Shown here: positions 1 to 34,808 of the stretch, in pieces
How the letters are laid out: each line of letters begins with the position of its first letter
Position numbering within the stretch: the stretch's first letter is position 1
Source: a virus
Direction: 5' to 3' (one strand)
IMG/VR virus record: IMGVR_UViG_3300032288_002199
Coordinates: 1-34,808 of that record
DNA: 34,808 nt
Notes under the pieces: model-generated
The model's input: only the letters and a program-made list of their open reading frames with translations
Told to the model about the DNA's origin: nothing
Database searches by the model: none
Program-made: the position numbers and the translations under genes

Positions 1-132
1 GCTGGCAAAGGTATTATTTTGATTGATGACACACCAGATGTTATTGATGATTTTAATGCTGCTGGCGGTATCGGCATACTTCATAAAGATGTAGGCAATA
101 CTATAGAACTTCTAAAAGTGCTGCTTGCATAG
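1..132 (+). CDS. C-terminal end of a HAD-like phosphatase/5'-nucleotidase-type protein (partial)
   Basis: The window opens inside a reading frame of 43 codons ending at TAG. The visible residues contain LIDDTPDVIDDFNAAGG followed by IGILHKD and a final helix. In small HAD-superfamily phosphatases of T4-like phages the last motif (motif IV) has the form hhhhDDxxxNI followed by an Ala-Gly-Gly turn and a hydrophobic strand, and this fragment fits that shape. The aspartates would bind the magnesium ion of the active site. The N-terminal part with the nucleophilic Asp is outside the window, so activity and substrate cannot be judged. It lies upstream of gp32 on the same strand, separated by an 82-base leader. 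Confidence 0.5.
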   Translation, partial: AGKGIILIDDTPDVIDDFNAAGGIGILHKDVGNTIELLKVLLA

Positions 133-134
133 CA

Positions 135-214
135 ACTAAATATTACTATATCATGCATATGTGGATAAGACGTAATATAAAAAATCATACTCCGTTTATA
201 CGAAAGGAAATACA
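135..214 (+). promoter_or_regulatory. gp32 leader: weak late-promoter-like box and an inverted repeat before the Shine-Dalgarno
   Basis: ACTAAATA (135-142) matches six of eight bases of the T4 late box TATAAATA. Further on, CGTA (171-174) plus TAAA (178-181) can pair with TTTATACG (195-202), leaving a three-base bulge, directly before the Shine-Dalgarno AAAGGA (204-209) and the ATG at 215. T4 gp32 represses its own translation by binding an unstructured AU-rich leader next to a folded RNA, so a structured AU-rich leader here would make sense. That regulation is inferred from T4 and not shown by this sequence. Confidence 0.3.
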
Positions 215-1105
215 ATGAGTAGTTTTGCAAACCTAAAGCGCAATCGTTCTTCTATGGACAAACTGACCAAGGCGATTGAAGCTTCTACCCAGTCCACTTC
301 TGAGGCTGGTTCTAAAGATGACACAAGAATGTGGCAACCCAGCGTTGACAAATCTGGTAACGGCATGGCGGTGATTCGCTTCTTGCCTGCACCTGCTGTT
401 GATGGTGATGATGCACTTCCTTGGGTTCGCACTTTCTCACATGGCTTTCAAGGACCTGGTGGTTGGTTCATTGATAACTGCCTGACCACTTTGAATGATA
501 AGTGTCCAGTTTGTGAGCATAACAATACTCTTTGGAACTCTGGTATTGAAGCAAACAAAGATGTTGCTCGTAAACAGAAGCGTAAGCTCTCTTACCTTGC
601 AAACATTCTTGTGGTTTCTGATCCCAGCAACCCTGAGAATGAAGGTCAAATCAAACTATATAAGTTTGGTAAGAAAATCTTCGATAAGATTTCTGAAGCG
701 ATGAATCCTGAATTCGCTGATGAAACACCTGTAAACCCGTTTGATTTGTGGGAAGGTGCCAACTTCAAATTGAAGATTCGTAATGTTGAGGGATATCGTA
801 ATTATGATAAGTCAGAATTCGCGGATAAGTCTGCGCTTCTTGATGGTGATGATGCTAAGTTGGAAGAATTGTGGAAGAAAGAGTTTTCTCTTAAAGAGTT
901 TACCGAGAAGAAACAATTCAAATCTTATGAACAACTGAAGACTCGTTTGGATAAAGTCCTTGGCTTTGAAGGTGCTATGGCAACTACTAAAGCTGAAGAT
1001 GTTCAATTGCGGCCGTGGACTGAAGATGAAGTTAAAGTCTTAGATTCAGCAGTTACGACAAAAGATGAAGATTTAGATTATTTCAAATCTCTCGCAGCAC
1101 AATAA
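215..1105 (+). CDS. gp32: Single-stranded DNA-binding protein, T4 gp32 family
   Basis: This 296-residue protein (T4 gp32 is 301) binds and protects single-stranded DNA during phage replication, recombination and repair. The N-terminus has a basic KRNRSS stretch (residues 8-13), matching the Lys/Arg-Ser/Thr 'LAST' motif that drives cooperative binding in T4. The core OB-fold has the zinc ligands in gp32 order: His76, Cys89, Cys97 and Cys100 (CPVC), with spacings of 13, 8 and 3 against 13, 10 and 3 in T4. The C-terminus is acidic (TEDE, then KDEDLDYF), like the T4 tail that recruits helicase, primase and recombination partners. The start is set by AAAGGA seven bases upstream. It is followed, after a 16-base gap, by the outer-membrane protein gene, an unusual neighbour for gp32. 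Confidence 0.93.
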   Translation: MSSFANLKRNRSSMDKLTKAIEASTQSTSEAGSKDDTRMWQPSVDKSGNGMAVIRFLPAPAVDGDDALPWVRTFSHGFQGPGGWFIDNCLTTLNDKCPVCEHNNTLWNSGIEANKDVARKQKRKLSYLANILVVSDPSNPENEGQIKLYKFGKKIFDKISEAMNPEFADETPVNPFDLWEGANFKLKIRNVEGYRNYDKSEFADKSALLDGDDAKLEELWKKEFSLKEFTEKKQFKSYEQLKTRLDKVLGFEGAMATTKAEDVQLRPWTEDEVKVLDSAVTTKDEDLDYFKSLAAQ

Positions 1106-1121
1106 TTAAAAAGGAAAATCA

Positions 1122-1838
1122 ATGAAGAAAGTATTACTCGCATCACTTTTGGCAACTACTTTTGGTGTTGCTCATGCTGAAGTACTAAAAGGCAATTTTG
1201 GTTTGACAAGTGATTACCGTTTCCGCGGTATTAGTCAAACTCAAAATGCTGCTGCAATCCAAGGCGGTGTTGATTATACCCACGCAAGTGGTTTCTATGC
1301 CGGCAATTGGAACAGTTCTATCAGCTCGCAGATGTATACCAACGGTTCAGGAATGGAAAGTGACCTGTATGCCGGCTTCAAGAAAACTATTCTTGGTCTT
1401 ACGTTTGATGTAGGTTCATACAACTATGTCTATCCTCGTTCGACTACAGGCTCAGTAACAGACTACGATACAAAAGAAGTCTTTGCTGGTGTCGCTTACA
1501 AAGAATTGGTTTCCTTCAAGTATAGCCAATCTCTGAGCAACTACTTTGGTGTTGCAAACAGCAAGAACAGTAACTACTACCAAGTGGATTCAAAAATTCC
1601 TTTGGCAGCTAAATTGAGTGCTGTTGCTCACCTCGGTCGTACCTCAGTTAACCATAGTTCAAGTCTGAATTATACTGACTACAATGTTGGTGTTGTTTAT
1701 GATGTGAATGGTTGGGACGTTGGTGGTCGTTTCTACACCAATACTGGAATGACAAAGACAGCACAGGCCGCTACTACACTTAACGGTCAGTCGTTGTATA
1801 AAAATGCTGTTGTTATCTCAGCATCAAAGTCGTTCTAA
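1122..1838 (+). CDS. Outer-membrane beta-barrel protein, Gcw_chp (TIGR02001) type, phage-encoded
   Basis: This 238-residue protein starts with a clear Sec signal peptide, MKKVLLASLLATTFGVAHA, with an Ala-His-Ala cleavage site after residue 19. The mature chain opens with SDYRFRGISQT, then alternates polar and hydrophobic residues with repeated Tyr/Gly (GGVDY, GFYAG, YNYVYP, DYNVGVVYDVNGW). It ends in VVISASKSF; a terminal Phe after alternating residues is the usual signal for the BAM insertion machinery. The SDYxFRGISQT opening and GGxDYxHxSGFYAG pattern are what I recall for Gcw_chp (PF09694), a proteobacterial family of unknown function. It follows gp32 closely with its own Shine-Dalgarno (AAAAGGA). 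Phages rarely carry such proteins; it may alter envelope permeability or block competing phages, but no function is established. Confidence 0.8.
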   Translation: MKKVLLASLLATTFGVAHAEVLKGNFGLTSDYRFRGISQTQNAAAIQGGVDYTHASGFYAGNWNSSISSQMYTNGSGMESDLYAGFKKTILGLTFDVGSYNYVYPRSTTGSVTDYDTKEVFAGVAYKELVSFKYSQSLSNYFGVANSKNSNYYQVDSKIPLAAKLSAVAHLGRTSVNHSSSLNYTDYNVGVVYDVNGWDVGGRFYTNTGMTKTAQAATTLNGQSLYKNAVVISASKSF

Positions 1839-1854
1839 GGTAAATTTGGAAATG

Positions 1855-1878
1855 TCAGTCATCCGTAAGGGTGACTGA
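1855..1878 (+). promoter_or_regulatory. Hairpin with a GTAA tetraloop in the gap between the outer-membrane protein and micropeptide genes
   Basis: TCAGTCA (1855-1861) pairs fully with TGACTGA (1872-1878). The stem continues with one G-U and two G-C pairs around a GTAA loop (1865-1868), a GNRA-type tetraloop that makes very stable RNA hairpins. No run of T follows, so it is unlikely to be an intrinsic terminator. It may stabilise the 3' end of the upstream message or set the ratio of the two secreted products. Confidence 0.5.
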
Positions 1879-1893
1879 TGCGTTAATTAAACT

Positions 1894-1907
1894 AGACCGT
1901 TTGGTCT
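1894..1907 (+). promoter_or_regulatory. Second short hairpin upstream of the micropeptide Shine-Dalgarno
   Basis: AGACC (1894-1898) and GGTCT (1903-1907) form a five-pair stem with a GTTT loop. It ends six bases before the AGGAGA ribosome-binding site (1913-1918). Position suggests a role in translation of the micropeptide; the stem is short and could be coincidental. Confidence 0.35.
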
Positions 1908-1924
1908 CAACTAGGAGAAATACT

Positions 1925-2047
1925 ATGAAAGCACTTACATTTATCGTTGCTGCACTTTTTGCTACCGTTGGTTTCGCTGCTGATAAAGCCGCAGAAAAGA
2001 AAGACGAAAAGAAAGCTGAAGCTAAGAAGGCTGACGCCAAGAAGTAA
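1925..2047 (+). CDS. Small secreted Lys/Ala-rich peptide (40 residues)
   Basis: A short reading frame of 40 codons follows a good Shine-Dalgarno (AGGAGA, seven bases before ATG). Residues 1-19, MKALTFIVAALFATVGFAA, form a textbook signal peptide: a Lys at position 3, a hydrophobic core and small residues at the cleavage site (after Ala18 or Ala19). The predicted mature part of about 21 residues contains nine Lys, six Ala, three Glu and three Asp in KK doublets, so it should be a strongly charged, possibly helical periplasmic peptide. I recall small exported Lys/Ala-rich proteins in proteobacteria, but I cannot name a family or function. It sits between the outer-membrane protein gene and a strong terminator, so the two secreted products probably belong to one unit. 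Confidence 0.72.
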   Translation: MKALTFIVAALFATVGFAADKAAEKKDEKKAEAKKADAKK

Positions 2048-2064
2048 TTGGTGTCAACTAAAAG

Positions 2065-2090
2065 AAAACCCCGCTTCGGCGGGGTTTTTT
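2065..2090. terminator. Strong rho-independent terminator shared by converging transcripts
   Basis: CCCCGC (2069-2074), a TTCG loop and GCGGGG (2079-2084) form a perfect GC stem, flanked by AAAA and TTTTTT. Read on the plus strand it ends the gp32-to-micropeptide unit. Read on the minus strand it is followed by TTTTCTTTT and lies two bases past the stop codon of the leftward tape-measure gene, so it can end both. Confidence 0.93.
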
Positions 2091-2091
2091 A

Positions 2092-4173
2092 TTACAGAGC
2101 CTTACGGGATACTAAACTTGCGTAGAATTCACCGTTATATGGTGTTGATTTTTGTGTTGTAAGAATCTTCGTATCACCACTTCCGCCGGCATTAACAACA
2201 ACAGGTGCAGCAGGTTGTTGACGCATTTGTGTTCTGCCAGCATACCTTGCTGATGTTAATTCAGAACTTGTTGATGCAATTTGAGTACCTTGTGATGGAC
2301 TATGTTGAATCATTCTACCTTCCAAAACTTTTTCAAAATCAGCAACTTTTAATTTGGCGAGCTCTGGATTGTTTTTAGATGGATTCGCATAACCAGCAGC
2401 AACTATTGCTTCTGATACTGTCATATCTTTACCTGCCTCTGCGGCTCTGTTTACAGCAATCGCTCCTCCTGGACCAACATAATGAGCCATATAAAGATTT
2501 CCTAATGTAGATTTTATGCCCGCTCTTTCTAATACTCCTTTATTGCCTTTTAATAAAAATTCTTGAAGTTTTTCTTGAGTCTCAGAATTAAATTTTGTAT
2601 TCATATCTAATTTTAATTGCTGCACTAAACCTGGTTTTCCAGGCTTACCAAATAATGTATCTGGCATAAACTGATATTTACCTACAGCTCCAGATCCTAA
2701 ATTAATTTTATCTCTAGTTGCTTGAAATGCTTGAACTTCAGATAGAGACATTTCAGATAATTTTTTTCCACTAAATTCTTCTGCTGTAGGTAAACCAATT
2801 GTATTTTTTATTTTTCCATCTCTTGTTTTTCTATCACCAAAAGCAATATCATAACTTCCTCCAGCTTCAGCGCCACCAATAGCAGAAGATACAGAAGATG
2901 GTGTTGTTGATGGTGCCGATATTGTGGCAGTTGGAGCTGGTGTAGGTGCTGTCGGTGCCGCTGTAGGTCTTGGCATTGACGCAGGCGCTGGTGCAGTTTC
3001 ATATGAAGGAGAAACAGCCATACCACCGCTACCTGTTGATATTGTTCCACCTGTGCCACCAGAAACTACAGCGTTTGATGGTATAGTTGGTTCTGATGGA
3101 ATATAACCACGACCTCTTCTAGCATCATTAGTGGTATCAGGAACTGAAGTTGATGGTACTGGACCTGGTGGTGGAGTTGATGGTTCGACTGTTTGTGAAG
3201 GTGCAGTATCTTTTGCAACCATTTCTAAATATTTTTGTTTCAATCCATCGTCACATACCTCAAGAACTTTTGCCAGGTTTGTTCCTCTCACTACCTCATT
3301 ACAAAAACTGTCAGCGGCTGCGCCTTTTAATTTATCTTCTGTCAACCGTTTAACTATATCATTAGCAGTGCCTTTTGTCAAGTTACCAGTTGCAATTGCT
3401 GTTGATTGATTTTGTGCGGCATTAGTTACATTTCCTGGAACATTAGCATTTTCTGGTTTTTTTAATTCTTCATCATTACGACTTTTCATAAATCTAGCTA
3501 ACAATGCAGTACCACCTATCGCAGCTGCAGCGATAAATGTTGGGCTTGATATAATACTGCCTGCAATAGAAGCTAAACTCTTAAGAACACCTCCTTTGCC
3601 ACTCATTATATTTAAATCACCACCTTCTTCACCACCAGCAGATTTAACATAGAGTGCAGACTCTGGTGTTTGACCATCTTTTTCGGTGCTTGTGCCAAAT
3701 AAATTAAGTCCTTTGCCACCTTTTGCAGTAACACCACCCATCTTACCTAACGTACTTTCAAAAAGGGTGTTTCTTTCTCCAGCTCTCTTGAAGAACATAT
3801 CACCCTTCATTGATGGTTTTCCACCTTGTAACTTAACCATTTTGGCAATATTTTGACGCATCAGGTTCATATCTCTAGCCATTGCTGGAAGAACCATCGT
3901 ATTTTTGGCAGTCAAATTGCTTGATGCAAGAATAGCACCCATAGATGCTGAAGACATATTTCCGCTAGAGTTAGTTTCTGATTTTTTGGTGCCTGGTCGT
4001 TTTGCAGTTGCGTTGTATGCTTTCAGACTAGGAAACATTGCAGTAAGCAAACCAGATTGGTCAAACATCTGCCTTGGATCAATCTTTTCTCCAATTCTTT
4101 TACCAATAGTTGATCCTAGCCCGCCACCGCGACCTATTTCACTCTTGTAAATATCTGCCAGTCTAGATGCCAT
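2092..4173 (-). CDS. Probable tape-measure protein with a muramidase/transglycosylase-like domain
   Basis: 693 residues. The N-terminal third is Met/Lys/Gly-rich; residues about 196-227 (SIAGSIISSPTFIAAAAIGG and following) form one long hydrophobic segment; 322-430 is a Pro/Thr/Ala/Ser linker; 430-620 looks like a lysozyme superfamily domain, with a candidate catalytic Glu436 (GGAEAGGSYD), the GAVGKYQFMP signature at 495-504 and YMAHYVGPGGA at 561-571. The gene comes straight after gp26 and gp51, the place of the tape measure in phages with G/T-type chaperones; T4 gp29 is 590 residues. Tape measures that carry peptidoglycan-cutting domains are known in other phages. It could instead be a separate internal virion muramidase. 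The lytic fold is the surer part; the tape-measure role rests on synteny, the membrane-like segment and length. Confidence 0.6.
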   Translation of the reverse strand: MASRLADIYKSEIGRGGGLGSTIGKRIGEKIDPRQMFDQSGLLTAMFPSLKAYNATAKRPGTKKSETNSSGNMSSASMGAILASSNLTAKNTMVLPAMARDMNLMRQNIAKMVKLQGGKPSMKGDMFFKRAGERNTLFESTLGKMGGVTAKGGKGLNLFGTSTEKDGQTPESALYVKSAGGEEGGDLNIMSGKGGVLKSLASIAGSIISSPTFIAAAAIGGTALLARFMKSRNDEELKKPENANVPGNVTNAAQNQSTAIATGNLTKGTANDIVKRLTEDKLKGAAADSFCNEVVRGTNLAKVLEVCDDGLKQKYLEMVAKDTAPSQTVEPSTPPPGPVPSTSVPDTTNDARRGRGYIPSEPTIPSNAVVSGGTGGTISTGSGGMAVSPSYETAPAPASMPRPTAAPTAPTPAPTATISAPSTTPSSVSSAIGGAEAGGSYDIAFGDRKTRDGKIKNTIGLPTAEEFSGKKLSEMSLSEVQAFQATRDKINLGSGAVGKYQFMPDTLFGKPGKPGLVQQLKLDMNTKFNSETQEKLQEFLLKGNKGVLERAGIKSTLGNLYMAHYVGPGGAIAVNRAAEAGKDMTVSEAIVAAGYANPSKNNPELAKLKVADFEKVLEGRMIQHSPSQGTQIASTSSELTSARYAGRTQMRQQPAAPVVVNAGGSGDTKILTTQKSTPYNGEFYASLVSRKAL

Positions 4174-4176
4174 TTT

Positions 4177-4407
4177 TTATCTCTGTTGTTTTAGTTTTTC
4201 TTTTTCTTGCTCAAGATGTTGCATCAATAAGTTTATGTAAATCTCTCTTTCCCAAGGTAACATATTTTCAAGCTCTGTCAAACTATATTTGTGGTGTTGC
4301 ATCAATGCAAAGTTAGTTTGATAGAAATTACCTAAGTTCTCATAACCAAAGTTTAGACGAAAAAATTTTCTATACCCTCCAGAAGAATTTTCTCTTCGTA
4401 TCCACAT
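4177..4407 (-). CDS. gp51: gp51-like baseplate hub assembly protein, probably made as a -1 frameshift extension of gp26
   Basis: The frame opens with an ATG at 4407 and would give 76 residues. The first 16 or so codons lie inside gp26 in another frame and have no clear Shine-Dalgarno. The convincing part begins near residue 17: a hydrophobic/aromatic stretch, then YSLTELENMLPWEREIYINL and a charged helix (EQEKEKLKQQR). ELExMxPWEREIYxxLL is the pattern of short chaperone domains encoded just before tape-measure genes, and T4 gp51 occupies the same place after gp26. The reading frame is exactly -1 to gp26, and a slippery heptamer lies in the overlap, so the natural product is probably a gp26-51 fusion of about 298 residues. 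Three bases separate its stop from the tape-measure start codon. Confidence 0.7.
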   Translation of the reverse strand: MWIRRENSSGGYRKFFRLNFGYENLGNFYQTNFALMQHHKYSLTELENMLPWEREIYINLLMQHLEQEKEKLKQQR

Positions 4408-5072
4408 TTACCACATTTGAAATCTAAATTCTTGGACAACTTGGGCATGTTATCGAAGAATTCTCTAATCTTCTCTAAATCTTTTGTCTGTAGACCCTCA
4501 ATAAAATCTACGCGCTCTTCTTCAGTTGTATCTTTTGAATAATAAATTTGTTCTTTGTCATACACATATTCAATACAGTCAGCAGTCATCTTTATGATAT
4601 CATCAGAGCCATACTTCTTCATTGTGTTGAAGTTTGGGTACCGCATCATAATACCAATGTTTTCAGTAAGAGGTATCTTACCACTTACTTCTTTCTGTGA
4701 TACTGGTTTGATATCTAACACATTCAAATCAAACTTGACAAGGTGATTGCACTTATTTTCTTTATCTTCTTCAGTTGGTACATTGTTGTTGCATTTATAA
4801 TTCAAAGTAACAACTTCACTTACTGACCTAGCACGAATGTTTAAAAACAAATGTTCAATGTCAAACACCGGTAACTTTTCAATATCTAATTCAGTAACGA
4901 TGCAATTGTTCAACACCTGTTTTGTAGTATCAATAATTGTTTCAACATCGGCACTTTCGTTTGCCATCAAAAACAACTTTTCTTCTTTGACGGTGAATGG
5001 TCTAAACTTTACTTCTTTACCTGTTGATAGTAATTTAATATTATAAACAGGCACATCAATTTTTGGTAACAT
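4353..5072 (-). CDS. gp26: gp26-like baseplate hub assembly protein
   Basis: 239 residues. The N-terminus LPKIDVPVYNIKLLSTGKEV followed by FRPFTVKEEKLFLMA is the typical opening of gp26-type proteins of T4-like phages. Two Cys sites, Cys94/Cys108 (YKCNNN and NKCNHL) and Cys220/Cys223 (KCGKCGYE), could together bind a zinc ion; this pairing is inferred. In T4, gp26 is needed to assemble the central hub. Its place before gp51 and the tape measure is the same as that of the G chaperone in lambda, which suggests that it helps keep the tape measure soluble. The stop codon follows a slippery run (4359-4369). The start lies 16 bases past the stop of the gp54-like gene. Confidence 0.8.
   Translation of the reverse strand: MLPKIDVPVYNIKLLSTGKEVKFRPFTVKEEKLFLMANESADVETIIDTTKQVLNNCIVTELDIEKLPVFDIEHLFLNIRARSVSEVVTLNYKCNNNVPTEEDKENKCNHLVKFDLNVLDIKPVSQKEVSGKIPLTENIGIMMRYPNFNTMKKYGSDDIIKMTADCIEYVYDKEQIYYSKDTTEEERVDFIEGLQTKDLEKIREFFDNMPKLSKNLDFKCGKCGYEEKILLEGIENFFV
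4359..4380 (-). promoter_or_regulatory. Programmed -1 ribosomal frameshift site in gp26 (slippery run plus upstream Shine-Dalgarno-like stimulator)
   Basis: On the minus strand the gp26 codons GAA AAT TTT TTC GTC TAA contain two overlapping canonical -1 slippery heptamers: A AAT TTT (4362-4368) and T TTT TTC (4359-4365). Moving back one base enters the gp51 frame, which is open to its end. GGAGGG (4375-4380) lies about 5 to 9 bases upstream and has no start codon at a useful distance, which fits the Shine-Dalgarno-like stimulators of bacterial frameshift sites such as dnaX. I saw no strong downstream hairpin. Confidence 0.72.
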
Positions 5073-5088
5073 ACTATATCTCCACTAA

Positions 5089-5874
5089 TTAAAATATTTT
5101 ATTCAAGACATTCCCTATGCTGTTAGACACATTCTGCCCAGCCTTATCAAACAATTTGGCACCAGCAACACCAAAGTATTCAGTTGCTGCTGCAACCAAG
5201 TCATAACTACCTTCATACACAACGCGATATCTTTGATATGCAAAATTAACAGTTAGTCGGTGAAAATTATCTTCAGTCCAGTTAAGCGCTTGTGGCCCGA
5301 TAGATATTGGAAAAGCATCCATCAATTCTACTGCAAAAATTCTCTTAATGAAGTCATCATACTGAATGACCTTAATGTTGGTCATATAACGAGTATTATC
5401 ACCTTTTGGAAATCTTAAGTTGTTTGTGTCTGTAGGCATGATTGCTTCAATCCATCGTTCAAACAGCTTTCTCTCATAGAATTGGTTGGTACATAGAAAG
5501 GTTAATGATGTATCACCGTATTGTGTTTGATATGGCACTTTGAAACCTGGACCGTAAATTTTAGAATCAGCTGTCAGTAAAGATTTACCTGGCAATTCAG
5601 CCGCCTCACATTGTAAGGCAAGATATCTACTTATAGATGCGTTTGAAGTTTTCGACTGTTCTTCTGATGGTGAGTTACCAAGCACATCATTTACAGATTG
5701 GGTGATATCTGCGATTAAAACATTAGGCAAGTTTAGTATCTGTTCAACCAAACTCTGCGATATGAAATTGTTGATGTATGTTGGTATTGGTAGAACAACT
5801 TCAAATCGAGCTGGTCTTGCCAACCCATCTTTAGCTTTGATATTCGATAGAAATGCTTGTGGTGAAAATGCCAT
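5089..5874 (-). CDS. gp54: gp54-like baseplate tail-tube initiator
   Basis: 261 residues (T4 gp54 is 320). The protein opens with AFSPQAFLSNIKAKDGLARP and ARFEVVLPIP, then has LQCEAAELPGKSLLTADSKI and YGPGFKVPYQTQYGDTSLTF. The pattern 'CeaaelPG' followed by 'yGp..kvPyq...d.sltF' is typical of the tube-protein fold in T4-like phages and their relatives. The choice of gp54 over the tube protein gp19 rests on the neighbours: gp26/gp51 and the tape-measure candidate downstream, and gp48, the gp54 partner in T4, across the divergent promoter. gp54 sits on the hub with gp48 and starts tube polymerisation. Start and upstream stop overlap as TAATG, indicating translational coupling with the preceding gene. 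Confidence 0.7.
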   Translation of the reverse strand: MAFSPQAFLSNIKAKDGLARPARFEVVLPIPTYINNFISQSLVEQILNLPNVLIADITQSVNDVLGNSPSEEQSKTSNASISRYLALQCEAAELPGKSLLTADSKIYGPGFKVPYQTQYGDTSLTFLCTNQFYERKLFERWIEAIMPTDTNNLRFPKGDNTRYMTNIKVIQYDDFIKRIFAVELMDAFPISIGPQALNWTEDNFHRLTVNFAYQRYRVVYEGSYDLVAAATEYFGVAGAKLFDKAGQNVSNSIGNVLNKIF

Positions 5875-6452
5875 TAGAATTTTGTCCTAGAGTCGTTGTA
5901 AACTTTGTTGGCTGATGCGCCTTGAAAGTTCTGAAACGGTAATAACACAGCAATGTCCCACTCGTTTGCCGATATTTCTAAGAATCGACTGTCAACGTGT
6001 TTGAACAGGTATTTTTTTACGCAAGGTTTAGCTTTGTATGCTTTACCAAGATTTTTCAGATTGTTGTATGTTAAACGCAATCTTGTTGTTTCATCGTATT
6101 TTGAATTGTTTGCAAATTCACTCAGCGCATCAAGTAACACCAGTCTTTGCTTCGGGCTGATGTAATGCAGATTCAGTCCTAAAAACCCATCACGATAAGT
6201 TTCTATAGGAATCACCAGAGGAAACTTATCCCAGTATTGTAAGTTTTCTTTTGTCTTAGGATCATAGTAATAGAAATACATTTTCCCAAGAATCGTGTTG
6301 TCTCTCAATCTTTCTTTGTCACGAACGACCGATTGCCTGGTTGGATTGAGTTCATTTATCTTGGCACGCAGCCAATCTCTTGCCGAGCCACTACGGGGTT
6401 TTAAACCCTTCTTGCTCAGTTCTTCGTTAATTCTGTCTATTAGGTAAGCCAT
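5874..6452 (-). CDS. Conserved protein of T4-like phages, function not recognised
   Basis: 192 residues, basic N-terminus (KKGLKPRSGSARDWLRAKI), then FYYYDPKTKENLQYWDKFPL, IPIETY and GFLGLNLHYISPKQRLVLLD. I recall the 'YWDxFPLVIPIE...GFLGLNLHY' pattern from many marine T4-like phages but cannot tie it to a tested function. Placement between gp4 and gp54 suggests a head-completion or tube/baseplate assembly role. The ATG at 6452 has no Shine-Dalgarno in reach, and the 12 bases before it are TATAAATAAAGC, an exact late promoter box ending four bases from the start. An out-of-frame 11-codon frame (MMSDINKAWLT), which does have a Shine-Dalgarno (AGAAGG), ends just inside this gene and could feed ribosomes to it. 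Confidence 0.75.
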   Translation of the reverse strand: MAYLIDRINEELSKKGLKPRSGSARDWLRAKINELNPTRQSVVRDKERLRDNTILGKMYFYYYDPKTKENLQYWDKFPLVIPIETYRDGFLGLNLHYISPKQRLVLLDALSEFANNSKYDETTRLRLTYNNLKNLGKAYKAKPCVKKYLFKHVDSRFLEISANEWDIAVLLPFQNFQGASANKVYNDSRTKF

Positions 6453-6456
6453 GCTT

Positions 6457-6464
6457 TATTTATA
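6457..6464 (-). promoter_or_regulatory. Exact T4-type late promoter box at the start of a minus-strand gene
   Basis: The minus strand reads TATAAATA, identical to the T4 late consensus, then AAGC and the ATG at 6452. T4 late transcripts begin about six bases after this box, so the message would start at or next to the start codon. The following bases (ATAAATAAAGCATGGC) are identical to the start of gp25 at 13454-13469. Confidence 0.6.
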
Positions 6465-6524
6465 TCACTCATCATTACCTTCTTTTCTGAAGGATTTCTT
6501 ATAAGTAACGGTGTCCGCTTTGAT

Positions 6525-6971
6525 TTAAAGACCTAGTTCCTTCTCGGTCATAATCATAAACTTCCAACCGTGTTCTTGACAGAAGATATCTGCTGCTTTC
6601 CACTTCTCCTGATTGACCACATAGGTTGCTGCTTCTTGTAGGTACTTTCTTGTCTTCTTCTTCTGCACTGGTTGTTTCGTCTGTGCCAGAGGCTTCACTT
6701 CAATAATGTAGGTCATCACCAGACCGTTTTTTTGCCTCATTTTGGCAATAAAATCTGGAAAATAACGGTGAACCCTGTTGTCTATGGGTGACCGGTACGG
6801 TATGTAAAGTTCTTCAGACCCCCACCAGATTACATCAGGATGTTCATCTAACCACTTCATAACACGCCGTTCCCATGAGGAACGATAGATGATGTTGTTT
6901 GCATCACCTTTGTATTTTGTTGGATTGGTCGGTTTAAACCAACCCTTATAGGTTTTATTGCCGAATGTCAT
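6525..6971 (-). CDS. gp4: Head completion protein, T4 gp4 family (PD-(D/E)xK nuclease-like)
   Basis: 148 residues (T4 gp4 about 150). Landmarks are IIYRSSWERRVMKWLDEHPD, IWWGSEELYIPYRSP, HRYFPDF and IIEVKPL. Glu34 (SSWE), Asp73 (FPDF) and Glu91-x-Lys93 (EVK) line up as the acid and Asp...Glu-x-Lys pattern of the PD-(D/E)xK endonuclease superfamily, which the gp4 family resembles. In T4 gp4 acts in the head after DNA packaging, before tail joining. It is the first gene of the leftward group; its start codon (6969-6971) abuts, and shares one base with, the plus-strand late promoter of gp48. A 72-base gap separates it from the next gene. Confidence 0.85.
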   Translation of the reverse strand: MTFGNKTYKGWFKPTNPTKYKGDANNIIYRSSWERRVMKWLDEHPDVIWWGSEELYIPYRSPIDNRVHRYFPDFIAKMRQKNGLVMTYIIEVKPLAQTKQPVQKKKTRKYLQEAATYVVNQEKWKAADIFCQEHGWKFMIMTEKELGL

Positions 6972-6978
6972 ATAAATA
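6971..6978 (+). promoter_or_regulatory. Exact T4-type late promoter for the gp48-to-baseplate operon
   Basis: TATAAATA matches the T4 late consensus at all eight positions. It lies 26 bases before the gp48 ATG, leaving room for a short leader with a Shine-Dalgarno (TAGGAA). It heads the long rightward run of baseplate genes and sits in the 33-base gap between the divergent gp4 and gp48 genes. Confidence 0.82.
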
Positions 6979-7004
6979 TCCAGTCAACTTTCATAGGAAT
7001 TTCG

Positions 7005-8237
7005 ATGGGTCTGTTCAACTTAGGTGATATCTCTTTTAACGGTGGTTCTGGTCCATCAACAGGTGCTTTGGCTGGAACACAATACGGTCAAAATACTTAT
7101 AGATTCCCTTCCGATTTAGGTGCATCAGATAAGGCGCATTATATACTTATCAACATCAATGAACAAATCAGAACAAATTTTGCTGCTAATCCTGGTGTTG
7201 GTACACCTACAGTATTCAGTAATCAAGCTGCTGTGAAGGCGCAAGTTGGTGATACACTAACAACTCAAGTGGCTTCAGATGTTAGTGCTGCATTGTTAGG
7301 TTCTGCTGTAGGACTATTTCAAAAATTAACAGGTTCTTCTTTAGTTAGTTCATTAACTTCTGCTGCAACAGCCGGAGTAGGTTTAGCGTGGTATCAAAAT
7401 TCTGTAACTGACCCTAATATTGGTGTTAGAACAATAAGAAGAACAGCTGACACTATCGCATTGTATATGCCTAACAGTTTGTCATTTAGTTATGCACAAG
7501 GTTATAGTGAATTGAAACCCGGTGGAACTGCAACTCAAGGTGTTCTGTCTGGATTGTCATCAATAAGTAATGCTTGGAAAGATAGTCCAAATTCAGAAGT
7601 TGCTGCTATGTTTGCTCAAGGTTCACCGTTCCTTCAAGCAGCAATTGCGTCACAATTTGGTGATGTGGGTAAAATTCTTTTTACTGCTGCTTCAGGTGGT
7701 AAAGTTCAGAACCCAATGCTTGAAATTCTTTACAGTTCTCCAGAATTTAGAACATTTAAGTTTGACTTTTTGATGTTTCCAAGAAGTGAGAAGGAAGCAG
7801 AAGAAGTTCAAAAAATTATTGATAGACTAAGATTTGCACAAGCGCCAGAGTTGGTGCAAGGTAGTGGTGGATTCTTTATGTACCCACCATCAGAATTTGA
7901 TATCAGTTTCTACTATAACGGAACGGTAAATCCAAACATACCAAAAATTTCAACCTGCGTGTTGACTAACATTGATACTGATTATACACCAAATGGTTTT
8001 TCTGCTTATGAAAGCTATAATGATCCAACACCAAGAATCGGTAGAACAGGTATGCCCGTTGGTATTCGTATGTCACTAACATTTAAAGAGACCGAGTACC
8101 TAACAAAAAATAATCCACTAATTGATGGTGGTACAGGTGTTAATCCTAAATTTAACAGTAGTTACTCATCAGCATTAGATGCCGCAACAAGTGGAAATTA
8201 TGATGCTTCTGCTGGCGGCGGAAGAGGAGCTTCCTAA
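7005..8237 (+). CDS. gp48: gp48-like baseplate tail-tube cap
   Basis: 410 residues (T4 gp48 is 364). The N-terminal part has YRFPSDLGASDKAHYILINI, matching the 'YRYP.dlg..dk.Hyi.i.i' opening seen for gp48-type proteins of T4-like phages. A hydrophobic Ala/Gly/Ser-rich middle follows, then LEILYSSPEFRTFKFDFLMF and PRSEKEAEEVQKIIDRLRFA. These last elements are the conserved tube-like fold shared by gp48 and gp54. gp48 caps the hub and, with gp54, templates the first tube ring. It is the first gene after the late promoter and is two bases from gp53, so translation is probably coupled. A Gly/Ala/Ser-rich C-terminus looks disordered. Confidence 0.78.
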   Translation: MGLFNLGDISFNGGSGPSTGALAGTQYGQNTYRFPSDLGASDKAHYILININEQIRTNFAANPGVGTPTVFSNQAAVKAQVGDTLTTQVASDVSAALLGSAVGLFQKLTGSSLVSSLTSAATAGVGLAWYQNSVTDPNIGVRTIRRTADTIALYMPNSLSFSYAQGYSELKPGGTATQGVLSGLSSISNAWKDSPNSEVAAMFAQGSPFLQAAIASQFGDVGKILFTAASGGKVQNPMLEILYSSPEFRTFKFDFLMFPRSEKEAEEVQKIIDRLRFAQAPELVQGSGGFFMYPPSEFDISFYYNGTVNPNIPKISTCVLTNIDTDYTPNGFSAYESYNDPTPRIGRTGMPVGIRMSLTFKETEYLTKNNPLIDGGTGVNPKFNSSYSSALDAATSGNYDASAGGGRGAS

Positions 8238-8239
8238 TC

Positions 8240-8878
8240 ATGTCACAATATTTTGGAAAATTTCCCAACACAATCTATAGTTTAGAAGATAAAATTAATG
8301 GTGTTGATACCGTAACTAACATCACCTCTAGATTTTCTCTTGAACAATCTTTCAAAGAGAATACTTCTGTATATGAAAAATACAATATACAAGATAGTGA
8401 TACTCCAGAAATTATAGCTGCCAAACTTTACGGTTCATCAGAACGACATTGGTTGGTTCTTGCGATGAACGATATTGTTGATACGCAGTATGATTGGCCA
8501 CTTGACTATAGAACATTTATCAAATATGTGACAGACAAGTATAGTGCAAATGCTTCAGTTGGACAAACTGGATTAGAATGGGCACAAGGTCATACACAAT
8601 CATATATTTTAGTTGAAACAAGAACTACTGTAGGTTCTAAAGATTCAAGTGTAAGTCGTGTTATTGTTGATGCAAATACCTACGCAAACACTGCTACTAG
8701 CACATCAACTGTAACTTTAAAAGATAACAATCAAGTAAAGATAGTAATATCAAAAGAAACTCAATCATATTATGATTATGAAAATGAAGAAAATGAAAAC
8801 AAGAGACAGATAAAACTTTTGAAAAAAGAATTTGCATACGCACTTGAACAAGAATTGTTAGAAGTTTTCAATAGATGA
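8240..8878 (+). CDS. gp53: gp53 baseplate wedge protein
   Basis: 212 residues (T4 gp53 is 196). The central motif AAKLYGSSERHWLVLAMNDI followed by YDWPL corresponds to T4 gp53 'AnaIYGnpqlYWvLLmcND...yyGW'. The C-terminal half contains an Asn/Glu-rich helix (YENEENENKRQIKLL) similar in position to the C-terminal helix of T4 gp53. gp53 joins neighbouring wedges into the closed baseplate around the hub. The stop overlaps the next start as ATGA, a coupling arrangement. A Ser/Thr-rich stretch around residues 125-160 is extra compared with T4. Confidence 0.85.
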   Translation: MSQYFGKFPNTIYSLEDKINGVDTVTNITSRFSLEQSFKENTSVYEKYNIQDSDTPEIIAAKLYGSSERHWLVLAMNDIVDTQYDWPLDYRTFIKYVTDKYSANASVGQTGLEWAQGHTQSYILVETRTTVGSKDSSVSRVIVDANTYANTATSTSTVTLKDNNQVKIVISKETQSYYDYENEENENKRQIKLLKKEFAYALEQELLEVFNR

Positions 8879-10206
8879 GTATCAATATCTCACAATCAAC
8901 TCAGTTTAAGATAAGAAATTTAAAACTTATCACAAAATTGGGAATTCAAGAAATTGGTGGCATTTATCAAGAACTGAACATTTACGATAGTATGTTCATG
9001 CCTTGTATGCGTGGTGACATACTGATTCAAGATGCAATTGGTTTGGCTTCAAAATTGACACTTGATGGTAGTGAATACATTACTATGGAAATTAGTAAGT
9101 CAGATGAACCTGCTAACTCGGCAACTGTTATAAACAAAACATTTCGAATTTACAAGTTAGGCAACAGGTCAAATCTAAACCAAAACTCTGAATTGTATAT
9201 ACTCTACTTCATATCAGAAGAGATGATATACTCAATGCAGAAAAAACTTAACCAATCGTTCAAAGGTATCTATAGTCAAATTGCAAAAAAAATATTGAAT
9301 GATATTTTAAAAGTACCTGTAAATAAAATTGGTATCGTTGATGAAACAAAAGGTATACACACCGTAATTATTCCAAATTTATCACCTTTTGACACTTTAG
9401 AGTGGTTAATAAAAAGGTCTGTTAGTAATGAAAATTTACCAAATCTGTTTTTCTTTGAAAACAAATATGGTTATAACTTTGTGTCACTATCAACACTTGT
9501 AAAATTACCAGTTACAACAAACATAAATTTTGAACCTAAGAATATTGGTACTTTGAAGGGTGAAGAATTCTATGGTGCAAGAGATATGTCATTAAATTCT
9601 CAATTTGATTTGATGGAAAATATATCAAACGGTGTTTATGCTGGTAAATTTATTGGTATTGATCCTTTGACAAGAAAAGTAACAACTTCAAAGATTGACT
9701 ACTTGCAAACATATTCTAGAGCTGACGGACATTTAAATAAAAATCCAAACTTTACTTCTGGTAAAAATAGAGAAGATAAAGATTCTGCACAAATGTATGA
9801 TTCAAAAGTTTCATTATATGCTTTTGAAACTACAAGAGATGCATCCAGTTGGATACAAAAAAACGAAGTGCAGACTGGTAAGATTATTGATGATACACAC
9901 TCATATGTTTTTCAGAGAGCACCAATACTTACTAACTTGATGCAGACAACAATTCACTTAAATGTTCCAGGTAACTTTGCATTTACATCAGGTACAGTTG
10001 TTAATTTAAAAATGCCATCAAGAGCAGTAAAAACAAATACCGACAGCGTAGACAACACTTTAAATGGTAAATATATAATTACAGCAGCAAGACATATAAT
10101 TAAAGGTGATATACACGAAACTGTGATAGAAGTTGTAACTGATTCAACAAATAAACCATTTACAGTCAATCAAACAAGTGATGTGCAGAAAGCTGTTAAA
10201 CGATGA
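8875..10206 (+). CDS. gp27: Baseplate hub protein, gp27-like
   Basis: 443 residues (T4 gp27 is 391). The early part reads IQEIGGIYQELNIYDSMFMP then CMRGDILIQDA and is followed by a second beta-domain (FRIYKLGNRSNLNQ) and LSPFDTLEWLIKRSVSNENL with FFFENKYGYNFVSL. The arrangement 'start strands, then a domain with W.i.ra......fffe....gy.F.s' is that of gp27/gpD-type hub proteins, which form the trimeric ring joining tube and spike. The next gene encodes a gp5-type OB domain that binds this ring in T4, which supports the call. Sequence resemblance to T4 gp27 itself is weak. Its end overlaps the OB-fold gene as ATGA. Confidence 0.68.
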   Translation: MSINISQSTQFKIRNLKLITKLGIQEIGGIYQELNIYDSMFMPCMRGDILIQDAIGLASKLTLDGSEYITMEISKSDEPANSATVINKTFRIYKLGNRSNLNQNSELYILYFISEEMIYSMQKKLNQSFKGIYSQIAKKILNDILKVPVNKIGIVDETKGIHTVIIPNLSPFDTLEWLIKRSVSNENLPNLFFFENKYGYNFVSLSTLVKLPVTTNINFEPKNIGTLKGEEFYGARDMSLNSQFDLMENISNGVYAGKFIGIDPLTRKVTTSKIDYLQTYSRADGHLNKNPNFTSGKNREDKDSAQMYDSKVSLYAFETTRDASSWIQKNEVQTGKIIDDTHSYVFQRAPILTNLMQTTIHLNVPGNFAFTSGTVVNLKMPSRAVKTNTDSVDNTLNGKYIITAARHIIKGDIHETVIEVVTDSTNKPFTVNQTSDVQKAVKR

Positions 10207-10499
10207 ACACAAATTTTATAGGAAAAAACGGATTTATCTGGTGGATCGGCGTAATAGAAAATCGTGTTGATCCACTTGCTGTTGGTCGTTGTAAAGTGAG
10301 AATCTTTGGATGGCATAATGAAAATCCAACAATTCTACCTACAGAAGATTTACCATGGGCACAAGCAATGATACCTTTAAATGATTCAAAACATTTTTCT
10401 TCACCTAGAGTGGGCGATTGGGTTGTTGGATTTTTTATGGATGGTGAACAAGCACAATTGCCTGTTATGATGGGTGTTTTACCTGGATTGAAGGCATAA
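10203..10499 (+). CDS. Stand-alone gp5 OB-fold domain (hub-spike adaptor)
   Basis: 98 residues. GFIWWIGVIENRVDPLAVGR, CKVRIFGWHNENPTILP, LPWAQAMIPLND and RVGDWVVGFFMDGEQAQLPV give the full strand order of the gp5 N-terminal OB fold: 'W.G.Ve.r.DP...Gr..vRi.G' then 'lPWa....p' then 'vGdwV..fF.dg....P...G'. In T4 this is only the first domain of gp5, followed in the same chain by lysozyme and the beta-helix. Here the chain stops after Gly-Leu-Lys-Ala, and the later parts are in other genes. It is coupled to the gp27-like gene by an ATGA overlap. It should sit under the hub ring as a trimer. Confidence 0.82.
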   Translation: MNTNFIGKNGFIWWIGVIENRVDPLAVGRCKVRIFGWHNENPTILPTEDLPWAQAMIPLNDSKHFSSPRVGDWVVGFFMDGEQAQLPVMMGVLPGLKA

Positions 10500-10509
10500 G
10501 GAAAAATAA

Positions 10510-11727
10510 ATGGCTGATCCAACTATACAAGAAGTTCAAACAGATGCTCTGTCACAAGTACCAGGAGTAGTGAGTCAAGCTGCAGCAGATAAGGCTGTTT
10601 CAGACAAGCAAGCAGAAATTGAAGGTTATAGAAAATTGCTTGCTGAACCTGGTCGAACTACACAAGAAATAGCTAATTTAAATGGATTGCTAGATACTGC
10701 AATTACTTCTTACAAACAACTAGCTACAGCTTCAGGTTTAAGTGATTCTGTCATTCAAAATTTTATAGACGGTAGAGACCCTGCATTAGGAGGTATAGGA
10801 GCAATAACAACCGAGCGCGCCATCACAGTTGAAAGTAGAGAAGTAAATCCACCTACTTGCGCTGATGCACCACAATCTGGACAACCATCAAATGTTCCTG
10901 GTACTTGTTACGGTAACACACCTTCAATCATCACTCTTACAAACAACAACAGAGAACACGTTTGCGATTTTATTCTTGAAATAAAAAAGAATTTTGAATT
11001 AGGAAAATATATCAAGGCCGTTGCAAATGTAATACGAGAAGCTCTTAAGTGGATTCTAAAACAAATATCTTTTGGTGACCCATCTGGAGAGATAACAAAA
11101 ATAGCTAATCTATTAAGAAGTTATGCAGCAGAATTAAGAAGAATTCAAAAAGAAGTTATAAAACCAATTATTGAATTTGAAAAAGTTGTTCTAGCGTATG
11201 TTACAAAACTTCGTGCTATCATTCAATGGGTATTAAGTTTACCAGTTATATTAGCAAAGTTACTTGCTGGTTGTTTGTATCGTTTATTGAAATTGATTGC
11301 AAGTATTTTTGTAGATTTATGGAAACAAGCAACAACAGGTTTAGTTGATGAAGTTAATGCTGAAAAATTAGCAGCAGATGAAGCTGCAGGCATCATGGGA
11401 CCAACAGCAGATTTTAATGTGTTAGTTGATGCTGCTAAAGATGCTGTTTCAGCTACAGGTGATATTATAAGTGCAACTTCTCAAGCAGTAGCATTAGCTG
11501 TTGCAATTCCTACATCATTAACAGTTGGACTGTTAGTTCCAGTTACAAAGGCAGAATTAGATGCTGCAAACAATACTATAAAGGCATACAATACGGCAAA
11601 TCCTGCTATTGGTGAAATAACAGATTCTGTAACTTTAGGTGGGACAAATAAATTGGCAAGTTGGGGAGCTCCTACTACCGCAGAGACAACTGCATACATT
11701 GCACGAGCTATTAAACCTGCATTCTGA
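10510..11727 (+). CDS. Helical virion protein lying between the two gp5 parts, function not recognised
   Basis: 405 residues. The N-terminal 80 residues are charged and helical; 100-150 holds Cys117, Cys133 and Cys152 in a Pro-rich segment (NPPTCADAPQSGQPSNVPGT); residues about 225-272 are strongly hydrophobic helices (YVTKLRAIIQWVLSLPVILA, then LLAGCLYRLLKLIASIFVDL); 300-345 is another Ala/Val-rich stretch. No lysozyme signature is visible, although in T4 the lysozyme domain of gp5 would occupy this position. Hydrophobic helices in a spike-region protein could suggest an ejected, membrane-inserting component, but this is inference. A Shine-Dalgarno (AAGGA) precedes the ATG, 10 bases after the OB gene. 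I recall unnamed structural proteins at this place in T4-like cyanophages. Confidence 0.7.
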   Translation: MADPTIQEVQTDALSQVPGVVSQAAADKAVSDKQAEIEGYRKLLAEPGRTTQEIANLNGLLDTAITSYKQLATASGLSDSVIQNFIDGRDPALGGIGAITTERAITVESREVNPPTCADAPQSGQPSNVPGTCYGNTPSIITLTNNNREHVCDFILEIKKNFELGKYIKAVANVIREALKWILKQISFGDPSGEITKIANLLRSYAAELRRIQKEVIKPIIEFEKVVLAYVTKLRAIIQWVLSLPVILAKLLAGCLYRLLKLIASIFVDLWKQATTGLVDEVNAEKLAADEAAGIMGPTADFNVLVDAAKDAVSATGDIISATSQAVALAVAIPTSLTVGLLVPVTKAELDAANNTIKAYNTANPAIGEITDSVTLGGTNKLASWGAPTTAETTAYIARAIKPAF

Positions 11728-11736
11728 AAGTAAATT

Positions 11737-12621
11737 ATGGCAATCTATTCATTAAACACTATACCAAATCTTGACATTGACTCTGGTTGGACAGAGCCAG
11801 AATCTGCCTCAAACGCAAATTTTAAACCGCTTTATCCATATAATGATGCAAAGCAGACCGAGTCTGGTCATTTATTTGAAATGGATGATACACCTGATAG
11901 AGAAAGAATTCGTCTACAACACGGAAAGAAACTAACATTTCTTGAGATGCATCCAAACGGTGACCAGGTACATAAAGTATTCGGTGATGATTATGAAATA
12001 ACAATTAAAGACAAGTTTGTTCGCGTTAAAGGTAAGTGTACCATTGAAGTTTTAGGTGATTACAATTTAAAAGTTAATGGTGACTACAACCTGCAAGTTA
12101 ACGGTGACTACAATTTGCAGGTTGCTGGAAAAACAAATGTTAGGTCTGCTGACGATATAAATTTGTCAAGTGATAATGATATTCAGATTGCTGCTTCTGA
12201 AGATGAATTAAAATTTGGAGCAATAAGACTATCAGCATATAGAGAAGTGTTTATCTCTTCAGAACTTAATGTATCTGGATCTGGATGGATTGGTGGTGCA
12301 TTAACTGTTGAAACAAGACTTGATGCAAAAGTTGGTGTAAGTGCAGGGCATTTTGGTTTTGTTTCTGTAGATGGTGGTTTATCATTAGGTGTTCCTGTTG
12401 CAGTTCCTGGAACAGTTATAGCTACTAAAAGTGGTCTTTTTGGTTTTAGTGTAACAACACCATTTCTAACTTCAATTGTCAGCACAAACATACTAGGTAC
12501 TTCTGTAGGATTTTATGATTTACTAAATTGGGCAATTGAATACTCGACACATTTTCACCTCAACTCGGGTGGTATTGGCGCTAGTGGTATGACAACAAAC
12601 CAACCTATGCAGACCTGTTAA
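11737..12621 (+). CDS. gp5: gp5 C-terminal-type beta-helix spike protein with metal-binding tip motif
   Basis: 294 residues. The first third contains GHLFEMDDTPDRERIRLQHG and KKLTFLEMHPNGD, the usual lead-in to gp5/VgrG-type beta-helices. Residues about 97-131 are octapeptide repeats of the form V-x-G-x-x-x-x-x (VNGDYNLQ repeated), as in the T4 gp5 C-terminal prism. The C-terminus has an HFH pair (272-274); HxH pairs hold an iron ion at the needle tip of other myophage spikes (P2 gpV, phi92 gp138). So this gene should encode the membrane-piercing needle without the lysozyme domain that T4 gp5 carries. The start is an ATG nine bases past the previous stop with a weak Shine-Dalgarno (GAAAG). 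Confidence 0.83.
   Translation: MAIYSLNTIPNLDIDSGWTEPESASNANFKPLYPYNDAKQTESGHLFEMDDTPDRERIRLQHGKKLTFLEMHPNGDQVHKVFGDDYEITIKDKFVRVKGKCTIEVLGDYNLKVNGDYNLQVNGDYNLQVAGKTNVRSADDINLSSDNDIQIAASEDELKFGAIRLSAYREVFISSELNVSGSGWIGGALTVETRLDAKVGVSAGHFGFVSVDGGLSLGVPVAVPGTVIATKSGLFGFSVTTPFLTSIVSTNILGTSVGFYDLLNWAIEYSTHFHLNSGGIGASGMTTNQPMQTC
12051..12126 (+). repeat. Tandem 24-base repeat in the spike gene
   Basis: About three consecutive 24-base units based on GGTGACTACAAYYTGCARGT each encode the octapeptide G-D-Y-N-L-x-V-N/A of the spike beta-helix. Differences between units are mostly at third codon positions, so the repeat is old enough to have drifted while the protein was kept. Such a repeat can change spike length by slippage. 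Confidence 0.8.
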
Positions 12622-12641
12622 TATATTATGGAGAAAAAATA

Positions 12642-13457
12642 ATGGCAAATTATGGAATTTACACAAGATTAGGTTACAATTTTGATGATACAAATTTAGG
12701 CATCATCAACTTATCAGATGAAGCAAAGGCTCATCTAAATTCGACACCTGATTTGATGAAGGATTGGCAGAAAAAAGATATTGCAGATAGTAACACCAGT
12801 GGATATGTAAAAAATCCTATGGCAGATTTATATTCTGCATTGTTTATTCATTGCAATACGATGTATAATATTGCAAACAATGACCCTGCAAACACTTGGA
12901 TAAGTTATGCCGCTGCAAACACTATCTTATCTAATACAAGTAGTTTGATGATTTCATTGAATTTGTTTAAGAGACATACTGATAATATTTCAGGTGTTGC
13001 GGATATGACACAAGGTGGTTCTATGACCTCTCAGTTTCCATACAAAAAAACTGCAATAGGTATTGGTAAACTATTGACTTATATCACTCACGAATCTGAT
13101 GGCATAATGAATGCTTCACCAATGTTGGGTCACTTCACCAGTTTTTTCATTCCTGATGAATTGGCGGCTAATAATGTTATACTTGCGGCTGACAATGTAA
13201 TAGTTAAGATTGCAGCTTCATCAGGTATTTGCAATTTGACTCCAGCGCAAGCAAATACTATTTCTACACATTTAACTAATGCAAACACTTTGATAGAAAC
13301 CAGAAGAAACCATGATATAAATTTCTTCAGAAATTCACTGGCCGTTATTGCAGACTACGGAAAAACACAAGAATTTTCTAACCTTGGAGAGGTTGAACAC
13401 AATCTGGCCAATAATTATATTGGCACCGACAAGTTACTCTCTAGAATTAACTCATAA
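12642..13457 (+). CDS. Virion structural protein, function not recognised
   Basis: 271 residues, no signal peptide and no clear membrane segment. Notable stretches are MANYGIYTRLGYNFDDTNLG, LFIHCNTMYNIANNDPANTW, GIGKLLTYITHESDGI and LGHFTSFFIPDELAANN. It is largely helical with a mid-region rich in Asn/Thr. It lies between the spike gene and gp25 on the late strand, where T4-like cyanophages carry unnamed structural proteins. A good Shine-Dalgarno (GGAGA) precedes the ATG. A baseplate hub-periphery or spike-associated role is suggested by position alone. Confidence 0.7.
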   Translation: MANYGIYTRLGYNFDDTNLGIINLSDEAKAHLNSTPDLMKDWQKKDIADSNTSGYVKNPMADLYSALFIHCNTMYNIANNDPANTWISYAAANTILSNTSSLMISLNLFKRHTDNISGVADMTQGGSMTSQFPYKKTAIGIGKLLTYITHESDGIMNASPMLGHFTSFFIPDELAANNVILAADNVIVKIAASSGICNLTPAQANTISTHLTNANTLIETRRNHDINFFRNSLAVIADYGKTQEFSNLGEVEHNLANNYIGTDKLLSRINS

Positions 13458-13460
13458 ATA
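13453..13460 (+). promoter_or_regulatory. Late-promoter-like box CATAAATA at the gp25 start
   Basis: CATAAATA matches the T4 late box at seven of eight positions. It overlaps the stop codon of the upstream gene (TAA at 13455-13457) and ends four bases before the gp25 ATG. A late transcript from it would begin at the start codon or just inside the gene. Confidence 0.45.
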
Positions 13461-13464
13461 AAGC

Positions 13465-13869
13465 ATGGCAACCGTAACCACAGACATAGTTAGAGAATTT
13501 AAAGACCTGGATCTGAATTTTAACATTCATCCGGTCAAAAAAGACATTAACCGAAACATCGGTCCAATGTCGGTTATCAATTCCGTGAAGAATTTGATAC
13601 TGACAAACCACTATGAGAAACCATTTCGACCAGAGATTGGCTCTAATGTCCGTAGATTGTTGTTTGAAAATCTTGATGTTGTTACTGCAACAACCATACG
13701 AAATGAAATACAGAGAATGATTGAGAACTACGAACCTAGGGCCAATATCATAAACCTTAAGGTTAATGCAGATTTCGATAACAATGGGTTCAAAGTTTAT
13801 ATGGAATTTTATATTGTGAATCAAACTTCGCCCGTCACAATTAATTTCTTCCTTGAACGGATTCGATAG
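13465..13869 (+). CDS. gp25: gp25 baseplate wedge protein (GPW/gp25 family)
   Basis: 134 residues (T4 gp25 is 132). VKKDINRNIGPMSVINSVKN, EKPFRPEIGSNVRRLLFENL and IENYEPRANI match the GPW/gp25 family in order. Glu90-Pro91-Arg92 is the family's most conserved 'EPR' motif, and the fold resembles lysozyme without acting as one. gp25 sits at the wedge core with gp6 and gp53 and nucleates sheath assembly. The ATG has no visible Shine-Dalgarno, and a late-promoter-like box ends four bases before it. Its TAG stop is directly followed by the gp6 ATG with no spacer. Confidence 0.93.
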   Translation: MATVTTDIVREFKDLDLNFNIHPVKKDINRNIGPMSVINSVKNLILTNHYEKPFRPEIGSNVRRLLFENLDVVTATTIRNEIQRMIENYEPRANIINLKVNADFDNNGFKVYMEFYIVNQTSPVTINFFLERIR

Positions 13870-15921
13870 ATGGCTAACGCTCGTTTACAAATTACAGACC
13901 TTGATTTTGACCAAATCAAGAACAATCTAAAGTCTTACCTACAACAACAATCACAGTTTACCGACTATGATTTTGAAGGTTCAAGTCTTGGTGTTCTATT
14001 GGACATTCTTGCATATAATACCCATTACAATGCCTACTATCTGAATATGGTGGCAAATGAGGCCTTCCTTGACACCGCGATGTTGCGTGATTCTGTTGTG
14101 TCTCATGCAAAGACATTAAATTACATTCCATATTCATACTCTGCACCAAGAGCAATCACTACAATCACAGTTGAAACAAACGATACAACACCGGGAACAC
14201 TAACTCTTTCTAGAGGTCAGACATTTTCATCAAACTTGATTGATAATATGTCATACAATTTTACTACTCTACAAGACTATACAGTAACAAAATCTAACAC
14301 TCAGTTTGTATTTGAAAATGTAAGTCTGTATGAAGGTAGACTGGTTAACTACAACTTTTCGTTTACTCGTAACTCAAATCCAAAATCTATATTTCAGTTA
14401 CCCGATAACAATATCGACACCAATACTCTGTATGTTACCGTGACAGATAATGTTGGTAACACCGCAACTCAAGTATACAACCATGTTAGTGATGTATTAG
14501 ATGTAGACCCAACAACAAATGCTTATTTCATACAAGAAGCCAGAAATGGCAACTATGAGATTTACTTTGGTGATGGTGTTATTGCTAAACAACTTGTTGA
14601 TGGTTCAACAGTTTCAGTTAGTTACTTGATTACTAACGGCACTACTGCAAACAAAGCCAATGGTTTTGTACCTGACGGTCCTATTGGAATTTATAGTATC
14701 GTTGATGTTGTAGTTAATGACATTGCTGCTGGTGGTGCAATTCGTGAACCAGTAGATTCAGTAAAGTATTCTGCTGCAGCACAGTATGCAACTCAAAATC
14801 GTCTAGTAACATTTAAAGATTATGAAACATACATTCGTTCAAAGTACCCAAGCATTGATTCTCTATCTGTTTGGGGCGGTGAGACTGATATACCGCCAGT
14901 ATATGGCAAAGTTTATATCTCTCTGAAACCAAAGACTAACTATTTCATTTCAGAGACAGAAAAACAAAGAATCATAACTGATATTATTAATCCAAAATCT
15001 ATTGTAGCCGTTCAGTCAGAGATTCGTGATCCAGAGTATTTGTATTTGATTGTTGAAACATCTGTTCAGTATGATCCTAAAAAGACCACACTAAAAGAAG
15101 ATGCAATCAAAACAAACATTCGCAATTCTATTTTAAGTTACCGTGATACAAATCTAAACAGGTTTGGTGCGAGTTTTGTTCTATCAAAACTTCAAGAAGC
15201 TGTTGATACTACCGATACCAACTCAATTATTGGTTCAGAAGCAACTGTTCGCGTTCAACGCCGTTTTGAACCAAACATTGGCAACTCAGCCAGTTACACA
15301 GTTAAGTTTAATGTACCTATTCATCGCGGAACAATTACCAACAAACTGAAGTCAACAGAATTTGATGTTTTTGATACAACAGGTGTTCGTAGAACAGCAC
15401 AGTTTGATGAAGCACCACAATCTTATACAGGCATTTCAGAGATTCTAGTAACAAACCCTGGTGTTGGTTATACAACCGCACCAACAGTTACTATCTCTGG
15501 TGACGGATCAAATGCAACAGCTGAAGCGGTGATTGTTAACGGAAGAATTCAGAAAATTCTTGTTACAAATCGAGGCATCGAATATACACAAGCAACCGTG
15601 AGTATCACCGGCGGTAACGGTTACGGTGCAGAAGCTCTTGTTGTTGTTGATGCAAAAGTTGGTGTTCTAAGAACAATCTATTACGATTCACTTGCACAGA
15701 GACAAATTATTAATGCTAATGCAGGTACTATTGAATATGATAATGGTATTGTAAACATCAACGACATACGATTCTTGTCTGTAAGCTCTTCAGACAATTT
15801 AGTTCAATTGACTATCGAGGCAGAAAAAGGCATCATACAGTCAATCAGAAATACTATTTTGACAATCGACCAAGACGATCCAATTTCAATCGTTACAACA
15901 TTGACACAGTATAGCAGCTGA
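13870..15921 (+). CDS. gp6: gp6 baseplate wedge protein (Baseplate J-like)
   Basis: 683 residues (T4 gp6 is 660). The N-terminus LQITDLDFDQIKNNLKSYLQ, followed by FEGSSLGVLLDILAYNTHYN and NMVANEAFLDTAMLRDSVVS, is diagnostic for gp6. The middle contains VTFKDYETYIRSKYPSIDSL and VWGGE, the 'kDye..v...yp.v....vwGGe' motif of J-like wedge proteins. gp6 dimers form the continuous inner ring of the baseplate and transmit the contraction signal. Residues about 520-597 carry two copies of a small beta module of the type ILVTNPGVGYTTAPTVTISG, also present in the next three wedge genes. The start follows the gp25 stop directly. Confidence 0.93.
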   Translation: MANARLQITDLDFDQIKNNLKSYLQQQSQFTDYDFEGSSLGVLLDILAYNTHYNAYYLNMVANEAFLDTAMLRDSVVSHAKTLNYIPYSYSAPRAITTITVETNDTTPGTLTLSRGQTFSSNLIDNMSYNFTTLQDYTVTKSNTQFVFENVSLYEGRLVNYNFSFTRNSNPKSIFQLPDNNIDTNTLYVTVTDNVGNTATQVYNHVSDVLDVDPTTNAYFIQEARNGNYEIYFGDGVIAKQLVDGSTVSVSYLITNGTTANKANGFVPDGPIGIYSIVDVVVNDIAAGGAIREPVDSVKYSAAAQYATQNRLVTFKDYETYIRSKYPSIDSLSVWGGETDIPPVYGKVYISLKPKTNYFISETEKQRIITDIINPKSIVAVQSEIRDPEYLYLIVETSVQYDPKKTTLKEDAIKTNIRNSILSYRDTNLNRFGASFVLSKLQEAVDTTDTNSIIGSEATVRVQRRFEPNIGNSASYTVKFNVPIHRGTITNKLKSTEFDVFDTTGVRRTAQFDEAPQSYTGISEILVTNPGVGYTTAPTVTISGDGSNATAEAVIVNGRIQKILVTNRGIEYTQATVSITGGNGYGAEALVVVDAKVGVLRTIYYDSLAQRQIINANAGTIEYDNGIVNINDIRFLSVSSSDNLVQLTIEAEKGIIQSIRNTILTIDQDDPISIVTTLTQYSS

Positions 15922-15923
15922 TA

Positions 15924-18464
15924 ATGTCTGACAAAAAAACATCGTTACTGATTAATCGTCAGGTACCAGAATTTGTTCGTGACGAATACCCTAAGTTCGT
16001 CACCTTTCTTGAAGCTTACTATGAGTTTCTAGAAAACAAACAGACTGGCAAGAAAAACGATTTAATAGTAAAGTCTAAAGACCTACGTTACCTATCAGAC
16101 GTAGATTATTCTATAGACCAATTTGAGGATCAATTCCTTAACACCTTTGCTTCGTTATTGCCAAAAGATATTAGTGTAGACAAGGCACTAATGATTAAGA
16201 AACTTTTGCCTTTGTATTTGGCAAAAGGAAACGAAAAATCTTTCAAACTACTGTTCAGAATTTTGTTCGATGAAGAAGTTGAAGTCATTCAACCAAAGAG
16301 TAATGTTCTCCGTGCTTCTGACGGAAAGTGGTTGATTGAAAAAGCATTCCGCATTTCACAAGGTGTTTACAGTACCTATACTGCAAACGGCAATACATCT
16401 TCTAGTGCTACTGCATCAGGTAACACAGTTTTTCAAATGGCTCAGATTGCAGGTTTAGATGATATTGCAGTTTATGTTAATAACACTCTGCAAACAACAG
16501 GTTATAAAGTTCGCCGTGAATCAAAGAAAGTTCTATTTGATACAGCGCCTTCTGCAAATTCTCAAGTTAAAATTCTATACAACAATTTTAACTATGCATC
16601 ATTAGAGAATAGAAAATTAACCGGATCTACATCAGGCGCATATGCTATCGTTGAGAGAGTTGCACAAAAAACTATTAATGAAAAATCAGCGTTTGAATTA
16701 TATGTAAATGATAAGACCCTTGTTGGTACTTTCAGTAACGGCGAAAACGGTATATTGAACATTATTGGTGACAATAATGAATTGATAACTATACAAGTTT
16801 TAGGTCTATCTACATTATCAACAATTACTATTACAGACGGTGGTGCAAGTTATAATGTAGGTGATCCGGTTACAATCACCGGCGGTGGTGCAACAGAACT
16901 TGGTGAAGCAATTATTTCAGAAGTATTTTCTGGTTTTATTAACCAAGTTCGTGTTCTTGCTGGTGGTGCAGGATTTAAAGTTGGTTCAAATGTTAATGTT
17001 GTTGGTGCAACAGCAAACGCATCATTAGTTCTTGCAATTGATGCTGTTGATGCTTCTGGTGCGAATACTGCAAATACCTTTGTTGTCGATACCACAAGAA
17101 TTGCTAACTATGAATCAATAACTATTGATGCAGCTGACTATGGATTTCCTAACACTTCTATATCAGAAAATGTGCAGTCACGAATCATAGATGCATTGGC
17201 TTTCTCAAACGTGGTAAGTATTGGCCCAATTACCAATGTATCAGTTTTGTTTGCTAACGCAATTTTTTCTACCGTACCAACTGTTGAGGCTGACTCAGCA
17301 CCATTCGTTAACGGCGCAGCAGAAGAACAACATATTCTATCAACTCGTTCACTAGGAAGAATAACCATATACGATGGTGGTGATGGTTACAACATAGGTG
17401 ATGAACTTCTCTTTACTAATCCAGGTAACATGAATTTTGGATTTGGTGCTGCAGCTGCTGTTAAAACTGTATCTTCAACCGGTGCAATTACTAGTGTAGA
17501 GTTACAACCACCTCGTATCACAGGTATTGCAAACACTTACGGAACTACAAATGTAACTGTCTTAGGGGTAAATACTTACTTCTTAGATGAGTTGCGTGTT
17601 GGTGATCGAATCATAATTAACAATGAATCAAGATACGTCAGCACAATCACTTCTAATACATCACTCAATGTTAATGTAAATTTCAACTATACAACAACCG
17701 GTGGCGGTAAGAAAATTGGCCTGTATGGTGCATTGCCTGTTGGTGGTGTAAACTATGAAGAATTGAGATTGCCAACAATTAGTGTTTCTTCTGTTGTAGG
17801 TGCAAATGCAAACTTGGCAGTAGTTGCATTGATGGGTAGCGGAGAAAATCTATTCTCGACTGCTGACCAAGACCCTGGTGCAATTCTAAAAATCAGAGTT
17901 ACAAATGCTGGTTCAGGTTATCAATCACCTCCAACAATTGACCTATCACAGAAAGGTGATGGAACTGCAACCGCAAATGCACAGGTTGAACCAAGTTACG
18001 TTACATTCCCTGGTCGTTGGACTACCTCAGACAGTATTCTATCTGCATCAGAGAGAGTTATACAAGGTAGAGACTACTATGTTGACTATGCATATGTCTT
18101 GTCTTCAAAAGTAGAATTTGCCAAGTTTAAAGAGTTGTTCAAGAGTTTGGTTCACCCAGCAGGTTTTGTTGAGTATGCTGAATACAAAATTGATAAAATT
18201 GTTGAGGCTAACAACTTATCTACCATTGGATACTCAAGCAATGTTATTTCTGGAACCGTAAATGTAAATAACAGCATCTATGTGACTGGTAGTAACACTC
18301 TGTTTAATACTGCATATGCCAATAGCACTATTACTATTGGAACACAAATTGCAGTTGGTTCAGAAGTTAGAACAATCAATAGCATATACAGTAATACTAC
18401 ACTAACAGTTTCGTCTGCATTTACTCAAATTGCAAACGATCAAGAACTTGTAATCGTTACATAA
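15924..18464 (+). CDS. gp7: gp7-like baseplate wedge protein
   Basis: 846 residues (T4 gp7 is 1032). The N-terminus LLINRQVPEFVRDEYPKFVT followed by FLEAYYEFLE and later LPLYLAKGNEKSFKLLFRIL matches large wedge proteins that follow gp6 in T4-like cyanophages; synteny between gp6 and gp8 supports gp7. The central part holds beta modules with GASYNVGDPVTITGGG (about 302), GGDGYNIGDELLF (about 480) and NAGSGYQSPPTIDLS (about 656). Near the C-terminus, FKSLVHPAGFVEYAEYKIDK is a conserved-looking segment, and the end is Asn/Thr/Ser-rich. Two bases separate it from gp6. In T4 gp7 starts wedge assembly by binding gp10; I cannot show the gp10 contact here. Confidence 0.7.
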   Translation: MSDKKTSLLINRQVPEFVRDEYPKFVTFLEAYYEFLENKQTGKKNDLIVKSKDLRYLSDVDYSIDQFEDQFLNTFASLLPKDISVDKALMIKKLLPLYLAKGNEKSFKLLFRILFDEEVEVIQPKSNVLRASDGKWLIEKAFRISQGVYSTYTANGNTSSSATASGNTVFQMAQIAGLDDIAVYVNNTLQTTGYKVRRESKKVLFDTAPSANSQVKILYNNFNYASLENRKLTGSTSGAYAIVERVAQKTINEKSAFELYVNDKTLVGTFSNGENGILNIIGDNNELITIQVLGLSTLSTITITDGGASYNVGDPVTITGGGATELGEAIISEVFSGFINQVRVLAGGAGFKVGSNVNVVGATANASLVLAIDAVDASGANTANTFVVDTTRIANYESITIDAADYGFPNTSISENVQSRIIDALAFSNVVSIGPITNVSVLFANAIFSTVPTVEADSAPFVNGAAEEQHILSTRSLGRITIYDGGDGYNIGDELLFTNPGNMNFGFGAAAAVKTVSSTGAITSVELQPPRITGIANTYGTTNVTVLGVNTYFLDELRVGDRIIINNESRYVSTITSNTSLNVNVNFNYTTTGGGKKIGLYGALPVGGVNYEELRLPTISVSSVVGANANLAVVALMGSGENLFSTADQDPGAILKIRVTNAGSGYQSPPTIDLSQKGDGTATANAQVEPSYVTFPGRWTTSDSILSASERVIQGRDYYVDYAYVLSSKVEFAKFKELFKSLVHPAGFVEYAEYKIDKIVEANNLSTIGYSSNVISGTVNVNNSIYVTGSNTLFNTAYANSTITIGTQIAVGSEVRTINSIYSNTTLTVSSAFTQIANDQELVIVT

Positions 18465-18467
18465 ATA
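18460..18467 (+). promoter_or_regulatory. Late-promoter-like box CATAAATA before gp8
   Basis: Seven of eight bases match the T4 late box, and it overlaps the gp7 stop codon (TAA at 18462-18464). It ends 10 bases before the gp8 ATG, so any transcript would have a leader of only a few bases. The upstream AAAG is a weak Shine-Dalgarno. Confidence 0.45.
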
Positions 18468-18477
18468 AAGAATTACT

Positions 18478-20031
18478 ATGGCTACTTCATACACATCTAA
18501 AAAACTCTCGTTCAATAACGCAGAGCAATTCAAAGAATCTTTTGCCGAACCGCAACCAACGGTTGGTTACTTGTTCATTGGCAATCATGTTCCCTATGCA
18601 AACGAAGCCTCACCAGACTCTATCGTAGATTCAACATCTGATGAGAAAACTGTTTGGGACAATATGTTTGCAGCAAAGAAAATTACAGGTAACGATGTTG
18701 AGTTGGTTGTTCCGCGCGTAACTTGGACTGTAAACAGCCGATACAAACAGTTTGATGATAAGATTTCAACCGGTGATTTGTTGACCGCCGATAGTGGTGC
18801 TGGTGGCAACAGTAATCCAATGTATATTATGACTAGCGGAAGAAATGTCTATAAGTGTCTGTCAAACAATGCAAATGCCGTTTCTACTGTTGAACCTTCT
18901 GGTGACTATAGTACCGCAAACGGTACAATTCGTACCGCAGACGGATTTATCTGGAAATACCTATACAATGTCAAACCTTCAAATAAGTTTTTGACTTCTG
19001 CATGGATGCCAGCACCAACTTCTACTTCAAAACTTGACTATAATGTTAGTTCAACAAGTGTGATTGACGGTGGAGTTAGTTCAATTATTGTTATTAATGG
19101 TGGTACAGGTTATGCAAATCCAACAATAAGTGCGACAGCTTTTGGTACTGGTGTAACAACAATTTCATTGGCCAATACAACCAATGTTGCTGCAAATATG
19201 AAAGTGACTGGTACTGGAATTGCAACAGGAACTCTAGTTTCTACTGTAAATACAATTCTAAACATCATCACAATATCTTCTGCAACCTCTGGAAATGGTG
19301 GTGGTACTGGTAATAACTTAACTTTTACTACTAGAGTTTACATCAACGGTGACGGTTCAGGTCTAGCCGCCAGCGCCAATATCGTAAATAGTGCAGTTTC
19401 TAAAGTTACTGTTGATGTTGACGGTACTGGATACTCATATGCAAATGCAGTAATTTACGGTTCAGGTACAAATGCAAATGTTAGGGTGGTTTTACCTCCA
19501 AAATTTGGTCACGGAATGAATCCAGCCAAAGAATTGAACGGTGCCAATGTTATGGTTTCTGAAAGAATTGGTCTGGTCGATTCAACAGAAAATGGATTAA
19601 TTTCTTCTTCTACCTCAATAAGACAGTATGGTTTGTTGAGAGACCCGTATAAATATGGTTCGAATACAACAGTTTCAACTTCTAATGCAAATACAGTCAT
19701 ATCACAGACTGTCAATTTGACGATGGTTGCTGGTACCGCATTTACCCAAGATGAATTTGTATATCAGGGTAGTGCAGCAAATAGTGCGTATTTTTATGGT
19801 TTTGTTAACTCACAAACATCAAATGAGGTTCGCCTAACTAAGGTGAGAGGTACTGTAGTTGTTGGTGGTACTTTGATTGGTGCAACATCAGGTGTCAATA
19901 GAACAGTTGTTAAAAAGTATGATCCTGAATTTCAACCATATACTGGTGATATTGAGTATGTTGAAGATGTTACTAAGATTCAAAGATCAGCCGGCCAAGC
20001 CGAAAATATCAAATTTGTTATCAGATTTTAA
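18478..20031 (+). CDS. gp8: gp8 baseplate wedge protein with inserted beta modules
   Basis: 517 residues against 334 in T4. The first 180 residues follow the T4 gp8 pattern: YLFIGNHVPYANEASPD, KTVWDNMFAAKKITGNDVEL, VVPRVTWTVNSRYKQFDD, RNVYKCLSNN and GFIWKYLYNVKPS. In T4 gp8 is a dimer that links wedge proteins gp7 and gp10. The extra length lies mainly in residues about 200-345, holding two small beta modules (INGGTGYANPTISATAF and VDGTGYSYANAVIYGSG). The C-terminal FQPYTGDIEYVEDVTKIQRS is again like gp8 ('G.ilYienr..v.R'). The start has a very short leader after a late-promoter-like box. Confidence 0.85.
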   Translation: MATSYTSKKLSFNNAEQFKESFAEPQPTVGYLFIGNHVPYANEASPDSIVDSTSDEKTVWDNMFAAKKITGNDVELVVPRVTWTVNSRYKQFDDKISTGDLLTADSGAGGNSNPMYIMTSGRNVYKCLSNNANAVSTVEPSGDYSTANGTIRTADGFIWKYLYNVKPSNKFLTSAWMPAPTSTSKLDYNVSSTSVIDGGVSSIIVINGGTGYANPTISATAFGTGVTTISLANTTNVAANMKVTGTGIATGTLVSTVNTILNIITISSATSGNGGGTGNNLTFTTRVYINGDGSGLAASANIVNSAVSKVTVDVDGTGYSYANAVIYGSGTNANVRVVLPPKFGHGMNPAKELNGANVMVSERIGLVDSTENGLISSSTSIRQYGLLRDPYKYGSNTTVSTSNANTVISQTVNLTMVAGTAFTQDEFVYQGSAANSAYFYGFVNSQTSNEVRLTKVRGTVVVGGTLIGATSGVNRTVVKKYDPEFQPYTGDIEYVEDVTKIQRSAGQAENIKFVIRF

Positions 20032-20043
20032 GGGAATTATTTA

Positions 20044-23000
20044 ATGTCGTTAAATACCAATTTTAATGTCAATCCGTATTATGACGATTTTGACGAAGAC
20101 AAAAAATTTCTTCGTCTATTGTTCAAACCAGGATATGCGGTACAGGCTCGCGAGCTAACACAGTTACAAACTCTGTTACAGAATCAAACCAGCCGTTTTG
20201 GTAATCATATTTTCAAGAACGGTTCTCTTGTAACTGGTGGACAAACATTTCTGCAAGATGCAACATACCTTAAATTAAATTCTGATTATGCCGGTACAGC
20301 CGTTTCGGTAAGTAATTTTAACGGTCTATCAATAACAAACTCTGATGGTTCAAAGCGCGGTGAAGTTATTGTTGTTTATGATGCCGATTCTGGAACAGGT
20401 GATCCTAAGACACTTTTAGTAAAGCAACTTTACGGTAACACATTCACCTCTGGCGAAACAATTCAAACAGTTCAAGCTGCACCAGCATTTGCAAATATTG
20501 CAACAACAGGTGTAGGAACAGGTCAAATCTTTTCTATTAGTGAAGGTGTGTTTTTCTATGATGGTTTCTTCATTAAAAATAGTTCTCAAAGTATTGCAAC
20601 ATCAAAGTATAGCAATACAACAGCAAATGCAAGAATTGGTTTTGAAATAACTGAATCAGTTGTTGTATCTTCACAAGATACTTCATTACTTGACCCAGCA
20701 CAAGATGCATCAAACTATCAAGCACCTGGTTCAGACCGTTACAAGGTCGATTTGGTTCTTGCAACAAGGTCATTAACTTCTACCGACACCTCTCAATTTA
20801 TTGAATTGGCTCGTGTTGAAAATGGTGTATTAACTTTTGCAAATCAATATCCTCTATACTCAGTATTAGAAGACACACTTGCTCGTAGAACTTATGATGA
20901 ATCTGGTAACTATACTGTTCGCCCATTTCAGTTATCACTAGAAACAAGTGCGGCAAATTCAGCAAAAGCCAATGTCATATTGTCTCCTGGTAAGGCTTAT
21001 GTCTATGGTTATGAATATGAGACTATTGCACCAACGATAATTACTTTTGATAAACCAAGAACAACCGATAATGTAGTTGGTAAAAGAATTTCTGCTGACT
21101 ATGGATACTATGTTTATGCAAACACAGCAAACGGATCATTACCAATTGATACTTTCTCAACCGTTGATTTGCATTGTGTTCCAAACTCAAGTATAAATGT
21201 TGATTCTACAGGAACAATTACCAATACAAAAATTGGTACCGCAAGAATTAAATCAATAGAGTTTGAAACTGCATCAAACACTTCAAATGCCGCAACATAT
21301 GAGTTTAGAACTTATCTATTCGATATTAATGTAGGTTCGATATTTGGTGGTAATGTAATAACAAAATTAAACTTCTCTAACACTTCATACCTTGGTATAG
21401 CAAATACTGTTGTTAATGCATATCAGTATTCTATGTCAAATAATGCCTATGTTGGCGCACAGTTTAGAATCGTTACCGGTCCAGGTGCAGGCGAGCCATC
21501 AAAGACAATTATTAACTATAACGGTGCAACTCAAACAATTCAACTATCAAGCCCATTTACAGCAAACGTGCAACAAAATACTAGCACATGGGCAATTGAT
21601 TTTGAACTTGCTCAAGTAGAATCGTTGGCTGTTACAAGTGGAACACAGCGCGTATCTTCTCTAGATATTGCACCTGCTTCAAAAGATCCAGCTTCACTAT
21701 ATGATGATGCTATTCTGTCTGATAGAGATTTAGAACCTTTAATTTTTCCATTAGGTCAAAATTATGTAGCTTTGAATTCAATCAGTAATTTCTATTACTC
21801 ATATAGAAGATTGATACACAATCAAACATTTAATGCTTCATCACAAACTATTCTTCCAGCTCTTGGTAGTGGTGAAACTTATGCTGCAGCTTCTTCTACT
21901 TCTTCAAAAGCACAAAATTATCAAATTATTATAACAACCAAAGGAACAAGTCCTTATCCTATCGGTAGTTACATACCAGCAAATTTAATTTCTGATGTTG
22001 ATGTTGCTAACCGTAGACTTACTGTTACCGGTGCTACTAGTGACATGGTAGCTGATGTTATCTGTACCATTGATGCTGTTAATCCAGGATCAAAAACAAA
22101 AACATATGTAACTGCAAACACTCAAATTCAAGTTGGTGATATTGCAGGTACAAGTATTTTTGCAAATAACGGTGTAATACTTTATACTGCTCAAGGCCAA
22201 ACACACATTATGGCCAACACAGTAGTTAAAACACCTGATTTGCCACAGTCTCTCTTTGTTGCAGATGTGGTAAATATTGTTTCAGTAACAGACTATAATG
22301 GTTACAACATTACACGTGCAAATAGCGTATATGCAACAGACATTACTTCAAAATATACATTAGATAACGGTCAAAGAGACTCTTACTATGACCATGCTGT
22401 AATTAAATTAAAATCTGGTGTTGCTGCGCCAACTGGACCTTTAGTTGTCAAATACAACTATTTTAGTTCTATTGATGCTGGTGGTTATTTTGATGTAAAC
22501 TCATATAGTGGTTACACATACGGTTTAGTTCCTCCATATATTTCATCTTCAACTGGTTCATATTACAGATTAGCGGACTGTTTAGATTTCAGAAGTGTTC
22601 GTGCAATACCTACAACAACGGTTCTTGCTAATACAGTTACATTCAGTTCTGGAAGCAATCCAAAAATTCCAGAAAACGGTTCTGATATCATTCTAAGTTA
22701 CAATTATTACCTTCCAAGAATTGATAAGGTTGCACTAAACAAGAACCGTTCATTTGAAGTTATTCAAGGTAATCCTTCTTTAAATCCTGTGCCTCCACAG
22801 GACAAAGACGGTGCAATGACTCTTTACATTCTTCGTGAACCAGCTTATCTGGCAAACACATCGAATGTTAGTGTTGAATATGTTGACAATCGCCGTTACA
22901 CAATGAAAGATATTGGTACAATTTCTAAGAGAGTTTCTAACTTAGAATACTACACTTCATTGTCACTACTAGAACAATCAACTGTTAGCAAACAAGATTT

Positions 23001-26000
23001 AACTATTCTTGATTCTACTAACACACCAAGATTTAAGAATGGTATCATTGTAGATTCATTTACAGGTTCATCTGTTGCCTCAGTATCAAGTCCTGATTAC
23101 AGAGCTGCTATTGATCCTAGAAAACAAGAGATGCGTCCAACATTCAATGTATCCTCAAGAATGTTGAATTTCAATGCTGGAACATCATCAAACTATCTAC
23201 AGTCTGGTCCGTTAGTTACAGCTAATGCTACTCATACTTCATTCATCGACCAGAACAAAGCATCAAAGGTCTATAATGTCAACCCATACAGCGTTATTAA
23301 TTACTTGGGTAAAATCAAACTAGATCCACCTACAGATGTTTGGGTTGATACAAACAAACAACCTGATGTTCTAGTTAACCTTGAGGGTGACAAAGATGCT
23401 TGGGCACAAATTGCGGCCGCATCATATAGTTATGATTGGGGTAACTGGTCAACATACTGGAGTGGTACAAGTGTTACTGGCGCACAAGAAGGTAATGAAT
23501 GGATTGGTGATGGCGGCGGCACCCAGCGCCAGGCAACCGGTACACAGTATGTTACTACAACTCAAAAACAAACTGCATCAGGTACTGTTACAAAAGTTGT
23601 TCCATCAACTATTACCAAATCACTAGGTGATAAAGTTATTGATGTTTCTATCATTCAATACATGAGAAGTAAAAATGTAGTGTTTACTGGTTCTGGATTT
23701 AAACCATCAGTATCTCTATATGGATTCTTTGATAATATTGATGTAAATAGTTACATTTCAAGATTGAATAAATTTACTCTTGCTGCTAATAAACTAGGTT
23801 ATCAAACCACAGTTGGTGCATTAGAAACAGTTGGCATTTACGACAATACATTAGCCGCAAACGTAGGTACCGCATTAGTTGCGTTAACTTCAAATAACCA
23901 AGCATTTGTTGTTAGTGTTAACCCAACCGCAGCTTTCAATGTGTCAACCGCTAGTGTAAACTTAATTGGTTCTACAACAGGCGCAAGTGTTCGTATTAAT
24001 GGATATGACCACTACAGCGGTCGTGCAACAGCAGGTACATCAGACACAATTACCTTGCGTATTGATGCACTTAATGCTAACAATACTGGTACATATTCCG
24101 GATCTTCAATCTATATTGTATCAGGAACTGGTGCAGGCCAAAAGAGAACCATTAGTGGTTATGTTGCAGGAACAAGAGTAGCAACAGTATCTTCTGCATG
24201 GACAACAATACCAGATACAACTTCTGTTTATTCAATTGGCAATCTTTTAACAACTGCTGCAGGTGATGTTGCCGGATTGTTCTTCATACCAAGTGGTACT
24301 TTTAGAACAGGTGAAAAACACTTTAGACTAATTGACAATCAGACTGGTGATATTCCTTCTTCATCAACTAACGGTGATGCATCATTCTATGCACAAGGTT
24401 TGTTACAGAAGACAGAGAATACAATTATCTCAACAACAGTTCCAACTATTCAGAGAGCTGCTGTAACATCAGAACGTGTTGTAACATCAACAACCACAAG
24501 AGAAGTTGTGACAGGTTACTATGACCCATTGGCACAGACATTCTTGGTTTCAAGAGATAATTATCCTGATGGTATCTTCTTAAGCAAGGCAAGATTCTGC
24601 TTTAAGTCCAAAGATGCAACAATGCCAATTACATTACAGATTCGCCCAACTGTAAATGGTTACCCATCTTCGTCTGTTGTTTTCCCATATTCTACTGTCA
24701 CACTAACGCCAGATAAGATTAATATATCTGATAGTCCAGATTTGAATGATGCAACAAAATATACAGACTTCATCTTTGATGCTCCAATTTATTTCCAACC
24801 TGGAGAATATAGTTTCGTTCTAATTACTAACTCATTAGGGTATGAAATTTATGCCGCTGAGATAGGTAAACTTGACACCGTAAGTGGTGAACAAATATCA
24901 GCCCAACCTTATGGTGGTTCATTGTTCTTGTCACAGAACGGTTCAACATGGACAGCAGAACAAAATTCAGATTTGATGTTCCGTCTATACAGATATACAT
25001 TTAATACTGGTGCAGTAACAGCTAAATTCCAAGTTGATGTTCCTGCTGCCAACACACCATATGACTTGATGAACTTGATGAGTTCAGAAGTTGTACTAGG
25101 TAACACTTCTCTGTCATACTCGTTTGCATCAGAGAAAGATTCTACTGGTGGAATCGTTACAGGTATACCAATTACTCCATACACAGACTATACAATGATT
25201 GATGGCTATGGTCGTAGAGTATTGAACCCAACAACCGGTAACACTTCCATGGTTGTTACTGCAACGATGAGTACCTCCAATCCAGATATTTCTCCAATCT
25301 TAGATACATCTAGATTTGGTGCCATTTTTGTTGAAAACATCATTAACGGTCTACCATTAAGTAATTCAGATATCATCATTACTAATGCTGGCACAAAATA
25401 CGGACCTAACGGTTCAGTAACTATAACAATAAGTGGTGACGGTGGAACAGGCGCAACAGCTAATGTTCTTGTAGCAAATACTGGAACAGGCGCAGCACCA
25501 GGTAACTCAATCATCTCTGTTACCTTGACTAACCCTGGAAGTGGTTACACAACATCACCAACATTTACGATTGCTGATGCAAACTCTACACCAGGTACCG
25601 GTGCAACAATCACTTATAACGGTGAAGATAAGAAATCTGGCGGTAACTCAAATGTTCGTTACATCACCCGCAAGGTTACTTTGGCTGATGGTTTCGATTC
25701 AGGCGATTTGCGTGTTTATGTAACTGCATACAAACCTTCTGGTGCCGATATCAGCGTATACTACAAATTATTGTCAGTATCTGATAACGAAACATTTGAT
25801 GACAAATCATGGCAGTTGATGACACAGTTGAGCAATGTTAACTTTGTCTCTAACAATTACCAAGATTATCGTGAAATTGCATATGCACCTGGTATTGCCA
25901 ATGCTGCAAACAATTCAGTATTGTATTCTACCAGTTCAACAACATTTAACACCTTTAGAACTTTTGCAATTAAGATTGTTCTGAGTGGTACTTCAACTGT

Positions 26001-26055
26001 TGATGTTCCAAAGGTTCGTGATTTCCGTGCAATTGCATTGCCTGCTGGATCGTAA
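20044..26055 (+). CDS. Giant baseplate/tail structural protein (DUF4815-type N-terminus)
   Basis: 2003 residues, the largest protein in the window. The N-terminus FNVNPYYDDFDEDKKFLRLL followed by FKPGYAVQARELTQLQTLLQ and NQTSRFGNHIFKNGS is the opening that I know as DUF4815 in marine T4-like phages. Residues 1-1300 are a long beta-rich region; around 1490 the motif GYYDPLAQTFLVSRDNYPDG begins a domain with ITLQIRPTVNGYPSSSVVFP, as in receptor-facing baseplate proteins. Residues about 1777-1860 carry two more GxGY modules (NAGTKYGPNGSVTITISG, NPGSGYTTSPTFTI). The place after gp8 is that of gp9/gp10/gp11 in T4, so it may take over several outer-wedge roles; that is inference. Shine-Dalgarno AAGGGA precedes the ATG. 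Confidence 0.8.
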   Translation: MSLNTNFNVNPYYDDFDEDKKFLRLLFKPGYAVQARELTQLQTLLQNQTSRFGNHIFKNGSLVTGGQTFLQDATYLKLNSDYAGTAVSVSNFNGLSITNSDGSKRGEVIVVYDADSGTGDPKTLLVKQLYGNTFTSGETIQTVQAAPAFANIATTGVGTGQIFSISEGVFFYDGFFIKNSSQSIATSKYSNTTANARIGFEITESVVVSSQDTSLLDPAQDASNYQAPGSDRYKVDLVLATRSLTSTDTSQFIELARVENGVLTFANQYPLYSVLEDTLARRTYDESGNYTVRPFQLSLETSAANSAKANVILSPGKAYVYGYEYETIAPTIITFDKPRTTDNVVGKRISADYGYYVYANTANGSLPIDTFSTVDLHCVPNSSINVDSTGTITNTKIGTARIKSIEFETASNTSNAATYEFRTYLFDINVGSIFGGNVITKLNFSNTSYLGIANTVVNAYQYSMSNNAYVGAQFRIVTGPGAGEPSKTIINYNGATQTIQLSSPFTANVQQNTSTWAIDFELAQVESLAVTSGTQRVSSLDIAPASKDPASLYDDAILSDRDLEPLIFPLGQNYVALNSISNFYYSYRRLIHNQTFNASSQTILPALGSGETYAAASSTSSKAQNYQIIITTKGTSPYPIGSYIPANLISDVDVANRRLTVTGATSDMVADVICTIDAVNPGSKTKTYVTANTQIQVGDIAGTSIFANNGVILYTAQGQTHIMANTVVKTPDLPQSLFVADVVNIVSVTDYNGYNITRANSVYATDITSKYTLDNGQRDSYYDHAVIKLKSGVAAPTGPLVVKYNYFSSIDAGGYFDVNSYSGYTYGLVPPYISSSTGSYYRLADCLDFRSVRAIPTTTVLANTVTFSSGSNPKIPENGSDIILSYNYYLPRIDKVALNKNRSFEVIQGNPSLNPVPPQDKDGAMTLYILREPAYLANTSNVSVEYVDNRRYTMKDIGTISKRVSNLEYYTSLSLLEQSTVSKQDLTILDSTNTPRFKNGIIVDSFTGSSVASVSSPDYRAAIDPRKQEMRPTFNVSSRMLNFNAGTSSNYLQSGPLVTANATHTSFIDQNKASKVYNVNPYSVINYLGKIKLDPPTDVWVDTNKQPDVLVNLEGDKDAWAQIAAASYSYDWGNWSTYWSGTSVTGAQEGNEWIGDGGGTQRQATGTQYVTTTQKQTASGTVTKVVPSTITKSLGDKVIDVSIIQYMRSKNVVFTGSGFKPSVSLYGFFDNIDVNSYISRLNKFTLAANKLGYQTTVGALETVGIYDNTLAANVGTALVALTSNNQAFVVSVNPTAAFNVSTASVNLIGSTTGASVRINGYDHYSGRATAGTSDTITLRIDALNANNTGTYSGSSIYIVSGTGAGQKRTISGYVAGTRVATVSSAWTTIPDTTSVYSIGNLLTTAAGDVAGLFFIPSGTFRTGEKHFRLIDNQTGDIPSSSTNGDASFYAQGLLQKTENTIISTTVPTIQRAAVTSERVVTSTTTREVVTGYYDPLAQTFLVSRDNYPDGIFLSKARFCFKSKDATMPITLQIRPTVNGYPSSSVVFPYSTVTLTPDKINISDSPDLNDATKYTDFIFDAPIYFQPGEYSFVLITNSLGYEIYAAEIGKLDTVSGEQISAQPYGGSLFLSQNGSTWTAEQNSDLMFRLYRYTFNTGAVTAKFQVDVPAANTPYDLMNLMSSEVVLGNTSLSYSFASEKDSTGGIVTGIPITPYTDYTMIDGYGRRVLNPTTGNTSMVVTATMSTSNPDISPILDTSRFGAIFVENIINGLPLSNSDIIITNAGTKYGPNGSVTITISGDGGTGATANVLVANTGTGAAPGNSIISVTLTNPGSGYTTSPTFTIADANSTPGTGATITYNGEDKKSGGNSNVRYITRKVTLADGFDSGDLRVYVTAYKPSGADISVYYKLLSVSDNETFDDKSWQLMTQLSNVNFVSNNYQDYREIAYAPGIANAANNSVLYSTSSTTFNTFRTFAIKIVLSGTSTVDVPKVRDFRAIALPAGS

Positions 26056-26057
26056 TC

Positions 26058-26294
26058 ATGTATGCTAAGGTAAGAGAGCATGACAACTTAGTGCGTGATA
26101 TGCGTTCTAAGGCTGTTCTAAATACTGATAAAGAAGGTTTGCAAGAGTATCTTCGTAAAAGAGACCTTGCAAAAAAAGAACAAGCAGAACAGATTGAAAC
26201 GAAGAATCGTTTAGAAAAAATAGAACAAGATATGTCAGATATAAAAAACTTACTGAAAGAACTTGTAAATTTAAGGTCAAAAGATGGCAATTAA
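26058..26294 (+). CDS. Small coiled-coil virion protein
   Basis: 78 residues, almost wholly charged helix. Residues about 30-75 (LRKRDLAKKEQAEQIETKNR, then LEKIEQDMSDIKNLLKELV) have heptads with Leu/Ile at a/d positions, so an oligomeric coiled coil is likely. Small proteins of this kind lie after the DUF4815 gene in other T4-like marine phages, as far as I recall. It begins two bases past the giant gene and its end overlaps the next gene by 11 bases, implying translational coupling. A role as a trimerisation or linker element for the fibre proteins downstream is plausible but untested. Confidence 0.7.
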   Translation: MYAKVREHDNLVRDMRSKAVLNTDKEGLQEYLRKRDLAKKEQAEQIETKNRLEKIEQDMSDIKNLLKELVNLRSKDGN

Positions 26295-26601
26295 TCAATT
26301 AACAACTGCCAATACGTTTCAGCATTGGTTAACGGCTACACAGTCTTTAATTTCGACTGCAAATACTTTGACCGATGGCAACGGTGCGACATTTATTGCC
26401 AATACGAAACTTGATGTTTCTGGTACCGGTTCTACTCTAAACGTAAGAACATCTTCTGCTATCAATCAGTTATATGTCAATACTGGAAGTTTGTTAGTTG
26501 CAGATGTTACTAGTCTTACAGGAACTGCAAACACCGCAATATACACTAGAATTGCCGCAGCAGAAGCCTCAGCTTTAGCATTTGCGATTGCACTAGGTTA
26601 A
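26284..26601 (+). CDS. Small tail-fibre-associated structural protein
   Basis: 105 residues. The sequence INQLTTANTFQHWLTATQSL, then TANTLTDGN and LDVSGTGSTLNV, ends in an Ala-rich helix (AAAEASALAFAIALG). Thr/Asn/Ala-rich beta segments like this are common in short tail-fibre or fibre-base proteins. The start uses the AGGT inside the previous gene as Shine-Dalgarno. No family with a known function is recognised. Confidence 0.65.
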   Translation: MAINQLTTANTFQHWLTATQSLISTANTLTDGNGATFIANTKLDVSGTGSTLNVRTSSAINQLYVNTGSLLVADVTSLTGTANTAIYTRIAAAEASALAFAIALG

Positions 26602-26623
26602 TCAATACTAAGAAAGTCATTCA

Positions 26624-26950
26624 ATGGCAAACAACTTTAAAAATCACTTTTTGAAAAATGCAACAACTACTGCGGCTAATGTATATGTTGGTCCGGCAGC
26701 AACACAGTCTACAATCATTGGTATGACAATCGGTAATACAACTGCATCACCAATTACTTGTAATGTGACTGTAAGTGCAAATGGCACCACATACTTCATG
26801 TTGCAGAATGCTGTTATCTCTAACGGTGGTGCATTAGTGCCTATTGGCGGTGACCAAAAACTAGTTATGGAACCCGGTGATTATATGCAAGTTCAAACAT
26901 CAGCAACAAACTCTGCTGATGTGATTGTATCAGCTTTGGAGATTACATAA
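26624..26950 (+). CDS. Small beta-domain tail protein, diverged member of the 'YKILGQ' domain family
   Basis: 108 residues. AANVYVGPAATQSTIIGMTI, later GGDQKLVMEPGDYMQVQTS, and the end VIVSALEIT follow the strand order of the three YKILGQ-type copies in this region (NVYVVPAATS near the start and FGVEIT at the end), although the KILGQ opening is absent and replaced by FLKNAT. The shape suggests a small beta-sandwich appended to fibres, probably used for binding or trimer capping. The start is preceded by AAGAAAG. The next gene begins one base after its stop. Confidence 0.68.
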   Translation: MANNFKNHFLKNATTTAANVYVGPAATQSTIIGMTIGNTTASPITCNVTVSANGTTYFMLQNAVISNGGALVPIGGDQKLVMEPGDYMQVQTSATNSADVIVSALEIT

Positions 26951-26951
26951 T

Positions 26952-27962
26952 ATGTCATACATCGGCAATGAACCTGGTGTAGGTAATTTCATTGTTGCAA
27001 CCGAAAGGTTCAACGGCACCGGTTCTTGCACACAGTTTACTATAACACAAACTGGTATTCAAGATGCAAATACTATTGATGTTATTGTAAGTAATGTGGT
27101 GCAGGATCCAATAAATTCATATTCTATCACCGATGGTGTAATTACCTTTACTGAAGCTCCACCTTCAGGCAGTCAGAATATCATTGTTAGATATCGTGCA
27201 ACAACTGTTATTACATATGGTAACATACAAGGTAATCAAATATTAGATGGAACAATCACCTTAGCTAAGTTAGCATCTGGTGTTTTACCTGATGCAAAAA
27301 CTAACGCAGCTTTTTTACAGGCCAATAGTTCATTTACTGCGGCTAACTCTGCTGGTGTATATGCTAACGCAGCCTTTGCACAAGCAAATACAGGTGGTGC
27401 AGGTGCGTCTTACGCCAACTCTGCATTTCTACAGGCAAATACTCCAAGTTATGTTGCCAACTCTGCATCTGTTTATGGCAACTCTGCATTTGCAACAGCC
27501 AACTCTGCATCACTATATGCAAACTCAGCTTTCACAAAAGCAAACAATGCAGGTTCAAACGGTTCTTTCTCTGTAACAGGAACAGGTATTGCAGTCTCAC
27601 TAGTAGGTACTGCAATCACTGGTTATAAGATTCTTGGTCAAATTGTAACAACTGCAAATGCAATCGCAAACGTCTATGTTGTTCCTGCAGCAACAAGTGC
27701 AGCAATTGGAACTATTACTGTCTGTAATGGTACAGCATCCGATGTTGTCTTTGACCTTGTAATGAGACCATCAACAGAAGCATTAGCTACAAAACATTAT
27801 CTACTAAAGAGTATAACAGTACCTGCTGCTGACACACTTATCATAGATAGTGGTGTGACACTTAACACAGGTGCAATTCTAGCAGCAAATACAATTGGTG
27901 GTAATGCTGCAGCAGCTGCCGCAGGTATTTCTGTTCACGCTTATGGAGTTGAAATCGTATAA
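26952..27962 (+). CDS. Tail-fibre-like protein: MSYIGN N-terminal domain, ANSA repeats, YKILGQ C-terminal domain
   Basis: 336 residues from the ATG at 26952; an in-frame upstream ATG at 26925 lies inside the previous gene and is less likely, since the related gene at 31822 also begins at SYIGN. Residues 1-95 form an attachment-type domain (SYIGNEPGVGNFIVATERFN), then DGTITLAKLASGVLP (98-112), a repeat region (117-198) of YANSAF/ATANSAS-like units, and from about 225 a YKILGQ beta domain ending in HAYGVEIV. N-terminal attachment, repetitive shaft and C-terminal binding domain is the general plan of a tail fibre; the Ala-Asn-Ser repeats would form a thin coiled-coil or helical shaft. The stop overlaps the next start as TAATG. 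Confidence 0.75.
   Translation: MSYIGNEPGVGNFIVATERFNGTGSCTQFTITQTGIQDANTIDVIVSNVVQDPINSYSITDGVITFTEAPPSGSQNIIVRYRATTVITYGNIQGNQILDGTITLAKLASGVLPDAKTNAAFLQANSSFTAANSAGVYANAAFAQANTGGAGASYANSAFLQANTPSYVANSASVYGNSAFATANSASLYANSAFTKANNAGSNGSFSVTGTGIAVSLVGTAITGYKILGQIVTTANAIANVYVVPAATSAAIGTITVCNGTASDVVFDLVMRPSTEALATKHYLLKSITVPAADTLIIDSGVTLNTGAILAANTIGGNAAAAAAGISVHAYGVEIV
27302..27545 (+). repeat. Degenerate repeats encoding the ANSAF/YANSA shaft (first fibre)
   Basis: Units built on GCYAACTCTGCATTT/GCAAACTCAGCT recur every 24 to 36 bases and encode Tyr-Ala-Asn-Ser-Ala-Phe and variants. The units match those at 32135-32375 in the second fibre gene, including a shared SAFLQANTPSY block. Confidence 0.75.
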
Positions 27963-28303
27963 TGGCAAACACTTATAAAATTTTAGGGCAGTTAAACCCA
28001 TCAGCAAATACTCAAGGCAATGTTTATGTTGTTCCTGCAGCAACATCAACAATAATCAATTCAATTCAAATTGCAAATCAGTCTGCAACAAATGCATCAT
28101 ACAGTTTGATTGTTATACCAGAAGCTGACTTTGCAAATCCTGCTTCTAATGGAAAGTATTTTATCATCCGTGGTAGCACTCTTCCTGGTTCTGATGCTGC
28201 AACTCTTACATTGAGTCTATCATTACCTGCTGGAACAATCGTTGCAGCAAATACCAACTCAGCAAGTCTGTCGTTTTCAGCCTTCGGTGTTGAAATCACC
28301 TAA
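27962..28303 (+). CDS. Stand-alone YKILGQ-domain tail protein
   Basis: 113 residues, starting TYKILGQLNPSANTQGNVYV and VPAATSTIINSIQIANQSAT, ending SLSFSAFGVEIT. It aligns over its full length with the C-terminal domain of the fibre gene just upstream (YKILGQIVTTANAIANVYVV...) and with the gene at 31433. So it looks like a duplicated fibre tip that has become its own gene. It starts within the stop codon of the previous gene (TAATG). Its own stop lies in the hairpin that covers the ribosome-binding site of the next gene. Confidence 0.75.
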   Translation: MANTYKILGQLNPSANTQGNVYVVPAATSTIINSIQIANQSATNASYSLIVIPEADFANPASNGKYFIIRGSTLPGSDAATLTLSLSLPAGTIVAANTNSASLSFSAFGVEIT

Positions 28304-28316
28304 CACTTGAGGTGAT
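28295..28316 (+). promoter_or_regulatory. Hairpin hiding the Shine-Dalgarno of the first glycine-rich gene
   Basis: ATCACCT (28295-28301) pairs perfectly with AGGTGAT (28310-28316), which contains the AGGTGA ribosome-binding sequence, and the next ATG starts at 28317. The stop codon of the upstream gene (TAA, 28301-28303) lies in the 5' arm and loop, so a ribosome ending there would open the hairpin. Confidence 0.6.
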
Positions 28317-29231
28317 ATGTCAATACAATTTTTAAAAAGAAGCACTTCAACAGTAGGCTCACTTGTTAGACCTAAAGGATATTCTTTTCCAACAGGATTG
28401 ACTTCTGGTTTTGCTAGTGGTAGTTTAACTGTTGACTATCTTGTTGTAGCCGGTGGAGGAGGAACTGCTCCTGACCATGCCGGTGGTGGCGGCGCCGGTG
28501 GTTTTAGAACATCTGCTGGACCTTCGGGTGGAGGTGCAGCTGCTGAACCTAATATTTCTTTATCGTTAGGCACACCTTATAGTGTAACCGTTGGTGCAGG
28601 TGGTACTGGTGTGCCAAGTGGCAACGGTAACAATGGATCAGATTCAATACTTCATACCGTTACATCAATTGGCGGTGGTGCATCGACAACTGTAGGTTTA
28701 GGAGGAATTGGAAACTCTGGCGGCAGCGGCGGAGGTGGATCAGGAACATCATCATCAAAAGCAGGCGGTGCTGGCACACCAGGCCAAGGTTATGCAGGTG
28801 GAACTTCTTCAGGTACACCATCAGAAACTGCTGCCGGTGGCGGTGGTGCCGGCGCTGTCGGTGGTGGTAATTCTGGTAGCACAGCAGGTTCTGGAGGTGC
28901 AGGTGTTGCATCTTCAATTAGTGGTTCTCCAGTAACTTATGCCGGCGGCGGCGGCGGTGGTACTCAAGCAGGATCAGGAGGCGGTGGTGGTGCTGGCGGC
29001 GGTGGCGGACAAGGTTCACCTGGAACACCAAATACTGGTGGTGGTGCAGGTGGTGGAGGAGCTAGTGGTGGAGCAGGATCTAATGGTGGTTCAGGCGTAG
29101 TAATCATTCGTTATGCAGGTGCTCAAGCTGCCGCAGGTGGTAACTACTCTTCATCTGGCGGATACTCTATACATACATTTACTGGTGATGGAACATTTAC
29201 AGCTAATGCTTCAGGTTATTTTATAAATTAA
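28317..29231 (+). CDS. Glycine-rich adhesin-like protein 1
   Basis: 304 residues. A short N-terminal segment (FLKRSTSTVGSLVRPKGYSF) is followed by VDYLVVAGGGG and then about 200 residues dominated by Gly with Ser/Ala (blocks such as AGGGGAGG and GGGSGGGG). The C-terminus SGVVIIRYAGAQ...YSIHTFTGDGTF is a beta-rich cap. Known T4-like adhesins of the gp38 type place glycine-rich motifs in a polyglycine-II sandwich that carries variable binding loops (phage S16). The composition here fits such a fold, but I see no direct homology. Gene order within the fibre cluster supports a host-recognition role. The ribosome-binding site lies inside a hairpin with the upstream stop codon. Confidence 0.72.
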   Translation: MSIQFLKRSTSTVGSLVRPKGYSFPTGLTSGFASGSLTVDYLVVAGGGGTAPDHAGGGGAGGFRTSAGPSGGGAAAEPNISLSLGTPYSVTVGAGGTGVPSGNGNNGSDSILHTVTSIGGGASTTVGLGGIGNSGGSGGGGSGTSSSKAGGAGTPGQGYAGGTSSGTPSETAAGGGGAGAVGGGNSGSTAGSGGAGVASSISGSPVTYAGGGGGGTQAGSGGGGGAGGGGGQGSPGTPNTGGGAGGGGASGGAGSNGGSGVVIIRYAGAQAAAGGNYSSSGGYSIHTFTGDGTFTANASGYFIN

Positions 29232-29236
29232 AAAAT

Positions 29237-30205
29237 ATGGGAATTAAATTTTTAAGCGCTAGTAAAAGTGCAGCTCGTTTAGTTAGACCTACAGGATACA
29301 CTTATCCAACAGGGTTAACTTCATTTGTTGCATCTACATCTGTGACTGTTGATTATCTTATTGTTGCTGGTGGCGGTGCAGGTGCAACCGGTGGTGGCGG
29401 TGCCGGTGGATTGCAAACAGGTACTGGAGTATCAGTATCATCAGCAACACCTTCATATCCAGTAGTTGTAGGTGCCGGCGGTACTACTACCCCAGCATAT
29501 TCTAACGGTAACAATTCATCTTTTAATAATCCAGCAACACCAGCATCAATTGGTGGTGGTCAAGGCGCCTTGGGACAATATGCTAGTGGTGCCGCAGGCG
29601 GATCTGGTGGAGGTGGAGGATATCAAGCTCCTGGGTCACCTTTCGGTGGAGGAACCGGTGGTGCTCCAGGTGGTGCAGGAACTCCTGGCCAAGGAAATAA
29701 TGGTGGTAATGGCGGTTATAATGGTTCTAGCTATTGGAACTTATGTGGCGGTGGCGGCGGTGGAGCAGGTGCTGCTGCCGGTCCTTCAGGTTCTGGCGGT
29801 GGTGGTAATGGTGGTGATGGTCTTGCATCGCCATTATCTGGATCACCTGTATACTATGCTGGCGGCGGCGCCGGTGCTGCACAATATAATACCAAACCAT
29901 CAGATGGTGGGCCAAGTCCTATGTCAGTAGGTTCTGGTGGTGTTGGTGGTGGAGGAAGCGGATCAAAATCTCAAAATGAGAGAGCAAATTTTGCAGATGC
30001 TACCGCTGGAGCACCGAATACGGGTGGTGGTGGCGGTGCAAGTGTGGCGCAAGGTGGTTCAGGTATTGTAATCATTCGATACGCTGGTGCTCAAGTAGCT
30101 ACAGGTGGTACAGTTACTAACCCATCACCAGGTGCATACACGGTACATACATTTACTGGTGATGGAAGTTTTGTTGTTGGCACAACATCTTATTTTATAA
30201 ACTAA
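29237..30205 (+). CDS. Glycine-rich adhesin-like protein 2 (paralogue of the preceding gene)
   Basis: 322 residues. Both ends align with the upstream gene: IKFLSASKSAARLVRPTGYT and TVDYLIVAGGGAG at the start, GSGIVIIRYAGAQ and HTFTGDGSF at the end. The glycine-rich middle differs in length and in the non-Gly residues (for example SSYWNLCGGGGGG and KSQNERANFADATAGAPNTG), which are the places where binding loops would be. This looks like tandem duplication followed by divergence, as expected for alternative adhesins. Five bases separate it from the first copy. A CATAAATA box follows it. Confidence 0.72.
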   Translation: MGIKFLSASKSAARLVRPTGYTYPTGLTSFVASTSVTVDYLIVAGGGAGATGGGGAGGLQTGTGVSVSSATPSYPVVVGAGGTTTPAYSNGNNSSFNNPATPASIGGGQGALGQYASGAAGGSGGGGGYQAPGSPFGGGTGGAPGGAGTPGQGNNGGNGGYNGSSYWNLCGGGGGGAGAAAGPSGSGGGGNGGDGLASPLSGSPVYYAGGGAGAAQYNTKPSDGGPSPMSVGSGGVGGGGSGSKSQNERANFADATAGAPNTGGGGGASVAQGGSGIVIIRYAGAQVATGGTVTNPSPGAYTVHTFTGDGSFVVGTTSYFIN

Positions 30206-30213
30206 CATAAATA
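30206..30213 (+). promoter_or_regulatory. Late-promoter-like box CATAAATA after the glycine-rich genes
   Basis: Seven of eight bases match the T4 late box. It lies 37 bases before the ATG at 30251 and is followed by an unusually strong Shine-Dalgarno (AGGAGG, 30235-30240). It could give the right-hand group its own late transcription. Confidence 0.5.
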
Positions 30214-30250
30214 TGAGTATCACTTTTTACTATTAGGAGGATATTTTTAA

Positions 30251-30637
30251 ATGGCACATTTTGCAAAAATTAGTAAAGCTACAAACGAAGTTCTGCATGT
30301 ATCAGTTGTTGATAATTGGAATTGTGTTGATGGTAATGGTAACGAAGTTGAAGCAATCGGCATTGCATACCTAGAGAAGGTGCATGGTGTTCACGATGAT
30401 GTTTATTGGAAGCAAACAAGTTACAATCACAGTATTCGTAAGAACTATGCTGGCATGGGAATGACATATGATGCTGGTAGAGATGCATTCATTCCACAGA
30501 AACCATTTCCATCTTGGGTATTAGTTGAAGCTACTTGCCAATGGAAAGCACCAGTTGATATGCCTTCAGATGCATCACCAACAAATCAGTACCGTTGGGA
30601 TGAAGCAACAACAAATTGGGTACACTATACTAATTAA
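30251..30637 (+). CDS. Conserved phage protein, possibly fibre-associated, function not recognised
   Basis: 128 residues. MAHFAKISKATNEVLHVSVV, WKQTSYNHSIRKNYAGMGMT, YDAGRDAFIPQKPFPSWVL and a Trp-rich C-terminus (CQWKAPVDMPSD, YRWDEATTNWVHY) follow a pattern that I recall from many marine phages, where it is always unnamed. The repeated Trp/Tyr near the C-terminus could suit carbohydrate binding, but that is a guess. It has the best Shine-Dalgarno of the region (AGGAGG) and a late-promoter-like box upstream, so it may be made in quantity. Confidence 0.75.
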   Translation: MAHFAKISKATNEVLHVSVVDNWNCVDGNGNEVEAIGIAYLEKVHGVHDDVYWKQTSYNHSIRKNYAGMGMTYDAGRDAFIPQKPFPSWVLVEATCQWKAPVDMPSDASPTNQYRWDEATTNWVHYTN

Positions 30638-30652
30638 TTAATGGAGTTGAAA

Positions 30653-31066
30653 ATGACAGTTGATGTGAGCAAAGCAAGTGATGTTGTAAAGAATTTTGTA
30701 GGTGAAACTGGAATGCCAGTTGGTATTGATACTGCAATCAAGGCACTAAGACCTGGTTGCACATTTGAAATTGCAGTTGCAGGTGGCGGCGTAACTTATC
30801 ATAAGTGGTATCACCCTGATGGTTTGAAGCCGCCCACTAAAGTAGAGATTGATGAAGAGATGGTGTATCAAGAAAAACTGGCTAAGCATTACCAGTATGC
30901 ATATGATAGATGCAGGCATTACCCTGATGGATTTGAGCAACTAGATATGATTTGGCATGCTGTGAATCAAGGCATAGATTTAAAAGATTCAGAGTGGTTC
31001 AAAACGATTAAGGAAGTTAAAGAACAATTTCCTAAATCTGAAGGCGAACCACCTAAAAAAGATTAA
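30653..31066 (+). CDS. Conserved phage protein with YP...EQLDxxWH motif, function not recognised
   Basis: 137 residues from the ATG at 30653. That start is preferred because GGAG lies seven bases upstream; an in-frame ATG at 30641 would add four residues but has no Shine-Dalgarno. The N-terminal half (VVKNFVGETGMPVGIDTAIK, FEIAVAGGGVTYHKW) is a small domain; the C-terminal half has YDRCRHYPDGFEQLDMIWHA, then IKEVKEQFPK, a helical motif that I recall from many phage proteins next to tail-fibre genes. The chain ends in a Lys/Pro/Glu tail. Some such neighbours help fibre assembly, so an assembly role is possible. Four bases after the gene before it ends there is already the alternative start, so translation is probably coupled. 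Confidence 0.72.
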   Translation: MTVDVSKASDVVKNFVGETGMPVGIDTAIKALRPGCTFEIAVAGGGVTYHKWYHPDGLKPPTKVEIDEEMVYQEKLAKHYQYAYDRCRHYPDGFEQLDMIWHAVNQGIDLKDSEWFKTIKEVKEQFPKSEGEPPKKD

Positions 31067-31091
31067 CCGAAAACGGAACAAATAGACCACT

Positions 31092-31433
31092 ATGGCACTT
31101 AATAGAGTAAACGCAGATTCAATCGCAGACGGCACAGTTATTGCCTCTGATATTGCAGACGGTACAATCACATTAGCAAAGCTGCAAAGTGGTCTATTGC
31201 CTTCGGCCGCAGCTAACTCAGCAGGTGCATATGCTAATGCAGCCTTTGCAACCGCCAACTCTGGTGGCACTAGTGATTTTACAAACATAAGTATCACTAG
31301 CGCAACATACGGTAATGCATCATACTATCCAATCATTACTGTATCTGCAAACGGTCGTGTTAACACAGTAACAACACAAGTCGTAACGGGTATAGATGCT
31401 CATCCGTTCTTCTTTACTGCAATGGGGTCATAA
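31092..31433 (+). CDS. Short fibre-like protein with DGTITLAKL and ANSA motifs
   Basis: 113 residues. SIADGTVIASDIADGTITLA, KLQSGLLP and then ANSAGAYANAAFATANSGG closely match the middle of the fibre protein at 26952 (DGTITLAKLASGVLP, then ANSAGVYANAAFAQANTGG). After that comes a different beta segment (ATYGNASYYPIITVSANGRV). It lacks the MSYIGN attachment domain, and the YKILGQ domain is the next gene rather than part of the same chain. The pair 31092-31780 therefore looks like a broken-up or ancestral form of the single gene at 26952. The stop overlaps the next start as TAATG. Confidence 0.7.
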   Translation: MALNRVNADSIADGTVIASDIADGTITLAKLQSGLLPSAAANSAGAYANAAFATANSGGTSDFTNISITSATYGNASYYPIITVSANGRVNTVTTQVVTGIDAHPFFFTAMGS

Positions 31434-31780
31434 TGCCAACAGCATATAAAATTTTAGGTCAAACATTACCAACCGCAAATACATTAAGTAATGTGTATGT
31501 TGTACCAACTTCTACTTCTGCTGTTATTAGCACAATTACAATTTGCAATCAAAGTTCCGCCAATGCAAACGTAGATATTATGATTCGACCAATTAATGAA
31601 GCACTTGCAAACAAACATTACTTTATGAGAGGCGTTACAATTCCTCGCGCTGATACAATGATAATTTCACCGGGTGTTACTCTTAATGCTTCAGTTATTG
31701 TGGCTGTAAACAATGCAGTTGTTACTGGTGAGACAGCAGCAAGTGTATCTTTCAATGTATTTGGAATAGAGCTAACATAA
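31433..31780 (+). CDS. Stand-alone YKILGQ-domain tail protein (second)
   Basis: 115 residues: TAYKILGQTLPTANTLSNVY, VVPTSTSAVISTITICNQSS, then IMIRPINEALANKHYFMRGV and the end FNVFGIELT. It is most like the C-terminal domain of the fibre at 26952, which has LVMRPSTEALATKHYLLKSI at the same place, and less like its neighbour copy at 27962. That implies that this gene and the fibre domain share the closer ancestor. It is likely a beta-sandwich fibre tip. The start lies within the upstream stop codon. Confidence 0.75.
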   Translation: MPTAYKILGQTLPTANTLSNVYVVPTSTSAVISTITICNQSSANANVDIMIRPINEALANKHYFMRGVTIPRADTMIISPGVTLNASVIVAVNNAVVTGETAASVSFNVFGIELT

Positions 31781-31818
31781 TGGTAAAAACATTTAACACA
31801 TTTTCAATAAAGGTCTAA
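31780..31818 (+). other. 12-codon mini reading frame bridging to the second fibre gene
   Basis: ATG overlapping the previous stop (TAATG) opens a frame of 12 codons, MVKTFNTFSIKV, which ends at TAA four bases before the GTG start of the next gene and in the same frame. It may pass ribosomes to the GTG start, whose Shine-Dalgarno (AAAGG) lies inside this mini frame, or it may be chance. Confidence 0.3.
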
Positions 31819-31821
31819 GCC

Positions 31822-32793
31822 GTGAGTTACATTGGAAATCAAGTAACAACAGTACCATTTATCACAGATACATTCTCTGGTAATTCAGCCACTACTAACT
31901 TTACACTTACAAGAGCACCTGCCGGTTCAGCAGCAATCGCAGTATACATTTCTGGTGTTTATCAAGCACCAACTGCATATAGTGTAACTGGTACAACTCT
32001 TATATTTGTTACACCACCAGTTGTTGGTACAAATAACATTGTTGTGTTGCATCTAGGTAATGGTTCTGCAACTCAAGTTCCATCAGATGGTTCTGTCACA
32101 TTAACCAAATTGTCTGGCGAAACTTACGGATATATTAACTCTGCATTCTCTGCTGCAAATACTGGTAGTTCTTCAGGTTCTTCTGCTGCATCATATGCTA
32201 ACTCAGCATTTCTACAGGCAAATACACCAAGTTACCTAGCTAACTCGGCAGGTTCATATGCCAACTCTGGATTTACTACTGCAAACTCTGCGGCATCTTA
32301 CGCCAACTCCGGATTTATTTCTGCAAACTCAGCTGGCGTATATGCCAATTCTGCATTTGATTCTGCAAACACAAAGGCTACAACTTCTAGTCCAACATTC
32401 ACTGGTACTGTTGTTATGGCGAATGCTAACACAACAGTTATCAATGTGCAGAACCAGTTAGCAGTATTTGGTTTTGCATATCAAAATATCGTAACATTGA
32501 CTGATGCAGCAACTATTACTCCTAACCTAGCACAGACAAATAACTTTACTGTGACACTAGGTGGCAACAGAACAATGGCAAACGCAACAAACATTACCGC
32601 TGGTCAATCTGGTTTTATTGTTGTTCGCCAAGACGGTACTGGCTCACGCACACTTTCATTTGGTCTAGGTTGGAGATTTCCAAGCAATACCGCACCAACT
32701 CTCACAACAACCGCATCAGCTGTTGACTTACTTGTTTATGTAGCTCGCGATTCTGGAAACTTAGTAACGCAGTTAGTATCAAGTACCACTTAA
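31822..32793 (+). CDS. Second tail-fibre-like protein (MSYIGN domain, YANSAF repeats), GTG start
   Basis: 323 residues, starting with GTG. The start is supported by alignment with the fibre at 26952: both begin Met-Ser-Tyr-Ile-Gly-Asn. Residues 1-88 form the attachment-like domain, DGSVTLTKLSGETYG follows at 89, and residues about 105-185 are the YANSAF/TANSAA shaft with the SAFLQANTPSY block also found in the first fibre. The C-terminal part differs: ITAGQSGFIVVRQDGTGSRT, LGWRFPSNTAPTLTTTAS and LLVYVARDSG form a beta-domain of a type often seen at the tip of marine phage fibres. So the two fibres share base and shaft but differ in tip, which suggests exchange of receptor-binding ends. Confidence 0.75.
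   Translation: MSYIGNQVTTVPFITDTFSGNSATTNFTLTRAPAGSAAIAVYISGVYQAPTAYSVTGTTLIFVTPPVVGTNNIVVLHLGNGSATQVPSDGSVTLTKLSGETYGYINSAFSAANTGSSSGSSAASYANSAFLQANTPSYLANSAGSYANSGFTTANSAASYANSGFISANSAGVYANSAFDSANTKATTSSPTFTGTVVMANANTTVINVQNQLAVFGFAYQNIVTLTDAATITPNLAQTNNFTVTLGGNRTMANATNITAGQSGFIVVRQDGTGSRTLSFGLGWRFPSNTAPTLTTTASAVDLLVYVARDSGNLVTQLVSSTT
32135..32375 (+). repeat. Degenerate repeats encoding the YANSAF shaft (second fibre)
   Basis: Recurring units such as TATGCYAACTCNGCATTT encode Tyr-Ala-Asn-Ser-Ala/Gly-Phe. They match the repeats at 27302-27545 and could support recombination between the two fibre genes. Confidence 0.75.
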
Positions 32794-32801
32794 GGGTTTT
32801 T

Positions 32802-34808
32802 ATGTCATTACCATCTGAGGTTAACCCACATCTATTAGCAAGTGGTTCTTCAATACCATCAAATGCTATAAGCCGTAGCGTTCGCACCCGCCGTAACGCA
32901 AGTGGATTTTTCAGTAGAACACCTGCATCCGCAAGTAATCGAAGAACATGGACATGGAGTGGGTGGGTTAAACGTGGAGCATTATCTGTCTCAGATACTG
33001 GTGGTGTGATAGGAATTTTTGGAGCTGGAACTTTAGGAACAGGTATTGCTAATTTCCAATGTTATTGGAATAGTGACCATACTTTGTATTTTCAAGAAAC
33101 TGTGCAGAATTCATCAAATCAATTACTTTGGACAAGCACACCTGTCTATCGTGATCCAACTGCTTGGTATCATATTGTTGTTGCTGTAGATGTGACACAA
33201 GCAACTGCATCAAATAGACTAAAACTGTATGTAAATGGTGTAGCACAATCTGGATCATTTTCTGTAACACCCGGAACTACTACCGATTTATCAATCAACA
33301 ATAATGTTGCACAATATATTGGTGGTGCACCAATTAACCCTAACGTATATGGAAACATTTTAACATATCACGATGGTTACTTTGCTGAAGTCAATTTCGT
33401 TGATGGCCAGCAACTAACACCAACATCGTTTGGCGCATTTGATGCCACAACTGGTGTATGGAATCCTACTGCATATACTGGATCATATGGCACAAACGGA
33501 TACTATCTTAAATTCAGCGACAACTCTGCTGCAACTGCTGCCGCAATTGGTAAAGATTCAAGTGGTAATGGCAACAACTGGACACCAACAAACATCTCGG
33601 TGACTGCTGGCACGACCTATGACAGCATGGTAGACACGCCGACTAACTACGGCGCTGACCCAACTGGCGTTGGTGGAGTGGTGCGTGGGAACTATCCAAC
33701 TTTCAATCCAATACAATTAACAACAAACGGCGGCACACAAGCCACTATAAGTGGTGGTAATTTAACAGCCGCATTTACTGCGGGAGATTATTGTTATGTT
33801 CCAACTACATTGGGAGCCGACGACACCCTCCCGATGTATTGTGAGTTTTATATTAATAATATTGGTGCATATAGTTATGGAGTAGGAATTTACTCATTTA
33901 CTCCGGGTTCTGCTGGGGGAACTGGTATTTGGAGGAGTGATGGTTCGGCAGCGCAAGGTATATCAGGCCAAACATTTACGACGGGAGACTTGATAGGAAT
34001 TGCTATCTCTGGCGGCATAGCTACTGCTTATAAGAATGGTTCATTAGTTGGGACAATATCAAGTGCTAACTATCGCAGGTATGTTGTTATTGTATTGCAA
34101 GGCAATGGCGCTTCTGTCACAGTCAATTTTGGTCAGCGCCCGTTTGCCTACACCGCCCCATCAGGCTACAAAGCACTCTGCACACAGAACCTGCCAACAC
34201 CTACTATTCTGAACGGTGCGAATCATATGGCGGCCACTACCTACACAGGTACGGGCGCAAGTTTAACTGTAAGTAATGCGGTTAATGGTGTATCATTTCA
34301 ACCGGATTGGGTGTGGATTAAAGGAAGAAGTGTCGCAACTGACCATGCTCTTACAGACGCAGTTCGTGGAGCAACAAAAGAACTTAAATCTAATACAACT
34401 GGAGCTGAGTCAACAGCGGTTAATGGACTTACCGCATTTAATTCAGGTGGATTTAGTGTAGGAGGTGCTCAAGACTACAATACAAATGCCGCAACCTATG
34501 TTGGTTGGCAATGGAAAGGCGGTGGCACAGCAGTAACTAACACTAGTGGATCAATATCATCACAAGTATCTGCAAATCCAACTGCTGGATTTAGCATTGT
34601 GGGTTATACAGGCACAGGCACAACAGGCGAAACAGTAGGGCATGGATTGGGTGTTGCGCCTAGTATGGTAATTATTAAAAACAGAACCGCTGGTGGAAGC
34701 TGGTTAACTTATCATGCGTCTATTGGAAATACTGGCGCTGTATTTTTAAACCTAACAAACTCAACAATTACATCTAGTACATATTTTAACAATACATCAC
34801 CAACATCA
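32802..34808 (+). CDS. Large LamG-like/DUF7483-type tail or receptor-binding protein (incomplete at the right edge)
   Basis: The frame is open for 669 codons from the ATG at 32802 to the window end without a stop. Residues about 40-230 (NRRTWTWSGWVKRGALSVSD, TAWYHIVVAVDVTQATASNR, LKLYVNGVAQSGSF, GYFAEVNFVDGQQL) have the pattern of a concanavalin A/LamG-type domain. Then come FSDNSAATAAAIGKDSSGNG and, near 440-467, VTVNFGQRPFAYTAPSGYKA, followed by PDWVWIKGRSVATDHALTDA and YVGWQWKGGG, a combination that I associate with DUF7483 proteins of marine phages. LamG-like folds often bind sugars, so receptor binding is likely. It starts eight bases after the second fibre gene, with only a weak AAGGG upstream. 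Confidence 0.8.
   Translation, partial: MSLPSEVNPHLLASGSSIPSNAISRSVRTRRNASGFFSRTPASASNRRTWTWSGWVKRGALSVSDTGGVIGIFGAGTLGTGIANFQCYWNSDHTLYFQETVQNSSNQLLWTSTPVYRDPTAWYHIVVAVDVTQATASNRLKLYVNGVAQSGSFSVTPGTTTDLSINNNVAQYIGGAPINPNVYGNILTYHDGYFAEVNFVDGQQLTPTSFGAFDATTGVWNPTAYTGSYGTNGYYLKFSDNSAATAAAIGKDSSGNGNNWTPTNISVTAGTTYDSMVDTPTNYGADPTGVGGVVRGNYPTFNPIQLTTNGGTQATISGGNLTAAFTAGDYCYVPTTLGADDTLPMYCEFYINNIGAYSYGVGIYSFTPGSAGGTGIWRSDGSAAQGISGQTFTTGDLIGIAISGGIATAYKNGSLVGTISSANYRRYVVIVLQGNGASVTVNFGQRPFAYTAPSGYKALCTQNLPTPTILNGANHMAATTYTGTGASLTVSNAVNGVSFQPDWVWIKGRSVATDHALTDAVRGATKELKSNTTGAESTAVNGLTAFNSGGFSVGGAQDYNTNAATYVGWQWKGGGTAVTNTSGSISSQVSANPTAGFSIVGYTGTGTTGETVGHGLGVAPSMVIIKNRTAGGSWLTYHASIGNTGAVFLNLTNSTITSSTYFNNTSPTS

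Follow-up and report, generated by a model that had tools for sequence, protein, structure and literature searches.

Genes and features at the gp26 locus

The window, by which we mean the whole stretch of DNA that was analyzed (34,808 nucleotides of IMG/VR virus record IMGVR_UViG_3300032288_002199), carries on its minus strand a gp26 gene, a gp51 module in a different reading frame, and a long downstream gene (Table 1). Gp26 is matched by the PF12322 (T4_baseplate) profile with E 3.7e-62 (210 bits, against a cut-off of 24.5) and by the phrog_150 profile with E 4e-67, and 80 relatives from viral contigs, with identities of 54-100%, were kept for comparison. The AF2 model of gp26 has a pLDDT of 90. 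The functionally related match in a Foldseek comparison of this model with solved structures was a weak one, to the HK97 tail assembly chaperone 2ob9 (E 1.6, probability 0.35), and a sequence search for solved-structure relatives gave nothing beyond one chance-level match. The minus-strand 3' end of gp26 reads ...GGT ATA GAA AAT TTT TTC GTC TAA. As the original prediction stated, and as can be read directly from the window, the gp51 frame is exactly -1 to gp26; it is open across the gp26 end and stops at the TAA at 4179-4177.

Table 1. Features of the gp26/gp51 locus and their positions in the window.
Feature	Position	Strand	Basis or remark
gp26, putative short form (TAC-N, lambda gpG-like), 239 residues	4353..5072	-	Matches to the PF12322 and phrog_150 profiles
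GGAGGG, Shine-Dalgarno-like, 9 nt upstream of the T run	4375..4380	-	Seen in the window; relatives differ
Putative slippery heptamer T TTT TTC, with TTT TTC as frame-0 codons, separated from the gp26 stop by a single codon	4359..4365	-	Conserved in relatives
gp26 stop codon TAA	4353..4355	-	One frame-0 codon (GTC) between slip site and TAA
gp51 module of 60 codons and a stop in the -1 frame (RLNFGYENLGNFYQTNFALMQHHKYSL...); C-terminal portion of the putative 298-residue long form	4177..4359	-	phrog_634, phrog_150, codon periodicity
Downstream gene, 693 residues, candidate tape measure	2092..4173	-	Position and one hydrophobic segment (residues 207-225)

The gene that follows gp51 is plausibly the tape measure. 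A tape-measure profile search of its product gave no significant match, and the syntenic gene in Vibrio phage ValKK3 matches the phrog_58 tape measure weakly (E 1.6e-6). Relatives of the downstream gene were found in 73 loci and are conserved best at the N-terminus; only the first ~150 residues are well conserved, and many of the relatives' loci end before the rest. Elsewhere in the window, positions 1122-1838 of the plus strand encode a 238-residue protein with a signal-peptide-like start and a match to Gcw_chp (PF09694, E 2.9e-49), a bacterial family. This gene, which adjoins gp32 (215-1105), may be a membrane protein gene that the phage acquired from a host.

The putative slippery heptamer and the switch of coding constraint

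An in-frame heptamer of the form X XXY YYZ (YYY = AAA or TTT) no more than 10 codons from the stop occurs in gp26 alone among the 27 larger ORFs of the window, with a chance expectation of about 0.04 per gene. Its conservation was followed in 142 unique junctions, drawn from the viral-contig relatives of gp26, from cyanophage-type contigs, and from isolates. In 138 of them, a single codon separates the run T TTT TTN from the gp26 stop (TTTTTTC in 133, TTTTTTT in 3, and TTTTTTA and TTTTTTG in one each), and the four junctions that do not have it belong to T4, Henu6, and two Ackermannviridae-like phages. Among the 80 viral-contig relatives, the run and its phase are kept in every readable junction, the unreadable ones being L015, with a frame break upstream, and L037, which is truncated. 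These counts, which are uncorrected for phylogeny, show the site and its conservation. In other phage families, the run is also present at the gp26 end: PX29 and S-CAM1 have it, phiM9 has TTTTTTG, phiM7 has TTTTTTT, Melnitz-3 has TTTTTTT directly before the stop, and OLIVR6 has TTTTTTC two codons before it.

The first phenylalanine codon of the run is TTT even in GC-rich phages that hardly use this codon elsewhere. The remainder of gp26 contains no TTT against 12 TTC in ACP17 (GC3 0.85), against 10 TTC in V45v66, and against 11 TTC in phiM9, yet all three have TTT in the run. For eight TTC-rich phages, the joint chance of TTT at this codon is about 4e-7 when calculated from their own usage with kinship ignored, a value that is indicative only because the eight include related rhizobial lineages. 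Single-protein scans of viral contigs for relatives of ACP17, ValKK3, and P10VF returned only one or two loci each, which seem to be the isolates in question or viruses close to them.

The original prediction named two heptamers. T TTT TTC is borne out by these junctions, whereas A AAT TTT is not conserved, the codon before TTT being AAT, AGT, TCT, GAT, GCT, or CGT. Since neither A AAT TTT nor the upstream GGAGGG is conserved, the support for a slip site is confined to T TTT TTC. The first codon read after a slip on this heptamer would be CGT (4359-4357), and the predicted long form would comprise 238 + 60 = 298 residues, the length originally proposed, with a junction of ...ENFF followed by RLNFGYENLGNFYQTNFALMQHHKYSLTELENMLPWEREIYINLLMQHLEQEKEKLKQQR.

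The -1 frame has the properties of a coding sequence that continues gp26. The gp51 module matches phrog_634 ('baseplate hub assembly catalyst') with E 1.4e-27. It also matches positions 227-280, at the C-terminal end of phrog_150, with E 2.9e-8; as phrog_150 is the family of gp26 itself, this second match was a first sign that the two form a single protein elsewhere. In an alignment of 132 junctions, variability is highest at the third position of frame-0 codons before the run and at the third position of -1-frame codons after it, which establishes a switch of coding constraint from one frame to the other. Column entropy peaks at 1.50 and 1.35 at frame-0 third positions before the run and at 1.26, 1.19, and 1.25 at -1-frame third positions after it. 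The six T columns have zero entropy, in part because the junctions were selected for having the run.

No usable start codon is found for a free-standing gp51 in the window. Across the junctions, the nearest -1 stop upstream of the run lies a median of 27 nt away, and in 123 of 138 cases the interval from this stop to the run contains no ATG, GTG, or TTG. In L004, V45v66, and YB07, this stop is 6 nt from the run, and any separate gp51 begun at a common start codon would therefore lack the conserved FFR segment. The sole start codon in this interval of the window is the ATG at 4407-4405, which lacks a Shine-Dalgarno sequence, as had been noted; initiation there would place 14 residues ahead of FFR, and most relatives, with the -1 frame closed at this point, have nothing that corresponds to them. 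The next start in the gp51 frame is a TTG located 60 nt after the start of the run, beyond the conserved FFR..FG..NL.N..QTNFA segment.

Candidate stimulators around the proposed slip site

The GGAGGG upstream of the run had been likened to the stimulator of dnaX. The element is present at 4380-4375, but the likeness does not extend to its conservation: relatives mostly carry GAAGG[ACT] or CAAGG[CA] at this position, and so the alignment that was expected to preserve the run, the -1 phase, and GGAGG preserves the first two and not the third. Pairing of the 24 nt upstream with the anti-Shine-Dalgarno sequence, taken over all junctions, shows no excess over synonymous recodings (mean -5.98 versus -5.44 kcal/mol, with a fraction of 0.52 of the recodings equally strong or stronger). 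The alignment and the synonymous recoding together rule out a conserved stimulatory role for GGAGGG. The window's own copy is among the stronger pairings, being matched by 10% of synonymous recodings, and is possibly a local stimulator.

Downstream of the run, no stable structure was detected in the window's clade (mean z -0.67, with a consensus fold of 2 pairs). In the cyanophage group around S-SKS1, the downstream stem is far more stable than in synonymous recodings, with a mean z of -3.26 and 54 of 60 sequences below -2. This stem has 11 bp, starts 5 nt after the heptamer, and has 97.8% of its cells paired, and one of its pairs occurs as G-C, U-A, and A-U. The evidence for the stem is good and not conclusive, because covariation is seen at one pair only and the sequences are related. 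The stem-loop is a testable candidate for a frameshift stimulator. It is found at L098 1714-1744 and in related loci of cyanophages (columns 13-43 of alignment A1). At almost the same place, S-PM2 has a longer stem that differs from this one.

One gene or two across phage families, and the proposed chaperone role

A scan of 17 phage genomes for PF12322 genes found two in T4, Henu6, Aes508, and Nispero and one in the other 13, and in all 13 of the latter gp51 lies in the -1 frame. Gene 51 of T4 is separate from gene 26, as the original prediction had noted, and divergent from it, and its product is a full-length fusion: the full PF12322 model is matched by residues 1-201, the gp51 module makes up the remainder, and the two are joined in frame. 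Such in-frame long-form homologues, which carry both modules, are represented by T4 gp51 and Aes508 gp51. In T4 and Henu6, the two of the four two-gene phages that were inspected, the run is absent at the gp26 end. Judged from its sequence, T4 itself does without a frameshift here, and its gp51 is a separate full-length long form; the slip site is exchanged for a second gene in T4-type phages. Vibrio phage pv27 (L209 833-2175) has a short and a long member of the gp26 family in tandem, an arrangement that differs from the divergent pair of T4.

Ackermannviridae and their relatives (L093, L094, L210, L211, L212, and L214) have a gp51-like -1 frame and no T6 run. Their loci contain irregular T-rich sites (ATTTTC, CTTTTC, CTTTTT, or GTTTTT), with ATTTTC in ViI and KpS110 and CTTTTT or GTTTTT in Vibrio 1.244.A and VAP7. 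Serratia KNP4 has G GTT TTC, which is also the heptamer of T7 gene 10. Loss of the run with gp51 retained, which the original prediction had counted against itself, was seen, where examined, only in phages with a complete long-form gene, apart from these Ackermannviridae with other T-rich sites. We regard it as fairly likely that the one-gene T TTT TTC frameshift is ancestral in T4-like phages, that T4-type phages lost the run after gene copying and long-form fusion, and that the shift is tuned differently from clade to clade, by the covarying stem-loop (5 nt downstream) in cyanophages and by sites resembling that of T7 gene 10 in Ackermannviridae, with no stimulator detected in the clade of the window.

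This distribution bears on the other ways in which a gp51 product could arise. A separate small gene with its own start, expressed for example by coupled re-initiation at the gp26 stop, is how gp51 is annotated in the public records of many relatives, and in 58 of 138 junctions the -1 frame contains an ATG 15 nt past the beginning of the run. Coupled re-initiation is therefore possible in the groups with an ATG just after the run, which include many cyanophages and KVP40-like phages. The run is retained even where this ATG is present, and the module is part of the full-length fusion in T4-type phages. In the window, the first downstream start is the TTG at +60, past the conserved segment, and the upstream ATG at 4407 has no Shine-Dalgarno sequence; in L004 and other relatives, a -1 stop separates this position from the run. 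We consider a separate gp51 very improbable on these grounds.

Two further readings take the homopolymer itself as the cause. RNA polymerase could slip on the T6 run and add one extra U, which would give the long form without ribosomal slippage, and the presence of a homopolymer in nearly all relatives agrees with this. A run of six T is short for transcriptional slippage. The preservation of a single codon phase, T TTT TTN, the cyanophage stem 5 nt downstream, which is the usual spacing of ribosomal stimulators, and the shorter X XTT TTC-type sites of Ackermannviridae, such as G GTT TTC, all argue against the polymerase, to which we give an even smaller chance than to a separate gp51. Finally, a sequencing or assembly indel in the homopolymer could split one true in-frame gene, all the more so as the window is the record of an uncultivated virus; the arrangement recurs in 133 unique junctions, among them those of isolates from many genera that were sequenced independently, and such an artefact is exceedingly improbable.

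The preferred reading is that gp26 and gp51 are very probably one gene with two products, made by a programmed -1 frameshift, and that the short and long forms constitute the tail assembly chaperone. Most ribosomes would terminate at the gp26 stop and yield the 239-residue short chaperone, while a fraction would slip back one base on U UUU UUC, go on in the -1 frame, and produce the 298-residue long form, of which the last 60 residues are the gp51 module. The two forms may then act together, as lambda gpG and gpGT do, and bind the tape-measure protein during tail tube assembly. The comparative data across junctions argue well for a real programmed -1 frameshift site, in a virus group that is generally without such annotation, and they give strong support to the proposal that the frameshift joins gp26 to gp51 into a lambda G/GT-like chaperone pair. 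We infer from them that slipping occurs, at some rate, and that its products serve as chaperones; as the structure match of gp26 and the tape-measure match of the ValKK3 gene are weak, the chaperone role is taken from the published T4-like chaperone assignment and from the short/long anatomy.

The lambda G/GT pair resembles the locus in its short and long forms, common N-terminus, and -1 shift near the end of the first ORF, a likeness in anatomy. The lambda slippery sequence is G GGA AAG, unlike that of the window. Escherichia coli dnaX also shares with the window a -1 slippage, putative in the window, on a homopolymer heptamer and a Shine-Dalgarno-like sequence upstream, but the element of the window is not conserved, and no downstream hairpin was found in the window's clade. 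The TAC genes of Vandenendeviridae and Andersonviridae (PMC12846349) have a -1 frameshift at a T-rich site at the TAC-N end, as is proposed for the window, and this site lies upstream of the tape measure, which in the window is a candidate; they belong to other phage families, and their motif is GTTTTT and not TTTTTTC.

The original prediction presented the link between T4-like tails and the G/T chaperone system as new, and in this respect it is outdated, since the tail assembly chaperone genes of T4-like phages were identified in 2022 (Vladimirov, Gautam, Davidson, Virology 566:9-15; cited in PMC10885494 and PMC12846349). By its title, that paper argues for a mechanism other than frameshifting. 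PRFect (PMC10885494) cites it for 'some T4-like phages' with a short gene and a long fusion gene, and in PMC12846349 it is the reference for poly-T -1 signals in the TAC-N genes of T4-like phages. From the title and these citations, we take its chaperone genes 26/51 to be the same genes as those of the window. T4 itself has the two-gene form, with a short gp26 and a full-length gp51, and the window the one-gene form with the putative frameshift. Descriptions of the frameshift-made T4-like chaperone in related phages precede this analysis, which adds the window as an unusually clear new example. Added here are the breadth of the comparison, the one-gene/two-gene test, and the conserved cyanophage stem-loop 5 nt after the run. 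In the literature searched, which did not extend to Vladimirov et al. 2022, no explicit gp26/gp51 frameshift in cyanophages was found.

Sullivan et al. 2010 (PMC3037559) reported that the gp51 of cyanophages and marine vibriophages lacks the first ~200 residues of T4 gp51, and the main text of that paper proposes no frameshift, the word occurring 0 times. A frameshift would account for the missing ~200 residues in these marine T4-like phages, as gp26 supplies that part. It would also explain the many records in which gp51 appears as a small gene of its own or is left out, and it would link the two baseplate 'hub' genes of T4 to the lambda-type tail chaperones. The joined reading frame is unmarked in all of the annotated one-gene isolate records inspected. 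T TTT TTN just before the gp26 stop is offered as an annotation rule.
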